Assembly (NCBI RefSeq): GCF_902702915.1
Contig: NZ_LR738849.1
Span: 558,001 to 622,000, forward strand
Direction of reading: 5' to 3'
Source of the DNA: Desulfovibrio sp. 86
Lineage (GTDB): Bacteria > Desulfobacterota > Desulfovibrionia > Desulfovibrionales > Desulfovibrionaceae
DNA: 64,000 bases
The position numbers and the translations under genes were made by a program. Below are positions 1 to 64,000 of this stretch, in pieces (position 1 is the stretch's first letter; every line of letters starts with the position of its first letter). Under the pieces are notes generated by a model. It had not been told where the DNA came from. It saw nothing but the letters and a program-made list of their open reading frames with translations, and made no database searches.

Positions 1-293
1 AATATTTTGCCATCATCCCTGCCCTGTTTATGGGATTATACCCCGGCCTGGGCGCGCTCAACATCATGGGTCTGCACAGTCCGCACAGCGCCATTCTTGC
101 TGCCACCATTTACAATGCGCTTATCATTGTGGCGCTTATCCCCTTGGCCCTGCGGGGCGTGAAGTACCGTGAGGAGTGTTCCGAGCACCTGCTGCGCCGT
201 AACCTTTTTATTTACGGGTTGGGGGGATTGGCCGCACCCTTTGTGGCCATCAAGCTTATTGATTTGTGCCTGGTCGGCCTTGGGCTGGCTTGA
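1..293 (+). CDS. kdpB: KdpB, potassium-transporting ATPase subunit B (3' end only)
   Basis: This is the C-terminal end of the P-type ATPase subunit that energises the KdpFABC potassium pump in the inner membrane. The open frame enters from the left edge of the window, with codon starts at position 3, and stops at 291. The visible segment carries the family's last membrane region, including the stretch [12 protein letters not shown], the motif [12 protein letters not shown] and the closing [13 protein letters not shown] segment. The catalytic phosphorylation domain lies outside the window. The stop codon overlaps the ribosome binding site of kdpC, so the genes are translationally close. Confidence 0.95.
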
Positions 294-304
294 GGAGAAT
301 ACAC

Positions 305-970
305 ATGCACACCTTGACAGTACTACGCCGCGCTGTGGTTTTTCTGGCGCTTCTGACCATTCTTACATGTGCCTACACCGTGATTGTCACGGCTGCAGGC
401 AAGGCTCTTTTTCCCTTTCAGGTCGGGGGCAGCATCATAACAATCAACGGCAAGGCATACAGCACCCTGCTGGGCCAGCCCTTCAACGCCCCCAACCACT
501 TGTGGGGCCGCCCCGTCAGTGTGGACGTTTCCACATATTCCGCCAACAGCAAGCCGCTGCTCTATGCCGGGCCCAGCAACAAAAGCCCTGCCACCGCAGA
601 ATACGCGGCAAATCTGCAAACCCGGCTTGACCATGTCAGGAACGCCCACCCGGAAAAAGCGGGCACGCCTGTGCCGGTCGATCTCGTGACGGAATCTGCC
701 AGCGGCCTTGACCCGCATATTTCGCCCGCAGCGGCAGAATACCAGGCGGAAAGGCTGGCCCGCGCCACGGGCTTTACGCTTGTTGAGGTACGCCGTACCA
801 TTGCCATGTATACTGAAGGACGAACCCTGGGGCTGTTGGGTGAACCCAGGGTGAATGTGCTCAAGGTCAATCTGGCGCTTGACGGGCTGCTGCCCAGTGG
901 GCGCGCCGCTTCCCGCGATGGCGGTACTTCGCCGCAAACCGGGGCCAGGGCGACGGCGGTTGCGCGCTAA
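305..970 (+). CDS. kdpC: KdpC, potassium-transporting ATPase subunit C
   Basis: A 221-residue single-span inner-membrane subunit that assists potassium transfer in the KdpFABC complex. I chose the ATG at 305 because GAGGAG lies just before it, overlapping the kdpB stop; an upstream in-frame start would lie inside kdpB. Residues 8-30 form the membrane anchor. The periplasmic part shows family hallmarks: GQPFNAPNHLWGRP, then SGLDPHISPAAAEYQ and RVNVLKVNLAL. The last 20 residues are rich in Arg, Ala and Gly and are probably not conserved. Confidence 0.95.
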   Translation: MHTLTVLRRAVVFLALLTILTCAYTVIVTAAGKALFPFQVGGSIITINGKAYSTLLGQPFNAPNHLWGRPVSVDVSTYSANSKPLLYAGPSNKSPATAEYAANLQTRLDHVRNAHPEKAGTPVPVDLVTESASGLDPHISPAAAEYQAERLARATGFTLVEVRRTIAMYTEGRTLGLLGEPRVNVLKVNLALDGLLPSGRAASRDGGTSPQTGARATAVAR

Positions 971-1003
971 CCCTTTCACCCTTCAGCCAGTTACGGAAAA
1001 GTC

Positions 1004-3907
1004 ATGGCAGAAAGCTATTCCCGTCCATCTCCAGACGCATTGCTGGCGCAGTTGCGACAAGCGGAACCCGGCAACACCCCGCTTACAGCGGATGCTGCGC
1101 GGCCTGGAGGCGCTTTTCCGCCACGCGGCACGCTCAAGATATTTTTCGGCTACGCGGCAGGGGTGGGCAAAACATACGCCATGCTCCGGGCGGCCCACAC
1201 CGCCGCAGAACAAGGGCAAAACGTGGCTGTGGGATACGTCGAGCCGCATCCCCGGCCTGAAACTGCGGCCCTGCTGGATGGGCTGAAAAGTGTTCCGCCG
1301 CTGGTTCTGCCTTACCGGAATATGTCGCTCAACGAGTTGGACGTGGACGCAGTGCTGTCCCTCAGGCCAGAAATAGCCCTCGTGGACGAACTCGCGCACT
1401 CCAATGCCGAAGGTTGCCGCAACCGCAAACGGCATCAGGATGTGGAAGAGCTGCTGCAAGCGGGCATATCCGTCTGGACAACCGTCAACGTGCAGCATCT
1501 GGAAAGCCTCAATGATGTGGTGGCCGCCATGACCGGCGTTATGGTGCGCGAACGCGTGCCCGACAGCGTGTTTGACGGCGCTGACCATGTGGAACTGGTG
1601 GATCTGGAGCCAGACGAGCTCATGGCCCGGCTGCGCAGAGGCAAGATCTATGCTGAATCTCAGGTGCAGCGCGCGCTGGGGCACTTTTTTCTGCCCGCGA
1701 ACCTCATAGCCCTGCGTGAACTGGCGCTGCGGCGCATGGCCGACCGCATCAACCGGCGCGCACTGCCCGCCGACATCAACGGTGGCGGGGCAAAACGGCA
1801 GATCAAGGAACATATTCTCATCTGTCTTTCGGGCGCGCCCAGCAACGCCCGCGTCATTCGCACCGCCGCGCGCATGGTGGAGGCTTTTCACGCCGATTTT
1901 ACCGCCCTGTTCGTGCAAAACGAATCCGCAAACCGTGACAGCGCCAAAAGCCGAAAGACCCTGCGAGAAAACACCCGTCTGGCCGAAGATCTGGGCGCGG
2001 CCATCGTCACCTTGCAGGGTGAGGACATTCCAACGCAAATTGCCGAATACGCCCGCTTGAGCGGCGTGAGCAAAATTGTGGTGGGCCGTTCACCCACCGG
2101 AGGCTGGCCCCCACGCAAGGGGAAAACCCTGGTGGAACGCCTGGCCGAACTCGCCCCGGAAATGGAAACCTATATTATTCCCGACGCAAAAACTGCCGGG
2201 GACGGGCGGCAGCACAACAGCCCCATGGGTGCGGCCCTGCGCACCCTGCGGAACACCATTCCGCTTTCGTGGCGGCAATGGGCGATTACCGCGCTCCTGC
2301 TTTCTGTATGCACCTGCGCCGGATTTTTGATGTTTTCATTGGACATGCCCAATTCCGGTATCGCAGGACTGTATATGCTGGGCGTGCTGGGCGTTTCCAT
2401 TCTTACTTCTGGCCCATGGTACGGTGTGGCCGCATCCATTGCTGGCGTGGCCCTGTTTGATTTTCTGTTTGTAGCGCCACGGTTCAGTTTTACCGTGTAT
2501 GACGTGGACTATCTGAGCCTCTTCATAGCCACGCTCATGGTTTCGGTGGCGACCAGCGCCATTACCACCCGAGCCAGAAGTCAGGCCCGGCGCAGCGCGG
2601 CCAGGGCACTGCATACAGAACTGCTCCTGGGCAATAGCCGCAGACTGCAAAAAGCGGCCAATGAAGAAGACATCCTTGCGGAAGCCGCCCGTCAGTTCAG
2701 CACCCTGCTTGCTTGCGAGGCAACCATATACCCCGTCCGCAATGGCCGCCTGGAACCAGGAATCAACTTTTCACATGGCATGAATGCAGGTCCGTACCTT
2801 GAAAAAAAAGCGCTCGTGGCTGGTAAAAAACGCCGTGATGACAGAGTGGTAAGCGCCGATAAAAGCCCGACGTACGGCAAGGATGAGCGAGCCGTGGCGG
2901 AATGGGTTGCCAAAAACGGACGCCCTGCAGGGGCAGGAACGGATTCCCTGCCTGGCGCGCAACGGAGTTTTGTTCCCATCCGCAGTCAGACGGAGGTTCT
3001 TGCCGTCGCCGCACTGGATTTCCACGCGAACCATCCGGGATCACTGGCGGATGCGGCCAGCAAGAATCTTGTCCTGGCATTGGCGGGCGAATGCGCCATG
3101 GCCCTGGAAAAAGAGCGCCTTGGCCGCGCCAATGCCCAAATAGCCGCCCACGCCCAGCAGGAGAAGCTGCGGGCGGATGTGCTGCGTTCCATTTCGCACG
3201 ATCTGCGCACGCCTTTGACCAGTATTTGCGGCAACGCGGCTATTCTGGCGGGACGCGACAGCCTTGCGGAAAACCCGGAACAACGCGCGCAACTGGCAAC
3301 GGCCATTGAGGAGGACGCCCGCTATCTGGTGGGCATGGTGGAAAACCTGCTGGCTCTGACACGCCTTGAACAACAGGGCTTTACCTTGCGCCTTGAGCCG
3401 GAACTGCTTGAGGACGTTATCTGCGAGGCCATGAATATAACAAACCGCCGCGCCGCTCGGCACGTTCTACGGGCGGAAATCCCCGACACGCTGCTCATGG
3501 CCCGCATGGATGCGCGACTTATGGTGCAGGTGCTCGTCAACCTGCTGGACAACGCGGTCAAATACACCCCTGAGGGCACTGCCATACATGTACGCGCTCT
3601 GGCCGACGGGCCATGGGCACGCGTGGCAGTGGCTGATGACGGGCCGGGCATTTCCAATGAAGAAAAAAATCGTATCTTTGACATGTTCCATGCCGCAGCA
3701 GTAAAAAAAGGCGACGGCAGGCGGGGCATGGGGCTTGGGCTGGCCTTGTGCCGCAGCATTGTCCGGGCCCACGGCGGCGACATACAGGTGTTCGACAATA
3801 CGCCCCGTGGCGCCGTGTTTTCGCTGACGCTGCCAAGAGAGACGGGCTACGGCGAACAAACGACAAATTCCGCTCCACCGCTTGCAACAGAACCCAAACA
3901 GGGCTGA
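1004..3907 (+). CDS. kdpD: KdpD, potassium-sensing histidine kinase
   Basis: A 967-residue membrane sensor kinase that controls kdp transcription with KdpE. The order is: a KdpD domain with Walker A GYAAGVGKT at about residues 49-57 and a Walker B-like VDELAH near 128; a universal stress protein-like domain at about 265-390; four membrane spans at about 420-520; a GAF region; a HisKA domain with the phospho-acceptor His732 in SISHDLRTPL; and an ATPase domain with NLLDNAVKY, DDGPGIS and GMGLGLAL. It is somewhat longer than the roughly 890-residue enteric protein, through an N-terminal extension and about 30 extra residues in the GAF region. kdpE starts 3 bases after its stop. Confidence 0.96.
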   Translation: MAESYSRPSPDALLAQLRQAEPGNTPLTADAARPGGAFPPRGTLKIFFGYAAGVGKTYAMLRAAHTAAEQGQNVAVGYVEPHPRPETAALLDGLKSVPPLVLPYRNMSLNELDVDAVLSLRPEIALVDELAHSNAEGCRNRKRHQDVEELLQAGISVWTTVNVQHLESLNDVVAAMTGVMVRERVPDSVFDGADHVELVDLEPDELMARLRRGKIYAESQVQRALGHFFLPANLIALRELALRRMADRINRRALPADINGGGAKRQIKEHILICLSGAPSNARVIRTAARMVEAFHADFTALFVQNESANRDSAKSRKTLRENTRLAEDLGAAIVTLQGEDIPTQIAEYARLSGVSKIVVGRSPTGGWPPRKGKTLVERLAELAPEMETYIIPDAKTAGDGRQHNSPMGAALRTLRNTIPLSWRQWAITALLLSVCTCAGFLMFSLDMPNSGIAGLYMLGVLGVSILTSGPWYGVAASIAGVALFDFLFVAPRFSFTVYDVDYLSLFIATLMVSVATSAITTRARSQARRSAARALHTELLLGNSRRLQKAANEEDILAEAARQFSTLLACEATIYPVRNGRLEPGINFSHGMNAGPYLEKKALVAGKKRRDDRVVSADKSPTYGKDERAVAEWVAKNGRPAGAGTDSLPGAQRSFVPIRSQTEVLAVAALDFHANHPGSLADAASKNLVLALAGECAMALEKERLGRANAQIAAHAQQEKLRADVLRSISHDLRTPLTSICGNAAILAGRDSLAENPEQRAQLATAIEEDARYLVGMVENLLALTRLEQQGFTLRLEPELLEDVICEAMNITNRRAARHVLRAEIPDTLLMARMDARLMVQVLVNLLDNAVKYTPEGTAIHVRALADGPWARVAVADDGPGISNEEKNRIFDMFHAAAVKKGDGRRGMGLGLALCRSIVRAHGGDIQVFDNTPRGAVFSLTLPRETGYGEQTTNSAPPLATEPKQG

Positions 3908-3910
3908 CCC

Positions 3911-4678
3911 ATGCCGCACGATTCGCCTTTTCAGACTACCCCAAACGCGCAACAGGCCATTGAAATTCCAGAACGTATCCTTGTGGTGGAAGACGACAAG
4001 GCCATTCGCGCTCTTGTGACGGCCACCCTTGAAAGCCACGGCATGTCCTTTCTTGCCGCCGCAACGGGACGCGAAGCCCTTGCAGCAGCTTCTGCCTCGA
4101 ATCCCGATGTAATCCTGCTTGACCTGGGGCTGCCCGATATGGATGGCGTGGATATTATTCGCGCCGTGCGGCAGTGGACCATGACGCCCATCATTGTTCT
4201 CAGCGCCCGCAGCGAAGACGACGACAAAGTGGCCGCGCTGGATGCCGGCGCCGACGACTACCTGACAAAACCTTTCAGTGTTGATGAACTGCTGGCGCGA
4301 CTTCGGGCCGCCCTGCGCCGCATCCGCTATGAACGCGGCAACATGAACCGCGATCAAAGCATCTTTGAAAACGGCCCCCTGCGCATTGACTTCGCGGCGG
4401 GCTGTGTGACCGTTGACGGACAGGACGTGCGCCTTGCCCCCATGGAGTACAAACTCTTGTGCCTGCTTGCCCATAACGCGGGCAAGGTGCTGACGCACAG
4501 AACAATCCTCCAGGCCGTCTGGGGCTCCACCCTGCCCCAGAATTTACCTTCCCTGCGCGTATTCATGGCTACCTTGCGCAAAAAGCTGGAAGCTGTCTCT
4601 CCGCAGTGCAACTGCATTCATACCCATGTTGGGGTTGGCTACCGCATGGGACGCCTTGAAGCCCCACCGGAAGTGTAG
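3911..4678 (+). CDS. kdpE: KdpE, OmpR-family response regulator
   Basis: A 255-residue DNA-binding response regulator, the partner of KdpD and activator of kdp genes. The receiver domain has the acidic residues EDD at 27-29, the phosphorylated Asp71 in LLDLGLPDMDG and the conserved Lys in LTKPFSVDELLARLR. The C-terminal half is a winged helix of the OmpR/PhoB type (MEYKLLCLLAHNAGKVLTHR, then a recognition region ending VGVGYRMGR). The N-terminus is about 20 residues longer than usual. It is the last gene of the kdp operon. Confidence 0.95.
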   Translation: MPHDSPFQTTPNAQQAIEIPERILVVEDDKAIRALVTATLESHGMSFLAAATGREALAAASASNPDVILLDLGLPDMDGVDIIRAVRQWTMTPIIVLSARSEDDDKVAALDAGADDYLTKPFSVDELLARLRAALRRIRYERGNMNRDQSIFENGPLRIDFAAGCVTVDGQDVRLAPMEYKLLCLLAHNAGKVLTHRTILQAVWGSTLPQNLPSLRVFMATLRKKLEAVSPQCNCIHTHVGVGYRMGRLEAPPEV

Positions 4679-4968
4679 CTGTCCAGCGGGTAAGACTGTC
4701 GCCAGCAACATCGCACCCCCATTTGACGGCATTCCGAAGGCATTGTGCAACCTTGCTATGCTGCGCTGCCTGTTCATGCCAAAATTCTCGGCCACCATTG
4801 ATGTAGAAGCCTTTGGCATGCATGCGGCGGCACAGGGTATGCGCCCACGCAGATCAAACGCCGCGCGAACAAATTGACAGTTCCGCGCTTTTCGGCTGGT
4901 CGTAGGTGTACATTCCAACAGGCAGATCACTCTACAAATCCTGGAGCTTGAAGAGGCTCAACGCGTTG

Positions 4969-4998
4969 CCGCGCTGCATCAAAGCAGGGCGGTTTTTT
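4969..4998 (+). terminator. Probable weak rho-independent terminator after kdpE
   Basis: An eight-base stem, CCGCGCTG paired with CAGGGCGG with one mismatch, is followed by seven T residues. It lies about 290 bases after the kdpE stop and is the first terminator-like signal there. Confidence 0.4.
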
Positions 4999-5091
4999 TG
5001 CGTAAAAAAATTGGCGCGTTAGCGTCAGGCGCGTTTTCCCTCACAGGATAACAGCGCCGTCGTAACGCCCCGCGCTGCCCTGTCCTCTCCA

Positions 5092-5155
5092 GCGCGTCTT
5101 GCGACAAACGGCCGCTCCGTCCCGCGCGTCTTGCGACAAACGGCCGCTCCGTCCC
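5092..5155. repeat. Perfect 32-bp direct tandem duplication
   Basis: Two identical adjacent 32-base units begin at 5092 and 5124, each starting GCGCGTCTTGCGACAAACGG. A five-base fragment resembling the start of a third unit follows. The unit length is not a multiple of three and the array is outside any convincing gene. Confidence 0.9.
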
Positions 5156-5328
5156 GCGTCGCAGACGCCGTGGCGTTCCACAGCCCCGTGGTGGGCATGC
5201 TTGCGATATCCTTCAAGGCACAAATTTTGCTTAAAAAGCTGCGCACGACCCCGAAGGGTCAATTTTGCCGCCCATCGTTTCCGCACTACCCCGACAGAAC
5301 AGGAAACGCCAGCATAAGGAGAAAGCCT

Positions 5329-5625
5329 GTGGAACTGGAATTCCGTTTTCGCAATAATGACATGGGAATGTTGTTCCCCACATTTCAGGAAAGGGTGAAC
5401 GCCATGCTGCCCGCCCAAAAGGCCGAGGCCGGAACCGAAGCATCCGCTGCGCCCGAGTTGAAGCCCCCGGTCACGGAAACGCCGCACATGCTCAACAATG
5501 AAGAAATGACCCAGGCCCTTGCCCAGGTGGAAGAAGAAGCCGCCCAGCACAGCCAGGAACTGATGCAGGCGCACTCCGGCCTCAATGAGCAGCGCGTGGC
5601 GCGGCTTCTGGGGCTGCTCGACTAG
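5329..5625 (+). CDS. Small hypothetical protein, acidic and coiled-coil-like
   Basis: A 98-residue protein that I do not recognise. The GTG at 5329 is chosen because AAGGAGA lies 6-7 bases before it; the frame is open further upstream but runs through the tandem duplication with no start signal. The start is VELEFRFRNND; the middle is Ala/Glu/Pro-rich; residues 55-98 are rich in Glu, Gln and Ala and probably helical. No signal peptide or membrane span is seen. Its TAG stop codon is also the first three bases of an interspersed repeat element. Confidence 0.65.
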   Translation: MELEFRFRNNDMGMLFPTFQERVNAMLPAQKAEAGTEASAAPELKPPVTETPHMLNNEEMTQALAQVEEEAAQHSQELMQAHSGLNEQRVARLLGLLD

Positions 5626-5823
5626 AGCGGATTCCCTTTGAGATGCTTCACATTTCAAAGGCAGTCTTGCTTAGAGCATTTTTACTTTGAAAAAGTGCAA
5701 ATGCTCTAACGCTGTACGAAAGTACAGCGCGCCACAACGTGGCGTGGATTCAGCCGGAAATCGCATTTTTCGGCTGAATGAAAACTTTGAAATGTGAAGC
5801 ATTTCAAAGTTAATCTGCTATAG
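5623..5823. repeat. Interspersed palindromic element, family I (copy 1)
   Basis: About 200 bases beginning TAGAGC and ending CTATAG. It holds several inverted repeats: a CGCTGTAC/GTACAGCG hairpin, a TTCAGCCG/CGGCTGAA pair around an AT-rich loop, and TTTGAAATG/CATTTCAAA. Related copies lie at 20375, 39992 and 50421 (the last one inverted). The first TAG is the stop codon of the upstream gene. Confidence 0.8.
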
Positions 5824-5856
5824 AAGTCCATTATTTTGACGGTGCGTTTCTCTTTG

Positions 5857-5926
5857 CCCAGAACGCAAGAACCGCCTTTGCCTCCCCTTTCGTACAGGAG
5901 AACAAAGGCGGTTCTTGCGTTCTGGG
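5857..5926. terminator. Long perfect hairpin between convergent genes
   Basis: A perfect 24-base inverted repeat starts CCCAGAACGCAAGAACCGCC, with a 22-base loop. It sits between the 5329 gene and the 3' end of the oppositely oriented exonuclease gene. Its position suggests a shared terminator, although there is no long T run on either side. Confidence 0.6.
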
Positions 5927-5953
5927 CGGTGTTATACGCCCTTGCGGGCAGCC

Positions 5954-6760
5954 CTACACCTCAAGGCTCAGGCCCACAGGGCAATGGTCCGAGCCGTACA
6001 CGTCCTGCTCGATCCAGGCGTCGCGGATGGCGGGCGCAAGCTCCTGCGACACGAAAAAGTAGTCAATGCGCCAGCCCACGTTCTTTTCGCGCGCTCGGCT
6101 CTTGTACGACCACCAAGAATAGTTGTCGGGCGCGTCGCCGTGCACATGACGGAACGTGTCCACATAGCCCATGGCAAGAAAACGATCCATAAAGGCCCGT
6201 TCTTCGGGCAGAAAGCCCGTATTTTTTTCATTCTGCCTGGGGCGGGCCAGATCAATGGGCCGGTGCGCGATGTTGAAATCGCCGCAGACCACAATGGGTT
6301 TTGTTTTACGGCATTCTTCGGCATAGGCCAGAAACGCCTCGAAATAGCCCATTTTGTAGGACACCCGCTTGAATGCGCCTGTGGGTTTGCCGTTTTCGTC
6401 CAGCTCTTCAGCGCCGCCGTTGGGGAAATAACCGTTAAAAAAATGAAATGCCGGGTATTCCAGATGCAGCAGACGCCCCTCACCCTGATATTCGGGCTGC
6501 GGCAGTTCCGCGCTGCACGACAAAAAAGGTCTGCGGCTGTATACGGCCACGCCGGAATAGCCCTTTTTTACACTGCTGGACGCCCAGCGGGATTCCCAGC
6601 CCGCAGGCTCGCGCACGGTCTCGTCCAGTTGTTCGGGGTGGGCCTTGGTTTCTTGCAGGGCCACCACATCCGCATCGGTCTGCGTGAACCAGTCCCATTC
6701 AGCCTTGGCGGATACCGCACGCAGGCCGTTGACGTTCCAGGATACAAGTTTGAACTGCAT
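5954..6760 (-). CDS. xthA: Exodeoxyribonuclease III
   Basis: A 268-residue AP endonuclease/3'-5' exonuclease of base-excision repair. Start at MQFKLVSWNVNGLRA, preceded by GGAGG at the proper distance; an upstream in-frame ATG gives five extra residues without a ribosome site. Family motifs: SWNVNGLRA (metal and DNA binding), ALQETKAH with the catalytic Glu, the Tyr/Asp region VCGDFNIAH, and the closing YGSDHCPVGLSL with the Asp-His pair. The length is typical. It is divergent from the IMP cyclohydrolase gene. Confidence 0.95.
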   Translation of the reverse strand: MQFKLVSWNVNGLRAVSAKAEWDWFTQTDADVVALQETKAHPEQLDETVREPAGWESRWASSSVKKGYSGVAVYSRRPFLSCSAELPQPEYQGEGRLLHLEYPAFHFFNGYFPNGGAEELDENGKPTGAFKRVSYKMGYFEAFLAYAEECRKTKPIVVCGDFNIAHRPIDLARPRQNEKNTGFLPEERAFMDRFLAMGYVDTFRHVHGDAPDNYSWWSYKSRAREKNVGWRIDYFFVSQELAPAIRDAWIEQDVYGSDHCPVGLSLEV

Positions 6761-6933
6761 AAAACCTCCGGCCAAAGCATAGCCTTGCTGGGCCGACCCC
6801 GCAAGCTCGCCGGAAACGGATACAGTGTTGCCGATTGCGCAAAAAGAAGCTTTGCTGTAGTAATAAGCCTGGGTTGCATCACGCAGCGCCGGGCTTTCCG
6901 GCGCATGAGCCCATGAAATTTAGGAGTCGCTTC

Positions 6934-7524
6934 ATGGAAATTTTGCCCATCAGACGCGCCATATTGAGCGTCACGGACAAAAGCGGCCTTGTGGAATTCG
7001 CCACTTTTCTGACAGCCCGCGGCGTGGAGCTTATCTCCACCGGCGGCACCCAGAAAGTGCTGGAGGCGGCGGGGCTGCCCGTCACCGCGGTAAGCACGGT
7101 AACCGGTTTCCCCGAAATTCTCGGCGGCCGGGTAAAGACCCTGCACCCCAAGATTCACGCAGGCATTCTAGCCAACAAGGACGAAGAATCCCACATGCAG
7201 ACCCTGACCGAAAAGGGCATACGTCCTTTTGACCTTGTCTGCGTCAACCTCTACGACTTTGCGGGCGCGGTGGAGCGGCACCTTTCGCTTGAAGAAGCCG
7301 TGGAAGAAATCGACATCGGCGGCCCGTGTATGCTGCGGGCTGCGGCTAAGAACTTTCACAGCGTTCTTGTGCTGTCCTCGCCCCAGTGGTACCCAGTGGC
7401 CATGGACGAAATGCGCGCTCACAATAACGGCGTTAGCCTGGAATTTCGCCAGATTATGGCTTCCAGGGCCTTTGAGGCCACTTCGCGCTACGACGCCCTC
7501 ATCACATCCTACCTTCGTCCCTAA
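6934..7524 (+). CDS. purH: Stand-alone IMP cyclohydrolase (PurH N-terminal domain)
   Basis: A 196-residue protein matching only the N-terminal, MGS-fold half of bifunctional PurH, which closes FAICAR to IMP in purine synthesis. Seen: RRAILSVTDKSGLVEFA, ELISTGGTQKVLE, VTGFPEILGGRVKTLHPK and VEEIDIGGPCMLRAAAKN. The start at 6934 has TAGGAG upstream. The gene stops at SYLRP and a strong terminator follows, so the AICAR transformylase half is absent by design and not by frameshift. The transformylase step must be encoded elsewhere. Gene symbol used for the domain only. Confidence 0.9.
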   Translation: MEILPIRRAILSVTDKSGLVEFATFLTARGVELISTGGTQKVLEAAGLPVTAVSTVTGFPEILGGRVKTLHPKIHAGILANKDEESHMQTLTEKGIRPFDLVCVNLYDFAGAVERHLSLEEAVEEIDIGGPCMLRAAAKNFHSVLVLSSPQWYPVAMDEMRAHNNGVSLEFRQIMASRAFEATSRYDALITSYLRP

Positions 7525-7535
7525 CCGTCATGCCA

Positions 7536-7562
7536 CGGGGCGGCCCCGCCGCCCCGTTTTTT
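7536..7562 (+). terminator. Rho-independent terminator of the IMP cyclohydrolase gene
   Basis: A perfect nine-base stem CGGGGCGGC/GCCGCCCCG with a CCC loop is followed by six T residues, starting 12 bases after the purH stop. It lies over the first codons of the longest possible hflX reading frame, which argues against the ATG at 7530 as the hflX start. Confidence 0.9.
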
Positions 7563-7634
7563 CCAAGCCACGGCCGCCGAACCAGTCCTCCGGCCGCAGG
7601 AAATGCAAAAACACACGCCCGTCAGGAGCCGACC

Positions 7635-9302
7635 ATTCCAAAACCAGAAGGCAATGTACAGGGGCTGAAACCGAGCCAGCTTACCGCCCTCAACCGTTTG
7701 TTCAACCGCCGTTTTCCGGCGGAAGACGTCTATACGGTGGAGCAGGCGCGTGAACTGGCCCTGCTTTCACGCGCCGTGGGACGGCAGGTTGGCCTGCTCA
7801 TAGACCGCAAGGGCCGCGTGCAGATGGTCATTGTGGGCGAGCCGGGCAGCATATTGATTCCCGAACTGCCCAGAGGCCGCAGCGGCAATGAACGCCTGCG
7901 CGGCCTGCGTCTCCTGCACACGCACCTGACCCCCGGCGGCATCAGCCAGGAAGACCTCATGGACATGCTCTTCCTGCGGCTGGACGCCGTCATCGCGCTT
8001 ACGGTCAATCCCGTGGGCGACCCAGTGCAGTGGCAGGCGGCGCACCTCCTGCCCTCCAGCGTCAACGGCCAGGCCTATCACCTTGACCAGCCCCGCCCCT
8101 GGGACCGCACGGCAGCCCATATGACGGACACGGCCGAAGCGCTGGAAGAAGAACTGTCCCGCAGGGCCGAAGACGCCAAGGAGGCGGACGGCAGCCCGCG
8201 AGTCCTGCTGGTTTCCGTGGCTGCTGTGCCCCGCATCATTCAGGAGCGCAATCTGGACGAACTGGGCGAGTTGGCGCGCACCGCCGGCCTGACCGTGGCC
8301 GGGCGCATGGTGCAGCGCGTGACCCAGGTGAATCCGCGCCTTATCATGGGCAGGGGCAAAGTGGCGGAGCTTGAAGTGCTGGCCCTGCAAGGCAGAGCGG
8401 GCATGCTGATCTTTGACGGCGAGCTTTCGCCCTCGCAATTGCACAATCTGGCTGACATCACCGAACGCAAGGTCATAGACCGCACCCAGCTTATTCTTGA
8501 TATCTTTGCCCAGCACGCCGTAAGCCGCGCGGGCAAGTTGCAGGTGGAACTGGCCCAGCTGCGCTACACCCAGCCGCGCCTTGTGGGCAAAAACCGCGCC
8601 ATGGACCGCCTCATGGGCGGCATCGGCGGACGCGGCCCCGGCGAAACCAAGCTTGAGACCGACCGCCGCAAAATACGCGATCGCATGGCCCGCATCCGCA
8701 AGGAACTTGACCAGTTGCGCCGCCAGCGCTCCTTTACCAGGGCGCGCCGCTCACGTCAGGGCATCCCCCTGGCCGCCCTTGTGGGCTACACCAATGCGGG
8801 CAAGTCCACCTTGCTCAATACGCTCACCCGCTCCGAGGTACTGGCCGAGAACAAGCTTTTCGCCACCCTTGATCCCACCACGCGGCGGCTGCGCTTTCCC
8901 GCCGAAAAAGAGCTTATTCTGGCCGACACCGTAGGGTTCATCCGCAATCTGCCCAAGGAACTTATGGACGCCTTTCGCGCCACCCTTGAAGAACTGGAGG
9001 CGGCCCAACTGCTTCTGCATGTGGCCGACGCCTCGCATCCAGACCTTTTGCAGCAGATCAACGCCGTGGAAACCATACTGGCCGAAATGGAGCTTGACCG
9101 CGTGCCGCGCCTGCTCATCCTCAATAAATGGGATCAGCTGGAAGCCCCCGCCAGGGCGGAACTGGCCGACGCCTTTCCCCTTGCCCTGCCCATCACCGCC
9201 AAAACAGGCGAAGGTTGCAAGGTGCTGCTGGAAGAGCTTGAAATGCGCCTGCTGCACGAGGCCACAACCATTGTTGAAGACGTTCCGTACAGTCTTAACT
9301 AG
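7635..9302 (+). CDS. hflX: HflX-type ribosome-associated GTPase
   Basis: A GTPase of the HflX family, which splits or rescues stalled ribosomes. Motifs: the HflX N-terminal domain with ELGELARTAGL and GRGKVAELE, the glycine-rich linker GGIGGRGPGETKLE, G1 GYTNAGKST, G3 DTVGFIRNLP and G4 NKWD. An extra region of about 170 residues precedes the usual HflX core. The only ATG in frame near the 5' end (7530) lies 4 bases before the terminator hairpin. The best ribosome site, AGGAG at 7624-7628, is followed six bases later by ATT at 7635, so I place the start there (about 555 residues). The start is uncertain; the product is not. Confidence 0.9.
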   Translation: MPKPEGNVQGLKPSQLTALNRLFNRRFPAEDVYTVEQARELALLSRAVGRQVGLLIDRKGRVQMVIVGEPGSILIPELPRGRSGNERLRGLRLLHTHLTPGGISQEDLMDMLFLRLDAVIALTVNPVGDPVQWQAAHLLPSSVNGQAYHLDQPRPWDRTAAHMTDTAEALEEELSRRAEDAKEADGSPRVLLVSVAAVPRIIQERNLDELGELARTAGLTVAGRMVQRVTQVNPRLIMGRGKVAELEVLALQGRAGMLIFDGELSPSQLHNLADITERKVIDRTQLILDIFAQHAVSRAGKLQVELAQLRYTQPRLVGKNRAMDRLMGGIGGRGPGETKLETDRRKIRDRMARIRKELDQLRRQRSFTRARRSRQGIPLAALVGYTNAGKSTLLNTLTRSEVLAENKLFATLDPTTRRLRFPAEKELILADTVGFIRNLPKELMDAFRATLEELEAAQLLLHVADASHPDLLQQINAVETILAEMELDRVPRLLILNKWDQLEAPARAELADAFPLALPITAKTGEGCKVLLEELEMRLLHEATTIVEDVPYSLN

Positions 9303-9323
9303 ATCAGAGTAGCATTTAACCTA

Positions 9324-9360
9324 GAGAGCCCTTGAAATGTGAAGCATTTCAAGGGCTCTC
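9324..9360 (+). terminator. Hairpin after hflX
   Basis: A perfect 16-base stem starting GAGAGCCCTTGAAATG with a five-base loop lies 22 bases after the hflX stop. It resembles the TTTGAAATG/CATTTCAAA arm of the family I elements, so it may be a terminator derived from one. Confidence 0.6.
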
Positions 9361-9387
9361 TGCTCTGTCTGTTTGATCTACATCTTT

Positions 9388-9546
9388 CTAAGGAAGCACT
9401 GATTAAAGAGCCTCCTGGAAACGCGCAGTTATTTCGTTTGGCAAGGCGCGATCTTTTTTTGAAGCAGGAGTGGACTCTTCCGTCCTCGACTGCTTCAAAA
9501 AAAGTGAAGCAACGCCGCCAAACGGAATAAATCAGCGTTTCCCTAA
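9388..9546. repeat. Foldback MITE-like element (copy 1)
   Basis: A 159-base element with imperfect terminal inverted repeats of about 17 bases (CTAAGGAAGCACTGATT and its counterpart at the right end) and further internal complementarity, so the whole element can fold into one long hairpin. A second copy in the opposite orientation lies at 61595-61750. It has no coding capacity. Confidence 0.85.
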
Positions 9547-10241
9547 ATTTTGGTGACGCCCTGCGTATCGCCAGCCATAGTGTCCTGCCCGGGAGCGGGT
9601 TTTTCCGGCGCGGGCTGCGGCTTGGGTTCATCAGGCGTGGCAGGCGCAGCGGGGACGGCGGGGGCATCAGGCGCGCTTTTTGCGGCGGCATATTGGCGGG
9701 CCGTGCTTTCCATCACGGCCCGTCCCACCACCAGCCATTTGTCGCCAACCTTGCGCAAGGCAAGCCAGCTTGTCATGCGGGCGGGGGTGGTCACCTGGGC
9801 CACGGCGGCGGCGGAGCCGATTTCCGTAATCTTGGCGTTATTCAGGCTTTCAGGCACCCAGGGGCAGTTGGGAGTCTCAACCTCACGGCATTGGGCCATA
9901 AGCTCTCCCGTGCTGACGCCACGGTTGAACTGGTTGTGCAGACGAGACTCCATATCCACGATGCTGCCCAAAATCTCATCCATACCGCCAATGCCGAGCG
10001 AACGGCCCAGGCTGTCCAAAAGTCCCAGTGGGGCTTCTTCCTTGGCAAGATTCTTCATTTCATTATTGGCAAAGCTCTTCATATCCATACCAGCCAGAAA
10101 GGCGGCACTATCATTCTTTTTCAAAGCCTCGGCCATGCCGTCAAGCGCTTTTTGCGGCCCGGAGGCTACGCAGGCGGCCACCAGCGCCGCCAGGATAATC
10201 AAGACAAAGAAATAACGCGAGGAACGGCTACCTATTTTCAT
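9543..10241 (-). CDS. Putative lipoprotein of unknown function
   Basis: A 232-residue exported protein that I do not recognise. The start at MKIGSRSS is preceded by AAGGGG; residues 10-25 are hydrophobic and end in a lipobox-like LVAAC, giving Cys at about 24 as the lipidation site. The body (about 30-185) is a single globular region with three non-lipobox features of note: a GTP-less GGMDEILG stretch, two Cys in REVETPNCPW, and RKVGDKWLVVGRAVMES. The tail of about 50 residues is rich in Pro, Ala and Glu. The foldback element reaches its stop codon. Confidence 0.7.
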   Translation of the reverse strand: MKIGSRSSRYFFVLIILAALVAACVASGPQKALDGMAEALKKNDSAAFLAGMDMKSFANNEMKNLAKEEAPLGLLDSLGRSLGIGGMDEILGSIVDMESRLHNQFNRGVSTGELMAQCREVETPNCPWVPESLNNAKITEIGSAAAVAQVTTPARMTSWLALRKVGDKWLVVGRAVMESTARQYAAAKSAPDAPAVPAAPATPDEPKPQPAPEKPAPGQDTMAGDTQGVTKI

Positions 10242-10275
10242 ACATACCCCTTGGCAAATATACAGCATTTCAACT

Positions 10276-10403
10276 TAGAGCATTTAACACTTGAAATGCT
10301 CGTGTACGGCAGGCAAAAGCCCGCCTACTCGCATTTCGTGGCAAGGATTTTCAGAAAAATCCTTGCAGAGCATTTAACTCATTTCATTCGTAAACTGCTC
10401 TAG
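10276..10403. repeat. Interspersed element, family II (copy 1)
   Basis: A 128-base element starting TTAGAGCATTTAACACTTG and ending GCTCTAG. It contains AAGGATTTTCAG/AAAATCCTT and GGCAGGC/GCCTGCC-type inverted repeats. A near-identical copy in the same orientation lies at 14563-14692. It shares the GAGCATTT and CTAG ends with the other families. Confidence 0.85.
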
Positions 10404-10551
10404 AGCGATTTCACTTTGAAATTGCTCTGGCGGCTGCGTGAGCAGACGCCCGCCGCGAAGGCGCAAGCGCAATTTATTTGCGCTGTTGCGCGCCAACGCG
10501 GGCGGCTTGGAAGCATTGAGAATAGATATTCTCAATGCTAAAATATTCTAG
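10401..10551. repeat. Interspersed element, family III (copy 1)
   Basis: About 150 bases starting TAGAGCGATTTCACTTTG and ending TTCTAG. It holds the palindromes GCGCAA/TTGCGC and GAGAATAGATATTCTC. Copies lie at 62438-62589 (same orientation) and 28261-28410 (inverted). It shares a CTAG junction with the family II element to its left. Confidence 0.85.
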
Positions 10552-11028
10552 AGAACAGGCATCCCCAAAGGTTCACGTTGGTTATCTTATTGCGCAACAG
10601 CGCCGGAAAACAGCGTCATAAAACAGCACTTGCGCCTTTGCGACTACTGCCCGCATGAAGACGTGCAGGCAATGTCTTTTCGAGATTGCCCGGTCACACG
10701 CCAGACTGCATCAACAGCGAATCTGGAACGCCACAAGCTTTCTATACCCTTTCGCGCGCGACAGAGCAAATCAACTTTAAAAATATATCTTTGCAACGTC
10801 TCAAAACGGCCACTTTGGCGCGTAACAGCGCGGCTACACCGCCTTTGCGCAGCCACGGCGCGCCCCTGCGCACGCGGCGGACGGGCAGCCTTGCAAGGTG
10901 AAAGCTCTCCAACGCAAGGGGGCCGCCGCCCCGCCACAGGGCTTTTTTTCCTCCCGGCCTTCTGCTACACATGGGCCACGAGCAGCGCACGGCATTGTGA
11001 CTGAGGCGCAGCGTCAGGAGGCACTTAC

Positions 11029-11793
11029 ATGAAAGTCATTATTATGTGTGGCGGCAAGGGCACGCGCTTGCGCGAAGAAACCTCGGTCAAACCCAAGCCA
11101 ATGGTCGAGATCGGCGGACGGCCCGTGCTGTGGCACATCATGTCCATTTATGCCCGCTTCGGCTTCAAGGATTTTGTGCTGCCGCTGGGCTACAAGGGGC
11201 AGGTCATAAAACAGTATTTTCATGACTACAATATCCGCAACACGGATTTTACCGTTGATCTGAAAAACGGAGACATCACCACCTACCCCAGTCACATTGA
11301 AGACTGGCGCGTCACCCTGTGCGACACCGGCGAGGACACCCTCAAGGGCGGCCGTCTCAAACGCGTGGCCAAATATATTGACACCGACAGCTTCATGGTC
11401 ACTTATGGCGACGGCGTGGCCGACATCGACCTGTACAAGCTCATCGAGTTCCACAAGCAGTCCGGCAGCATCGGCACCTTCACGGGCGTGCGCATGCCCT
11501 CGCGTTTCGGCACAGTGCGTACCGACGACCAGGGCAAAATTCTTTCATGGGAAGAAAAGCCCGTGCTGGACGAATACATCAACTGCGGCTTTTTTGTCTT
11601 CAAGCGCGAATTTCTGGACTACCTCACCGAGGATGAAAGCTGCGACCTTGAAAAAGAACCCCTGCAAAAGCTCGCGGCCGAAGGGCAGCTTTCAATGTAC
11701 CCGCATCCCGGCCAGTGGCAGTGCATGGACACGCTGCGCGACTCCATCAAGCTCAACGAGCTTTGGGACTCCGGACGCGCTTTCTGGGTGTAA
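11029..11793 (+). CDS. rfbF: Glucose-1-phosphate cytidylyltransferase
   Basis: A 254-residue nucleotidyltransferase that makes CDP-glucose from CTP and glucose 1-phosphate, the first step to CDP-deoxysugars of O-antigen or capsule. The signature MCGGKGTRLREET binds the nucleotide; KPKPMVEIGGRPVLWHI and YGDGVADIDL are family-typical. AGGAGG precedes the ATG. The next gene encodes the dehydratase acting on its product, 96 bases downstream, which supports the specificity for CTP and glucose. Confidence 0.93.
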   Translation: MKVIIMCGGKGTRLREETSVKPKPMVEIGGRPVLWHIMSIYARFGFKDFVLPLGYKGQVIKQYFHDYNIRNTDFTVDLKNGDITTYPSHIEDWRVTLCDTGEDTLKGGRLKRVAKYIDTDSFMVTYGDGVADIDLYKLIEFHKQSGSIGTFTGVRMPSRFGTVRTDDQGKILSWEEKPVLDEYINCGFFVFKREFLDYLTEDESCDLEKEPLQKLAAEGQLSMYPHPGQWQCMDTLRDSIKLNELWDSGRAFWV

Positions 11794-11889
11794 ACCCGCG
11801 TTTCACGTCAGGCGCGTCAGGACGGAGCGGAGCATCATCGCGCCAGCCTCCATCCTGTCGCGCTGCAACCATTTCTGAAGGAGCAAACC

Positions 11890-13005
11890 ATGTTTGCCAA
11901 CGCATATAAGGGACGCCGGGTTTTCGTAACCGGGCACACGGGCTTTAAAGGCTCCTGGCTGGCGGCATGGCTGAGCCAGATGGGCGCGGTGGTGGGCGGC
12001 TTTTCCGACGACGTGCCCACCCACCCTTCGCATTACAGCGCCATGAACCTTGGCGCGCACCTTGAGGCCGACCTGCGCGGCGACATACGCGACCGCGACG
12101 CCATGGTGCGGGCCGTGCGCCAGTTCCGCCCGGACGCGGTCTTCCATCTGGCCGCCCAGGCTCTGGTGCGCAAATCCTATGACGATCCGGCGCTCACCTT
12201 TGAGTCCAACATGATGGGCACGCTCAACATGCTGGAAGCCGTGCGCGCCTGCCCCGACGTTGGCGCTGTGGTCATGATCACTTCGGACAAATGCTACCGC
12301 AATGACGAATGGGTGTGGGGCTACCGCGAAACCGACCATCTTGGCGGGCACGATCCCTACTCCGCCTCCAAAAGCTGCGCCGAAATCATCGCGCATTCCT
12401 ACTTCGAGAGCTTTTTCAAGGACGGCCCGGCCTGCGCCACGGTGCGCGCGGGCAATGTCATCGGCGGCGGAGACTGGGCCACAGACCGCATTGTGCCCGA
12501 CTGCGCCCGTGCCTGGGCCGCAGGCCAGCCGGTGCAGATCCGCAGCCCCTGGGCCACCCGCCCCTGGCAGCTGGTTCTGGAGCCGCTTTCTGGCTATCTG
12601 TGGCTGGGCGCGCGTCTTCTGCTCGGTCAGAACAGCCCCTTTGACCTGCGCGGCCAGGCGTACAACTTCGGCCCCGCCGCTGATGTGAACAATACCGTGG
12701 CCGAGGTGGTTGAAGCCCTGGCCATGCACTGGCCCGGCTTCAACAGCGAAATGGACAAGGCCGGACAGGCCGGCATGAAGGAATGCACCCTGCTCAAGCT
12801 TTGCTGCGACAAAGCCCTGGCCCACCTGGGCTGGAAGGCCACGCTCAATTTTGAAGAAACCATCCGCTACACTGCGGAGTGGTACCATTGCTTCTATCAG
12901 GGCGAGGGCGGAAAAAAACCGCAGAACATGCTGGACTTCACGCTGGGCCAGATTTCGGCCTATGTGAACGCCGCCGAACAGCGCGGACAGGTGTGGGTAA
13001 AGTAA
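11890..13005 (+). CDS. rfbG: CDP-glucose 4,6-dehydratase
   Basis: A 371-residue short-chain dehydrogenase/reductase that turns CDP-glucose into CDP-4-keto-6-deoxyglucose. The Rossmann motif is VTGHTGFKGSWL near residue 14; the catalytic Tyr and Lys are in DPYSASKSCAE; the upstream Ser/Thr region is VMITSDKCYRN. Length and motifs fit RfbG and not a dTDP-sugar enzyme. AAGGAG precedes the ATG. Its stop overlaps the ATG of the next gene by one base. Confidence 0.93.
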   Translation: MFANAYKGRRVFVTGHTGFKGSWLAAWLSQMGAVVGGFSDDVPTHPSHYSAMNLGAHLEADLRGDIRDRDAMVRAVRQFRPDAVFHLAAQALVRKSYDDPALTFESNMMGTLNMLEAVRACPDVGAVVMITSDKCYRNDEWVWGYRETDHLGGHDPYSASKSCAEIIAHSYFESFFKDGPACATVRAGNVIGGGDWATDRIVPDCARAWAAGQPVQIRSPWATRPWQLVLEPLSGYLWLGARLLLGQNSPFDLRGQAYNFGPAADVNNTVAEVVEALAMHWPGFNSEMDKAGQAGMKECTLLKLCCDKALAHLGWKATLNFEETIRYTAEWYHCFYQGEGGKKPQNMLDFTLGQISAYVNAAEQRGQVWVK

Positions 13006-13502
13006 TGGAAGCCACAGAAAGTATGGCGCAGGATGTGGGCATTGAAGGCGCATTGCTGCAACCGCTGGCGGTGATCCCCACTCCCGGCGGCCCTGTGATG
13101 CATATGCTGCGCCCCGAATCCGCCCTGCTGCCCGATTTTCACCAGTGCTTCGGGGAAATATATTTTTCCGAAGTTCTGCCCGGCCACGTCAAGGCATGGA
13201 AGCGCCATACCCGCCAGGTACAGCATTTTGCCGTTCCTTCCGGCCTTTTGCGCATCGTGCTGTACGATGACAGGCAAGGCTCCGCGACGAGGGGCGTTTT
13301 GTGCGAACTGGCCCTGGGCAGGCCGGACAACTACGCCCTGCTGCGCATCCCCACGGGCGTGTGGTACGGCTTCACGGCCATGGGCGACGCGCCTGCCCTC
13401 ATCTGCAACTGCGCGGACATTCCCCACGATCCGACAGAAGGCCAGCGCCTGCCCGTGGATGATCCTTCCATTCCCTACGCCTGGAGCGCGGAAAAGGCAT
13501 AG
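13005..13502 (+). CDS. Cupin sugar epimerase, dTDP-4-dehydrorhamnose 3,5-epimerase-like
   Basis: A 165-residue RmlC-type cupin, expected to epimerise or isomerise the CDP-4-keto-6-deoxy sugar made by rfbG. Seen: GEIYFSEVLPGHVKAWKRH, the Gln of RQVQHFAVPSG, VLYDDRQ and RIPTGVWYGFTAMG, all in the order found in this fold. The start codon overlaps the rfbG stop (TAATG) and there is no strong ribosome site, which suggests coupling. The exact product sugar cannot be told from sequence. Confidence 0.8.
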   Translation: MEATESMAQDVGIEGALLQPLAVIPTPGGPVMHMLRPESALLPDFHQCFGEIYFSEVLPGHVKAWKRHTRQVQHFAVPSGLLRIVLYDDRQGSATRGVLCELALGRPDNYALLRIPTGVWYGFTAMGDAPALICNCADIPHDPTEGQRLPVDDPSIPYAWSAEKA

Positions 13503-13504
13503 CC

Positions 13505-14482
13505 ATGGCATACAGCAATCTGTTGCGGGCCGCCTGGCAAGGGCGGCCCGACGACGCTCCTCGCCTGTCGGGCGCAGCGACGTTGCGCGCATGGTGGCAA
13601 GCCTGCCGACCGCCCTTCTTCATCACGGCGGCCATACCGGTAACCTTGGCCCTGGCCTTTGCCTTTCGCCTTGAGGGGCAGATCAGCCCACGGCAGTGGA
13701 CCGTTTACGGACTTCTTCTGCTCGGCTGCTTTATGGGGCTGACCATAGCCAACTTTGCCAATGACCTTTTCGACCATATTCTTGGTGTGGACGGCGGCGA
13801 CAATATCGGCGGATCGCGCGTTATCCAGAACGGTTCCATCAGCCCCCGCCAGCTTTCCGTGGCGCTTCTGCTGCTTACCCCCGCCACGCTTGCCGTGGGC
13901 GGACTGCTCATAGCCATGACGCCCGCAGGTTTGCGCTGCGCTTTGTGGGCCGCGAGCCTTTTTGCCGTGGCCTCGGCCTTTTTTTATGTGGCCCCGCCCC
14001 TGCGTTACGGGCACAGGGCGCTGGGTGAACTTTTCGTCTGCCTGAACATGGGCTTTATCATGGTCTGCGCCAGCACGTCCCTGCTGCTGCAAAGTTTTGA
14101 CCCGCGCAGCATGGCGCTGGCGCTTCCCATAGGGCTTATGGTGGCGGGCGTGTTGTATTACCAGAGCCTGCCTGAAATCGAAACAGATTTTGCCGCCGGC
14201 AAACACACTCTGGCCAACACGCTGGGCAAGGACAAGGCCGCGCTTGTCTTCCGCCTGTGGTGGCCCGCCGTGTGGCTGCTGCTGCTCAACCTGTGGGCGG
14301 CCGGGCTGGCGGGCTGGCCTGTGGCGCTGGCCCTGCTGGGCCTGCCCTTCTATTGGCGGGCCTGCCGCCATATCGAGGCGGCGCAGTCCGGCGATTGGCT
14401 GCCCCTGGACGCATACGGGCATCTGGTGCGCAAGTGCTACCTTTTGAGCGGCGCGGCGCTCATTGTGGGTGTGGCCCTTTAG
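13505..14482 (+). CDS. UbiA-family prenyltransferase, MenA/MqnP-like
   Basis: A 325-residue integral membrane prenyltransferase with about eight or nine spans. The first Asp-rich motif is NFANDLFDHILGVD (diphosphate and magnesium binding) and the second is EIETDFAAGKHTLANTLG. Family members attach a polyprenyl chain to an aromatic ring, in menaquinone synthesis for the MenA-like branch. It begins 3 bases after the cupin gene and is therefore in the CDP-sugar operon, which is odd for a quinone enzyme. A polyprenyl-phosphate-sugar role in this operon cannot be excluded. Confidence 0.8.
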   Translation: MAYSNLLRAAWQGRPDDAPRLSGAATLRAWWQACRPPFFITAAIPVTLALAFAFRLEGQISPRQWTVYGLLLLGCFMGLTIANFANDLFDHILGVDGGDNIGGSRVIQNGSISPRQLSVALLLLTPATLAVGGLLIAMTPAGLRCALWAASLFAVASAFFYVAPPLRYGHRALGELFVCLNMGFIMVCASTSLLLQSFDPRSMALALPIGLMVAGVLYYQSLPEIETDFAAGKHTLANTLGKDKAALVFRLWWPAVWLLLLNLWAAGLAGWPVALALLGLPFYWRACRHIEAAQSGDWLPLDAYGHLVRKCYLLSGAALIVGVAL

Positions 14483-14562
14483 GCAATCCTCCGTTGAGGA
14501 TGGATATTCTCGACGTATCCTCGCCTCGACTCCTGACCGACTAAAAAATCCCGCTTACGCCA

Positions 14563-14692
14563 TTAGAGCATTTAACACTTGAAATGCTCGCGTACGGCAG
14601 GCAAAAGCCTGCCTGCTCGCATTTCGTGGCAAGGATTTTTCAGAAAAATCCTTGCAGAGCATTTAACTCATTTCATTCGTAAACTGCTCTAG
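14563..14692. repeat. Interspersed element, family II (copy 2)
   Basis: Nearly identical over about 128 bases to 10276-10403 and in the same orientation, from TTAGAGCATTTAACACTTG to GCTCTAG. The few differences fall in the loop of the GGCAGGC hairpin and in the T run. Such close similarity suggests recent spread. Confidence 0.88.
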
Positions 14693-14757
14693 GGTGAACG
14701 CCTACCCCCCCTGTAGCCTCCAGAGCGCTTTCCACATGAAAATGCTCACCAATGAAG

Positions 14758-14817
14758 GTTTTAGGGGGTGGGGGCGTGGGGGAGGAGACCCTTTTGCAAA
14801 AGGGTCCCTCCCCCACA
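14758..14817. repeat. G-rich hairpin element (copy 1)
   Basis: About 60 bases starting GTTTTAGGGGGTGGGGGCGT and continuing into GGGGGAGGAGACCC, a perfect CCCTTTTGCAAAAGGG palindrome and CCCTCCCCCAC. The inverted counterpart is at 46318-46377. The flanking bases of the two copies differ, so this is a defined unit. Confidence 0.8.
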
Positions 14818-14850
14818 AAACACCACACAATAATAGCACCCTGAAGCACG

Positions 14851-14880
14851 AAAAAGGGGCGGCACAGGCCGCCCCTTTTT
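14851..14880. terminator. Bidirectional rho-independent terminator
   Basis: A perfect 13-base stem AAAAAGGGGCGGC/GCCGCCCCTTTTT with an ACAG loop. It serves the minus-strand gene ending at 14908 and, by symmetry, rightward transcription from the CDP-sugar operon. Confidence 0.88.
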
Positions 14881-14907
14881 TCGTAAAAAAACAACTCGTT
14901 TTGCTTC

Positions 14908-17874
14908 TCAGCCCAGCACGGCTCTGGCTTCGGCCAGCCGGGCCTCGTCTTCACGGTCCAGGGCTCGCAGGGCGCGGGCCAGGGTCTGCCATGCCTCAGG
15001 TCTGTCGTGCAGACCCGCGCTCTTGCGAGCCAGCAGTTCGGCCATGGCCGGGTCTTCGTTGCCGTCAAGGTAGATATTGGCCAGCAGCAGCATGGAGGCT
15101 GCGTCCTGCGGATTGCGCAGCAAGGCTTCGTGCAGCAGTTCACGGGCTTCGCCGCCCTTGCGCTGCCGGGCGGCCACACGGGCCAGATGCCGCCTGGCCA
15201 CGCCGGGACGTCCGGGGGCGGCGTCTTCAATGGCGGCGGCCAGTTCGTAATAGCGGCGGGCTTCGGCCCTTCTGCCGCTCTGCTCGCACAACTGCCCGAG
15301 ACGTATATGGGCAAACAGATGGTCGGGCGCTGTCTTGACGCACTGGCGGTAATAGCGCGCGGCGGCGCGGCGCTCACCCAGACTTTGGCAGACATTGCCA
15401 AGATTGTAGTTGATTTGCGTGGCTGTGCCTTCGTCCGGCTTGTGGCGCAGGGCCTCAAGAAAATGCCTGCGCGCCTCATGCCTGCGACCCAGGGCCGCCA
15501 TGCACACACCAAGGGAGTTCCAGGCCATGACGTTGGTTTCGTCCGCCAGCAGGGCCAGCTTGTATTCCTCAAGCGCGCCGAACACGTCGCCAAGGCTGTA
15601 ACGCCGGTCGGCGCTGATGTTCAGGGCCAGCGAGTTGCATTGCCCCACTCTTGGGTGCGGCAGAAGAAGGGCATATTCCAGAGCTCTGAGGGCGCAGTCG
15701 GGCATTTCGGCTTTGCGATATTGCAAAAAGGGAAAGGCGGCCAGACCCGCAGCGGCATCGACACCTGCGTCTTTCAGGGCCGAGCACAGGGATTCATACA
15801 GGGGCACGACGTTCTGCGGCTCTGAACCGGGGTGGAAAAAAATCAGGCTGTTGCTGCCATAAAGCCCGGCCAGAGGGGCGGCCCCCGCATCGTGCGGGGC
15901 GGCCCTGCGCAGCAGCTTTTCCCACAAATGCAGGGCTGTTGCCGCTGTGGAGCTTGACGCGCCTTCCATGCGGACGATGGCGAGCACAAAACGGGCGCGG
16001 CGCTCGCTTTCCTGCGCAAAACGGTTGAGAAAATCACCGTGACCGCACAGCGCCGCCTGTTCGGCCTGCGCGGCGTCCACGGCAGTCTCTGTGCCTGGGG
16101 CTGTGGCAGTATATGGGGCAGCAGCGGCAGCTGGCGCACGGGCGGCGGACTCGGCGGCAGCCTGGGCATGCCCTGTTGCGACGCTTCCTGAGGCTGCGGC
16201 AGGGAACGCGGCAGGGAATGCGGCCTTGCCAGCGGCCGACGCGGCACTGCCCGCCGGGGCGGGATTGGCCACCGGGGCGGGACTGGCCGCCGTGACGGCG
16301 GAACCCGTTTCCATCGGCTGCCGCGCGTGCCCAGAGGTTTCGTCAGGCGGAGCGGCTGCGGCATTCTGTTGCCCAGCAGGCACGGATGGTACGGACGGCA
16401 CGGATGGCACGGATGGCACGGATGGCATGCCTTGGGCGTCGGAAAAATGCAGCACGGGATCGTGTCCGTCGAGATCTGGACTGAGCACCGGACTTTGCCC
16501 AAGGAGCGCCAGACTGTCGCCGGGCGCGGGCAGAAACGTGGTGTCTACCAGATGCAAAATTTCGGCTATGGAATCCCTGTCGCCCACACGCAGCAGCACG
16601 ACTTCGCCCTTGTGGCGCGCCTTCTGGCCGGGTTCGGCGCTCCAGACCGCAAAGCGCATGCCTTCACGGGCCTTGGCCTGTCGCCCAAGACTGATGCGCA
16701 GACGGCCCACCGGCAATGCTTCCAGCACAAGCCCACCCTCTTGCAGGATGCGGGCAAAAGGCATGACGCGCCCCTCGCAAAAACGGTTGCCCGCCGCCCC
16801 GGCAGCGGTCTGACCAGCGACATCCGCAGCCAGCCGGGCTCTGGCCATGAGCAGCCGGGCCTGCTCATACATGCCAAGCCGCATTTCCGCTCCCTGCATA
16901 TCTTGCGGATACAGGGCGTGCCCGGCGCACAGGCGTGGAGCTACCCCCTGTTTTGTCAGGGTCGGGGCGGGACGCAGCGCCTGCATGCGGGCCAGAACGG
17001 CGCAGGCCAGCTTATGGCACGCGCCACGCCCGCTGGCGGAAAGCAAAAGCGCCATTTCGTGCGTTCCCACCCGCGCGGCAAGCACGTCTGAGGGCAGAAC
17101 GGCGCGGCAGGCGGCGGCAAGCTGTCGCATGACATTCTCGCCAAAGGCATAGCCATACCGCCGGATCATATCAGGCCCGTTGCTGAGACGCAGCAGCACG
17201 ATGCCCATACACATGCGGTACATGGGGGCGGCAAGACCTTCCGGCGCGGAAGGCTCTTCAAGATGGGCGCGCACCCTTTCAGCCTCGCCTTCCATACGCG
17301 CAAAAAGGCTTTCCTCCGTGACAAGGCCGGTAACGGCGTCTGTGCGCACGGCCTTGGCGCGGGCCAGATTTTCCAGACACAGGGAGGCAAGGGCAGGCAG
17401 CACCTTCAAAAGAGGCCGCACCTCACGGACGCGCACGCCGTGCAGCATGACCATGCCAAGCTGATGCCCGCCCCAGTGCAGGGGCAAAAGCAGCCTGCGC
17501 TCGCGCGTCAACAACCGTGGTTCTTCCGGGGTGCACTCTCTGGGAAAATAGAGCGCGTGACCGCTGAAGCTCAAGAACGCCGACAGCTGGCGGCACAGCA
17601 GCCCTTCCATTTCCATAAGGTCTTCACGGGCCAGCTTTTGTATGGCCCGCAGTTCAGACCATTCCCGCGTGAGGCCGCTGTCGCCAGGCGCTGACGCGCC
17701 CCAAAAATTCTCTGTCCCGCCCGTCCATTCCATCCAGCCTGCCCAGTCCGGGGGTTGGGGAGTCCCGGTGGACGGTTCCGCCTGGACAGCGGTATCGGGT
17801 CGGGAATCCGGCATGTCATGGCCCTTGCCCTTGTGGCTTGCTCCGGCGATTTTTCGCTTTGTGTTCCGGGTCAT
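14908..17874 (-). CDS. Large cytoplasmic protein with degenerate GGDEF domains and TPRs
   Basis: A 988-residue protein, start at MTRNTKRK with AAGGAT upstream. Residues about 80-180 look GAF-like; about 190-340 have the helix and strand pattern of a GGDEF domain, but the signature is RVGTHEMALL instead of GGDEF, so cyclase activity is unlikely. A second region (about 630-730) is similarly degenerate at YGSNSLIFFHPG. Between them lies an Ala/Pro-rich linker with a PSV repeat. At least six TPR units run from about 740 to the end (for example AWNSLGVCMAALGRRHEARR and NYNLGNVCQSLGERRAAARY). It is probably a scaffold or signalling protein; no partner is visible nearby. Confidence 0.8.
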   Translation of the reverse strand: MTRNTKRKIAGASHKGKGHDMPDSRPDTAVQAEPSTGTPQPPDWAGWMEWTGGTENFWGASAPGDSGLTREWSELRAIQKLAREDLMEMEGLLCRQLSAFLSFSGHALYFPRECTPEEPRLLTRERRLLLPLHWGGHQLGMVMLHGVRVREVRPLLKVLPALASLCLENLARAKAVRTDAVTGLVTEESLFARMEGEAERVRAHLEEPSAPEGLAAPMYRMCMGIVLLRLSNGPDMIRRYGYAFGENVMRQLAAACRAVLPSDVLAARVGTHEMALLLSASGRGACHKLACAVLARMQALRPAPTLTKQGVAPRLCAGHALYPQDMQGAEMRLGMYEQARLLMARARLAADVAGQTAAGAAGNRFCEGRVMPFARILQEGGLVLEALPVGRLRISLGRQAKAREGMRFAVWSAEPGQKARHKGEVVLLRVGDRDSIAEILHLVDTTFLPAPGDSLALLGQSPVLSPDLDGHDPVLHFSDAQGMPSVPSVPSVPSVPSVPAGQQNAAAAPPDETSGHARQPMETGSAVTAASPAPVANPAPAGSAASAAGKAAFPAAFPAAASGSVATGHAQAAAESAARAPAAAAAPYTATAPGTETAVDAAQAEQAALCGHGDFLNRFAQESERRARFVLAIVRMEGASSSTAATALHLWEKLLRRAAPHDAGAAPLAGLYGSNSLIFFHPGSEPQNVVPLYESLCSALKDAGVDAAAGLAAFPFLQYRKAEMPDCALRALEYALLLPHPRVGQCNSLALNISADRRYSLGDVFGALEEYKLALLADETNVMAWNSLGVCMAALGRRHEARRHFLEALRHKPDEGTATQINYNLGNVCQSLGERRAAARYYRQCVKTAPDHLFAHIRLGQLCEQSGRRAEARRYYELAAAIEDAAPGRPGVARRHLARVAARQRKGGEARELLHEALLRNPQDAASMLLLANIYLDGNEDPAMAELLARKSAGLHDRPEAWQTLARALRALDREDEARLAEARAVLG
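16381..16425. repeat. 9-bp x5 in-frame tandem repeat
   Basis: Five units of CACGGATGG (the second unit has two changes) encode, on the minus strand, a run of Pro-Ser-Val in the linker of the TPR protein. The unit is a multiple of three, so copy-number change would keep the frame. Confidence 0.9.
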
Positions 17875-18118
17875 TTCCTGAAATCCTTCTGCGGTCGGCA
17901 ATATCAGTTTTATGGCGGCAGTGTAGTGCGCTGACAGGAGCTTGTCTAGAAAATATCTTGAAAAGTCGCCTCTGGCGCGTCAAACACCACGCGCAGGCTT
18001 GCCCAGCGAAAATTAAGAGGTTAGTATCTGACCAACGCAAGTTGTTGCCGCGCTGCCGCTCCGCAGCGTATCGCCGTCTCTGAACCGCAATCCCCATTTA
18101 CAAGCAAGGAAAACCCAC

Positions 18119-18745
18119 ATGGCAGTTGCTGCTTTTCCCATAGGTCCGTTACAGACCAACAGCTACCTTATCCACAAGACCTCCAAGGCCGTGGCCATCG
18201 ACGTAGGCGGCGACCCCGCCCCCATGCTGGAATACCTGAACACACACCACCTGAAGCTTGAGGCCATCTGCATAACCCACCGCCATTTCGACCATATGTA
18301 CGGTGTGGCCGCTCTGGAAGAAGCCACCGGCGCGCTGGTATACATTCCGCAGGACGACGACAGCCTCGCGGGTACGGACTCCGGCAAGGGCGGCGTCTGG
18401 GGCTTTCCGCCGGTTCCGGAATTTACGGCCGCCCCCATGCCCATGGGCAATACAATCTTTGGCGACATGGTCTGCCAAGTGCTTAAAACACCTGGCCATA
18501 CCCCCGGCGGCGTTTCCCTCTATTTCCCCGACGAGCATGCGGTTTTTTCCGGCGACGCCCTGTTCTACCGCTCCATCGGACGCACGGACTTTCCTGGCGG
18601 CGACCACGACACTCTTTTGCGCTCGGTCAAGGATGTGCTCTTCAAACTGCCCGCTGAAACCACGGTGTATCCGGGACACGGCCCCACAACCAATATTGGC
18701 GACGAAATCGCCAATAATCCCTTTTGTGGCGAGTTCAGACCATGA
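18119..18745 (+). CDS. MBL-fold hydrolase, glyoxalase II-like
   Basis: A 208-residue metallo-beta-lactamase fold protein with a two-metal site: THRHFDHM (the HxHxDH motif), then His in TPGHTPGG, Asp in FSGDALF and His in YPGHGP. The compact size fits the YcbL/glyoxalase II-like group that hydrolyses thioesters such as S-lactoylglutathione analogues; the true substrate is unknown. AAGGAAAA precedes the ATG. It overlaps the next gene by ATGA. Confidence 0.88.
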   Translation: MAVAAFPIGPLQTNSYLIHKTSKAVAIDVGGDPAPMLEYLNTHHLKLEAICITHRHFDHMYGVAALEEATGALVYIPQDDDSLAGTDSGKGGVWGFPPVPEFTAAPMPMGNTIFGDMVCQVLKTPGHTPGGVSLYFPDEHAVFSGDALFYRSIGRTDFPGGDHDTLLRSVKDVLFKLPAETTVYPGHGPTTNIGDEIANNPFCGEFRP

Positions 18746-19437
18746 GCAGACCACTAGCCCTTCTTTGCAGTCCGCACCCTGATGGCGTGTCGGACACTGT
18801 GGCCCGACTTGTGGCCGAAGGGGCAGCCGAAGCCGGGGCCGACTGGCAGATTGTGGCCTTGCGAGACTACGCGTTTGAGGGTTGTGTCGATTGTGGCGGC
18901 TGTAGCAGGCCGCCGCACAGGTGCACGCTGGCGGACCGGGATTACGGCGGCATGAAAGACAGGGCTGATGAAATATTTTCGCTTATTGAAGCCGCGCCCC
19001 TGCTCTTCATATCCGCGCCCATCTATTTCTATTCCCTGCCCGCGCATTTCAAGGCGCTCATTGACCGCTCCCAGCGTTTCTGGGCCGCCCAAAACCACGC
19101 CTCGGCAACCAAGCCCCTGCTTCCCCGTCCGCCAATCAAGCCCACACTGGTGAGCCTGGTGGCCGGAAGACCGCGCGGCAATCTGCTGTTCTCGGGCTCC
19201 CTGCTGACCCTGCGCTATTTTCTTTCCCCGCTGAACGCTACCATCAGCGAAACACGGCTGCTGCGCGGCCTCGAAAAGGTGAAAGACCTGGAAGAACGCC
19301 CCGCTGTCCGCGCCGCGCTGCATGCCTGGGGACACGATTGGGGGTGCAGGCTCATGGCGGGCAAGATACCGGGATATGATCCGGCCGCCAGCCCCGGCAC
19401 GGAGTGCGCCAAGAACGGCCCGACTGCCGCGCGCTGA
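18742..19437 (+). CDS. NAD(P)H-dependent FMN reductase / iron-sulfur flavoprotein-like
   Basis: A 231-residue flavodoxin-fold protein. The N-terminus LLCSPHPDGVSDTVA matches the FMN phosphate loop (usual form GSPRxxGNT), and ISAPIYFYSLPAHFKALIDR is the family's second flavin segment. A Cys cluster CVDCGGCSRPPHRC resembles the compact 4Fe-4S motif of archaeal iron-sulfur flavoproteins, so a cluster may be bound. Its start overlaps the stop of the MBL gene, so the two are probably co-expressed. Confidence 0.82.
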   Translation: MSRPLALLCSPHPDGVSDTVARLVAEGAAEAGADWQIVALRDYAFEGCVDCGGCSRPPHRCTLADRDYGGMKDRADEIFSLIEAAPLLFISAPIYFYSLPAHFKALIDRSQRFWAAQNHASATKPLLPRPPIKPTLVSLVAGRPRGNLLFSGSLLTLRYFLSPLNATISETRLLRGLEKVKDLEERPAVRAALHAWGHDWGCRLMAGKIPGYDPAASPGTECAKNGPTAAR

Positions 19438-19513
19438 CCGTGCCCATCCGGGGCACTGACCTTTTTGACCTGCCTGCTGACCAGACGGCAACTACAATTG
19501 TCAGGTAGCCCGG

Positions 19514-20377
19514 ATGAATGTGCAGTTCGCCCACAAACTCTCCACAGCCGCCCGCTTTCTGGGACTTGCCCAGGCCCGGTGCTTTCACTGCCTGCGCCCT
19601 TTCAGCCCTGACGCCGAAAATTTTTCCGCCAGCACCACTTCGCCGCCTGCGGGGTTTTTTGACCCTGCCGCTTCCCTGTGCCCATCTTGCCGCGACCTGC
19701 TTGCCCCCTACAGAGGGCCACGCTGCCCATTGTGCGGTCTGCCCTCCCCCATGCCCAACGGTCTTCCCGCTCCTGTGCCAGTTGGCGGCTACGACTCTTC
19801 ACGGGAAGCTTACCAAGGCAGCCTGTGCGGGCGTTGCCTTACAGACCCGCCGCCCTGGACGCGAGCCGCCTTTTACGGGCTGTACCGCCAATCCCTGCGC
19901 CATACGCTTTTGCGGCTCAAGTTTGACGGGCACCTCTATCTGGCCCCGCTGCTTGGCGCGTTTCTTCTGGAGGCCGCACACTGTCTGCCCGGTCCCGACG
20001 CCCTGCTGGCTGTGCCGCAGTATCCGGATCATCTGCGGCACAGGGGCTACAATCAGGCGCATGAGCTTGCGAAGGCCCTGCACGCGCAGACCGGCCTTGC
20101 GCTTGTTCCCGGCCTGCTCAGCCGCACCCGCCCTGGCCCTGCCCAGGTTGGCCTCAGTGCCCGCTCGCGGCCGGAAAACGTGCGCCACAGCTTTGCTGCC
20201 TCCCCTGGGGTTAAAGGGTTGCGCCTGTGGCTGGTGGACGACGTCATGACCACGGGCAGCACCCTCCGCGCGGCGGGTCTGGCGCTGCTCAAGGCAGGGG
20301 CCAGCAGTGTGGATGTGCTGGTGGTGGCCCGCACGCCCAAAGAAGATATGGACTTCACTGGCAACAGCGCGCCATAG
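19514..20377 (+). CDS. comF: ComF-family phosphoribosyltransferase
   Basis: A 287-residue protein of the ComF/GntX family. The N-terminal part has paired Cys motifs CFHC, CPSC, CPLC and CGRC, fitting a zinc site; the C-terminal part is a type I phosphoribosyltransferase domain with the PRPP loop LWLVDDVMTTGSTLRAAG. Family members are linked to DNA uptake or to gluconate use, but no substrate is known for most. No other competence gene is in view. The stop TAG coincides with the start of an interspersed element. Confidence 0.88.
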   Translation: MNVQFAHKLSTAARFLGLAQARCFHCLRPFSPDAENFSASTTSPPAGFFDPAASLCPSCRDLLAPYRGPRCPLCGLPSPMPNGLPAPVPVGGYDSSREAYQGSLCGRCLTDPPPWTRAAFYGLYRQSLRHTLLRLKFDGHLYLAPLLGAFLLEAAHCLPGPDALLAVPQYPDHLRHRGYNQAHELAKALHAQTGLALVPGLLSRTRPGPAQVGLSARSRPENVRHSFAASPGVKGLRLWLVDDVMTTGSTLRAAGLALLKAGASSVDVLVVARTPKEDMDFTGNSAP

Positions 20378-20522
20378 AGCATTTTACCTTTGAAAAAGTG
20401 TAGATGCTCTAAAGCTGCACGAAAGTGCAGCGCGCCGCAACGTGCGTAGATTCAGCCGCAAATCACATTTTTCGGCTGAATGAAAACTCTGAAATGTGTT
20501 GCAGTTCAAAGTTAATCTGGTC
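20375..20522. repeat. Interspersed palindromic element, family I (copy 2)
   Basis: About 148 bases starting TAGAGCATTTTACCTTTG. It has the same CTGCACGAAAGTGCAG hairpin and TTCAGCCG/CGGCTGAA pair as the copy at 5623. The right end is degenerate. The first TAG is the comF stop. Confidence 0.8.
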
Positions 20523-20666
20523 CAGTGGCAAACGGGCCAAAAAGTCACAGGTCTGCCACATGACAATGTGAAAACGTTCTGCTATGTTCTCGCAAACAGG
20601 ACGTTCCGCCCTGGCTTCGGCATACCCGGGGCTACAGGGCTCACATCCGGCATTGCAGGAGCCTTC

Positions 20667-21812
20667 ATGCCGCGCCTTTCTTTTTCATACAGCCTGCCGC
20701 ACGCGGTGGGCGCCATTGTGTCCACAGCCCTGTGGGCTTTTGTGTGCTGCGCCTTTACAGCGGTTTCAGCCAACGCCCAGGTAACTTTGCTGGTGCCGAG
20801 TCAGCCCAGCATCGAGGCTCCGGCCAAAACCGACAAGGCAGACGCTTCCAGCAAGCGTGACGACAAAAAGCAGGAGAGCAAACAGCCTGCGTCCAAACCG
20901 GAAAAAAGCGCTGACACCGGCAAGACCGCTACCAGCGCCCGCAAGCCGGAAGCAGGCGCGCCCACGGCCAAAGCCGCTCCCGCCGCCGAGCAGGGGGCCG
21001 TAAAAGCGCCCGCTGCGCAGGGAACTCAGTCACAGGGGACTCAGCCACAGGGGACTCAGCCAGTCGCGGAGGCCCCCGCGCCGCCGCCGCCCCCGGAGCT
21101 TCCCGTCATCGACGAGCAGGTTGATGTGCTCATCACCATGATGCGCCCCTTCCAGTATCAGAGCCTTGTCATGGATATGCCGCAACTGTTCGCTGTTTTG
21201 CGCTATGACAACGCCAGCCCGGTCAAGGACGGCCTCATTCAGCCAATACGCCGCGATCTTCTGGGCGATGTGGAAGAAATCGGCTACCTTGATCAGAAGG
21301 CCTGGGGAGCCAACGTAGAGCTGACCACTCCGGGCCTTTACCAGTTCATCATTGAAGGCCGCCCCTGGTGGGACGCCGCCCGTGGACAGTTTTTGCAGCA
21401 CTACGTAAAGACCATGCTGCCCGTACACGGCGTGGAACGCGGGTGGGAGCAGCCCGTGGGCCAGGTGTTTGAAATCCAGGCCCTTACCCGTCCCTTCGGG
21501 CTTACCGCGCCCGCCATTTTCTCTGGCGTCGCCCTGCTGCACGGCAAGGCCCTGCCCAACGCTCCCGTGCGCATGGTGCGCATCAACACGGAAAAACGCC
21601 CCGTCCCCACGCCCTGGCATGAGGAGATGGAGGCCCGCACCGACAAGGCTGGCCAGTTCTCCTTCATACTCAATCAGCCCGGCTGGTGGTGCTGTATGGC
21701 AGTAACGCCTGGCGATCCCCTCAAAGGGCCGGATGGCCAGCCAAAACCCCTGAATCTGGGCGCGCTTTTCTGGCTGTATGTGGATGGCGCCGCCGATGCC
21801 CGCAAGCGCTGA
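20667..21812 (+). CDS. Exported protein, DUF4198-like
   Basis: A 381-residue protein. The ATG at 20667 follows AGGAG at six bases; a longer frame upstream runs through the repeat element and is not likely to be translated. Residues about 10-38 form a signal peptide ending near VSANAQ. A Lys/Ala/Pro-rich linker (about 40-145, with three GTQ-type repeats) leads to a globular domain (150-381) with beta-rich spacing and motifs LTTPGLYQFIIEGRPWWD and a closing DKAGQFSFILNQPGWW. The domain resembles DUF4198, periplasmic proteins often linked to nickel or cobalt uptake; I am only moderately sure. Confidence 0.6.
   Translation: MPRLSFSYSLPHAVGAIVSTALWAFVCCAFTAVSANAQVTLLVPSQPSIEAPAKTDKADASSKRDDKKQESKQPASKPEKSADTGKTATSARKPEAGAPTAKAAPAAEQGAVKAPAAQGTQSQGTQPQGTQPVAEAPAPPPPPELPVIDEQVDVLITMMRPFQYQSLVMDMPQLFAVLRYDNASPVKDGLIQPIRRDLLGDVEEIGYLDQKAWGANVELTTPGLYQFIIEGRPWWDAARGQFLQHYVKTMLPVHGVERGWEQPVGQVFEIQALTRPFGLTAPAIFSGVALLHGKALPNAPVRMVRINTEKRPVPTPWHEEMEARTDKAGQFSFILNQPGWWCCMAVTPGDPLKGPDGQPKPLNLGALFWLYVDGAADARKR
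21018..21062. repeat. 15-bp x3 in-frame tandem repeat
   Basis: Three units of CAGGGGACTCAGCCA (the first with changes) encode a Gly-Thr-Gln-Pro-Gln repeat in the linker of the DUF4198-like protein. Confidence 0.85.
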
Positions 21813-21911
21813 TCCAAGGCGGGGGTAAGGGCGGCACTTTTTCAAAAGCAAAATGCTCTCATGAAATTGCCCCATGCCTCCATACAAAATATTTTTTGAC
21901 GTTTCACTGCA

Positions 21912-21945
21912 GGGCCGGGCGAAAATCCGGCCCCTTGCCTTTTTC
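21912..21945 (+). terminator. Probable terminator after the DUF4198-like gene
   Basis: A seven-base GGGCCGG/CCGGCCC stem with an eight-base loop, followed after seven bases by five T residues. Confidence 0.6.
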
Positions 21946-22031
21946 GGCACAATGTTTATGGTAAGTAAGGCTGAACAGAATGTGCGACTATCGCACCCTG
22001 CAACCCAACAACCCCCTCCTGGGAGCTGTTC

Positions 22032-22958
22032 ATGAAATTGAGTGCCTTTCTGACTATTGTCCTCTTTCTTTGCTGTTCCATCATGCTTGCCGTGCCCGAC
22101 GCCACTGAAGCCGCCCGCCTGGGTGGCGGCAGTTCCTTTGGCAGCAAGCCCTTTATGAGCACCCCTGCGCCGCGACCCACCATGCGCCAGGACGCCCCGC
22201 AAGCTCCACGGTCGTCCATGAACCAGCCCCAGGCTGCGCCTCAGGCTTCCCGACCCGGCATGTTCGGCGGTATGGGCGGCCTTTTCGGCGGCCTCCTGGC
22301 CGGCACGCTGCTGGGCTCGTTGCTGGGCGGTCACGGTTTTGCCGGCGGCGGCTTTATGGATATCATCATCATTGGCCTTCTGGTCTTTTTTGGGCTCAAG
22401 CTCTTTGCCCGGTTTCGCGGTCAGCAGTCTCCAGCGGGCGCGAGCGCACGAAGCGGGCAAGACGGCGCGTATGACGACCGCATGCAGGGCATGCAGCGCG
22501 AATCCACAGGCAGCAATGGATGGGATGTGCTGCGCGGCGACGGCTCTGGCCCGTCATCGCAGACAGCCGCTGGTCCCAATATTCCCATGCCCGATGGATT
22601 TGATGCTGAAGAATTTCTGCGCGGAGCCAAGATGGCGTACACCCGGCTGCAAAACGCCTGGGACAAGCGCGACATGGACGACATCGCCCAGTTCACCAGC
22701 TCTGCCGTGCAGCACGCCGTGCGCGAGCAGATGGAAGCCGACCCCAAGCCAAGCAACACCGAACTCCTTTTGGTCAATGCCCAGCTGCTTGGTGTGGAAA
22801 ATGAAGGCAATGAGCAGTACGCCCAGGTCTTCTTTGATGTGCTGATGCGCGAAAGTCCTGACCAGCAGGCTCCGTCCACCGTGCGCGAAGTATGGCATTT
22901 CATGCGCCCTGTGCAGGGCGGCAGCTGGAAACTGGACGGCATCCAGCAGGTAGAGTAA
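22032..22958 (+). CDS. Tim44-like domain membrane protein
   Basis: A 308-residue protein. A signal peptide (1-27, ending DATEAA) is followed by a Gly/Met/Pro-rich stretch with FGGMGGLFGGLLAG and a hydrophobic span FMDIIIIGLLVFFGLKLF. The C-terminal 130 residues match the Tim44-like fold: a helix with FLRGAKMAYTRLQNAWDKRD, then strands around TELLLVNAQLLGVENEG and the tail VREVWHFMRP. In bacteria such proteins are of unknown function. GGGAG precedes the ATG at a short distance. Confidence 0.82.
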   Translation: MKLSAFLTIVLFLCCSIMLAVPDATEAARLGGGSSFGSKPFMSTPAPRPTMRQDAPQAPRSSMNQPQAAPQASRPGMFGGMGGLFGGLLAGTLLGSLLGGHGFAGGGFMDIIIIGLLVFFGLKLFARFRGQQSPAGASARSGQDGAYDDRMQGMQRESTGSNGWDVLRGDGSGPSSQTAAGPNIPMPDGFDAEEFLRGAKMAYTRLQNAWDKRDMDDIAQFTSSAVQHAVREQMEADPKPSNTELLLVNAQLLGVENEGNEQYAQVFFDVLMRESPDQQAPSTVREVWHFMRPVQGGSWKLDGIQQVE

Positions 22959-23001
22959 CATAGGCAGTCCGCATTGGCGGAAATGCTCCAGCATACACTA
23001 T

Positions 23002-23033
23002 GCCGGAAGCCCTTGGCTTCCGGCTTGTTTTTG
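23002..23033 (+). terminator. Rho-independent terminator after the Tim44-like gene
   Basis: A perfect ten-base stem GCCGGAAGCC/GGCTTCCGGC with a three-base loop, followed by TTGTTTTT. It lies 43 bases after the stop and shows that the next gene starts at 23051 and not further upstream. Confidence 0.85.
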
Positions 23034-23050
23034 GCAACCTTGGAGAACAT

Positions 23051-23446
23051 ATGAAAAATTATGTCGAAAAACACGACAAGCTGCTACGGCACCTGCAAAT
23101 GACCATTGAAACCGCCACTCCGGATTACGCCAGAGTGACCATGCCCCTTACCGAAAACCACAAGAACGGCATGGGCTGCGCCCACGGCGGAGCCATTTTT
23201 TCGCTGGCCGACGTGGCGTTTGGGGCTGCGGCCAACGCGGGCAAGGATATGGGGGTGGTGAGCCTTTCGACCACCATCGAATTTCTGCGCCCCGGCACAT
23301 GCGGCCCCCTGGCTGCCGAATCCTATGTGGTACGCAAGGGCCAGCGCATACAAAGCTTTACCGTAAAGGTTTTTGACGGCACTGGAGAGCTTATCGCCCA
23401 GTGCATGGCCTCCGGATACCAGACTGACATCTTGCTGCCAGACTGA
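23051..23446 (+). CDS. PaaI-type hotdog thioesterase
   Basis: A 131-residue acyl-CoA thioesterase of the PaaI/YbgC hotdog class. The motif HKNGMGCAHGGAIFSLADVAFG holds the conserved His-Gly-Gly and the catalytic Asp on the central helix; STTIEFLRPGTCGPL is the next conserved strand. GGAG lies eight bases before the ATG. It is flanked by terminators on both sides, so it is a single-gene unit. Confidence 0.87.
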   Translation: MKNYVEKHDKLLRHLQMTIETATPDYARVTMPLTENHKNGMGCAHGGAIFSLADVAFGAAANAGKDMGVVSLSTTIEFLRPGTCGPLAAESYVVRKGQRIQSFTVKVFDGTGELIAQCMASGYQTDILLPD

Positions 23447-23473
23447 CATACGTCAGCGACAAGATGTTTTTTT

Positions 23474-23514
23474 CAGCCCGGCGGACTTCAAGGTTTGCCG
23501 GGCTGCTTCCTTTT
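23474..23514 (+). terminator. Terminator after the thioesterase gene
   Basis: A nine-base stem CAGCCCGGC/GCCGGGCTG with a 14-base loop, followed by a C/T-rich run ending in TTTT. Confidence 0.65.
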
Positions 23515-23585
23515 CATGCCGCCCGGACTTATATTCACCATACTGGCTGCCGACAACGCGGCCAAAAAAACACCAGGAGGACGCC

Positions 23586-23852
23586 ATGGCAAGCGGTTGG
23601 GCCGGAGACGGCGCGGTACAGGACCAGATTCAAGACTCCATCAATGACGAAGTCGCCCGCGCGCGGCGCAATCTTCCCAGCGGTGAAAGCCTGAGCCATT
23701 GCGAGGAGTGCGGGGAGTCCATCCCGCAGGCCCGGCGTGAGGCCCTGCCGGGCGTGCGCCTGTGCGTCGCCTGCCAGCAGGAGGCGGACAGGGAACAGCA
23801 GGCGGTTTCTCTTTACAACCGGCGCGGCAGCAAGGACAGCCAGCTGCGGTAG
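23586..23852 (+). CDS. DksA/TraR-family zinc-finger protein
   Basis: An 88-residue protein ending in a C4 zinc finger, CEEC-x17-CVAC, as in the small DksA/TraR relatives (YbiI group) that bind in the RNA polymerase secondary channel. The coiled-coil part is reduced to about 35 residues, so its acidic tip is missing and it may act differently from DksA. CAGGAGG precedes the ATG. Single-gene unit. Confidence 0.88.
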   Translation: MASGWAGDGAVQDQIQDSINDEVARARRNLPSGESLSHCEECGESIPQARREALPGVRLCVACQQEADREQQAVSLYNRRGSKDSQLR

Positions 23853-23941
23853 GCCTTCGCGCCCCCGGCGCTGCCCTGCCGCAAATTCGTGCGACAGGAA
23901 CTGGCTATAGAACGCTGACAGCCGTCCGGCTTTAAGGTACC

Positions 23942-25345
23942 GTGCTGCCCATGAGACAGCACTTCAGTGATTTCACCCATATTGAACAGCATCTGGACAG
24001 TCTGGGACTTTTTCACATGGACATGGGCCTGGACCGCATGCGGCGCGCCCTGTCGGCCCTGGGCCTTGCCCGGCCCTCCTTTGTGACTGTGCAGGTGCTC
24101 GGCACCAATGGCAAAGGGTCCACCGCCTCCTTTCTTTCATCCCTGTGCGCTGCCCACGGCCTGCGCACGGGCCTGTATACCTCCCCACACTTTGTCAGCC
24201 CAACGGAGCGCATCCGCATTGACGGCAGGCCCTGGCCGCAGGAATTATGGACCAGCCAGGCCAACAAGGTCATGGATGCCGCCCCGGAGCTGACGTATTT
24301 TGAATTCCTTACCGTGCTCGCCTTGCTGGCCTTTGCCGAAGAGCGGGTAGATGTGGCCATTCTTGAGGCTGGGCTTGGCGGCAGCCACGACGCCACCACC
24401 GCCGTCAGCGCCGACGTGCTCTGCTTTGCCCCCATAGCGATGGATCACAAGGACGTGCTCGGCGACAGTCTTGCGGCCATCGCCACGGACAAGGCCGGGG
24501 CCATCCGTTCGGCGGCTCCCGTGTGCTCAACCTCTCAGTTCCCGCAAGCCGCGCGGGTCATTGAAGCCGCCGCGCGCAAGCACAAGGCTCCGCTGATCTG
24601 GGCTGACGCGGCCGACGCATCCCTGGAATTGGGACTCCCCGGGCCGCATCAGAAAAGCAACGCTGGCCTCGCGCTGGCCGCGTGGCATATCCTGGCCCCC
24701 ATGCTCGGCAAAGACCCGCAGGACGCGCAGGCGCAAAAGCGCGGCCTTGCCCTGGCATTTATTCCCGGCCGCCTGCAGTACGTGCCCGCCACGAGCGCCA
24801 TGCCGCCCTTTCTGCTGGACGGTGCGCATAACCCCCACGGCATGACCGCACTCATGGCGGCCATGCGGCAGGCAAACATACAGCCCGCCGCCATTGTGTT
24901 TTCCTGCCTGGGCGACAAGGACTGGCAGACAGCGGCCGCCATGCTGAAAAAGCAGGCTGGCGACGCCCCCATCTTCGTGCCCCCGCTGGACAACCCCAGA
25001 GCGGCCAACGCGCAAGACGTGGCACGCTTTTTCAACGCCACGCCTCCGGCAACCGCTCAGGCCATTCCTGACGCGCAGGGCGGCCCGACCAGCACGTCTC
25101 CCGGCGCTTCACCGCTGGCGCAGGCCCTGGCCCATGCCGCGGCAGTGGCGCGAGCCTGCCCGGGCTGCTCTGGCCGCCCGGTGCTGGTCACGGGTTCGCT
25201 CTATCTGCTGGCAGAATTTTTCAGCCTCTACCCCGCATACCTTTCGTCCCAGAACGCGATTCACCCGGACGTAATCCGCCAGGATGCAACTCATCAGGAC
25301 GCAAATCATCAGGACGCAACTCAAGGGAGAACAGCCCATGAATAA
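23942..25345 (+). CDS. folC: Folylpolyglutamate synthase / dihydrofolate synthase
   Basis: A Mur-ligase-family enzyme that adds glutamate to folates. The P-loop is VLGTNGKGSTASF, followed by YTSPHFVSPTERIRIDG, EAGLGGSHDATT and DGAHNPHGM, all typical of FolC. The start may be the GTG at 23942 (467 residues) or the ATG at 23951; AAGGT lies before both. The last 20 residues are an expanded repeat (QDATH/QDANH units, 15 bases each), unlike the family. The 3' end overlaps selA by 8 bases. Confidence 0.92.
   Translation: MLPMRQHFSDFTHIEQHLDSLGLFHMDMGLDRMRRALSALGLARPSFVTVQVLGTNGKGSTASFLSSLCAAHGLRTGLYTSPHFVSPTERIRIDGRPWPQELWTSQANKVMDAAPELTYFEFLTVLALLAFAEERVDVAILEAGLGGSHDATTAVSADVLCFAPIAMDHKDVLGDSLAAIATDKAGAIRSAAPVCSTSQFPQAARVIEAAARKHKAPLIWADAADASLELGLPGPHQKSNAGLALAAWHILAPMLGKDPQDAQAQKRGLALAFIPGRLQYVPATSAMPPFLLDGAHNPHGMTALMAAMRQANIQPAAIVFSCLGDKDWQTAAAMLKKQAGDAPIFVPPLDNPRAANAQDVARFFNATPPATAQAIPDAQGGPTSTSPGASPLAQALAHAAAVARACPGCSGRPVLVTGSLYLLAEFFSLYPAYLSSQNAIHPDVIRQDATHQDANHQDATQGRTAHE
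25280..25323. repeat. 15-bp x3 in-frame tandem repeat at the folC 3' end
   Basis: Three units resembling CAGGACGCAAATCAT encode a Gln-Asp-Ala-Asn/Thr-His repeat that forms the C-terminus of FolC. It ends 14 bases before the selA start, so copy number could also alter the distance to selA's ribosome site. Confidence 0.85.
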
Positions 25346-26768
25346 ACTCTTTCGCGCCATCCCTGCCGTGGACCTTTGCCTTGCGGCCCTTCACGAGGCC
25401 GACCCTCATCTGGCCGACGCCCCGCGCACCTTTGTGCGGGATCTTGTGACCGCATTCTGGGATCAGCAACGGCAGGCCATCCGGGAAGGCCAGTACGGCT
25501 CCGCCCATGAACTGGGGCTTGAAGCCCGCCTGCAAGACCTTGCGGCCTATGTGCGGGCGGGCCTGCGAAGCCGCTTCAGCGCGGCGCTCAACGCCACCGG
25601 GGTGGTGGTGCATACCAATATGGGCCGCTCGGTGCTGGCAAAAGAAGCGCGTGAGGCGGTCATCACCGCCGCCACAGGCTACTGCAACCTTGAACTGAAC
25701 ATGGCCACCGGCGGTCGCGGCAGCCGTCACGCCCTGGTGGAAGACCTGCTCTGCCGTCTCACAGGGGCCGAAGCGGCTCTTGTGGTCAACAACAATGCCG
25801 CCGCCGTGCTGCTTGTGCTGGACACCTTTTGCAAGGGCGGCGAAGTGGTGGTCTCGCGTGGCGAACTGGTGGAAATCGGCGGCAGCTTCCGCATCCCTGA
25901 AGTTATGGAAAAAAGCGGCGCAACCCTGCGCGAAGTGGGAGCCACCAACCGTACCCATCTGCGCGACTACAGGGCGGCCATCAATGAAAACACCCGCGCT
26001 CTCATGCGCGTGCACACGTCAAACTACCGCATTGTGGGCTTCCACTCCGCCGTGTCCCTGCCAGAGCTGGCAGACCTGGCAAAAGAGCATGGCCTGCCGC
26101 TTATTGAGGATCTGGGCAGCGGCAGCCTGACGGACTTTTCTACCGTTGGTCTGCCCAACGAACCCACGGTTCCTTCAGTGCTGGCCCAGGGCGCTGATAT
26201 TGCCACATTTTCCGGCGACAAGGTGCTGGGCGGCCCGCAGGCCGGCATCATTACGGGCCGCAAAAGCATGGTGGACAAGCTCAAGAGCAATCCGCTCACC
26301 CGCGCCCTGCGCTGCGACAAGCTCTGCCTTGCCGCCCTTGAAGCCACCCTGCGCCTCTATCTTGACCCGGACAAGGCCCGGCAAAGCGTGCCCACCCTGC
26401 GCATGATCTGCCGCACCGCCGACGAACTCCACAAGGACGCCCGCTCCCTGGCAACCGCCTTGCGCAGGGGCCTCAATGCCAGCCCGCAAACGTCCTGCCA
26501 CATAAGTCTGCAGGCCGATGTTTCCCGCGTGGGCGGCGGGGCCTTCCCCCAGTATGATTTGCCCACCACCCTGGTGTGCCTCAAGCCCGCCGCATGCAGT
26601 CCCACGGCGCTCAAGGCCGCCCTGCTGCGCACTGAACCGCCCCTCATAGGACGGCTGGAAGACGACAGCTTCTGCCTTGACCCCCGTACCCTGGATACTG
26701 CGGACAGGCCCGTGCTGCTGCGGGTATTGCGCGAGGCACTGGCCCTTGCCGCCACAGGTCTTATATAG
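25338..26768 (+). CDS. selA: L-seryl-tRNA(Sec) selenium transferase
   Basis: A 476-residue PLP enzyme that converts Ser-tRNA(Sec) to Sec-tRNA(Sec). Seen: NATGVVVHTNMGRSVL, the MATGGRGSRH segment, SNYRIVGFHSAVSLPEL, EDLGSGSL and the PLP lysine in FSGDKVLGGPQAG. The ATG at 25338 follows GGGAGA. Its presence means the organism decodes UGA as selenocysteine; selB and tRNA-Sec are not in the window. It overlaps folC, so the genes share a transcript. Confidence 0.95.
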   Translation: MNKLFRAIPAVDLCLAALHEADPHLADAPRTFVRDLVTAFWDQQRQAIREGQYGSAHELGLEARLQDLAAYVRAGLRSRFSAALNATGVVVHTNMGRSVLAKEAREAVITAATGYCNLELNMATGGRGSRHALVEDLLCRLTGAEAALVVNNNAAAVLLVLDTFCKGGEVVVSRGELVEIGGSFRIPEVMEKSGATLREVGATNRTHLRDYRAAINENTRALMRVHTSNYRIVGFHSAVSLPELADLAKEHGLPLIEDLGSGSLTDFSTVGLPNEPTVPSVLAQGADIATFSGDKVLGGPQAGIITGRKSMVDKLKSNPLTRALRCDKLCLAALEATLRLYLDPDKARQSVPTLRMICRTADELHKDARSLATALRRGLNASPQTSCHISLQADVSRVGGGAFPQYDLPTTLVCLKPAACSPTALKAALLRTEPPLIGRLEDDSFCLDPRTLDTADRPVLLRVLREALALAATGLI

Positions 26769-26814
26769 GTATCAAGATTGATTGCCGCTTAGCGCGGCCA
26801 TAAAGGAACACATC

Positions 26815-28197
26815 ATGGAAAAAACGCTGACCTACAAGCCCAGAAACGCCTGGGAGGATGCGGACGCCAAAACCCGCAAGCAGATGGAATCTCTGGCTCT
26901 TCGCTATATGGACTTTATCACGCGCTGCAAAACCGAGCGTGAAACCGTGGAATACGTGCGCGAGCGCCTGGCCGCCCAGGGCTATGGCGAAGATTTCGGC
27001 GGCGACCGCGTCATGCGCCCCATGCGCGGCAAAGCCATTTTTGCCGCCCGTCGCGGCACGCTGCCTCTGGATCAGGGGCTTGCCCTTGTGGCTGCCCACG
27101 CCGACACGCCGCGCCTTGACTTCAAGCAGCGCCCCCTTATCGAGCAGCCCGGCGTGGCGCAGGCCAAAACCCACTATTACGGCGGCATACGCAAATACCA
27201 GTGGCTGGCGCGCCCCCTGGCGCTGCACGGCGTGATCATACGTGCCGATGGTTCACCGCTTGAGGTCACCATTGGCGAAAAGCCCGGCGAGCCTGTTTTC
27301 TGCATTGCGGACCTTTTGCCCCATCTGGCGCAAAAACAGGTGACGCAGACCGTCAGCGACGCCTTTGAGGGCGAAAAACTCAATATCATTCTGGGGCACA
27401 GCCCCAAGGCCGCCAAGGGCAAAAAAGACGAAGCGCCCAAGGAGCCCATCAAGGCCCAGCTGCTTGAAATCCTCAATAAAAAATACGGCATCACCGAAGA
27501 AGACCTTATCACTGCCGAGCTTCAGGCCGTGCCCGCCGGACCAGCGCGCTTTGTGGGTTTTGACAAGGCCCTGGTGGGCGGCTACGGGCAGGACGACCGC
27601 ATCTGCGTGTTCGCAGCTCTTGAGGCCCTGCTGGAAGCCGAGGCCACCGGGCGCAGCATGGCGGTGATGTTCTGGGACAAGGAAGAAATCGGTTCGGACG
27701 GCGCAACCGGCGCGGCGTCGCGCTTTCTGCAGTACTGCATTGAAGACCTGACCCAGGCGTGGGCTCCGGGCCTGTCCGCGTCGCGCGTCTTTATGGAAAC
27801 CCGTGCCCTTTCCGCCGACGTTCAGGCCGCTCTGGACCCGGATTTTCAGGAAGTGCACGAAAAGCAGAACGCCGCCCAGATGGGCTACGGGCCCTGCTTC
27901 TCCAAGTTCACGGGTTCGCGCGGCAAATACGGCGCCAGTGAAGCCGATGCCGAATTTTTCGGCGCGCTGCGCAACCTGTTCAACAGCAAGAACATCCCCT
28001 GGCAGGCGGCGGAACTGGGCCGCGTGGACCACGGCGGCGGCGGCACGGTGGCGCTCTTTCTGGCGGCCTACGGCATGCACGTCATTGACCTTGGCCCGGC
28101 CGTGCTTTCCATGCACAGCCCCTTTGAACTGGCAAGCTGCGCGGACCTGCACACCACGGTTCAGGCGTACCGGGCTTTTCTTGAGTCAAGCATCTAA
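26815..28197 (+). CDS. M18-family aminopeptidase
   Basis: A 460-residue zinc peptidase of the M18 (aspartyl aminopeptidase) family. Metal and catalytic motifs: AAHADTPRLDFK, FWDKEEIGSDGATGA, DHGGGGTVALFLA and the closing VLSMHSPFELAS. AAGGAAC precedes the ATG. It lies 46 bases after selA on the same strand but has its own ribosome site and no clear link to selenium. Confidence 0.92.
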   Translation: MEKTLTYKPRNAWEDADAKTRKQMESLALRYMDFITRCKTERETVEYVRERLAAQGYGEDFGGDRVMRPMRGKAIFAARRGTLPLDQGLALVAAHADTPRLDFKQRPLIEQPGVAQAKTHYYGGIRKYQWLARPLALHGVIIRADGSPLEVTIGEKPGEPVFCIADLLPHLAQKQVTQTVSDAFEGEKLNIILGHSPKAAKGKKDEAPKEPIKAQLLEILNKKYGITEEDLITAELQAVPAGPARFVGFDKALVGGYGQDDRICVFAALEALLEAEATGRSMAVMFWDKEEIGSDGATGAASRFLQYCIEDLTQAWAPGLSASRVFMETRALSADVQAALDPDFQEVHEKQNAAQMGYGPCFSKFTGSRGKYGASEADAEFFGALRNLFNSKNIPWQAAELGRVDHGGGGTVALFLAAYGMHVIDLGPAVLSMHSPFELASCADLHTTVQAYRAFLESSI

Positions 28198-28260
28198 CTG
28201 ACCAGGGCGGTTTTGTCGGGGCAGACAGACCTTGTGATACGGTGATGCCTGCTCCAGCTC

Positions 28261-28410
28261 TAGAGCATTTTCGCATTGTAAATATCTGTCCTCAATGCTT
28301 CCAAGCCGCCCGCGTCGGCGCGTAACAGCGCAAATAAATAGCGCATACGCCTCTGCGGCGGGCGTCTGCTTCCACATCCGCCAGAGCATTAGCAAAGTGA
28401 AATTGCTTTA
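28261..28410. repeat. Interspersed element, family III (copy 2, inverted)
   Basis: The reverse complement resembles 10401-10551: it starts TAGAGCATTTTCGCATTG, has a CTCAATGCTTCCAAG arm, GGCGCGTAACAGCGC and ends near AAATTGCTTTAA. It is more divergent than the other copies. Confidence 0.75.
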
Positions 28411-28414
28411 AATG

Positions 28415-28445
28415 CAAAGAGGCGCGCCAATGGCGCGCCTCTTTG
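28415..28445. terminator. Bidirectional hairpin terminator
   Basis: A near-perfect palindrome CAAAGAGGCGCGCCA/TGGCGCGCCTCTTTG centred at 28430, between the convergent aminopeptidase and acetyltransferase genes. Confidence 0.8.
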
Positions 28446-28448
28446 GCA

Positions 28449-29705
28449 TCAAAAATAGTCTGAAAAATAGGGCCTGTCAGGGGGAATCAGCGCTTCCAGC
28501 GTTTTGAGCAGATGGTAGTCCATATCAATGCGGTCATTGTTATAGAGATAGGTTGGCCGCTTGTAGCCCATAAGCATGGTGGTCAGCGTCTGTATGTCCA
28601 GCGCTATGCGGTGGCCCGAATGGCATGTGGTCACCTGCTCGCAGACAGCCTCATCGTCCTCCCACCGCACGTGGAATATGCCGTTGTTCCACGGCGCAAT
28701 GGGGTCTTTTACCTCAAAATCCAGCGTGAGTCTGGGGTCGCTGAACTGGAAGGGATAAAACTCCATAAAACGCTGCACATCCACAATGCGGGCCATGCCG
28801 TAAGGCTGTATGGTCTCGTCGATCTCGCTGTCCTCAAGCTGAAAAGCCATGGCCTCGCCCGTGTAGTTGGCTCCTTCCACCTTGGTGATCATCGAAAAAT
28901 GCGCGGTGATGTAATTCCAGATGCCGTACTTGGCCTCCTGGTTCAGGTAGACCATCTCCTTGATGCTGAAAACTTCATTCTCAATGTAGTAGATCACATA
29001 ACCCAAGGGCTTGCGGTCAGCGCTGTAGTACACCGCCGCCATGACGTCATCCGAATCCCAGCGCCAGTACTCCTCCCACTCCAGCGCGCCGCGTATGAGC
29101 GCGCCGTGTTCCTGCAGCGCAAAATATTTGTAAACCTTGTGCAGATCCTCATTTTCAATGTCCACACGCTCTATCTGCCCCTCCACCGGGTGCCGCGCCG
29201 GAAGCTGCGTATCCTTGATGGCGAAGGTCATCTTGTCCGACATGATTTCCCAGCCGTGCTTGCGGTAAAGCGGTATGGAATAGGGGCACAGGTAGGAGAT
29301 GATCTGCTGCTGGCTGCGCATGTACTCAAGGCTTTTTGCCAGCAGTGAATGGATAAGCCCCCGGCCGGTATATTCCGGATAGGTCGCCACTCCGGTAATG
29401 CCGCCCATTTTGCAAATTTCGCCCTGGATGTTCACTTCCATAGGGTAGATGACCACTTGCGAAGCCAGCCTGCCCTTGTAAAACCAGCCCATGACGTGCG
29501 ATGCCTCGAAAATGGGCTTCTTGGACTGCTTCATCTCCTTGTCGGACCAGCCGATGCGGGCCATTTCAGACGAGCTTACCTGAAAGGCATACCGCAGCAG
29601 GGCTTCAAACTGCTCAAAATCGTCCTTGCCAAGCTGGCGGAATTCAAAGGCGTCGTGAACGCCGTTGGACGGTTGTCGGTCCTCGTCCTTGTGCTCGCTG
29701 TTCAC
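28449..29705 (-). CDS. Eis-like GNAT acetyltransferase
   Basis: A 418-residue protein of the Eis family: a GNAT domain with the acetyl-CoA loop VATYPEYTGRGLIHSLL, a second degenerate GNAT half, and a C-terminal sterol-carrier-like domain (about 300-400). The C-terminus ends in an aromatic carboxylate region, SDYF, as is usual for Eis, where the terminal carboxylate helps catalysis. I chose the GTG at 29705 because GAAGGAGAAGCC precedes it perfectly; longer starts lack a ribosome site. Known relatives acetylate aminoglycosides or proteins, but the substrate here is unknown. Confidence 0.85.
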   Translation of the reverse strand: MNSEHKDEDRQPSNGVHDAFEFRQLGKDDFEQFEALLRYAFQVSSSEMARIGWSDKEMKQSKKPIFEASHVMGWFYKGRLASQVVIYPMEVNIQGEICKMGGITGVATYPEYTGRGLIHSLLAKSLEYMRSQQQIISYLCPYSIPLYRKHGWEIMSDKMTFAIKDTQLPARHPVEGQIERVDIENEDLHKVYKYFALQEHGALIRGALEWEEYWRWDSDDVMAAVYYSADRKPLGYVIYYIENEVFSIKEMVYLNQEAKYGIWNYITAHFSMITKVEGANYTGEAMAFQLEDSEIDETIQPYGMARIVDVQRFMEFYPFQFSDPRLTLDFEVKDPIAPWNNGIFHVRWEDDEAVCEQVTTCHSGHRIALDIQTLTTMLMGYKRPTYLYNNDRIDMDYHLLKTLEALIPPDRPYFSDYF

Positions 29706-30258
29706 GGCTTCTCCTTCACCGCGTTCCTCTGCGGCCATGGCCGTCCGGCGGGCCTCAAGGCCACGTTCCCGGCGGTTCACGGGCACAAGCGGCGCGCCGT
29801 TGCATTTGTCTGGCGGCGTGCCTGCGGCGCGAAATGGGTGGGGTTCCAGTCGTGGACCATCAAGAGGCGGCAAATGCTGTTGCTTATGTAGAATGCGCAT
29901 GCCTGTTTATTCCGGTAGCTGCTCGTAAAAGAAAAATGCCTGATTATGACCAGTACGCCCGGCGCGGATCGCGTGTCTGCGCCCTGGCGGCCCGCAGTGC
30001 GGGGCAGGGAGTAAAAGTACCCCCCACAAGGCCGCTGTACCGCGCTGGGCCGTTTTACGCAAGGCATGAAGCCGTGGTAAAATGAAGAAAAAATAGATAA
30101 CGATACTGCATGGTTGAAAAATAGCCTTGTAGCGCGACACCATGAGGGAGCTTTTGCCGGCGCTTTGTCGGATGGCAAACTATGGGTAAAAATTGAAGAA
30201 AAGGCCAGGCAGTCACAAGAGGAAATAAAAAAATGGCACAGCTGCGCCGCAACCCCTA
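29706..30258. other. 553-bp region with no gene recognised
   Basis: It lies between two minus-strand genes and should hold the promoter of the Eis-like gene. It is AT-rich from about 30060 to 30240. Open frames on both strands lack ribosome sites and family resemblance. I see no repeat element here. Confidence 0.4.
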
Positions 30259-31119
30259 TCAGACAGGCAGGCCCGCTGCCATTCGCCTTTGGCGCAGACT
30301 TTCCAGCACGTCCACGCCGACGCGAAGTTTGCCGTAACCCGTGCCAAGGCAAATGGACGGCTTGTTGTCGCCATGATAATCCGAACCGCCGCTGATGCCC
30401 AGGTCAAACCGTTTGGCCAGGGAGAGGCAGGCGCGAACGTCCGCTTCGGAATGCTCACTGTGCCACGCTTCAATGGCATTGAGTCCGCAGTCTTTCAGGC
30501 GCGCCACCTGCGTGTCCAGCCAGCCCGACGGGCCCTTCCACAGCATGGGGTGGGCCAGGCTGACAGTCGCGCCAAGATCGGCCAGAAGGCGCACGCTTTC
30601 TTCCGGTTCCAGCACTTCCTTGGGCAAATAGGCCTTGCCGTGGCAACCGAGATACTCCTTGAAAACTTCACGGGAGTTTTTGGCATATCCCTTACGCAAC
30701 AGCACTTCGGCGATGTGGGGTCTGCCCACGCTTTCGCCCGTGGCCGTGGCAAGCACCTCTTCCATGGTGATGTCCAGCCCAAGCTCCTGAAGCTTGCGCA
30801 CGATGCCCTCGTTGCGCTCCGCGCGTTTGCGACGCAGAAAAGCCAGTTTTTCCTGCAACTGTACGGGATTATCCGGGAGCCACAGCCCCAGGATGTGCAA
30901 TTCTCCCAGTTCCGTAGCCGTGGATATTTCGCACCCGCGTATGAGTTCGACACCGTATTTGCGCCCGGCGTCAGCGGCTTCATCCAGACCAGAAAGCGTA
31001 TCATGGTCAGTCACGGCCACGGCCTCAAGCCCCGCCTCGGCGGCCTTGGCCATGAGAAGCGCCGGAGAATCCGTGCCATCGGAAGCAGTAGTGTGCGTAT
31101 GCAGATCAACCAGTTTCAT
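30259..31119 (-). CDS. PHP-domain phosphoesterase
   Basis: A 286-residue metal-dependent phosphoesterase of the PHP family (RNase AM/YciV group), which hydrolyses 3',5'-nucleoside bisphosphates or trims 5' ends of RNA. Metal ligands are visible in VDLHTHTTASDGTD, AVTDHDT, GCEIST, VSLAHP, EAWHSEHSE and GGSDYHGDNK. The length is normal for the family. It is divergent from the UPF0434 gene, with a 126-base gap. Confidence 0.9.
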   Translation of the reverse strand: MKLVDLHTHTTASDGTDSPALLMAKAAEAGLEAVAVTDHDTLSGLDEAADAGRKYGVELIRGCEISTATELGELHILGLWLPDNPVQLQEKLAFLRRKRAERNEGIVRKLQELGLDITMEEVLATATGESVGRPHIAEVLLRKGYAKNSREVFKEYLGCHGKAYLPKEVLEPEESVRLLADLGATVSLAHPMLWKGPSGWLDTQVARLKDCGLNAIEAWHSEHSEADVRACLSLAKRFDLGISGGSDYHGDNKPSICLGTGYGKLRVGVDVLESLRQRRMAAGLPV

Positions 31120-31245
31120 GCGGTGTAAGCCTTACTAAAAATGAGTTTTTATTAGTAGCGCAAAATATCAATAGGGTGCAAGCCTTGAACTGCCCCCTGC
31201 ATCTCTGTATACTCGTTGCCCATGACGATATAAGAGGAAGGATAT

Positions 31246-31467
31246 ATGCCCATCAACACTGACGAACTTTTGCGGATACTGGCCTGCCCCAAATGCCTGG
31301 GCAGCCTTGCCGCCATGGTAGAAAATAATACTGCGGCAGGTTTTGCCTGCGCGGCCTGTCAGGTTATCTACCCCATTCGGGAAGATATACCTGTCATGCT
31401 GGTGGAAGAAGCTGTGGATATGCCCACCTGGAACGCCCAGCATCCTCAGGCAAAGGAACGCGCCTGA
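31246..31467 (+). CDS. Trm112/UPF0434-family small zinc protein
   Basis: A 73-residue protein of the YcaR type: ILACPKCLGSL, then CAACQVIYPIREDIPVML, giving two CxxC pairs for zinc. Relatives of Trm112 act as partners of methyltransferases, but the bacterial short forms are poorly understood. GAGGAAGGA precedes the ATG. Its TGA overlaps the next ATG by one base (TGATG). Confidence 0.9.
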   Translation: MPINTDELLRILACPKCLGSLAAMVENNTAAGFACAACQVIYPIREDIPVMLVEEAVDMPTWNAQHPQAKERA

Positions 31468-32021
31468 TGCGCATGCTTATTGCCTCCGATCTGCACGGTT
31501 CCATTGAAAGCCTGCGCTTTCTGGTGGAAAAGGCGCGGCAGATGGAACCCGATATGCTGGTGCTGCTGGGCGACCTTGTCTATCACGGCCCCCGCAATCC
31601 CCTGCCTCAAGGCTATGACACGAGGCTGGTGATGCGTGAAATGCCCGACCTCACCGTCCTGCCCTGCCCGGTTGCCGCCGTGCGCGGCAACTGCGACGCC
31701 GAGGTGGATCTGGGATTGCTGCCCTTTCCTGTGGTTAATACCACATGGCTTGAGGCCGATGGACTGCGCATCTTCGTAAGCCACGGCCACCACCTGCCCG
31801 AAAATCCGCCATGCCCCGGCTTCAAGCCTGGCACTGTCTTTCTGCGCGGGCATACCCATATTCCGCGCGGCGAAACTCTTGATGGCCTGCACTTCTGGAA
31901 TCCCGGTTCCCTTTCGCTGCCCAAGAGCGGCTTTCCCCGCAGCTACGGGCTGTATGAAAACGGCCTCTTCCGCGTGCTGGACATGCAGGACAAAGAAGTT
32001 CTGCGCCACACCCCGGCCTGA
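31467..32021 (+). CDS. yfcE: YfcE-type phosphodiesterase
   Basis: A 184-residue calcineurin-like metallophosphoesterase. Metal ligands appear in IASDLHGS, LLGDLVYHGPRN, VRGNCDAE, VSHGHH and RGHTHIPRG, and the closing NPGSLSLPKSGFPRSYGLYE matches YfcE well. It starts inside the stop of the UPF0434 gene and lies just upstream of maf. Confidence 0.93.
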   Translation: MRMLIASDLHGSIESLRFLVEKARQMEPDMLVLLGDLVYHGPRNPLPQGYDTRLVMREMPDLTVLPCPVAAVRGNCDAEVDLGLLPFPVVNTTWLEADGLRIFVSHGHHLPENPPCPGFKPGTVFLRGHTHIPRGETLDGLHFWNPGSLSLPKSGFPRSYGLYENGLFRVLDMQDKEVLRHTPA

Positions 32022-32054
32022 TCGCCCCGTGCCCGTGCCTGGCAGTACTCTCCT

Positions 32055-32894
32055 ATGACCGCTCAACCCACATCACGGCAGCCGCTGTTCTCCCTGACTG
32101 ACGGATTCAGACTGGTGCTGGCCTCCGGCTCCCCGCGCCGTCGCCTGTTCCTGTCCGAATGGGGCCTGCCCTTTGAACTGGCCCGCCCGGACGGGGCAGA
32201 GCCTTTGCCCCTGCCCGGCGAGCAACCCGACGCCTACACCCGCCGGGCGGCGGCGGCCAAGGCATACGCCGTTGCCGCCAGTCTGGACAGAACAGGCGCG
32301 CAAACTTCCGTATCCACGCAGGACAAGGCCATCATCCTTTCCGCCGACACGGTGGTGGCCGTGGATGGCGACATTCTGGGCAAGCCGCAGGACGCCGCCC
32401 ACGCCCTCGCCATGCTGCAACGCCTCACAGGACGCGGCCATGAGGTCATCAGCGCCGTGTGCCTGCTCTTGCCCCCTCCGGCTGGCGCGGCTGAGAAAAC
32501 ATCCGGCAACGCATCGGGTAACGCATCCGGCAACATCCTTGGCAACATACTTGGCAACACATCTGGCGCCACACCAGGCAGTGTACCAGATACGGCGCAC
32601 GGCACTGACAAAAATACCGCATGCCAGGGCTGTGGCGCAGAAGAACTGATTTTCAGCGACGTAAGCCGTGTGTACTTTCATCCCTGGCCGGAAAGCGTTT
32701 TGCGGGCCTACGTGGATACGGGCGAACCCCACGACAAGGCCGGAGCCTACGCCATTCAGGGGCAGGGGGCTTTTCTGGTGGACAGGATAGAAGGGTCGTG
32801 GAGCACCGTGGTGGGGCTGCCCGTCACGCAACTGGCCCACCTGCTGCTGAACCGGGGCTTCATGAGGCCCTGCGCCTCCTCCCGTTTGCCCTAG
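32055..32894 (+). CDS. maf: Maf-type nucleotide pyrophosphatase with a repeat insertion
   Basis: A Maf/Ham1-fold enzyme that hydrolyses non-canonical or canonical nucleoside triphosphates. Seen: LVLASGSPRRRLFLSEWG, ILSADTVVAVDG, GKPQDAAHALAMLQRLTGRGHEV and the closing EPHDKAGAYAIQGQGAFLV. At 279 residues it is about 80 longer than usual; most of the excess is a low-complexity insert (about residues 140-195) with Gly-Asn repeats, placed on a surface loop. The TAG stop is also the start of an element-like repeat. Confidence 0.9.
   Translation: MTAQPTSRQPLFSLTDGFRLVLASGSPRRRLFLSEWGLPFELARPDGAEPLPLPGEQPDAYTRRAAAAKAYAVAASLDRTGAQTSVSTQDKAIILSADTVVAVDGDILGKPQDAAHALAMLQRLTGRGHEVISAVCLLLPPPAGAAEKTSGNASGNASGNILGNILGNTSGATPGSVPDTAHGTDKNTACQGCGAEELIFSDVSRVYFHPWPESVLRAYVDTGEPHDKAGAYAIQGQGAFLVDRIEGSWSTVVGLPVTQLAHLLLNRGFMRPCASSRLP
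32506..32577. repeat. 12-bp x6 in-frame tandem repeat inside maf
   Basis: Six units related to GGCAACGCATCC encode repeated Gly-Asn-x-x tetrapeptides. Units have diverged in pairs (the first three, then GGCAACATCCTT and GGCAACATACTT), which suggests duplication of blocks. Confidence 0.88.
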
Positions 32895-32980
32895 AGCAGA
32901 TTTGCTTTGAGAATGTGCATTCTCAAAGTTTAAGGCACGCTCACTACGGCGTTTAACCGCGCAGATAAACTGCGCGTTCC
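32892..32980. repeat. Divergent interspersed element related to families I-III
   Basis: It starts TAGAGCAGATTTGCTTTG at the maf stop codon, then has a GAGAATGTGCATTCTC palindrome and a CGCGCAG/CTGCGCG pair. It is shorter than the other copies and has no clear right end. Confidence 0.6.
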
Positions 32981-33386
32981 ATAAGTATCCTCACCATGCC
33001 CCGGGTCTTCGGTGTTGCCCAGACCGCCGCATGCCGACGTCAGGTCAAAATCCCTGCCTCCCAAAAAACCTTCCCAGGCACGCAAAAAATGGGCAAACAG
33101 CCCATTTTTGCCCTCAGTTCTGCCTGTCGCCATAAAATTTAAGAAATTTCTATATTTTTTTACACCTTGATTGTGAAAATTTTCTTCAATTGTAATGGCG
33201 TTACAATCCGCGCTGCGTGGTGGAATCCACCCATTTTTTATGCTCTTGACCTTTTTTTCACAACTATGACTGAAAGCACAAACAAGAATCTGCCTCTTGA
33301 CTGTTATTTAAAATCTCTTTACTCGAGTACCATGGCCAATTCTCAACTTTTCAATTTACAGTTTAGACAGGATGGAGGTCTGGATC
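32981..33386. other. Upstream region of acs, AT-rich
   Basis: About 400 bases without a gene. From 33130 it is clearly richer in A and T than the surroundings and contains the palindrome at 33189-33207. The promoter of acs probably lies here, but no confident -35/-10 pair can be named. Confidence 0.4.
33189..33207. promoter_or_regulatory. Candidate operator palindrome upstream of acs
   Basis: ATTGTAA-TGGCG-TTACAAT is a perfect seven-base inverted repeat around a five-base centre, 180 bases before the acs ATG, in an AT-rich stretch. The form fits a dimeric helix-turn-helix regulator. I cannot name the factor. Confidence 0.5.
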
Positions 33387-35432
33387 ATGTCTCAGGAACG
33401 GATCACGACACTGTTGAATGAAAATCGCAGCTATCTTCCACCAGAGCACGGCAAAACTTCTGCCTGGGTATGCGGCCCAGAAGAATACGATGCACTGTGC
33501 CGCCGTGCCGTGGAAGACCCCAGTGACTTTTGGGGTGCTCGAGCTTCGCAGTTAGTCCATTGGTTCAAGCGCTGGGACAAAGTGCTAGAAGCAGATGAAG
33601 TAAACCACAAATACAGGTGGTTTACTGGAGGCAAACTCAATGCCTCGTTCAACTGCATTGACAGGCACCTTATTTCAGGCCGGCGCAACAAGGCAGCCCT
33701 CATTTGGCAGGGCGAGAAAGAAACGGACGTTCGCTGCTATACCTACCAGATGCTCTATACCGAGGTCTGCCGGGTGGCTCATGCCCTGAGTTCACTGCGC
33801 ATCCGCAAGGGCGATCACGTGGCCCTGTATATGCCAATGATCCCGGAGCTGTTTATCGCCATGCTGGCCTGCGCCCGCATCGGGGCCATACACACGGCCA
33901 TTTTTTCCGGCTATGCCGAAGGCGGCGTGCGCAGCCGCATCCAGGGCTGCAAGGCGCGCGTGGTCATCACGGCCGACGCTGCCGTGCGTGGCGGCAAGTT
34001 CAAGCCCCTCAAGGCCAACCTTGACCCCATTCTTGAAAAATGCCCTTCCGTGGCGCATGTGGTGGTGGTCAAGCACGCCGGGATTGAAAATGTCCACATG
34101 CAGCGCAACCGTGACATCTGGTGGCACGACCTTATTGACGACTTCACCCTCAACCCCGACTTTCCCTGCGAGCCAATGGACGCCAACGACACGCTCTTTC
34201 TGCTGCACACCAGCGGCAGCACGGGCAAACCCACGGGCGTCATGCACTCCACGGGCGGGTATCTTACCTATGCGGCCCACACTACCCAGTGGTGCTTCGA
34301 CATGCGCGACGACGACGTATACTGGTGCACGGCCGACGCAGGCTGGATCACCGGGCATACCTACGGCGTTTACGGCCCCCTGTCTCTGGGGGCGACCACC
34401 CTCATGTTCGAAGGCATACCCACATGGCCCTATCCTGACCGCTACTGGCGCATTGTCGAGAATTTTCGCGTCAACATTCTCTACACGGCCCCCACGGTCA
34501 TACGTTCGCTCATGCGCATGAACGAAGCCTGGACAGAACGCTACGACCTGCGCAGCCTGCGCATCCTGGGCAGCGTGGGCGAACCCATCAACCCCGAAGC
34601 CTGGCAGTGGTACCACAAACACATCGGCAGCGGCGAACTGCCCATTGTCGATACATGGTGGCAGACGGAAACCGGCGGGGCCATGATTGCGCCCATGCCC
34701 TATGCAACCAAGCTCAAGCCCGGTTCGGCCTCCAAACCCCTGCCCGGCATTGACGCCACGGTTATGGGTTCGGCGGCGCGCGACGGCGAGGAGCCCGAAG
34801 TGGGATGCAAGGCCGGGCATCTGGTCATACGCCGCCCCTGGCCCGGCATGATGCAGGGCGTCTTCAATGACGAAGAGAAGTACCAGTCCTATTTCACGCG
34901 CTTTGGCTGTTACGCTTCGGGTGACGCAGCCGAAATTGATCAGGACGGCTACTTCTGGATTCTGGGCCGTATCGACGACTCCATCAACGTATCGGGGCAC
35001 CGCCTCTCCACTGCGGAAATTGAGGCCGTGCTGGCCACCTGCCCCGAAGTGGGCGAGGCCGCCGTTGTGCCCATGCCCCATGCCCTCAAGGGCGAGGCCA
35101 TTTACGCATACGTCGTCACGCGCGACGAGGTGCCCTGGAGCGCCGATCTGCGCACCAAGCTGCGTGAGGCAGTGCGGCGTGATATCGGCGCTCTGGCCAC
35201 ACCGGAATTCATACAGTTTGTGGACGGCATGCCCAAAACGACCTCTGGCAAGATTATCCGGCGCATGCTGCGCAAGATAGCCGGCGACAACTATGAAGAT
35301 ATTGGCGACACTACCTCATTGGCCGAACCTGAAGTCATACCCAAGATTATTGAAGGGCACCGCAATCTTGTGGCCGGGCGGCATGAGACAGAAAACGGCC
35401 CCGAAGGGGGCGACAACGCCAAAGCGGAGTAA
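33387..35432 (+). CDS. acs: Acetyl-CoA synthetase (AMP-forming)
   Basis: A 681-residue enzyme that activates acetate to acetyl-CoA through acetyl-AMP. Start at MSQERITT with TGGAGG before it. Motifs: LHTSGSTGKPTGVMH (P-loop), WWQTETGGAMIAPMP, ASGDAAEIDQDGYFWILGRIDDSINVSGHR (hinge, given here in parts) and PKTTSGKIIRRMLRKIA with the Lys that is usually regulated by acetylation. Length and motifs are those of classical Acs. It stands alone with its own long upstream region. Confidence 0.95.
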   Translation: MSQERITTLLNENRSYLPPEHGKTSAWVCGPEEYDALCRRAVEDPSDFWGARASQLVHWFKRWDKVLEADEVNHKYRWFTGGKLNASFNCIDRHLISGRRNKAALIWQGEKETDVRCYTYQMLYTEVCRVAHALSSLRIRKGDHVALYMPMIPELFIAMLACARIGAIHTAIFSGYAEGGVRSRIQGCKARVVITADAAVRGGKFKPLKANLDPILEKCPSVAHVVVVKHAGIENVHMQRNRDIWWHDLIDDFTLNPDFPCEPMDANDTLFLLHTSGSTGKPTGVMHSTGGYLTYAAHTTQWCFDMRDDDVYWCTADAGWITGHTYGVYGPLSLGATTLMFEGIPTWPYPDRYWRIVENFRVNILYTAPTVIRSLMRMNEAWTERYDLRSLRILGSVGEPINPEAWQWYHKHIGSGELPIVDTWWQTETGGAMIAPMPYATKLKPGSASKPLPGIDATVMGSAARDGEEPEVGCKAGHLVIRRPWPGMMQGVFNDEEKYQSYFTRFGCYASGDAAEIDQDGYFWILGRIDDSINVSGHRLSTAEIEAVLATCPEVGEAAVVPMPHALKGEAIYAYVVTRDEVPWSADLRTKLREAVRRDIGALATPEFIQFVDGMPKTTSGKIIRRMLRKIAGDNYEDIGDTTSLAEPEVIPKIIEGHRNLVAGRHETENGPEGGDNAKAE

Positions 35433-35533
35433 TAGCCGCAGGCAGAGCAACAGTGCCCCCAGGAACTGAGACCCTGCAAACGCGCCTGACCGCAGTGCAG
35501 CGTCCACGGACCAAACACCTTCCAGCAACAGAC

Positions 35534-35564
35534 AGAGGCCGGGGCAAACCGCCCCGGCCTCTGC
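35534..35564 (+). terminator. Hairpin after acs
   Basis: A perfect 13-base stem CAGAGGCCGGGGC/GCCCCGGCCTCTG with a five-base loop, 100 bases after the acs stop. There is no T run, so it may be a transcript-stabilising hairpin or a weak terminator. Confidence 0.55.
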
Positions 35565-35671
35565 TACAAAACAACATGCCTTTGAAAACAGGTATTCTCA
35601 GTGCGTGAAGTCGTCCACGCAGCCGCCGGGCAGCTGTAATGCGAGCTTGCTCCCGGTAAAAAACGCCAGCC

Positions 35672-36244
35672 CTACAGCGCTTTGCGGCGCACCCACACGT
35701 GGCGGCTCGCCAGTGTGGCCCAGGCCAGACCCGCTGCCACATGCAGCCCCTTGCCGCCAGCAAGGCCGGCAAGCAGGCAAAGACTGCCCGCGCCGAGCAG
35801 TGAGCGTACCTCGAACTTGCGCGGGCTAATGCCCATAATTTTCCCCTTGCCATTGCCAGACACAAAGGGCCGCAAAAAAGACGGTATTTGCATATCGCCA
35901 AGCATGTCGCCAAAGCCCGTGCCGCGAACGGCCCCCTTACCCTTGTGCCCTGCCTGCTTTGCGCCGAACTGCGACCGCCGTTCGGCCTTGTGCGCTGACG
36001 CAACCTCGGCTTTGGGCTTGAGAAGATCCGGTATTTTTTCTTCCAGCCGCTGACAGATGGCGGCAAAGTCCGTGCCTGGGTTCATGAGCAATAAAAGTGA
36101 TTCCGAGCCAAAGCGCACTTCGTTGACGCCTTTTTCATCCCGCAGCAAGGCCTGTGCCTCACCACGCGCCCTGACGTCTGCCAAAGCGGGATGGCGCAAA
36201 CGCGCTCTGCCCTCAATGGCATGCACAACATAGGAAGGTTGCAT
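35672..36244 (-). CDS. HMA-like protein without CxxC, with C-terminal membrane segment
   Basis: A 190-residue protein. Start at MQPSYVVHAI with AAGGAGG upstream. Residues 1-65 have the ferredoxin-like pattern of heavy-metal-associated domains and the motif GRARLRHPAL, but no CxxC metal site. The middle is Lys/Gly-rich; residues about 150-185 hold one or two hydrophobic spans (SLLGAGSLCLLAGLAGG). The same GRxRxRHPAL motif recurs in the 95-residue protein at 39539, and both flank the FeoA/ATPase genes. Function unknown, probably linked to the metal pump. Confidence 0.7.
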   Translation of the reverse strand: MQPSYVVHAIEGRARLRHPALADVRARGEAQALLRDEKGVNEVRFGSESLLLLMNPGTDFAAICQRLEEKIPDLLKPKAEVASAHKAERRSQFGAKQAGHKGKGAVRGTGFGDMLGDMQIPSFLRPFVSGNGKGKIMGISPRKFEVRSLLGAGSLCLLAGLAGGKGLHVAAGLAWATLASRHVWVRRKAL

Positions 36245-36476
36245 GGGGCCTCCTTGCCAAAATACGGGTCGTCTAGGGCCCGGTTTGAAATTGACTTTCT
36301 TTTCTCTTGACACATCTTTTTATTGACGGCAAGGTGTTCATCAAGCCTGAAGAAAAAATTGGCACCCATGCTGAAGCTACGCCGTTGCAACACGGCTACG
36401 GTGGCGACTTTGGCTTGGGCCGGAACCCATAATTTCACTATGTCACAGCCGCAAGGCTAAAAAAGAGAGAACACGC

Positions 36477-36725
36477 ATGAGCCAGATTGTCAATCTGCGT
36501 CAGATGCAGGTAGGCCAGCAGGGCAAGATTGCCGCTGTGGAAGCCCTTGGTGAAATGAACCGCCGCATTCGCGACATGGGGCTCATCCCCGGCACAACGG
36601 TTTCCATCGTTGGGCGTGCGCCTCTTAAAGACCCTGTCGCTTTGCGCCTGTCCGGCGTCACGATCTCTCTTCGCAACAGCGAAGCCGATTTCATCAAGGT
36701 CGATCTGGCGGCTTCCGGCAGCTAG
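36477..36725 (+). CDS. feoA: FeoA-family protein
   Basis: An 82-residue SH3-fold protein that accompanies ferrous iron transport. Typical features: LRQMQVGQQGKIAAVEA, RRIRDMGLIPGTTVSIVGRAP and the closing LSGVTISLRNSEADFIKVD. GAGAG lies upstream of the ATG. No feoB follows; the neighbours are a small membrane protein and a P-type ATPase, so this FeoA may act outside the normal FeoAB unit. Confidence 0.92.
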   Translation: MSQIVNLRQMQVGQQGKIAAVEALGEMNRRIRDMGLIPGTTVSIVGRAPLKDPVALRLSGVTISLRNSEADFIKVDLAASGS

Positions 36726-36864
36726 ACTTCTCAATTTACCCCAAGTACCATATTCTCGCCATTCCTCTGCCACGTTCGCGTGGCAGGGGGGCTGGATTTT
36801 TCTCTGCCGCTTTGCACGATTTACCGTACGAACGGCTGACAACACGATCAGTAAGGAGACGCTT

Positions 36865-37119
36865 ATGAATAATGGACTGAAATGCGGCTTGTGGTTTTTG
36901 GGCGGGCTGATTGTCGGCGCTGTGGGTGTTGCGGCTGCGAGCCGCGCCAAATTCGACTTCAAACCGCTGGCCACCGACCTCATCAGCCGTGGCATTGACG
37001 TTAAAGATGCCCTGCTGACCAAGGTTGAAGCCCTCAAGGAAGATGTGGAAGACCTCACCGCCGAAGCCCGCATGGCCTCTGACAAGCGCAAGACCACCAA
37101 GGGCAAGGCTGAAGCCTAA
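36865..37119 (+). CDS. Small membrane-anchored protein, PacL-like
   Basis: An 84-residue protein. Start at MNNGLKCG with AAGGAGA upstream. Residues 6-27 form one Gly-rich span (GGLIVGAVGVAAAS), followed by a charged amphipathic region (DLISRGIDVKDALLTKVEAL) and a basic tail. Architecture and position just upstream of a P1B-type ATPase match the mycobacterial DUF1490/PacL proteins, which scaffold the CtpC pump. The resemblance is by layout, not by a proven sequence match. Confidence 0.65.
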   Translation: MNNGLKCGLWFLGGLIVGAVGVAAASRAKFDFKPLATDLISRGIDVKDALLTKVEALKEDVEDLTAEARMASDKRKTTKGKAEA

Positions 37120-37413
37120 AAAGTCCCGCATTGGTACGACCAGCCGTCGGAACAGGCCAGACTGAAAAACACGGTCGGTTCCGGCGGCATGGCTGTTTTG
37201 CCCTGCCCTGCCGAAATCTGCGCAGACCTGGGCATGGACTTGCAAATGGGCCTGGGCATGGGCCTATACTTGAAATGGACAGGAGGGCGTATCCGCCCCC
37301 AACCGCATAAAAATCTGACGGCCACCGCCGAAGCGGGCTGACGCCCGCATCCTCCCCGGACAAACGCCGTATCTCACATATTCAATCGTTATATATGGAA
37401 CAGGAGCGCGCGC

Positions 37414-39561
37414 ATGCGTTTTTACATTGTTCATGAGCTGCGTGGCATCTCCACGCCCCATTCAGGCAGAATGCGCGTGCGCGCCTCTTGCCCCCTCGGC
37501 CTTGCCCAGGCCGAAGCTCTGGCAGGAGCGCTGGCCACAGTGCCCGGCATAAGCGAGATACGCGTAAATCCCCGCCTGGGCAGCCTGCTTTTTCATTATG
37601 AAGACGCCGAAAGCCGCGAAACAGCCCTGACCCTCTTTGTGGGCGCTGGCGGCGTGGATGGCCCCCTGGCGGGCATGGTGGACGATCCCGCCCCAGGGCC
37701 CGGCGAAGCCACGCTCACTGAAGGGCTCATGCCCGTGTTCCAGTACGTTTTGGTTCGTCCCCTGCTGCCCATGGCCTTGCGCATCGTCAACAGCGTGGTC
37801 AGCGCAGTGCCCTTTCTTTTCAAGGGCGTCCGCGCCGTGCTGCGCGGCGCGCTCAACGTGGACGTTCTGGATGCCGCCGCCATTGGCGCGTCCCTTATCA
37901 TGCGCGACTTCCGTACTGTCAGCCTGCTCACCCTGCTGCTGGGGCTCGGCGAAACGCTGGAATACTGGACGCGCCGCCGCTCCATGGCCACGCTCACCGA
38001 AAGTCTGGCCCTTAATGTTGAAAACGTCTGGCTGCTGGCCGACGGCACGGAAATATCCGTTCCTCTGGCGCAGGTGAAGGAAGGGGACCTCGTCGTTGTG
38101 CGCGACGGGGGCAGCATCCCCGTTGACGGCGTGGTGGAGGAAGGCTACGCCATGGTCAACCAGTCGTCCATGACAGGGGAGCCTCTTGGGGTTCGCCGCA
38201 CCACAGGCGCGTCGGTCTTTGCCGGCACCGTGGTGGAAGAAGGCCGCCTGGTCATCCGCGCCCGCCATGTGGGCGACGGCACCCGCCTGCGGCAGGTTGT
38301 GAAATTTATTGAAGAATCAGAGTCGCTCAAAGCTGGCATCCAGGGCAAGTATGAGCGTCTGGCCGACATGGCCGTGCCCTTTACCTTCGGCCTGGCCGCT
38401 CTTGTCTGGCTGCTCACGCGGGACTTCCGCCGCGCGGCCTCGGTGCTGCTTGTGGACTACTCGTGCGCGCTCAAACTGGCGACCCCCCTGGCGGTGCTGG
38501 CCTCCATGCGCGAAGGCGCGCGCCACGGCATGGCCATCAAGGGCGGACGTTACCTTGAGGCCCTTAATGAGGCCGACACTGTCGTTTTCGACAAGACCGG
38601 CACGCTCACACAGGCCAGCCCTGAAGTCGTGGAAGTCTTTCCCGCGCCGGGCTTTGAACGCACTGAAGTGCTGCGCGTCATGGCCTGTCTTGAGGAGCAT
38701 TTTCCCCATCCCGTGGCCCGCGCCGTTGTTCGCAAGGCCGATGAAGAAGGCCTCAAGCATGCCGAGGAACATGCCCACGTGGAATACGTGGTGGCGCACG
38801 GCGTGGCCTCATCGCTGTACGGCAAAAAAATGCGCGTGGGCAGCCGCCACTACATCGAGCATGATGAAGACGTTGACCTTTCGCCCCTGGAAGCTGTGAT
38901 CGAAGAGCAGACCGGCATGGGCCGCTCCCTACTCTTCATGAGCGAAGACGGCAGGGTGGCGGGCATGGTCTCCATTGAGGATCCCATGCGTCCTGAAGCG
39001 CCCCGCGTGGTGGAAGAACTCCGCAGCCTGGGCTTCAACCGCGTTCTCATGCTGACGGGCGACGACGAGCGCACGGCCCGGGCCGTGGCTGCCCGTGTGG
39101 GCATCAGCGAATACCGCGCGCAGGTGCTGCCCACCGACAAGGCCCGTATTGTCCAGGAACTGACCGAACAGGGATGCAGGGTGCTTATGGTGGGAGACGG
39201 CATTAACGATGCTCCCGCGCTTTCCGCCTCGCATGTGGGCGTGGCCATGAGCGACGGCACGGATCTGGCCCGCGAGGTGGCCAACGTGCTGTTGACCCAC
39301 CCCAATCTGGAAGGTCTTGTCAACGCCCGCCTGCTGGGTACACGCACCTTGCGGCGCATCCATTTCAATTTTGTGGCCACACTGACGCTCAACAGCGCCT
39401 TTTTGCTGGGCGGCCTTTTCATGTTTATGGGGCCTGGCGTCGCGGCCCTGCTGCACAATGTCACCACGCTGGGCGTGGCCCTTAACGCCATGCGCCCCCA
39501 CCTGCCCACAAAGGCCCTGCCGGGCGAGGAGAGCCATTTTGAAAGCCCTGCATCTTCTTAA
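37414..39561 (+). CDS. Heavy-metal-translocating P-type ATPase, unusual subtype
   Basis: A 715-residue P1B-type pump. N-terminal HMA-like domain (1-75) with GRMRVRASCPLG but no CxxC; phosphorylation motif DKTGTLT; actuator SSMTGEPLG; HP motif in HFPHPVARAVV; hinge GDGINDAPALSASHVG. The membrane metal-binding motif is SCALKLATPL where copper pumps have CPC, so the metal is likely not Cu(I). CtpC/manganese-zinc-like function is possible. Together with feoA and the PacL-like gene upstream it forms a co-directional set. Confidence 0.88.
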   Translation: MRFYIVHELRGISTPHSGRMRVRASCPLGLAQAEALAGALATVPGISEIRVNPRLGSLLFHYEDAESRETALTLFVGAGGVDGPLAGMVDDPAPGPGEATLTEGLMPVFQYVLVRPLLPMALRIVNSVVSAVPFLFKGVRAVLRGALNVDVLDAAAIGASLIMRDFRTVSLLTLLLGLGETLEYWTRRRSMATLTESLALNVENVWLLADGTEISVPLAQVKEGDLVVVRDGGSIPVDGVVEEGYAMVNQSSMTGEPLGVRRTTGASVFAGTVVEEGRLVIRARHVGDGTRLRQVVKFIEESESLKAGIQGKYERLADMAVPFTFGLAALVWLLTRDFRRAASVLLVDYSCALKLATPLAVLASMREGARHGMAIKGGRYLEALNEADTVVFDKTGTLTQASPEVVEVFPAPGFERTEVLRVMACLEEHFPHPVARAVVRKADEEGLKHAEEHAHVEYVVAHGVASSLYGKKMRVGSRHYIEHDEDVDLSPLEAVIEEQTGMGRSLLFMSEDGRVAGMVSIEDPMRPEAPRVVEELRSLGFNRVLMLTGDDERTARAVAARVGISEYRAQVLPTDKARIVQELTEQGCRVLMVGDGINDAPALSASHVGVAMSDGTDLAREVANVLLTHPNLEGLVNARLLGTRTLRRIHFNFVATLTLNSAFLLGGLFMFMGPGVAALLHNVTTLGVALNAMRPHLPTKALPGEESHFESPASS

Positions 39562-39826
39562 ATATGTACGCAGTTTCGTGGACGGCCGGGTTCGCATACG
39601 TCACCCGGCACTGCACGACGCATCCGTGGCGGCCCTTGCCGAGGCCCGCATGAAGACCATTGCCGGGGTCGCCTCAGTGGAGTGCAACCCCGTGAGCGGC
39701 TCCGTGCTCATCACCTACGACAGCAAGATCATTCCCAAAGACCGCCTCTTCGCCATCGGCGAAGCCTGGGCTGTTTATCTCGACAAGGTCAAAACCGGAA
39801 AGGCCGCTGACGTGCCGGAATTTTAA
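39539..39826 (+). CDS. HMA-like protein without CxxC
   Basis: A 95-residue single HMA-fold domain: KALHLLKYVRSFVDGRVRIR, then RHPALHDASVAALAEA and IAGVASVECNPVSGSVLITYD. There is no CxxC. I chose the TTG at 39539 because GAGGAG lies seven bases before it and the downstream frame is the conserved part. It overlaps the ATPase end by 23 bases, so the two are translationally coupled. It may serve as a detached soluble domain of the pump. Confidence 0.75.
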   Translation: MKALHLLKYVRSFVDGRVRIRHPALHDASVAALAEARMKTIAGVASVECNPVSGSVLITYDSKIIPKDRLFAIGEAWAVYLDKVKTGKAADVPEF

Positions 39827-39839
39827 GTCAAGGTTTACG

Positions 39840-39994
39840 CTAGGGGCTGTTTCTAAATTAATGATTTTGCGCCAAGGGCAAGGAAAAAGGCTTTTTTACG
39901 AAAGGAGTGTACTTTTGCGGTACATGACGAGAGTAAAAAATGGCCTTTTGAAGCAGCCACTTGGACAAAAGAATTATTTAGAAACAGTCCCTAG
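39840..39994. mobile_element. 155-bp MITE with 21-bp terminal inverted repeats
   Basis: The left end CTAGGGGCTGTTTCTAAATT and right end TTATTTAGAAACAGTCCCTAG are inverted copies with two mismatches, and both outermost ends read CTAG. There is no coding capacity. Ends and target fit mobilisation by an IS5-superfamily transposase, which is inference; no such gene is in the window. Confidence 0.85.
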
Positions 39995-40150
39995 CGCGTT
40001 TTACCTTTGAAAAATGCTGACTTCGCCGACGCTGTACGAGAGTATAGCGCTCGCGCGTAGCATATATTTTGACGAAAATTGCATTTTTTGACAGAATGAC
40101 AACGCTGAAATGCTTTGCATTTCAGCGTTGTCATTCTGTCTGGCGCTGTT
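39992..40150. repeat. Interspersed palindromic element, family I (copy 3, divergent)
   Basis: It starts TAGCGCGTTTTACCTTTG, has the CGCTGTACGAGAGTATAGCG hairpin and a long ACAGAATGACAACGCTGAAATG inverted repeat (parts shown) centred near 40113. It shares its first CTAG with the MITE on the left. Confidence 0.75.
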
Positions 40151-40296
40151 GCACCGGCAGCGAGTTTAATCTTTTTTTTGTGAACCAAGTCGATTATGGT
40201 CAGAAAAAATGATGCCGGGCTCCTTTGGCGAGGAGCGACCCTGCCGATCGACCATCGACATCCTGCCGTGATGCGGCCCAATACCAAGGAGCAAGA

Positions 40297-41400
40297 GTGC
40301 GCGTAGCCATAGTCCATTATTGGCTTGTTAATATGGGCGGGGGCGAAAAAGTGCTGGAAGCGCTTTGCCGCCTGTACCCTGAAGCCCATATCTATACGCA
40401 TGTGCTTGACCGTGCAAACGTGTCGCCTGGCATTGCCCGCCACCCTATTACCACGACCTTCATTGACAAACTGCCGTTCAGCAAAAAAAACTATCCGCGC
40501 TATCTGCCGCTCATGCCCTTTGCCCTGGAGCAACTTGATCTCACTGGCTATGATCTTGTCATTTCCAGTGAGTCCGGCCCAGCAAAAGGTGTCGTAACAA
40601 GGGCGGATACGCCGCATATCTGCTACTGCCATACGCCCATGCGTTACCTCTGGGACAACTGGGCGGAGTATCTTGCCGCTTCCGGTCTTTTGACGCGATG
40701 CGCCATGCGTTTGCTGCTGCCTGGCCTGCGCAGATGGGATGTCGCCAGTGCGTTTCGCGTGGACCGTTTTGTGGCAAACTCCCACAATGTGGCCCGCAGA
40801 ATCCGCAAACATTGGCGCAGAGAAGCCTCGGTGGTGCCGCCTCCGGTTAATATCGAGACGTTTACAGCCAAAAAGAGCCCCGGCGGCGACCACTATGTTT
40901 GCTTTGGCCGACTGACGGCATACAAAAGGATGGACATTGCCGTTCAGGCATGCACCCGCCTGAATCGCCCGCTTCTCGTTCTGGGTGAAGGCGAGGAAAT
41001 GGACAGGCTCAAGGCCATGGCCGGTCCCACGGTGCGCTTTCTCGGCCGCCTGAGCGACAAAGACGTTGCATCCGTGCTGACAGCGAGCAGAGCCCTTCTT
41101 TTCCCCGGTGAAGAAGATTTCGGGATTGTTCCCCTGGAAGCGGCGGCCAGCGGTGTGCCCGTGCTGGCTTACGCGCGCGGAGGAGCCCTGGAAACGGTTC
41201 GCCCGGAAGAAACAGGGGGGCTCTTCGACGAGCAGACACCCGAGGCCTTGGCAGCCGCGATTTTGAAATTTGAAGAAGATGAACTGCGCTTCAATCCTGC
41301 CGCTATCCGCGCCCATGCGGAAAAATTCTCAGAACAGCAATTTCGTTCCCGATTTATGCATGAGGTAGAGCAGGCGTTTCAGGCGGTGGCGGGAGTATAA
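40297..41400 (+). CDS. GT4-family glycosyltransferase
   Basis: A 367-residue glycosyltransferase with the GT-B fold. The N-terminal loop is HYWLVNMGGGEKVLEAL; the donor-binding motif is EEDFGIVPLEAAASGVPVLAY with the E-x7-E pattern; YVCFGRLTAYKRMDIA starts the second domain. The GTG start follows AAGGAG at the right spacing. Such enzymes add mannose or other hexoses in O-antigen or exopolysaccharide. It is convergent with the sugar transferase gene at 41501. Confidence 0.88.
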   Translation: MRVAIVHYWLVNMGGGEKVLEALCRLYPEAHIYTHVLDRANVSPGIARHPITTTFIDKLPFSKKNYPRYLPLMPFALEQLDLTGYDLVISSESGPAKGVVTRADTPHICYCHTPMRYLWDNWAEYLAASGLLTRCAMRLLLPGLRRWDVASAFRVDRFVANSHNVARRIRKHWRREASVVPPPVNIETFTAKKSPGGDHYVCFGRLTAYKRMDIAVQACTRLNRPLLVLGEGEEMDRLKAMAGPTVRFLGRLSDKDVASVLTASRALLFPGEEDFGIVPLEAAASGVPVLAYARGGALETVRPEETGGLFDEQTPEALAAAILKFEEDELRFNPAAIRAHAEKFSEQQFRSRFMHEVEQAFQAVAGV

Positions 41401-41500
41401 TTTTTGTCTGCCGTCAGATGATGCGCGGGCGGCCTATGGTGCTCCCGCATCAGTAGGCTCCGTACCCGAAGATCACCACAGGCACCGTTTTGATCAGTAT

Positions 41501-42850
41501 CTACAAATCCATCCATACAGACCAGTTACTGATATAGTATTGATCAAAGTTCACGCGTTCCTGATAGGTGGTGTTATTGCGCCCCGAAACCTGCCATAAT
41601 CCCGTAATGCCGGGTTTGACCATGCAATATTCCTCAAAAACCTGACCGTACTTGTTCACCTCGGACCGCACAATGGGGCGCGGCCCCACAAGGCTCATGT
41701 CGCCCATGACAACATTGAGAAGCTGCGGCAGTTCATCAAGGCTGAGTTTGCGCAGCATGCGGCCCACGCGGGTAATGCGGGGATCGCATTTGAGCTTGCG
41801 GTCGCAGGCCCATTCCTTGTGTAGTGCTTCGTCGCAGGCCAGCATGTTCTTGAGAACCTTGTCCGCGTCATTGACCATGGTACGAAATTTAAAGATACGG
41901 ATCTCTTTGCCGTGCTGGCCGATACGCTTCTGGCGATAAAAGACCGGGCCGGGGCTGTCCGCCTTGATGACAAGGGCCAGGGCCGCCCCCAGCGGCAAGA
42001 GTATCACCGAACCCAGAAGGCATAACACAAGATCAAGGCCGCGTTTGACGAAAAGCCGCCTTTTGTCGCGCAGATTCTGCCGCACCAGCAGGCCCACGGC
42101 AGTGCCAAGATCTCGCGGCGTCAGCCAGTGCGCCCTGAAGCCCCCGCCAAAAGACGGCACCACCAGGGTATTGCTGAAATAACGGCAAGCCTCGGTAATG
42201 ACATCCGTCGTCTGCGCCTGCCCTATTTTTTGCAGCAGCAAAGCCATGGCCTTGGGATAGCGCGCTGATACCGAAGCAAACAGCAAGCGCATGTCTTCAG
42301 CAGTATGGGGCAGGTCAAAAATGGCTACCGGATTCAGCCCCCTTTCAGGGTGCCGTTTGAGATACCGCCATAATTCGCGCCCTTCGGCACAGTGGTCGAA
42401 AATGACCAGAGGCTTGCCCCACCAGCGCCTGCGGGCATAAAGACGCCTGCACAGATGCCGCGCGAGGGGCATGGTGACCAGCGTTGCCGCCCAACTGCCC
42501 ACAATGACGATGCGCGAGTACGCCTCAACTGTTTTTGAAAGAAAAGGCAAGACCAGGATAATGGCGTACAGCAGACTCACCAGTTGAAACAGAGCTTTGA
42601 GCTCACGGTGCGGCGCGGGACTGATGCGTTGATAAAGCCCCATACCGGCCCCGAAAATAGGGCCGAGTAAAAGTATGGGCACGACCCAGTGGTACAGCAC
42701 AGGGTCAACACCGCCAAAGGCCGCGCGCGCCAAAAAAACAAGCATGGCCGTCCCCAGGAGGGCCAGCATGTCAAAAAAACAGAGTAAGAGTTTTTGCGTT
42801 GAAATGCCGATAAACGCGGAAAGCGTTTCCCAGCAAGAGGTTTTCGTCAT
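41501..42850 (-). CDS. Polyprenyl-phosphate sugar phosphotransferase, C-terminally truncated
   Basis: A WbaP/WcaJ-type enzyme that starts polysaccharide assembly by moving a sugar phosphate to undecaprenyl phosphate. Four or five N-terminal spans, a CoA-binding-like middle domain, then the catalytic domain with KRGLDLVLCLLGSV, FYRQKRIGQHGKEIRIFKFRTM, LSLDELPQLLNVVMGDMSLVGPRP and KPGITGLWQVSGRNN. The frame ends SVWMDL followed by TAG at 41501-41503. Without that codon it reads on in frame for 16 more residues (ILIKTVPVVIFGYGAY) to a TGA at 41450, exactly the normal family ending. The start (ATG at 42850) has no clear ribosome site. Confidence 0.88.
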   Translation of the reverse strand: MTKTSCWETLSAFIGISTQKLLLCFFDMLALLGTAMLVFLARAAFGGVDPVLYHWVVPILLLGPIFGAGMGLYQRISPAPHRELKALFQLVSLLYAIILVLPFLSKTVEAYSRIVIVGSWAATLVTMPLARHLCRRLYARRRWWGKPLVIFDHCAEGRELWRYLKRHPERGLNPVAIFDLPHTAEDMRLLFASVSARYPKAMALLLQKIGQAQTTDVITEACRYFSNTLVVPSFGGGFRAHWLTPRDLGTAVGLLVRQNLRDKRRLFVKRGLDLVLCLLGSVILLPLGAALALVIKADSPGPVFYRQKRIGQHGKEIRIFKFRTMVNDADKVLKNMLACDEALHKEWACDRKLKCDPRITRVGRMLRKLSLDELPQLLNVVMGDMSLVGPRPIVRSEVNKYGQVFEEYCMVKPGITGLWQVSGRNNTTYQERVNFDQYYISNWSVWMDL

Positions 42851-42939
42851 AGTCAACAAACCCAAAAAAACGTTATGGATAAAAATTGGGCGAGGCGTCC
42901 AGGATGTTCATGGGCACAATTTGCATGCATTGCCAGACG

Positions 42940-42960
42940 GTACGTTATTGTAATACGTAC
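42940..42960. promoter_or_regulatory. Candidate operator, imperfect 21-bp palindrome
   Basis: GTACGT and ACGTAC arms flank TATTGTAAT, followed by AT-rich sequence (TGTATAAATACATC). It lies between divergent genes and could serve either. No regulator can be named. Confidence 0.35.
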
Positions 42961-43020
42961 TGTTGTATAAATACATCATATTTGTTCCTCCTGCAAATAC
43001 TAACATGGCCGCCTGCCCAC

Positions 43021-43145
43021 CCTTGCGTCGCGGCCAAGCACCTGCCCTTGCGTCGTGGTCGAGCATCTGCCCTTGCGTCGCGGCCAAGCATCTGCCCTTG
43101 CGTCGCGGCCAAGCATCTGCCCTTGCGTCGCGGCCAAGCATCTGG
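43021..43145. repeat. 25-bp x5 tandem repeat (VNTR-like)
   Basis: Five adjacent units begin at 43021, 43046, 43071, 43096 and 43121, each starting CCTTGCGTCGCGGCCAAGCA. Units 3, 4 and nearly 5 are identical; unit 2 has three changes. The unit is not a multiple of three and there are no spacers, so this is neither coding nor CRISPR. Confidence 0.95.
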
Positions 43146-43327
43146 TAGATAAATTCCTTGTTTTGCCGTAGACCGCGCGGCGGCAGCCCACAATCTGCCA
43201 ACTGACGCGCCTGTGCGTTTCGTGGTTTTGTCCGCGATACGCATGTCCATCCTTAGACGGTTGCCGCCATGCCCGGCATGGCTCAACCGCCAACGGCCAC
43301 CGCCATATTCCGAGGGGGAAACTGAGC

Positions 43328-44071
43328 ATGAAAAAACTTCTTGTCTGCGCCCTGCTGGCTGCCGTTATGGCCGCCGTGCCCGCTTTTGCCAAAAAAAGCT
43401 ATGTCAACGGCATTGACCCCAACTATCCGCCTTTCGCCTATGTGGACGAAAAAACCGGCCAGCCTGCCGGTTTTGACGTGGACTCCCTCAACTGGATAGC
43501 CAAAACAATGGGCTTTGAGATAACCCACAAGCCCATGGCCTGGGACGGCATCATCCCCGCTCTTGTGGCCAAACAAATCGACATGGTGGATTCGGGTATG
43601 AGCATCACCCCCGAACGCGCCAAGGTCGTGGAATTTTCCGACCCGTACTGGACGGTTTCGCGCGTGTTTCTTGTGCCCGCAAACTCCACGCTGACCCCGC
43701 AGGACGTGCTGACCAAGAAGGTCAAGCTCGGCGTGCAGCGCGGCACCTCCGAAGCCAACGCCATCAAGCAGGAACAGCAGGAAAAGGGCTACCCCTTTGA
43801 ACTGCGTTTCTATGAATCCGCCCCTCTGGCGGTGGAAGACCTGCTCAACGGCCGCATCGACGTGGCCCTGATGGATGACCTGCCCGCTGACGACGCCATC
43901 TCTAAGGGCCGGGCCGTCAAGAAGGCCGGCACGCACGGCGAACCCGACAAGTTCGGCGTTGCCATGCGCAAGGGCGACAAGGATCTGCACAAGCTCATCA
44001 ATGACGGTTACAAGAAGCTCATGGCCGATCCCTATTGGCAGGAGCTTCAGAAAAAGTATCTGAGCAAGTAA
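43328..44071 (+). CDS. Polar amino acid ABC transporter, substrate-binding protein
   Basis: A 247-residue periplasmic binding protein of the SBP_bac_3 family. A signal peptide ends at VPAFAK; the mature part opens with GIDPNYPPFAYVDEKTGQPAGFDVD, the usual start of this fold, and has the GMSITPERAK motif. GAGGGGGA precedes the ATG. It heads a four-gene operon with two permeases and an ATPase. The substrate cannot be fixed from sequence. Confidence 0.93.
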   Translation: MKKLLVCALLAAVMAAVPAFAKKSYVNGIDPNYPPFAYVDEKTGQPAGFDVDSLNWIAKTMGFEITHKPMAWDGIIPALVAKQIDMVDSGMSITPERAKVVEFSDPYWTVSRVFLVPANSTLTPQDVLTKKVKLGVQRGTSEANAIKQEQQEKGYPFELRFYESAPLAVEDLLNGRIDVALMDDLPADDAISKGRAVKKAGTHGEPDKFGVAMRKGDKDLHKLINDGYKKLMADPYWQELQKKYLSK

Positions 44072-44097
44072 GCAGCGCAAAAGCGCTGACCGGCAGA

Positions 44098-44129
44098 CGC
44101 GGACCGTTGGATGTTCCCGACGGTCCGCG
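44098..44129 (+). promoter_or_regulatory. Intercistronic hairpin after the binding-protein gene
   Basis: A perfect ten-base stem CGCGGACCGT/ACGGTCCGCG with a 12-base loop, preceded by a smaller CAGCGC/GCGCTG hairpin at 44073-44088. Without a T run, it is more likely a stabiliser or partial attenuator that gives more binding protein than permease. Confidence 0.6.
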
Positions 44130-44161
44130 CTGTTCTGCCCAACCTACGGCAAACTCCACAT

Positions 44162-44854
44162 ATGGATTCACTTCTTGTAGTTTATAACGCTCTTCCCTCC
44201 ATACTGGGCGGCGGTCTGGTCACAATTGGCAATGTGACCATTTCTCTGGCCATGGGGCTCGTGCTCGGCGTGCCTCTGGCTGTCGCGCAGGTATACGGCG
44301 GCCCCTGGCTGCGCCGGATGGTGGCGCTGTATGTATGGTTTTTCCGTGGCGTGCCCATACTTGTGCTGCTCTTTCTGTGCTACGGATTCTTCATCAGCCT
44401 GGGCCTTCCCGCAGATCCTTTTATGATCTGCTGTTTTGTGCTCGGCTGTACCAGCACGGCCTACCAGTCCCAGATTTTTCGCGGCGCCATTGAAAGCCTG
44501 CCCCAGGGACAACTTAACGCGGCCCGCGCGCTTGGCATGGGCGAAGGCACGGGCATTTGCAGCATCATCCTGCCCCAGGCCATGCGCCTTTCTATACCCG
44601 GATGGGCCAACGAGTTTTCCATCCTGCTCAAGGATTCGGCCATCTGCTACGTTCTCGGCACGCAGGATATCATGGCCAGAACGTCCTTCGTAGCCGCGCG
44701 CACGCACGAACATCTGGCCCTTTACGCGGCGGCGGGCTGCATTTATTTTCTGCTGACACTGGTGGTGCTCAAGCTTTTGCGCCGCCTGGAAGACAAAGTC
44801 CATGTGCCGGGCTATTCCTCAGGAATGAGCATGGAAGGCATGGGTGTGGGATAA
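44162..44854 (+). CDS. Polar amino acid ABC transporter, permease 1
   Basis: A 230-residue inner-membrane permease of the HisMQ type with about five spans. The EAA loop that contacts the ATPase is ARALGMGEGTGICSIILPQA. Start at MDSLLVVYNALP; an earlier in-frame ATG would begin inside the hairpin region. It ends 3 bases before the ATPase gene. Confidence 0.9.
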   Translation: MDSLLVVYNALPSILGGGLVTIGNVTISLAMGLVLGVPLAVAQVYGGPWLRRMVALYVWFFRGVPILVLLFLCYGFFISLGLPADPFMICCFVLGCTSTAYQSQIFRGAIESLPQGQLNAARALGMGEGTGICSIILPQAMRLSIPGWANEFSILLKDSAICYVLGTQDIMARTSFVAARTHEHLALYAAAGCIYFLLTLVVLKLLRRLEDKVHVPGYSSGMSMEGMGVG

Positions 44855-44857
44855 GCC

Positions 44858-45616
44858 ATGAATGTGGACGAACAAGCTATTCTGCGCGTTGAGGGCATCT
44901 CGAAGATGCTGGGCGGCAAGCCCATTCTGAACGACTGCAGCCTCTCGGTGCGCCGCAGCGAACTCAAGGTGCTCATCGGGCCTTCAGGCGCGGGTAAAAG
45001 CACCCTGCTGCAGAGCATCAACTGCCTCATCCCGCCCGACACGGGCGACATCTACCTTGAGGGGCAGCGGCTCGACCGCACCAACAAACCTGCCCTGTGC
45101 GCCTTTCGCGCCCAGGTAGGCATGATCTTTCAGGATTTCAACCTGTTTGACCACCTCACGGCTGAAGAAAACGTGGCCATAGCCCTGCGCAAGGTGCGCG
45201 GCATGAGCCACAAGGACGCCAAGGCCCGCGCGCACGACGAACTCGCCCGCGTCGGCCTTGCACGCCGCGCCCTGCTCTATCCCGCGCAGCTCTCGGGCGG
45301 CCAGAAACAGCGTGTGGCCATGGCCCGCGCTCTGGCCATGGACCCCAAGGTCATTTTGCTGGACGAGCCCACCTCGGCCCTGGACCCCGAACTGGTGGGC
45401 GAAGTGCTGGCCGTCATACGTGACCTTGCCGACGGCGGGATGACCATGATCATGGCCACCCATCAGATGGATTTTGCCCGCGCCCTGGCCACGGAAATCA
45501 TCTTTATGGAGCAAGGCAGGCTTATCGAACAGGGTGCGCCCGAGGTGCTCCTGGCCGAAGGCTCCACCACGCGCACGCGCGACTTCTGCCAACGCCTGCT
45601 GGAGATGGGGGGCTAG
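44858..45616 (+). CDS. Polar amino acid ABC transporter, ATP-binding protein
   Basis: A 252-residue ABC ATPase. Walker A GPSGAGKSTLL, Q-loop MIFQDFNLFDHLT, signature LSGGQKQRVAMARAL, Walker B VILLDEPTSALDP and the switch His in MATHQMDFA. It follows permease 1 directly and its stop is one base from the GTG of permease 2. Confidence 0.95.
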   Translation: MNVDEQAILRVEGISKMLGGKPILNDCSLSVRRSELKVLIGPSGAGKSTLLQSINCLIPPDTGDIYLEGQRLDRTNKPALCAFRAQVGMIFQDFNLFDHLTAEENVAIALRKVRGMSHKDAKARAHDELARVGLARRALLYPAQLSGGQKQRVAMARALAMDPKVILLDEPTSALDPELVGEVLAVIRDLADGGMTMIMATHQMDFARALATEIIFMEQGRLIEQGAPEVLLAEGSTTRTRDFCQRLLEMGG

Positions 45617-45617
45617 A

Positions 45618-46286
45618 GTGCTGGACACGGCCTTTTTCGGCAATGAGCTCATCCCTGCCCTCAACAGGGGCCTGCTCGTTTCCCTGGCTCTCATCATCCC
45701 CGCTGGTAGCCTGGGGTTTGTGGGCGGGGTGCTTCTCGGCTGCGCCCGCTCTTTCGGCCCGCGCTGGCTGCGCCGCATGGGCGACTGGTTTACGGCCATA
45801 GTACGCGGCGTGCCCTTGGTCGTGCAGCTGATGATGATCTACTACGCCCTGCCCAAACTCGGCATATTCTTTCCGCCCTATGGGGCCGCGCTCACAAGTT
45901 TTACCCTGTGCACCGCAGCCTACCAGAGTGAATATGTGCGCGGGGCGCTGCTTTCCATCCGCCAGGGACAGATCCGCGCCGCCGAGGCGCTGGGGTTCAG
46001 CACATGGCAGACCGTGGCCTGGATCATCATTCCCCAGGCCGCCCGCCGCGCCCTGCCTGGCTGCGGCAACGAAATCATCTACCTCATCAAGTACAGCTCC
46101 CTGGCCTACCTCGTCACCTGTATGGAACTTATGGGCGAAGGCAAGGTCGTGGCCTCGGACACCTTCCGCTTTACCGAGGTTTTTGTCACGGTTGGAGCCT
46201 ATTATCTCGGCATGGTCACTCTGGCCACCTTCTTTCTGCGCTGGCTTGAACACCGCTTCCACGTGCCGGGCTTTGGCGCGCGCTGA
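45618..46286 (+). CDS. Polar amino acid ABC transporter, permease 2
   Basis: A 222-residue HisMQ-type permease with about five spans and the EAA loop AAEALGFSTWQTVAWIIIPQ. The GTG at 45618 is the first start after the ATPase stop and gives the typical N-terminus VLDTAFFGNELIPALNRG. The two permeases would form the heterodimeric membrane part of the importer. Confidence 0.9.
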   Translation: MLDTAFFGNELIPALNRGLLVSLALIIPAGSLGFVGGVLLGCARSFGPRWLRRMGDWFTAIVRGVPLVVQLMMIYYALPKLGIFFPPYGAALTSFTLCTAAYQSEYVRGALLSIRQGQIRAAEALGFSTWQTVAWIIIPQAARRALPGCGNEIIYLIKYSSLAYLVTCMELMGEGKVVASDTFRFTEVFVTVGAYYLGMVTLATFFLRWLEHRFHVPGFGAR

Positions 46287-46317
46287 CACGCTAACACGAA
46301 TTCATTTTGAAATACTT

Positions 46318-46377
46318 TGTGGGGGAGGGCCCCTTTTGCAAAAGGGTCTCCTCCCCCACACCCCCACCCCCTAAAAC
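46318..46377. repeat. G-rich hairpin element (copy 2, inverted)
   Basis: The reverse complement matches 14758-14817 from GTTTTAGGGGGTGGGGG to CCCTCCCCCACA with few changes, including the CCTTTTGCAAAAGG core palindrome. Confidence 0.8.
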
Positions 46378-46522
46378 TCTTTTCGTATCTTGCTATATTG
46401 CAAAGTTTTTTATGGTCTGAAGCGTAGTTCCAGCCACAACGCCCTCCAGGCATAACCTCATCTCAGCGTTTATCCGCACCGAGTTTTTCACTTTTGCGCT
46501 TTGGCCGCACTGCCGGAACAAA

Positions 46523-46565
46523 AAAACTGAAAGGGCGCACGTTGTACGTGCGCCCTTTCAGTTTT
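46523..46565. terminator. Bidirectional rho-independent terminator
   Basis: A perfect 20-base stem, AAAACTGAAAGGGCGCACGT and its complement, with a TGT loop and A/T tracts on both sides. It ends ilvA transcription and the amino acid transporter operon. Confidence 0.92.
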
Positions 46566-46621
46566 CAAATTTCTGCCAGTGGCAGGCAGCCCCGCTCAAA
46601 CGGGTTTAAAACAAAATCGCC

Positions 46622-48160
46622 CTAACCTTCGTGCCACCCCAGAAACATCTTGTAGGCGGAGTTGTCCGTCTCTTCCACATGGGGGTAGCCCATGCGCTCC
46701 ACACGCTGCAAAAAGTCCTCAAATGCCTCACGCTTTTCTTCCGGGGCCTCAAAACCCACCAGCACCCGGCCGAAATCCGCGCCGTGATAGCGGTACTGGA
46801 ACAGGGTGATGCTGAAATCCACGCGCATGGCGTCCATAAAGTCCAGCAACGCGCCGGGCCGCTCAGGAAAGGTAAAGCGCAGCAGCCGCTCGTGCAGGAT
46901 CTGGGGCGCATTGCCGCCCACCAGGTGCCGCAGATGCATCTTGACCAGTTCGTTGTCCGTGAGATCAATGGCTTCAAAGCCCTTGCTGCGCAGTTCAGTC
47001 AGGACTTCGGCCACATCGTCGCTCCCGCTGACCTTGATGCCCACCAGCACACGCGCTTTTTCCGGATCAGAAAAGCGGGTGCACAGTTCGGTGATGTTGC
47101 GGCTGCCGAACGAGGCGCACAGCGCGCGGAAGCTGCCCACGGTCTCGGGAATGGTCACTGCCAGAAGGGCCTCGCGGTGCGCGCCGATTTCGGAACGGTC
47201 AACCACGTGGCTCAGCCGGTCAAAGTTCATGTTGGCGCCGCTGACCACGGCCACAAGGGTGGCGTCGCGCAGGCCGCTCTCCGCCGCATAGGCGCGCAGG
47301 CCAGCCAGGGCCAGGGCGCCTGCCGGTTCGGCCACCAGGCGCGTGTCCTCAAAAATATCCTTTATGGCGCCGCAGATGGCATCGGTACTCACCACAATGA
47401 TGTCGTCCAGAAGATCGCGGCACAGGGCAAAGGTATGCTCGCCCACAAGCTTTACGGCCACACCGTCGGCAAAAAGGCCCACATCGTGCAGTTCGACCCT
47501 GTGTCCGGCCATGACGGAACGACGCATGGCGTCGGAGTCCACAGGCTCCACACCGATGACCCGGATTTCCGGGCGCAGGTTCTTGATGTAGGCGGCCACG
47601 CCAGCCGCCAGGCCGCCGCCGCCGATGGGAACAAACACGGCATGGATGTCGCCGGGATGCTGGCGCAGAATTTCCATGCCAATGGTGCCCTGTCCTGCGA
47701 TGACGTCGGGGTCGTCAAACGGCGGAATATAAATGCAGCCGCTCTCCTTGATGAGATCAAGCGTGTGCTGCCAGGCATCACTGAAAGACTCGCCCGAGAG
47801 CACCACCTGTCCGCCAAGACGGCGTACCGCGTCCACCTTGATGGCGGGCGTGGTTACGGGCATGACGATGGTGGCTTCGCAACCGAGGCGGCGGGCCGCA
47901 AGAGCCACGCCCTGGGCATGGTTTCCTGCCGAGGCGGCAATAACGCCGCGCCGCAGATCCTCCGGCGACAGGCGGGCCATCTTGTTGTATGCGCCGCGCA
48001 GCTTGAAGGAGAAAACAGGCTGGTGGTCCTCGCGCTTGAGCAAAATTCGGTTGCCAAGACGCCGGGAAAGGGTTTTGGCTTCATCAAGGGGAGTTTCCAC
48101 CGCCACGTCGTAGACGCGGCTCAACAGTATGCGGTTCAGGTACTCGCTGTGCTTTTGCAT
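46622..48160 (-). CDS. ilvA: Threonine ammonia-lyase, biosynthetic
   Basis: A 512-residue PLP enzyme that deaminates threonine to 2-oxobutanoate, the first step of isoleucine synthesis. The PLP lysine is in FSFKLRGAYNKM; the phosphate loop is PIGGGGLAAGV; SAGNHAQGVA is the Asn-containing loop. Two C-terminal ACT-like regulatory repeats (about 325-505) match the isoleucine-inhibited form. The start at MQKHSEYLNR has AAGGAT upstream and gives the normal length. Confidence 0.95.
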   Translation of the reverse strand: MQKHSEYLNRILLSRVYDVAVETPLDEAKTLSRRLGNRILLKREDHQPVFSFKLRGAYNKMARLSPEDLRRGVIAASAGNHAQGVALAARRLGCEATIVMPVTTPAIKVDAVRRLGGQVVLSGESFSDAWQHTLDLIKESGCIYIPPFDDPDVIAGQGTIGMEILRQHPGDIHAVFVPIGGGGLAAGVAAYIKNLRPEIRVIGVEPVDSDAMRRSVMAGHRVELHDVGLFADGVAVKLVGEHTFALCRDLLDDIIVVSTDAICGAIKDIFEDTRLVAEPAGALALAGLRAYAAESGLRDATLVAVVSGANMNFDRLSHVVDRSEIGAHREALLAVTIPETVGSFRALCASFGSRNITELCTRFSDPEKARVLVGIKVSGSDDVAEVLTELRSKGFEAIDLTDNELVKMHLRHLVGGNAPQILHERLLRFTFPERPGALLDFMDAMRVDFSITLFQYRYHGADFGRVLVGFEAPEEKREAFEDFLQRVERMGYPHVEETDNSAYKMFLGWHEG

Positions 48161-48470
48161 GCATATATCCTTGGCAGCAAAAAATGATACGGCCGCTATG
48201 CAGCCGTTCGGGAAGGGGTATTTCACCCGTTTCATTTCCTATATACCTGCCGCCGCCACACCTCAAGCCCCGAACAGTGTGATGACGCTGAATTTTGCCG
48301 CCAAAGCGACGCCGCACCAGACGCGCCCACGCAGCAACCACGGCAAGGGCGCACTCGCACTGTGGGCAGATTCGCGGAACATGCCGTAATCATACGGTGA
48401 AGCAGCCGGGTGCCCCGTGTACGCTCTGTACACGCTCAACCCATTAGGCTATGCTTTGCAAGAGAAACAT
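48161..48470. other. Divergent intergenic region, ilvA / methyltransferase
   Basis: About 310 bases that must hold two promoters. I see no attenuator, T-box or leader peptide for ilvA, and no repeat element. Confidence 0.4.
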
Positions 48471-49169
48471 ATGTCATCAGAACATCCGCACAATGAAGAT
48501 AAAAGTCTCCAGGCATATCAGCCGCACATAACAGTGCGCGCCGCCGGACGGCTGTGGCAGCTCAGCCGCGCCGCCGACCTTGAACAGCTTTGGGAGGCCA
48601 TGACCGCCGACTCCCGTGACTTCGAGGATGAGCGCCTGCCCTACTGGACGGAGCTCTGGCCCTCCAGCGTGGCTTTGGCTTCCTGGCTTCAGGACCGCAA
48701 AGAAGAAATCGCGGGGCAGGATTGCCTTGACCTTGGCTGCGGCCTGGGGCTCACGGCCATGGTCGGCCAATGGCTTGGCGCGCGCGTGACCGCTATGGAC
48801 TATGAAGAACAAGCCCTGTACTTTGCCGCGCGCAACGCCAAAATCAATGACGTTCCCCAGCCCCTGTGGGCTGTTATGGACTGGCGGAGTCCGGCCCTGA
48901 AGGCCGGAAGCATGCACCGCGTCTGGGGCGGCGACATCATGTATGAAAAGCGCTTTGTGGCCCCGGTTCTGCGTTTTTTACACCACGCGCTCGCGCCGAA
49001 CGGTGCGGCCTGGGTGGCCGAACCGGGCCGCTCCGTATACGAAACCTTTCTGCACGCCCTGCAAAGCGGCGGCTGGCAGGGCAGGCGCGTATACGGCCAG
49101 AAAGTGGAAGCCCTTTACGCCCAGCCCGTGCCTGTCACCGTGCAGGTATGGGAAATCCGCCGCGGCTGA
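48471..49169 (+). CDS. Class I SAM-dependent methyltransferase (METTL/Nnt1-like)
   Basis: A 232-residue protein. The SAM loop is [20 protein letters not shown] with the acidic residue in [11 protein letters not shown]; the [16 protein letters not shown] stretch before it is typical of the protein-lysine or nicotinamide methyltransferase-like group. The motif after strand 4 is VMDWRSPAL. Start at MSSEHPHNE, with only a weak ribosome site. It is followed 61 bases later by nikR on the same strand. Substrate unknown. Confidence 0.8.
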
Positions 49170-49230
49170 CGCGGCCGCAACACAAACAACGCACCCGTTT
49201 TCCGTAAAGGAAGCGGCGCAGGATACTATT

Positions 49231-49647
49231 ATGGGAAATCTGGCACGCTTTGGGGTTTCGCTGGATGAAGACCTGCTGGAACCTTTTGACGAACTTTGCC
49301 GCCGCAAAAGCTATCCCAACCGTTCAGAGGCCATACGCGACCTCATCCGCAAGGCTCTGGTGGAAGAAAAGTGGAACAGCGACGCCTGTGGCGCGGGCAC
49401 GTTGACCCTTGTTTACGATCATCACAAAAACGACCTTTCGCGTCGTCTCATGCAGATACAGCACGACGATCACGATTTGATAGTCACCACGCTGCATGTG
49501 CACCTTGACCATTACAACTGCCTTGAGGTTCTGGTGCTCAAAGGGGAGCCCAACCGCATGCGCGCCCTGGCCGACAAGCTCATCGCCTGCCGCGGCGTCA
49601 AGCACGGCACCTTTACCGGCACGACCACAGGAGAGGACCTGGCATAA
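49231..49647 (+). CDS. nikR: Nickel-responsive regulator NikR
   Basis: A 138-residue ribbon-helix-helix repressor. The N-terminal DNA-binding part is [17 protein letters not shown], and the C-terminal ACT-like part has the nickel ligands His in IQHDDHD, two His in LHVHLDHYN and the Cys of [17 protein letters not shown] precedes the ATG. Its stop overlaps the ATG of folE2 (TAATG), so nickel status and the folate enzyme may share control. Confidence 0.95.
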
Positions 49648-50423
49648 TGGAAGACGTGCAAAGCCATGCCCCGCTGGTGGCCCTGAACATAGACCGCGTG
49701 GGGGTGCGCGAGCTTCGCCTGCCCCTGCTGGTGCGCGACCGTACCAAGGGCACGCAGCAGACTGTTGCCAGCGTGGATCTTGGCGTGGATCTGCCCTCCG
49801 CATTCAAGGGCACCCACATGAGCCGCTTTGTTGAGACCCTGGAAGAATGGAACGCTGAAATAAGCTATCAGTCGGTGCGCCGACTGTTGCTGGACATCAA
49901 GCAACGCCTTGAGGCCAGACGGGCCTATGCGCGTTTCTGCTTCCCCTATTTCATAAAAAAATGCGCTCCGGCGTCGGGCATCCCGGCCCTGGTCAGCTAT
50001 CAGTGCCGCCTCACCGGAGAACTGGACGATGAGGGCCAGCACTTCTGCCTTGAGGTTGACGTGCCGGTCATGACCGTCTGCCCCTGCTCCAAGGCCATCA
50101 GCGACGAAGGCGCGCACAGCCAGCGGGCAATGGTGCGCATGAGCCTGCGCATGAAGGTTTTTTCATGGCTTGAAGATTTTATCGACATAGCCGAAGCCTC
50201 CGGTTCGTCAGCCGTGTACACCCTGCTCAAGCGCGAGGATGAAAAATTCGTCACCGAGCATGCCTTTGCCCATCCCACTTTTGTGGAGGACGTGGTGCGC
50301 AATGTGGCGCAGCGGCTTTCGGAGCATGGACAGGTCGAATGGTTCAGTGTTGAGGTGGAAAGTATGGAGTCAATCCATAACCACAATGCTTTCGCCAGGA
50401 TAGAGCGGTGCATGAGCGACTAG
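49647..50423 (+). CDS. folE2: GTP cyclohydrolase FolE2
   Basis: A 258-residue type IB GTP cyclohydrolase, the first step of folate synthesis, in place of zinc-dependent FolE. Family motifs: [30 protein letters not shown], the catalytic Cys in [11 protein letters not shown], and [18 protein letters not shown]. FolE2 enzymes use various metals. It starts within the nikR stop. The TAG stop is also the first triplet of an interspersed element. Confidence 0.95.
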
Positions 50424-50574
50424 AGCAGAGCAGCGTTGAAGTGCTTCACATTTCAACGTTTTCATGCAACCGAAAAATGCGATTTGCGGCTGAATCCACA
50501 CCACGGTATGTCGCGCTGCACTTTCGTACAGCATTAGAGCATTTACGCTTTTTCAAAGTCTGAATGCTCTAAAG
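50421..50574. repeat. Interspersed palindromic element, family I (copy 4, inverted)
   Basis: The reverse complement matches 5623-5823: GCTTCACATTTCAAC/GTTTTCAT arm, CGAAAAATGCGATTTGCGG, the GCTGCACTTTCGTACAGC hairpin and the terminal GAATGCTCTAA. It starts TAGAGC at the folE2 stop codon. Confidence 0.82.
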
Positions 50575-50661
50575 ACCGGCCTGACACCCCGGCGCTGCCC
50601 ACAAAAAAAGTTTTTTGCATTCATCTGATGGTTGTGCTAATCCTGCCGTAAGGTACAAGTG

Positions 50662-51063
50662 ATGAGCAGTATCAGCACCAGCATGCAATTGGGCGCATCA
50701 GCCATGAACACCCATTCCTGGGGGATGGCTGTGGCGTCTCATAACGTGGCCAATGTCAGCACAGCTGGCTTTGAACCGCAGCGTGCCGTCTATGCTACCG
50801 GCCCTGCGGGACAGGGAGTACGCCTTGATGCAGTGCTTCAGGGCGGCGTTCCTTCTGGCCCCGGCGGCACGTCATTCAGCGCGGCCCAAGCCGTTTATGA
50901 CGTGACCTCAGGCCTGCCCCTTGAGGCTGCAAGCCCCAGCGGCACGGACCTCGGCCGTGAAATGGTTGCAATGATCACCACCCAGCACGCGTATAAGGCC
51001 AATGCAGCGGTCGTTCACACCGGTGACGCCATGCTTGGCACCTTGCTGGATATCAAGGCCTAG
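50662..51063 (+). CDS. Flagellar basal-body rod-like protein, solitary
   Basis: A 133-residue protein with the two ends of the flagellar rod/hook family. N-terminal NTHSWGMAVASHNVANVSTAGFE matches the NxANxxTxGF signature; the C-terminal GREMVAMITTQHAYKANAAVV matches the conserved helix with a final VHTGDAMLGTLLDIKA. The middle is short, as in FlgB/FlgC. No other flagellar gene is in the window, so it may be a stray paralogue. A GTG three bases upstream is an alternative start; TAAGG lies before both. Confidence 0.8.
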   Translation: MSSISTSMQLGASAMNTHSWGMAVASHNVANVSTAGFEPQRAVYATGPAGQGVRLDAVLQGGVPSGPGGTSFSAAQAVYDVTSGLPLEAASPSGTDLGREMVAMITTQHAYKANAAVVHTGDAMLGTLLDIKA

Positions 51064-51206
51064 CGCCACAAACACAAATGCTCCGGCCTCACGGGACCGG
51101 GCCAGACACCAAAGGGCAAAGCCCTGAACGTTGACGCCGGGCTTGCCCGCATTCTGACTGACTAGCCGCCGCTTTCAGCGGGCGGCACAACATTTGTGGA
51201 GCGCTG

Positions 51207-52376
51207 ATGGGAAAATGTCTTAAACTATGCGTGTTGATGTTGGCCTGCATGCTGGCTTTCGGCTGCGCCTCCAAAAACGGCTCGCGAGATAATGGCATCA
51301 ATACCCCGCATGCGGAGCGGTTCCGCCGCTCTTATGAAGCTGCTTTTGACTCCAACCAACAAGAATCCAGCCAACAGTTGCTGCGCAAGGCCAGATCCGC
51401 CATCGGCACCCCTTATGTGCGCGGAGGAACGACCCCGGACGGTTTCGACTGTTCGGGTTTTGTCTGCTGGACGTATAAAAGCGTTGGCGTGCAATTGCCC
51501 CGCACTGCCCGTGAACAGTCCGTCATCGGGCAACGCATCAACAATGTGGACGAAATGCGTGCAGGGGACATCGTGGCCTTCCGTCATCCCCGCCGCGGCT
51601 ATCATACCGGCATCTACGTCGGCGACGGCAAATTCATCCACAGTCCCCACAAGCGTACACGCGTGCGCATCAATTCCCTTGACGATCCCTACTTCAAGAG
51701 CACCTTTCTTGGAGCGCGCCGCATAAAGGTTGAGGGCGGCGAAACCATGATCGCCCAGGCAGAAAGCCGCCTCAACGACTTTACGGAAGAACGGGTGGTG
51801 CGCGAACTGTCCCGCGACAAGAAAAAGGCTGGCAAAACAAGCGCGCGCGACGCCAAACGCGACGCCAAACGCGATGACAATCGTGATGACGGCAGGAGCA
51901 AGAAAAAGGACAAGGTCGTGCAGGTCGCCAGCAACGATAAAAAAAGCGGCGCTACCTCACGGCAGCAGACCTCCGCTCTGGAAAAATCCAGCAAAGCTTC
52001 TGGCTCTGAAAAGTCCAGCAAAGCTTCAAGCTCGGAAAAATCCAGCAAGTCTTCAGCTTCGGAGAAATCTAGCAAGGCTTCAAGCTCGGAGAAATCCAGC
52101 AAGGCTTCTGCCCAGGCCAGTTCAAGCAAGTCCAGCGCCCAGGCCAGTTCTGGCAAGTCTTCCGCACAAGCCGGTTCGGGCAAGTCCAGCGCTCAGGCAA
52201 CGTCAAGCAAGGGTTCGGCAGACAAAGACAAGGCCTCAAAATCTTCCAAGCCTTCCAGCCAGAAAGCCGAAACCAAAAAAAGCGAAAGCAAAAAGTCTGC
52301 TCCTGACAAGGTGGCTACCAAGGCCGAACCCAAGAGCAAAAAAGACCAGCCCAAGGGCAAGGGCGACAATTCTTAA
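51207..52376 (+). CDS. NlpC/P60 lipoprotein with Ser/Lys-rich tail
   Basis: A 389-residue lipoprotein. The signal peptide ends in the lipobox LAFGC (Cys20). Residues 60-170 are an NlpC/P60 peptidoglycan endopeptidase domain with the catalytic Cys in GFDCSGFVCW, His in YHTGIYVG and a polar residue near FIHSPHK. The last 200 residues are low complexity: alternating Lys/Asp, then about ten SSEKSSKAS or SSAQASS repeats, then a Lys-rich end. Such a tail could bind cell wall or nucleic acid. Confidence 0.88.
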   Translation: MGKCLKLCVLMLACMLAFGCASKNGSRDNGINTPHAERFRRSYEAAFDSNQQESSQQLLRKARSAIGTPYVRGGTTPDGFDCSGFVCWTYKSVGVQLPRTAREQSVIGQRINNVDEMRAGDIVAFRHPRRGYHTGIYVGDGKFIHSPHKRTRVRINSLDDPYFKSTFLGARRIKVEGGETMIAQAESRLNDFTEERVVRELSRDKKKAGKTSARDAKRDAKRDDNRDDGRSKKKDKVVQVASNDKKSGATSRQQTSALEKSSKASGSEKSSKASSSEKSSKSSASEKSSKASSSEKSSKASAQASSSKSSAQASSGKSSAQAGSGKSSAQATSSKGSADKDKASKSSKPSSQKAETKKSESKKSAPDKVATKAEPKSKKDQPKGKGDNS

Positions 52377-52394
52377 CGGCAGTGATTGATGGCG

Positions 52395-52414
52395 TGGCGG
52401 GCCCTGGCCCGCCA
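52395..52414 (+). terminator. Hairpin after the NlpC/P60 gene
   Basis: A nine-base TGGCGGGCC/GGCCCGCCA palindrome with a two-base centre, 19 bases after the stop. There is no T run, so termination is uncertain. Confidence 0.4.
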
Positions 52415-52579
52415 GCGCGTACAGGGCTGAAATCTGTGAAACCGCCCAGCCCCGCAGGCAAAACGCTCTTGGTACAGCCTGCTTGCGCGGCATCAAGACA
52501 AATGCGCCGCCATCTTTCATAGCGGCATATTTTTGCTGACAGCGGCAGCCCTGCTGCCCACCAAGCCACCCCAGCAGCC

Positions 52580-53554
52580 ATGCACCAATCATCGCGCCCA
52601 TGCGGCAGGCTTGCGCCAAGCCCTACCGGCCACATCCATATGGGCAATGCCTGGGCCTTTTTGCTGGCCTGGCTGGCTGCGCGGTCGCAAGGCGGGCGGC
52701 TGATTCTGCGTCTTGAAGACATAGACCCGCAGCGGTCACGGCCCGAGTATGCGTCCGCCCTTCTGGAGGACCTGCATTGGCTTGGGCTGGATTGGGATTA
52801 TGGCCCCGATGTGGGTGGGCCTTGCGGCCCATACGTGCAGAGCGAACGCGGATCAATATATGACGGGGTTCTGGCGCAGCTGGCAAAGGCGGGAGCGACC
52901 TACCCCTGCTTTTGCACCCGCAAGGAATTGCGCCAGCTTGCTGCGGCCCCGCATGTTGACGACGCGGGCGCGCCCTACCCTGGGACCTGCCGCAATCTGG
53001 ATGAAGGACGCATTGAGGCGCTGATCCGCAGCGGACGTCGCGCCAGCATACGCCTGCGCTGCCCGGAAGCTCCCATATCTTTCACCGACCTGCTGCTTGG
53101 GCCGCAAACCATTTTTCTTACCGACTGCGGGGGCGATTTCGCGCTGCGCCGCTCTGACGGCGTTGTGGCGTATCAGCTTGCCGTCGCTGTTGATGACGCT
53201 CTCATGGGCGTGACGCAGGTCGTGCGTGGGAGAGACATCCTGTCCTCCACGCCACGCCAGATTGCGCTTCTTCAGCTCTTGGGCTATGGTGCGCCTCCTT
53301 ACGCCCATGTGCCTCTGCTTCTTGACGAAGAAGGAGAGCGTCTGGCCAAGCGCCACAACAGCCTGTCTCTGCGGTATCTGCGGGAACAGGGGGTTGATCC
53401 GCGCCGTATCGTGGGCTTGCTTGGCATGTTGGCCGGTCTTGAAACTTCCGCGCGCGCCGTCAGCCCGGCGGAGCTTTTGCCAGCCTTTGACTGGAGCCGT
53501 CTGCCAAGGCAGGACGTACGACTGCGAAACAGTCATCTGCGTGATCTGCTGTAA
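52580..53554 (+). CDS. gluQ: Glutamyl-Q tRNA(Asp) synthetase
   Basis: A 324-residue truncated GluRS paralogue that glutamylates queuosine in tRNA-Asp. Seen: LAPSPTGHIHMGNAWAFLLAW (HIGH-type motif), RLEDIDPQRSRPEY, a zinc-site remnant CFCTRKEL, the hinge VRGRDILSSTPRQIALLQ and RLAKRHNSLSL in the place of KMSKS. It lacks an anticodon-binding domain, as expected. There is no clear ribosome site before the ATG. Confidence 0.92.
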   Translation: MHQSSRPCGRLAPSPTGHIHMGNAWAFLLAWLAARSQGGRLILRLEDIDPQRSRPEYASALLEDLHWLGLDWDYGPDVGGPCGPYVQSERGSIYDGVLAQLAKAGATYPCFCTRKELRQLAAAPHVDDAGAPYPGTCRNLDEGRIEALIRSGRRASIRLRCPEAPISFTDLLLGPQTIFLTDCGGDFALRRSDGVVAYQLAVAVDDALMGVTQVVRGRDILSSTPRQIALLQLLGYGAPPYAHVPLLLDEEGERLAKRHNSLSLRYLREQGVDPRRIVGLLGMLAGLETSARAVSPAELLPAFDWSRLPRQDVRLRNSHLRDLL

Positions 53555-53778
53555 CAGGCCGTCACGGGTGCGAACCGGCACGGGGCAAAAGCCCCCCGCT
53601 TTGCAGGAGTGAACGGCCATGAGCAGAGCGCCCATGGGAATACCCTTCTCAAGGGGCACGTCGCGCCGGTTGCAATGCTTAACCACACACATACATTACG
53701 CTAACGCCTTCACGGCGGGCGTCTGATCCGCGGTCTTTTTTTCAACGACAGCGAATCCCGTAACCTATGGGGGAGTGC

Positions 53779-54159
53779 ATGACTTCGCAAAATCTGAATC
53801 AAATTTTTCTGGATGAAATATTTCCTGCTTCGCGGGCGGATGATTTTTTCGAAGCGCTGTTTGGCGGCGCTGAAGAAGGCGCCTACGACATTGGCCTTGT
53901 CTGCCGCGAGGTAAGCCCCCAAAAAGCCCACCTGGCTTTTGAGCTGCGCCAGCGGCCCGGCAAATGCCTTGTCTGCAACCTGACGTATGGCCTGCCGCAG
54001 GTATTCCAGCGCCATCCCATCCTTAACGTGGCCGGGGTAGCGAGCGCTGTGGCCCAGGAACTGGGTTGGCCATCTGACCGCGTCAACTGGAAGCTGGGCC
54101 ATACTGAAGAAGTCAGCCGCGAACTGCACGCCATTCCCTTGATTCTTGAAAGGGCATGA
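53779..54159 (+). CDS. Hypothetical protein
   Basis: A 126-residue soluble protein that I do not recognise. Start at MTSQNLNQ with GGGAG upstream. Features: a helical acidic N-terminus (FLDEIFPASRADDFFEALFGG), then beta-strand-like segments (AHLAFELRQRPGKCLVCNLTYGL), a CLVC pair that could bind metal or form a disulfide, and RVNWKLGHTEEV near the end. It is followed by the tRNA gene. Confidence 0.6.
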   Translation: MTSQNLNQIFLDEIFPASRADDFFEALFGGAEEGAYDIGLVCREVSPQKAHLAFELRQRPGKCLVCNLTYGLPQVFQRHPILNVAGVASAVAQELGWPSDRVNWKLGHTEEVSRELHAIPLILERA

Positions 54160-54357
54160 TCTTGCGCGCCTGCTTGCCTTGACAAGCGGGAGTTTTTTTG
54201 GCAATAGTTCCCGGTCGTCGGTTTCGGTTTACGGACTGAACCGCTGAAACGCCACATGGGGCGCGGCAGCAGTTTTGTCGCGCAGACATGATGGAATGAT
54301 AGCGCCACGAGCATGATGCAATGGCCCTTTCGCCCGACACAAAAGAATATTTTTCAT

Positions 54358-54433
<76 letters not shown>

Positions 54434-54440
54434 TAAAATT

Positions 54441-54473
54441 AAAGGGTTTACGCACAGCGTAAGCCCTTTTTTT
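54441..54473 (+). terminator. Terminator of tRNA-Thr
   Basis: A ten-base stem GGGTTTACGC/GCGTAAGCCC with one G-T pair and a three-base loop, followed by seven T residues, eight bases after the tRNA. Confidence 0.9.
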
Positions 54474-54617
54474 GTGGAAAAATCCGCACCAGGTTGCACC
54501 AAATCAATTTTATTCATTGCCACCGTCCAAGGTTGGCGTCGCTTCTGCTGCATGAGCCTGCCCCACCGATGTGGATGGGCATATGTGGTCCCTGTGTTCG
54601 TCCCCTGCTGCACCTGA

Positions 54618-55793
54618 TCAAAAAGATCTCCAGCGCAGCATCAACTGACCGAAAGCCGCCGCCACATCCGCATACATGGCTTCTGCGTCCGCACCAAAGC
54701 CGCGCTGTCGTTTGGCTGCGAGAATGAGCACCGCATGCAGCCCATATTCGGCGTAAAACGGCTTGGCAAAATACGAACGGATGCCCAGAGGGGCAAAAAG
54801 GGCCCAGTCAATGGATTTAACACTGTCGAGAGTATCTTCCACAATAAGCGAGCTGAGGCTGTAGCGCTGAATATCCTGTGCTATTGTGCCTTCATAGGCA
54901 TGCAGCATCCCCCACTCAAGGCTGTCGAACACCGAACCGACACCGTATACGGCCACACGCCCGCTGCCCATCTGAATATGCGACAGCATCAACCCGTCAA
55001 CTTCCGGCTCGCAGAGATTGTGCAGCTTTTCGAGCGCCGGGCGCAGTTCTTCAGTACAGATCGCCAACGCGCCGTCTTCTTCAAGCTTCGGGGGCCTTGC
55101 ATCAACGTTGACCAATGCAACCCGCACCACTTCCTTGCCCGACTCTCCCCACAAGGTGAGCCGCACATGGGCCGAAAACAAGCCCCGCTCGCCATTGCCG
55201 AGCAGCAGCTTTCCCGACCATGCGTCCCGCTCCACGGCCTTTTCCATTGCCGCTGAAAAACCTTTCATCAACGACTGCGGCACCACATCATCCAGCACCA
55301 GCGCCCGCTCTGACTGTTCCTCGCCCAAAAAGAGCGTCTGCGCCGCCTTGTTGGCGTCATACAGCGTCTGATTTTCCAGATCCACGGTAAATACCGGATA
55401 ATCTGCATCCCCCAGACGCATCTTCAACTGCGCGTTATAACAGGCGGAATTATATCCTCCAGGCAAATAGGCCTCTTTGAGAAGCCCGCTGTAGACGTCC
55501 TGCTCCGGTTGTGGCCAGCCCTGAAGGATCAGCGGCTTGCGTCCATCGTCATGCTTCAGCCGAAAGATTACGGCGGCTGGCCGCCCGGCATGGATCATGT
55601 CCCAGAACTCCACAAGCAGAGGATAATCCTGTTCCATTACCGCGTTCTTTCTGAACGCGGCGTTTTTCAGCAACTGCGGGGCGTCAAAGCCTGCGTCGCG
55701 CCAGCGGGTAAACACCTTGATCCGGGATTCACGCTGGCAGATGCTCCATAATAATCCGGGGAAGCCCTTTCGCCACTGCAGGAAACTTGCCAT
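54618..55793 (-). CDS. PAS/GAF-like sensory protein, no output domain
   Basis: A 391-residue cytoplasmic protein of uncertain family. Two regions have PAS-like features: about 50-100 (EFWDMIHAGRPAAVIFRL) and 130-235 (YPVFTVDLENQTLYDANKAAQTLFLGEE and SGKLLLGNGERG). The C-terminal 150 residues look GAF-like (EDTLDSVKSIDWALFAPLGI, then a span ending MYADVAAAFGQL). There is no kinase, HTH or cyclase output. It is divergent from the GntR gene and shares its operator-bearing intergenic region. Confidence 0.65.
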   Translation of the reverse strand: MASFLQWRKGFPGLLWSICQRESRIKVFTRWRDAGFDAPQLLKNAAFRKNAVMEQDYPLLVEFWDMIHAGRPAAVIFRLKHDDGRKPLILQGWPQPEQDVYSGLLKEAYLPGGYNSACYNAQLKMRLGDADYPVFTVDLENQTLYDANKAAQTLFLGEEQSERALVLDDVVPQSLMKGFSAAMEKAVERDAWSGKLLLGNGERGLFSAHVRLTLWGESGKEVVRVALVNVDARPPKLEEDGALAICTEELRPALEKLHNLCEPEVDGLMLSHIQMGSGRVAVYGVGSVFDSLEWGMLHAYEGTIAQDIQRYSLSSLIVEDTLDSVKSIDWALFAPLGIRSYFAKPFYAEYGLHAVLILAAKRQRGFGADAEAMYADVAAAFGQLMLRWRSF

Positions 55794-55885
55794 GCCATCT
55801 CCATGTATTGAAAATAAAAATCACCGTCGATGCATTGGCAGTAAAATAGACGCAAGCCATGAGCAAGCCTTTTTTATGCTGGTCT

Positions 55886-55898
55886 GTGGTCTGACCAC
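55886..55898. promoter_or_regulatory. GntR/FadR-type operator candidate 1
   Basis: GTGGTC-T-GACCAC is a perfect 13-base palindrome. It contains TGGTCTGACCA, which fits the TGGTCnGACCA core known for FadR and the wider TnGTnnnACnA pattern of the FadR subfamily. It is 93 bases upstream of the PAS-like gene. Confidence 0.6.
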
Positions 55899-55980
55899 TG
55901 ATACGCAACCCCGCGCTCCAGAGCATATTTGCCTCTATAATCTGCTTTTTTTCTGCAGTATTTTACAGCATGTTATACGG

Positions 55981-55991
55981 TGGTCATACCA
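55981..55991. promoter_or_regulatory. GntR/FadR-type operator candidate 2
   Basis: TGGTCATACCA is an inverted repeat TGGT/ACCA that fits the same pattern. It lies 142 bases before the gntR start codon and 45 bases after the nearby TATAAT. Confidence 0.55.
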
Positions 55992-56132
55992 AAAAATAAA
56001 AAATATTTCATCTTTTTCACTATATTAATCGATTGAGTACTTTTTTTTACAAGTCTGTTGTCAAAAAAATCGCAGACGCGCAGTATGAAGGTACACAAAC
56101 GCATTTGAACACGCTTTGTCTGGAGGACGCCC

Positions 56133-56777
56133 GTGATCGCGCCAGCAAACGCTGAAAACCAGTTGGAACACGCCCTGTTGCAGGGGCGCTGGACGCTCTT
56201 TGAGCGGTTGCCCGCCGAACGGCACCTGGCCGAAGAACTGGGCGTCAGCCGCGCAACGCTGCGCACCGCCCTGAGCACCCTGGTGGGCAAGGGAATTCTT
56301 GAAACGCGCCGCAGCAAGGGCACCTTTGTGCGCGCCCTCCCCTGCAACCCCAACGCAGCCAGCCTGGCCGACAGTCTGAAAGCCATGCGTATAGTCATGA
56401 CGCCCCTGCTTGCCGCGGCCTCAGGTTCATATGCGCCTTCTGTCATGCTGAAGCTCGAACGCCACCTGCCTTCCATTGGCATGGCGCTTCACAGTGGCGA
56501 CATGCGCCTTCTGGCGCAGCATCACCTGCGGTTTTTCTCCATACTTTTGCAGGCAATCAGCAACGACTGCCTTGCTCAGGCAGGAGCGGTCACCCTGCCC
56601 GATGCCTGCGCCCTTGCCCGGCTGTTGCAGGAATGCAGCCAGCCCCGGCTTGAGGAAATATTCAAGCATCTTGCCCGCACCCTGCATGGCCTGCGGCATG
56701 CGGACTCACAAGCCTGCGCTTCTTCTGTATCGGCCTATGTCACCTGCCTTTTGCAGTGCCTGGGGGAAGATGAATGA
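56133..56777 (+). CDS. GntR-family regulator, FadR-type
   Basis: A 214-residue regulator. The winged helix is seen in ERLPAERHLAEELGVSRATL and GKGILETRRSKGTFV; the C-terminal all-helical ligand domain (about 80-205) is of the FCD/FadR type, although the metal-binding His set is not clear. The GTG start follows CTGGAGG. It overlaps the next gene by ATGA, so it is the first gene of the operon and likely controls it. Confidence 0.9.
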   Translation: MIAPANAENQLEHALLQGRWTLFERLPAERHLAEELGVSRATLRTALSTLVGKGILETRRSKGTFVRALPCNPNAASLADSLKAMRIVMTPLLAAASGSYAPSVMLKLERHLPSIGMALHSGDMRLLAQHHLRFFSILLQAISNDCLAQAGAVTLPDACALARLLQECSQPRLEEIFKHLARTLHGLRHADSQACASSVSAYVTCLLQCLGEDE

Positions 56778-57046
56778 TGAACCGGCGGAGGCGCGATTTT
56801 TTACGGGGAAACTGGCGCGCGGTTTCCCCATGCAGACTCGGCGAAAACACCAATGCAGACGCGCTGGCCAGCGGCGACGAGGCGCTGCTGCCGCCAGAGT
56901 TTTCGCCGGGTATGCTGCGGCTTGAAGGGCAGCGACTGGGGCTGCCCGTGGATACGATGAGCGAGGAGGCGCTGATTCGGGCCGTTGCACAGGCCCTGCA
57001 CACGCAAGCGCGTCCCCCTGTGGAGATGGAAACCCCGCAACTTTGA
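56774..57046 (+). CDS. Small protein with RRDFLRG N-terminus
   Basis: A 90-residue protein starting MMNRRRRDFLRGNWR. The twin-Arg FLRG element resembles Tat signals or the start of NapF-type maturation proteins, but no hydrophobic stretch follows, so export is doubtful. The rest is acidic and helical (MSEEALIRAVAQALHTQA). The start overlaps the gntR stop, with GGGGAAG upstream. It could be a chaperone for the Tat substrate encoded two genes downstream or a remnant of a ferredoxin-type protein. Confidence 0.6.
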   Translation: MMNRRRRDFLRGNWRAVSPCRLGENTNADALASGDEALLPPEFSPGMLRLEGQRLGLPVDTMSEEALIRAVAQALHTQARPPVEMETPQL

Positions 57047-57056
57047 GGAGGGTTCG

Positions 57057-58460
57057 ATGGCTGACCACGACATTCCCTATCTTGAGGAGCGCAAGCTTAC
57101 CAAGCGGTGGCAGGGGCCCTGGCCTATATTGGCCAATATGGCGTTCACACTTTCCATATTTGCCGTAACCTGGTGGATTTTTCAGGATCCGCGCGGCATC
57201 ATGCGTTTTTACACACCCTATGTGGGGTATAACTATTGCCGCTGGTGGCTCATCATCCTCATCTGGATGGCCTATATTTTCGACTTCTGGCCATTCAAGC
57301 GCAACTGGATACGCAATGCGCATCCCCTGCAAAAGGGCCTTGTGCTTTCGCTTGTATCTGTTGGTTTGATGGTGGTGATGATCCACGGCTTTTTTGAAAG
57401 CGTCCTTGGCAATTTTGCATTTACCTATTTCAGCCCGCGCCAGTTGCAAAAGCTGCCAGGGCTCACCGAATTCTATTCCACCGAGTATGCGGCCCAGGCA
57501 TGCATGATGTTCGCCGTCATCGCTTCATGGATCAGCCCGGCCTGGATCGTGGCGCTTGAGGGCCGCCCCTGGCAGAATGAAGCCCAACCCGTCAAAGGTT
57601 TCAGCATATGGCTGGGCACGTTCTGCCTGAGCCTTATCATCTACTTTATGACCATGCACAACCACATGGGCATCCTGTATTACCCCTGGCAGTATTTTAC
57701 GGCAATTACCCCGCCTTACTGGGAATCCTTTGCGCAAACAGTTTCCGCGAACTTTCATGTAGCCTGGATCATGTGCTGCACCGTTGTGGTGTGGTTTATG
57801 GAAGGCATCTGGGAGCGTTACCCCTTCTGCCTCATCAAAAGGCCGGGCTTGCGCCGTTTTGCCCTGTTCTTCGGCATTATCGCCATTTCCCTCGCCCTGT
57901 GCTTCTTCTTCTGGTACATGCAGGAACTGGTCTGGGGCGACGCCATCCGTGGTCACCGGCGTGACGCGGCCCCCGACTGGCGCTGGCTGCATGTGGGCGA
58001 AACCGCCATCTTCTTCCTGGTTCCCGCCCTGTTCCTCCAGTTCTACGGCGGCAATTGGCCCAACAAGTTCAGCACGCCGGTCAATGTGCTTATCCGTACC
58101 GTGCTTGTGGCCATCGGCGGCATTGCGGTCTACTGCCTGTACTACAAGTACGCACACTTCGCGCTCGGCACGCAAAAAGGCTTTTCACATCCGCAACAGT
58201 TCCCGATGATTCCCATGATCTGGCTCATCGATATCTGGCTGATCAACTGGTGGTTTATGGACGGCTGGCCCGGCTGGAAGCGCGAATTCCGCACCAGCGA
58301 AGAACTTGTGGCCGAAGAACACGCCTTCGCCGCTCGAAGCGCCTGGAGCCCCGCCATGATTCCGGGTCTTGCGGTGGGGATTCTCGCTGGCGTTATGCTG
58401 TACTTTGCCATAGTGGCCGCGCTGCCATGGTTCAGCGCGCACTTCACCCTTGTGCAGTAA
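57057..58460 (+). CDS. Polytopic membrane protein of unknown family, about 11 TM
   Basis: A 467-residue integral membrane protein; GAGGAGGG precedes the ATG. About 11 hydrophobic spans are seen, the first at 27-43 and the last at 440-465. It is unusually rich in Trp, Tyr, Phe and His near the membrane (YNYCRWWLII, MTMHNHMGILYYPWQY, WLINWWFMDGWPGWKR), which suggests an aromatic or metal/quinone-handling pocket. I cannot assign it to a known transporter family. It is the gene just before the Tat-exported MBL hydrolase, with 10 bases between them. Confidence 0.8.
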   Translation: MADHDIPYLEERKLTKRWQGPWPILANMAFTLSIFAVTWWIFQDPRGIMRFYTPYVGYNYCRWWLIILIWMAYIFDFWPFKRNWIRNAHPLQKGLVLSLVSVGLMVVMIHGFFESVLGNFAFTYFSPRQLQKLPGLTEFYSTEYAAQACMMFAVIASWISPAWIVALEGRPWQNEAQPVKGFSIWLGTFCLSLIIYFMTMHNHMGILYYPWQYFTAITPPYWESFAQTVSANFHVAWIMCCTVVVWFMEGIWERYPFCLIKRPGLRRFALFFGIIAISLALCFFFWYMQELVWGDAIRGHRRDAAPDWRWLHVGETAIFFLVPALFLQFYGGNWPNKFSTPVNVLIRTVLVAIGGIAVYCLYYKYAHFALGTQKGFSHPQQFPMIPMIWLIDIWLINWWFMDGWPGWKREFRTSEELVAEEHAFAARSAWSPAMIPGLAVGILAGVMLYFAIVAALPWFSAHFTLVQ

Positions 58461-58470
58461 GGAGAGCAAC

Positions 58471-59619
58471 ATGGACAGACGAGACTTTATCAAGGGTGCG
58501 GCATTAGGGGTCGGCGTGGGCGCCATCGGCGCCATGGGCGCGTATTCATACTCCCCCATGCGCAGGACTTTTCTCAAGGACGTAAAACGCGGCACGGAAA
58601 ATATCGGCGTTTGCAAGGCCGTCAAAATTACCAACATCTCCGAGACAAGCTGGTTCGACAACGGCGCCTTCATGCAGGATGTGACCGGCGCTGGCGGCCT
58701 GCTGGTAGACCAGTACACCTTCAACTGGCCTCCTTTCGGCAACGGCAAGGGCGTCGGCAAGGGCAGCTATGCCGACGGCATAAAGCTGATCAAGCATCTG
58801 CTGCCCCACAAGCTGGACGAAGCCTGGCAGATCGCGCGCGAAAACAGCGTACACCCCGACAATGCCGGCGGCTTTTCCTGCCTTATTGAAATTGAGGGCA
58901 TGGACGGCAAGGTGACAAAATACCTTTTTGACACCGGCTGGAATTATCAGTGGATGGAAACCTGCTATAAGCGGGAAGGCATCGACACCATGCTGGCCAA
59001 TAATGAAATTGCCGCCATGATCCAGACGCACGAGCATATGGACCACTTTTTTGGCCTGCCCGCCGTGACAAAATACAACCCCGATATTCACATCTACACG
59101 CCCAACACCTTTTACCCCAGCGGCAAACAGTACCTCAAGGACTGCGGACACGTGGGCAAGTGGACCGAAGTGCCCAAGGGCCTGCACAAGATTCAGGACG
59201 GCGTGGCCCTGTACGGCTTCGACTGCCCCATCATTTTCAAGGTATTCGGAGAAATCTCGCTGTACTGCAACGTCAAGGACATTGGCCTCGTGAGCATCAC
59301 CGGGTGCTGCCACCAGGGCATCATTCTTTTTGCCGACACGGCCTACAAAACCCTGACCTATGAAAACGACCAGTTTTACGGCCTCTACGGCGGCCTGCAC
59401 ATCTCGCCCTTTGACGACTGGGACCCCAAGTATGACGACCTCGTTATCGGTCTCAAAAAATGGGATCTGCAAAAGGTGGGCTGCAACCACTGCACAGGGC
59501 TCATTACCGCCCAGAAGTTTGTGGACGCGGGCTACCCGGTTGTGAAAGGCACGGCGCGTTTCCGCTCCAAGACGACCAACTATCTTGGCAATGGAGACGT
59601 CATAAAGTTTCCCTCGTAA
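58471..59619 (+). CDS. Tat-exported MBL-fold metallohydrolase
   Basis: A 382-residue protein. A Tat signal (MDRRDFIKGAALGVGVGAIG) directs folded export. The MBL fold has the metal motif THEHMDH (His187, His189, Asp191, His192), with other likely ligands in TGCCHQGI and LHISPF. The layout resembles the MBL subgroup of ribofuranosylaminobenzene phosphate synthase-like proteins, but the substrate is unknown. Extra Cys (GCNHC, CHQ) may add metal sites. AAGGAGAG precedes the ATG. It ends in GNGDVIKFPS, a motif recurring in the next protein. Confidence 0.85.
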   Translation: MDRRDFIKGAALGVGVGAIGAMGAYSYSPMRRTFLKDVKRGTENIGVCKAVKITNISETSWFDNGAFMQDVTGAGGLLVDQYTFNWPPFGNGKGVGKGSYADGIKLIKHLLPHKLDEAWQIARENSVHPDNAGGFSCLIEIEGMDGKVTKYLFDTGWNYQWMETCYKREGIDTMLANNEIAAMIQTHEHMDHFFGLPAVTKYNPDIHIYTPNTFYPSGKQYLKDCGHVGKWTEVPKGLHKIQDGVALYGFDCPIIFKVFGEISLYCNVKDIGLVSITGCCHQGIILFADTAYKTLTYENDQFYGLYGGLHISPFDDWDPKYDDLVIGLKKWDLQKVGCNHCTGLITAQKFVDAGYPVVKGTARFRSKTTNYLGNGDVIKFPS

Positions 59620-59696
59620 ACGGCGCTGCCGGAAGGGGGCAGGTCTGCCCCCTTCCGGCTGGATTTCAAAAACCGCCACAACGATGGAGTATCCCC

Positions 59697-61538
59697 ATGC
59701 GCCTTGATGCCCTGCTGCCGCGCCCCCTTTCGCCTGAAACAGACGCCGAGAGCCCTTCCATACTCAACTGTCTGCTCACAGGCATACATCTTGACCGCAA
59801 GCGGGCGCGGAGGCTGGGGTGGCGGGGGGTGCACCCTTCCAACCAGCTTTATGCGGCCTGGACCTGCCGGGTGGCCGGTTCTCCACACGTGTACGGCTTG
59901 GTTTTTCTTAACGAAAGCACAGAGCGATCCTTTCTCCACGGCACGTTTACGGCGCACGTGTTCCCCCATGCGGCGGATTCCATTCTCGACAAATTCCCCT
60001 TGCAGGCTCTTTCCATTGCCCTTGGCGAGGACTACGAGGAGCGCATGCGCAATCTCTCGCTGCACGCCCCCGAGCTTGCCCCCTTCTGCATGGGCAGCCT
60101 GCAGCTTGTGACGGCCCTGGACGGCAAGGGGCTTGCCTTGTCCCTGTCCGCTCCGGCCAGATATTGCCACATTTCGCGTGAAGGGATCGCTGCGCGGCCC
60201 TTCCCGGATTCAGACAGTTGCGCTGCAGGCGACACGGCAGGCGACACGGCAGGCGAACGGTGGATTGTCCCCCCCGGCGGTGCGGAATGCGACGTTCCCG
60301 CATTCAGGCTGCTGCTGCCGCTCTTCACAACACTGGCGGATACGGCCGCAACAATGTTTGAGGAAAGGCCGCGCTTAAGCCTGCATATGGCCCCGCAAAA
60401 ACCGCGTGGCGCCGAAGGGGACGCCTCCCCCACCCTGTCGCTGAAGGCGGAGATGGGCGCATGCCCGCAACCGCGCCCCCTGACAGCTTTTCCCGGCAAT
60501 GGCAGACCCATAAAGTTTCCATCCCTGTCTTCCGAAGGCAAGGTTCTGGAGCGCCTGCCCGGCCGCCGCCGTCAAATTCCGGCGACACCTGGCGCTGATC
60601 TGCCGGTCATGCATATCCTCACCGGATTCCTTGGCGCGGGAAAGACCACATTTCTGCGCCGCTGGCTGGATTATCTCAATGGCCGCGAACAGTTCGCCGC
60701 GGTCATACAGAATGAATTCGGGCGCATCGGACTGGACGCCGTGCTCACTCGCGGTGAAACGCATGTGGAGGCCCTGGACGAAGGCTGCGTCTGCTGCTCG
60801 CTGGCGGACAGCTTGCGGCCCGGCCTGCAACGCCTTTTGGAAGCGGCCCCTGCGGAACAGATAATTCTTGAAACAACAGGATTGGCCAATCCGGCCAATG
60901 TGCTTGAATCCCTTTACGATCTTTCCGACATGGTGCGGCCGGGGCTGGTCATAACCGTGGCCGACGCCCTGGCATGGGACGAGGCAGGAGCAGGCATCAG
61001 CATGGCGCAGGTGGCGCAGGCCGACGTCATTATTGCCAACAAGGCCGACGCGGTCTCTGAACAGCGGCTTCAAACAGTGCTGTGCGACCTTCGACGCCGC
61101 AACCCCAGGGCTGTAATCTTCCCCGCTGTGGAGGGAAACATCACCTTCGCCAATCTTGAAGCGCTGCATACGGCATGGCTCGACGCCCACAGATCTCCGC
61201 CCTCACGCGCCCCCCGTCTGCAGCCATTCAGCGCTGCTGGCAATATCAACCACACCACCGAAGGATTTGGTTCATTTTGCCTCACCCTGCCGCAGGTGGT
61301 CAGCACAGAGGATATTTGGCGCATGGTGGACGGCGCTGGCCCGGGGCTTTGCCGCGCCAAGGGCATTGTCAATCTGCGCAGGGACGGAGCGGTGGTTGCC
61401 GCTGTTGCCCAGTACGCCGCCGGACGCCTGGAATTTGAGGAAGCCCCGGACGGAGCAGACGAACGGTACATGGTGTTTATCGGGGTGAACCTGTCGCCGC
61501 CTGACACGCCCGGGCAAGGAGCGTCAGCCGTGCGTTGA
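59697..61538 (+). CDS. CobW/COG0523 GTPase with long N-terminal domain
   Basis: A 613-residue protein. Residues 300-610 are a COG0523 metallochaperone GTPase: Walker A TGFLGAGKTT (309-318), the metal-binding CxCC in GCVCCSL (Cys364, 366, 367), NKAD and a C-terminal CobW domain ending ERYMVFIGVNL. The first 290 residues are a domain I do not recognise (WTCRVAGSPHVYGLVFLNES, HVFPHAADSILDKFPL). A GNGRPIKFPS segment (267-276) joins the parts. GGAG precedes the ATG. It should insert or deliver Zn, Co or Ni to a client, plausibly the MBL enzyme. Confidence 0.88.
   Translation: MRLDALLPRPLSPETDAESPSILNCLLTGIHLDRKRARRLGWRGVHPSNQLYAAWTCRVAGSPHVYGLVFLNESTERSFLHGTFTAHVFPHAADSILDKFPLQALSIALGEDYEERMRNLSLHAPELAPFCMGSLQLVTALDGKGLALSLSAPARYCHISREGIAARPFPDSDSCAAGDTAGDTAGERWIVPPGGAECDVPAFRLLLPLFTTLADTAATMFEERPRLSLHMAPQKPRGAEGDASPTLSLKAEMGACPQPRPLTAFPGNGRPIKFPSLSSEGKVLERLPGRRRQIPATPGADLPVMHILTGFLGAGKTTFLRRWLDYLNGREQFAAVIQNEFGRIGLDAVLTRGETHVEALDEGCVCCSLADSLRPGLQRLLEAAPAEQIILETTGLANPANVLESLYDLSDMVRPGLVITVADALAWDEAGAGISMAQVAQADVIIANKADAVSEQRLQTVLCDLRRRNPRAVIFPAVEGNITFANLEALHTAWLDAHRSPPSRAPRLQPFSAAGNINHTTEGFGSFCLTLPQVVSTEDIWRMVDGAGPGLCRAKGIVNLRRDGAVVAAVAQYAAGRLEFEEAPDGADERYMVFIGVNLSPPDTPGQGASAVR
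60225..60260. repeat. 12-bp x3 in-frame tandem repeat in the CobW gene
   Basis: Three units GCAGGCGACACG (the third with changes) encode Ala-Gly-Asp-Thr repeats in the unknown N-terminal domain. Confidence 0.85.
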
Positions 61539-61594
61539 CGGCAGAGACATCTTCCCCGGCGGCCGCGCCAGTGCCTGGAGCCCGCCCAAAACGC

Positions 61595-61750
61595 TTAAGG
61601 AAACGCTGAGTTATTCCGTTTGGCGGCGTTGCTTCACTTTTTTTGAAACAGCCGGGGATGGAAGAGTCCACTCCTGCTTCAAAAAAATCGCGCCTTGCCA
61701 AACAAAACAACTGCGTGTTTCCAACAGGCTCTTTAATCAATGTTTTCTTA
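61595..61750. repeat. Foldback MITE-like element (copy 2, inverted)
   Basis: The reverse complement of 9388-9546, starting TTAAGGAAACGCTGAGTTAT and ending TTTTCTTAA, with the same internal hairpins. It lies between the CobW gene and exbB, ending 45 bases before the exbB ATG. Confidence 0.85.
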
Positions 61751-61794
61751 ACCTGCCGGTTTCGTATGCCGGTTGTTGCAGCAAGGAGGCAGAC

Positions 61795-62391
61795 ATGAAC
61801 ATCATTGCTTTAGGGGGATGGATGATGTGGCCCCTGCTGGCAGTATCCATCCTGACCCTGACGGTGATTGTGGAGCGCCTGCTGCTGTACGCGTCGTGCT
61901 CCCTGCCCGACGACGCCCTGCGGGGAGATCTGCTCAAAGCCACGAGCAGCGGCGATGTGGAAACGGTGGCGGAGCGCATGGCCACAGTGCCCCTGCTGCA
62001 GGCCTTTGCCCAGCAACTCACAGCGGCAAGCCCCAACCGCGAATCATCCCTGCATCTGGCCGGAGGGCAGATTCTTGAACAGCTGGAGCGGCGGCTCGGT
62101 CTGCTCGGCGCCATTGCCAGGCTGGCCCCGCTCATGGGCCTGCTGGGAACGGTAAGCGGAATGATTTCCATTTTTTCCAGCATTGCGCACGCCTCCAGCG
62201 GCGTGGATATGAGCATGCTGGCGGACGGCATCTGGCAGGCCTTGCTCAACACGGCTTCCGGCCTGTGCATTGCCATTGTCGCCCAGTTTTCGCTGGCATT
62301 TTTTAGCGCCCGTCTCAAAAACATCTCCAGCATGCTTGATGCGGCAGGCAACGCGGCATTGCTGCAGCCTGACGCAGGCACTGCGTGCTGA
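61795..62391 (+). CDS. exbB: ExbB/TolQ/MotA-family proton channel
   Basis: A 198-residue membrane protein with three spans: 8-28, about 105-125 and 150-175. The conserved part LGLLGAIARLAPLMGLLGTVSGMI matches the pore-lining segment of ExbB/TolQ. It couples the proton gradient to TonB. AAGGAGG precedes the ATG. exbD follows only after an interspersed element. Confidence 0.9.
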   Translation: MNIIALGGWMMWPLLAVSILTLTVIVERLLLYASCSLPDDALRGDLLKATSSGDVETVAERMATVPLLQAFAQQLTAASPNRESSLHLAGGQILEQLERRLGLLGAIARLAPLMGLLGTVSGMISIFSSIAHASSGVDMSMLADGIWQALLNTASGLCIAIVAQFSLAFFSARLKNISSMLDAAGNAALLQPDAGTAC

Positions 62392-62437
62392 TTTTTATGC
62401 CATGACCAGCAGACGCAGTTTATCCAACGGGTTTCCT

Positions 62438-62589
62438 CTAGAGCGATTTCACTTTGAAATTGCTCTGGCGGCTGCGCGAGTAGACGCCCGCCGCGGAGGC
62501 GCAAGCGCAATTTATTTGCGCTGTCACACGCCGAAGTGGGCGTCTTGGAAGCATTGAGAATGGATATTCTCAATGCGAAAATGCTATAG
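62438..62589. repeat. Interspersed element, family III (copy 3)
   Basis: About 150 bases starting CTAGAGCGATTTCACTTTG and ending GCTATAG, very close to 10401-10551 except in the GCGCGCCAACGCGGG segment. It fills most of the gap between exbB and exbD. Confidence 0.88.
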
Positions 62590-62605
62590 TTGCGCCAAGG
62601 AGACA

Positions 62606-63034
62606 ATGCCGATGCTTCGCCTGACCCGTCCACTGAATACGGCCTGTGATTACGACCTCATACCGCTCATTGATATGCTGTTTATTCTGCTTATATTTTT
62701 TGTCATTGCGGCGGCCTTTGCCGTCCGTGGGCTGGAAGTCGATCTGCCCACCGCCCACAGCAGCAAAACCCTGTCGGGCCGGGTAATTGAACTGCGCCTC
62801 ACGGCTGACGGCGGCATTCTTTGCGAAGGGGCGCCCCTGCCCCGGCAGGAGGTCAGAGACAAATTGCACGATCTTGTGCTCGGCTTCAGGAGCAGGCCGG
62901 GAAGGCTCGTTCTGGTGGCTGACCCCAAGGCTCCTGTGGAAGGACTCATCTTTCTTGTGGATGAAGTGCGCATGCAGGGCGGGGAAAAGCTGCTTATCGC
63001 CACATCGGGGCAACCCGCGACGGACGCGCCATGA
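62606..63034 (+). CDS. exbD: ExbD/TolR-family protein
   Basis: A 142-residue protein with one N-terminal span. The motif DLIPLIDMLFILLIFFVIA contains the essential membrane Asp; the periplasmic domain has LVADPKAPVEGLIFLVDEVR. CAAGGAGA lies before the ATG. Its stop overlaps the tonB start (ATGA). Confidence 0.92.
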   Translation: MPMLRLTRPLNTACDYDLIPLIDMLFILLIFFVIAAAFAVRGLEVDLPTAHSSKTLSGRVIELRLTADGGILCEGAPLPRQEVRDKLHDLVLGFRSRPGRLVLVADPKAPVEGLIFLVDEVRMQGGEKLLIATSGQPATDAP

Positions 63035-63546
63035 CTGCGACCGAGCGGCTCTACGCCGCACTGGCCATCTCATGCCTCGTGCACTGGGGCCTTTTTCACC
63101 TGCTCGGCGCATCGGCAGAGTTGACCCCCGTGGGGACGCTCACGGTGATCAGCATGGATTCCCTGGGCTTGGGAGCATCCCCGGAGGGCGGCGCAGGCAT
63201 CAGTATGGAGGCTGCCCCACCCCGCACCGAACCGCAAAATACTGCGGACAAAAGGCGTCAGGCATTTTTCGCCTTTCTTGACGATCTTGACGCGGCAGTG
63301 CATGCCCACCGCATGGACGGCGGCGAGGCACATTTTGTCGGAGTTGCGGCCTATGCCTTCACCGTGCGCGCCGACGGCAGTTTTACAGCCCCGGTGCTGC
63401 GCCAGTCGTCAGGTTCACCAGAGCTTGATGCGGCGGCGCGCCGTGCGATCCTTGCGGCAAGCGGCAGTGTGAAACGCCCGGACATTCTGGGCGCTGCCGA
63501 TATTCCAGTGCTATTGCACGTAAAATACCAGTACGAACTGCGGTAA
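63031..63546 (+). CDS. tonB: Short TonB-like protein
   Basis: A 171-residue energy transducer. The N-terminal anchor has the SxxxH motif (SCLVHW) needed for coupling to ExbBD. The C-terminal domain (about 95-171) is TonB-like: AYAFTVRADGSFTAPVLRQSSG, then LDAAARRAILAAS. The Pro-rich linker is much shorter than in E. coli TonB, so its reach across the periplasm is small. A TolA-like role is less likely given the small size. Confidence 0.87.
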   Translation: MTATERLYAALAISCLVHWGLFHLLGASAELTPVGTLTVISMDSLGLGASPEGGAGISMEAAPPRTEPQNTADKRRQAFFAFLDDLDAAVHAHRMDGGEAHFVGVAAYAFTVRADGSFTAPVLRQSSGSPELDAAARRAILAASGSVKRPDILGAADIPVLLHVKYQYELR

Positions 63547-63663
63547 GCATACGGCAGCATCTGTTCACGTCTGTCAGCAGGGCATACGTGCAATTATAAC
63601 CATGCCCACAGATGCGCTGTTGCGCCGTTCCAGCAGATTGGCCCGCATGTCCCTTGAAGCGCC

Positions 63664-64000
63664 CTACTGCCTGTCGCGCAGCATCTTCAGTTTGGAGCCG
63701 CTGAACCTGTCGCCGTCAGGCAGCTTCATGTGGTCAAGGCCCCGTACCACCACCTTGCGGTAAAACTCGTTGCCCGCAGCGACAACCTCGGGGATGGAGT
63801 AATAGTCCTGTTTGTCAATGCGGAAAGAAAGTTCCAGCGCCAAGGGCGCACCGCCCCAGGAGTCCGTCCAGGCCTCAAACGTGATCTCTGCCGCAATCCC
63901 CGCCAGTTTCACTGAACCCATCATGGCCGAATAGGTGCAGACGCTCACGGGCGTAAGCACTGTGTCGGCGGCAAGACCGCTCCTGGCCAGCGCAGGCACA
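63664..64000 (-). CDS. Unidentified protein, 3' part only
   Basis: The frame is open to the right edge of the window and stops at 63664. The visible 112 residues have alternating strands (VCTYSAMMGSVKLAGIAAEI, ALELSFRIDKQDYYSIPEV) and end KLKMLRDRQ. I do not recognise the family. It is convergent with tonB. Confidence 0.5.
   Translation of the reverse strand, partial: VPALARSGLAADTVLTPVSVCTYSAMMGSVKLAGIAAEITFEAWTDSWGGAPLALELSFRIDKQDYYSIPEVVAAGNEFYRKVVVRGLDHMKLPDGDRFSGSKLKMLRDRQ

Follow-up and report, generated by a model that had tools for sequence, protein, structure and literature searches.

A gene block of many unrelated anaerobes that looks like a module of an undescribed membrane protein, an exported metallohydrolase and its own metal-loading helper

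The window, that is, the whole 64,000-nucleotide stretch of Desulfovibrio sp. 86 DNA that was analysed, carries the following features.

54618-55793, - strand: divergent PAS/GAF-like sensor gene, 391 aa (weak PAS_4 match)
55887-55897, no strand: operator-like palindrome TGGTCTGACCA, site 1 (TGG-N5-CCA upstream of GntR)
55981-55991, no strand: operator-like palindrome TGGTCATACCA, site 2 (separated by 94 bp from site 1)
56133-56777, + strand: GntR-family regulator (PF00392, 65 bits, cut-off 27)
56774-57046, + strand: small RRxF (Arg-rich) protein with a twin-arginine-like start lacking a hydrophobic stretch
57057-58460, + strand: MEM, an 11-TM protein built from five repeated hairpins and a final C-terminal helix (AlphaFold2, repeat analysis)
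58471-59619, + strand: MBL, a Tat-exported, COG1237-like protein of metallo-beta-lactamase fold (TAT signal, profile matches)
59697-61538, + strand: CobW protein, whole (start at 59697 probable; the open frame extends further upstream)
59697-60596, + strand: novel N-terminal domain of the CobW protein (N-domain), putatively client-recognising (well predicted by AlphaFold2)
60609-61538, + strand: CobW/COG0523 G3E GTPase domain plus CobW_C (PF02492, 121.2 bits, cut-off 20.7; PF07683, 32.8 bits, cut-off 22)
61795-62391, + strand: ExbB-like proton-channel subunit (PF01618, 84.7 bits)
62573-63034, + strand: ExbD-like subunit (PF02472, 75.3 bits)
63031-63546, + strand: short TonB-like protein, 171 aa (TIGR01352, 28.8 bits, cut-off 27.1)

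The eight genes from GntR to TonB are all intact and all on the + strand; the co-directional arrangement described in the earlier note was confirmed when open frames and families were checked. The tight spacing reported for the first half was also borne out, with a 4-nt overlap between the GntR gene and the small ORF and gaps of 10 nt between the latter and MEM and between MEM and MBL. The cobW and exbB genes are 256 nt apart, and no + strand terminator was found in this gap. The divergent gene at 54618-55793 (- strand), which had been overlooked, is a member of the conserved neighbourhood: homologues occur in 50 of 81 loci, mostly immediately upstream of GntR, and the one in locus L053 gave weak PAS_3 and GAF_2 matches. 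The position at which the block had been taken to begin, 55887, is the first base of palindrome TGGTCTGACCA.

GntR was found in 47 loci. In most of 43 loci the TGG-N5-CCA pattern precedes it (78 sites in 17.2 kb, against 99 in 414 kb of background), the spacing of the two sites is kept among relatives, and the conserved pairs read TGGTnnnACCA. Genome-wide this pattern occurs 26 times, below the backward-read control (57), and the sole close pair is that of the operon; no operator-like sites lie close to the TonB-dependent receptors of the genome. As in FCD/FadR-type GntR operons, the regulator gene leads and paired TnGTnnnACnA operator-like sites stand upstream; unlike in those operons, the C-terminal domain stays below the FCD cut-off (17 bits against 24.3) and the controlled block is uncharacterised. 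The small RRxF protein, which had no Pfam or NCBIfam match, ends in a conserved LxxEAxRLGLDP-type motif, and an equivalent ORF is present in 51 of 81 loci and in several of the type II loci described below. Membership of the block also covers GntR with its paired operators, the small RRxF protein and the divergent PAS/GAF-like gene.

Nearly all of 80 related loci contain MEM, MBL and CobW with its N-domain in the same order, and the MEM-to-MBL gap measures 8-73 nt in all 80. The carriers include Thermodesulfobacteriota, alpha- and beta-proteobacteria, Campylobacterota, Deferribacterota and others. The family to which the window belongs was represented by 199 genomes: 51 possess all three of MEM, MBL and the CobW N-domain, and any of the three is present in just 56. 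Such co-occurrence greatly exceeds chance expectation; its hypergeometric probability for MEM with MBL in these genomes (p ~1e-45) is optimistic because the genomes are related, but adjacency is kept across phyla. Members of the MEM superfamily occur in marine anaerobes and in gut Desulfovibrio, Bilophila, Mailhella, Sutterella and Parasutterella; within its type I branch, proteins from different phyla are ~60% identical. The distribution is patchy and horizontally spread; a search of plasmids for MEM homologues of types I and III found none. In one genome (G126) an N-domain-CobW gene persists although MEM and MBL are both missing, and the chaperone there could serve a different client or be a relic; a further locus (L141) has an MBL homologue alone, without MEM or N-domain. 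The proposal that the membrane, MBL and CobW genes form one system is thus strengthened by an almost perfect co-occurrence and by their conservation as a block, and the original observation of the gene set is confirmed in a stronger form than first stated.

Both PF02492 and PF07683 were found in 64 of 64 CobW members, and every CobW protein has the GCxCC motif, with C364, C366 and C367 invariant (alignment A3). The GTPase domain begins behind ~300 unmatched residues, whereas it is N-terminal in the usual COG0523 layout, which makes the CobW protein a COG0523 variant and not a standard member. It also scored far below the equivalog cut-offs for CobW (101.6 of 332.1 bits) and ZigA (80.8 of 600). 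The N-domain had no match in Pfam or the PDB, in agreement with its earlier description as novel, and in a fold search with the whole protein all of the matches listed fell on the GTPase part. The protein shares with the COG0523/G3E metallochaperones (CobW, ZigA, Nha3) the P-loop G domain, GCxCC, CobW_C, a His-rich loop in several members and a co-encoded metalloenzyme, as for Nha3 with nitrile hydratase (PMC9164220); it differs in the extra ~300-residue N-terminal domain, present in no family library searched, and in its candidate client, here the exported MBL protein. The Nha3-nitrile hydratase and HypB-hydrogenase maturation systems likewise devote a GTPase metallochaperone to one co-encoded enzyme, but here the enzyme fold is another, export is by Tat and there is a membrane protein of unknown family, so that the likeness is one of working and not of shared membership. 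The clients of most COG0523 GTPases are an open question (PMC9164220), and a term search of Haas 2009 (PMC2770081), on Zur-regulated COG0523 clusters, gave no occurrence of lactamase, TonB or Desulfovibrio.

Residues 2-21 of MBL matched the twin-arginine signal TIGR01409 (22.2 bits, cut-off 16.7). A profile search matched 7dck (E 7e-15), 2p4z and 3h3e, and the score against Pfam Lactamase_B was 21.8 bits for a gathering cut-off of 22.7. The set of invariant metal ligands is complete (H187, H189, D191, H192, H281, H310, H340). The HxHxDH, TGCxHxGI-like and NHCTG-like motifs align with those of these COG1237-type proteins over ~200 residues; unlike them, MBL has Tat export, ~140 extra N-terminal residues and a genetically fixed membrane partner.

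Two further kinds of locus separate the parts of the module. In type II the N-domain stands alone, without GTPase and with a His/Cys-rich tail, and MBL is still alongside. Type III loci have a MEM homologue but neither MBL nor N-domain nor CobW. The N-domain is therefore found with MBL in types I and II and is missing from all type III MEM loci, showing that it accompanies MBL rather than MEM. This fits MBL as the client of the chaperone, as the earlier note had supposed, the N-domain following MBL even where the GTPase is gone.

An alignment of 67 MEM sequences has more than 100 invariant columns, including His, Glu, Asp, Gln and Trp, and H312 and E315 of the H312xxE315 motif are retained across types I-III. 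The AlphaFold2 model has 11 long helices (pLDDT 83); from these helices and the positive-inside rule we infer that H312xxE315 and other conserved His/Asp/Gln residues would lie at the periplasmic face. Internal repeats were detected when types I-III were aligned jointly; the test had been negative on type I alone because that alignment is too shallow. The MEM of the window matched nothing in Pfam, NCBIfam or the PDB sequences, some members gave scattered weak Pfam matches (best Ureide_permease, 2e-4), and Foldseek returned nothing at E<=0.001. With VIA-align, Z was 4.7 for the best natural protein and 8.8 for 8qkd, which is a designed helical barrel (rmsd 5.8, 234 aligned); no natural protein rose above background in the fold searches. 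The unusual conservation across phyla, the invariant residues, the H312 and E315 kept in all types and the strict adjacency to MBL raised the possibility, which we consider unlikely, that MEM is itself the metalloenzyme, with a periplasmic-face metal site loaded with CobW help and MBL as accessory or second catalytic subunit. However, that would require cytosolic metal insertion into a membrane protein, and the MEM homologues without MBL also lack N-domain and CobW.

The ExbB and ExbD scores exceed the PF01618 and PF02472 cut-offs. An ExbB-ExbD-TonB set is attached in ~30 loci, more than half of the loci having none adjacent, and the cobW and ExbB genes overlap in 15 of 32 loci, overlapping or abutting in many. 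This recurrent, often translationally coupled attachment ties the set to the block, as had been suggested. Like other such systems it has three subunits in the usual order; unlike them it is joined to a metallohydrolase block, its TonB is short and no receptor is linked. The earlier note had proposed looking for a receptor just past position 64000; none was present within 10 kb beyond the operon, nor was any found by tblastn in the flanks of ExbB-bearing loci. The genome has three receptors, at 0.90, 2.76 and 2.79 Mb, 0.3-2.2 Mb from the operon, and three MAGs with the TonB version, which are incomplete, gave zero receptor matches. Since more than half of the loci have no adjacent set and no receptor is linked, the core function does not lie in import across the outer membrane, and uptake is at most a possible role of the pathway.

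COG0523 proteins and TonB systems are often metal-linked. This link, together with the recurring ExbB/ExbD/TonB attachment, would fit a metal or cofactor uptake pathway in which a metal complex is imported by TonB, processed by MBL, passed through MEM and delivered by the GTPase. Nickel-pincer genes near two or three type II loci point the same way (LarB/C/E a few kb from L102, LarC near L142 and a LarA-like gene adjoining MBL in L104); no Lar homologues were seen in type I flanks, and as LarC is present in 179 of the 199 family genomes its presence is uninformative and we treat the link as a lead only. With most loci lacking the set, no receptor in the flanks or MAGs, control by GntR and not by a Zur/Fur/NikR-type regulator, and no riboswitch in the six loci where one was sought, we regard this pathway as improbable.

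MBL-fold enzymes often hydrolyse toxic or signalling compounds, and the patchy, horizontal spread and the inducible GntR or two-component control would also suit detoxification or signal quenching in the envelope, MBL cleaving a lactone, phosphodiester or thioester and MEM serving as anchor or exporter. We give this little credence: MEM is conserved far beyond the need of an anchor and had no match to efflux-type families, and six proteins compared with the PADLOC anti-phage defence models had no match.

We tentatively favour, at a little short of probable, a GntR-controlled, horizontally spread module of the envelope, centred on a periplasmic metallohydrolase that has its own metallochaperone, with MEM passing or binding the product. 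Apo-MBL would fold in the cytoplasm and be recognised by the CobW N-domain, perhaps assisted at the Tat leader by the RRxF protein, and the GTPase part would give it its metal. The loaded, folded MBL would then exit via Tat, dock on the periplasmic face of MEM and hydrolyse a periplasmic substrate, whose product MEM may bind or pass inward. The product would probably be a small carboxylate because type III MEM homologues adjoin CoA transferases (three loci) and an AMP-binding (acyl-CoA) synthetase (one); methylmalonyl-CoA mutase is a neighbour in two. Carboxylate transport is suggested solely by the neighbours of distant homologues, and the block encodes no cytosolic enzymes for a product, which counts against the mechanism, as do the exceptions G126 and L141 and the unlinked, distant receptors. 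In mainly two lineages, a dedicated ExbB/ExbD/TonB could energise outer-membrane entry via a receptor encoded elsewhere. In a bolder version, somewhat unlikely in our judgement, MEM and MBL together would be a new kind of metalloenzyme complex seated in the membrane, with the pseudo-five-fold membrane subunit adopting a new fold. The COG0523 GTPase would use its dedicated domain to recognise its client and mature the complex ahead of Tat export, and type III would serve an unrecognised acyl-CoA/carboxylate step in anaerobes.

A literature search found nothing joining CobW, metallo-beta-lactamase, ExbB/Tat and Desulfovibrio, supporting the view that this gene set has no described pathway. Many unrelated anaerobes share what looks like a module, in which a membrane protein not described before is combined with a metal-dependent hydrolase that is exported and with an apparent metal-loading helper of that enzyme. 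MEM represents an unannotated membrane-protein superfamily, now defined. For one COG0523 subfamily there is now a fixed candidate client, along with a distinct domain that may bind it and that natural variants carry without the GTPase. How the chaperone recognises its client, and how metal is loaded ahead of Tat export, are thereby open to direct testing. A metal-chaperone family with few known clients gains a testable partner.

All eight genes, from GntR to TonB, that the earlier note had proposed as one system are present, on a single strand and with the spacing it described; the stretch is bases 558001-622000 of a single closed contig of 3.46 Mb. The features needed here are as follows (the strand is given where it differs from that of the eight genes):

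54618-63546, the gene block
54618-55793, minus strand, divergent PAS-like gene upstream of GntR
56774-57046, small RRxF protein
57057-58460, MEM, 11-TM membrane protein
58471-59619, MBL, Tat-exported protein of metallo-beta-lactamase fold
59697, most likely start of the CobW protein

Family searches identified GntR, a Tat signal with a metallo-beta-lactamase fold, CobW with CobW_C, ExbB, ExbD and a TonB C-terminus. They returned zero matches for the small protein and MEM (Pfam, NCBIfam) and for residues 1-300 of the CobW protein (hereafter the N-domain). The single domains of CobW, MBL and TonB fall within known superfamilies; for MEM, for the N-domain and for the RRxF protein, no library searched gave a match. 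The open literature searched, within the limits of that library, contained no account of such a gene set, which we regard as new as a system. Adjoining the window end are genes for a 2-hydroxycarboxylate transporter and citrate lyase ligase (L007:10961-13489, or about 64961-67489 in window coordinates), with which a citrate lyase cluster seems to begin. These genes are common, in part, to Desulfovibrio sp. MES5 only, the nearest relative in the genome collection (99% MEM identity).

A MEM query against 84,980 species genomes gave 118 relatives, of which 80 were kept. By tblastn, the order MEM, MBL, N-domain-CobW was found in almost all loci with a long enough contig, and MEM and MBL lay 8-73 nt apart in 80/80. 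Clustering of gene calls from the 80 loci plus the window placed MEM in 81, MBL in 79 and CobW in 69, with PAS-like (50), GntR (47), ExbD (31), ExbB (30) and TonB (29) following; no further family was as frequent as the MEM-to-TonB set. Of the 199 genomes in the window's family, 53 carried MEM, 53 MBL and 54 the N-domain. Since 51 carried all three and 56 any, the core genes clearly co-occur, contrary to the outcome by which the earlier note proposed to disprove its system. In some Desulfobacteraceae-type loci a small secreted or lipoprotein-like family, without a Pfam match, is inserted between MBL and CobW (L108:11262-12401, L066:3723-4325, L064:5240-5701).

The MEM tree intermixes phyla (Sutterellaceae with gut Desulfovibrionaceae, alphaproteobacteria with Pseudodesulfovibrio) and many close relatives lack the block, which shows that it spreads by horizontal transfer. 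Three genomes (G178, G151, G185) are among those with two copies. ExbB/ExbD/TonB adjacency required 11 changes on this tree, some losses being only apparent where a contig ends early, but its cases concentrate heavily, for the most part in two clades. In 15/32 loci ExbB begins before the CobW stop, with an overlap; the energy complex, where present, thus belongs to the operon. The window genome has three further ExbB/TolQ/MotA-family genes elsewhere. In three Mailhella loci (L013, L015, L016) a Tat-signal-like calcineurin-type phosphoesterase lies ~1 kb 3' of TonB.

The FadR-type operator consensus is TnGTnnnACnA, and two palindromes in the intergenic region, 94 bp apart, fit it. Across phyla, TGG-N5-CCA sites fall at this position (78 in 17.2 kb of upstream sequence versus 99 in 414 kb of background). 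Within the window genome a close pair occurs at this locus only, and none of the three TonB-dependent receptor genes has a site close upstream. Campylobacterota loci replace the PAS/GntR genes with a histidine kinase and response regulator. All this makes a small molecule particular to this block the probable regulatory signal. ExbB/ExbD/TonB might conceivably serve a receptor encoded at an unlinked site.

MEM has >100 invariant columns across 67 sequences, the others being 58-90% identical to the window protein. The AlphaFold2 model from this alignment had 11 long helices (pLDDT 83), and loop charges would put the N-terminus on the inner and the C-terminus on the outer side; no match stood out among PDB sequences and natural folds. 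A phylum-wide profile search detected distant homologues, and the most distant group's profile recovered the window-like type I (E 1e-7 to 1e-12). Self-comparison of the joint profile produced off-diagonal matches offset by roughly 70, 160, 245 and 322 residues. The best had E 1.7e-7 and score 64.7; the top score was 28.7 among 20 locally shuffled profiles and 28.8 with the reversed profile. MEM is thus built of five repeats (P-x-x-G, helix, periplasmic loop, helix, W-P-F), to which type I adds the eleventh helix. H312 and E315 are conserved across all three types.

The distant relatives fall into two types:

Type II, L102-L107: MBL, MEM and an N-domain of 310-360 residues that stands alone, lacking the GTPase; RRxFF protein in several
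Type III, L109-L116: MEM homologue of ~420-450 residues, without MBL or N-domain

Type II N-domain tails, in the three sequences inspected, are Cys- and His-rich (e.g. HFHHGDRYVCSCFHDH). Type III neighbours are CoA transferases, acyl-CoA dehydrogenase, acyl-CoA synthetase or methylmalonyl-CoA mutase. In Thermodesulfobacteriota (L109:4652-5944, L111, L113, L114, L116) type III comprises unannotated membrane proteins of ~430 residues, with Fe-S protein genes also among the neighbors; strong matches occurred in 12/297 genomes of the phylum. Because type II retains the N-domain with MBL and type III has MEM without either, N-domain inheritance follows MBL, not MEM. Exceptions are G126, a 100% complete genome of the window's genus with an orphan N-domain-CobW gene (L101:8329-10374) and no MEM or MBL match; G057, where that gene is truncated; and a lone Tat-exported MBL relative beside an MFS permease (L141:8136-9149), near a cluster that we take to be formate dehydrogenase. 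Within a few kb of type II MBL-MEM loci lie nickel-pincer nucleotide genes or a LarA-like gene (L102:1652-4404, L104:5367-6758, L142:15130-15999), with LarC assigned by Pfam and LarE/LarB by our reading of the sequence. At L140:72-2690 (G030), UPF0261, PEP_hydrolase-like and Peripla_BP_4 genes and a small secreted protein precede an MBL homologue, within which the contig stops, hinting at a catabolic uptake context.

Aligned by profile to 7dck, 2p4z and 3h3e, MBL retains every metal-ligand residue behind its Tat signal, and every CobW protein retains GCxCC. The N-domain, without sequence relatives in Pfam or PDB, was modelled mostly at pLDDT >90. The small protein, found again in 51 loci, begins with the RRxF motif but has no hydrophobic stretch as in a signal. 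Metal-binding features go with the N-domain whether or not the GTPase is present. Together with the co-inheritance of N-domain and MBL, this is our main argument that MBL would be the client and that the N-domain would serve to recognize it. We slightly favor a scheme in which MBL receives metal from the CobW protein while still in the cytoplasm, ahead of export; that would account for its use of the Tat route. More tentatively, and in preference to the less likely alternative of MEM as a metalloenzyme itself, MBL may release a small acid that MEM passes on.
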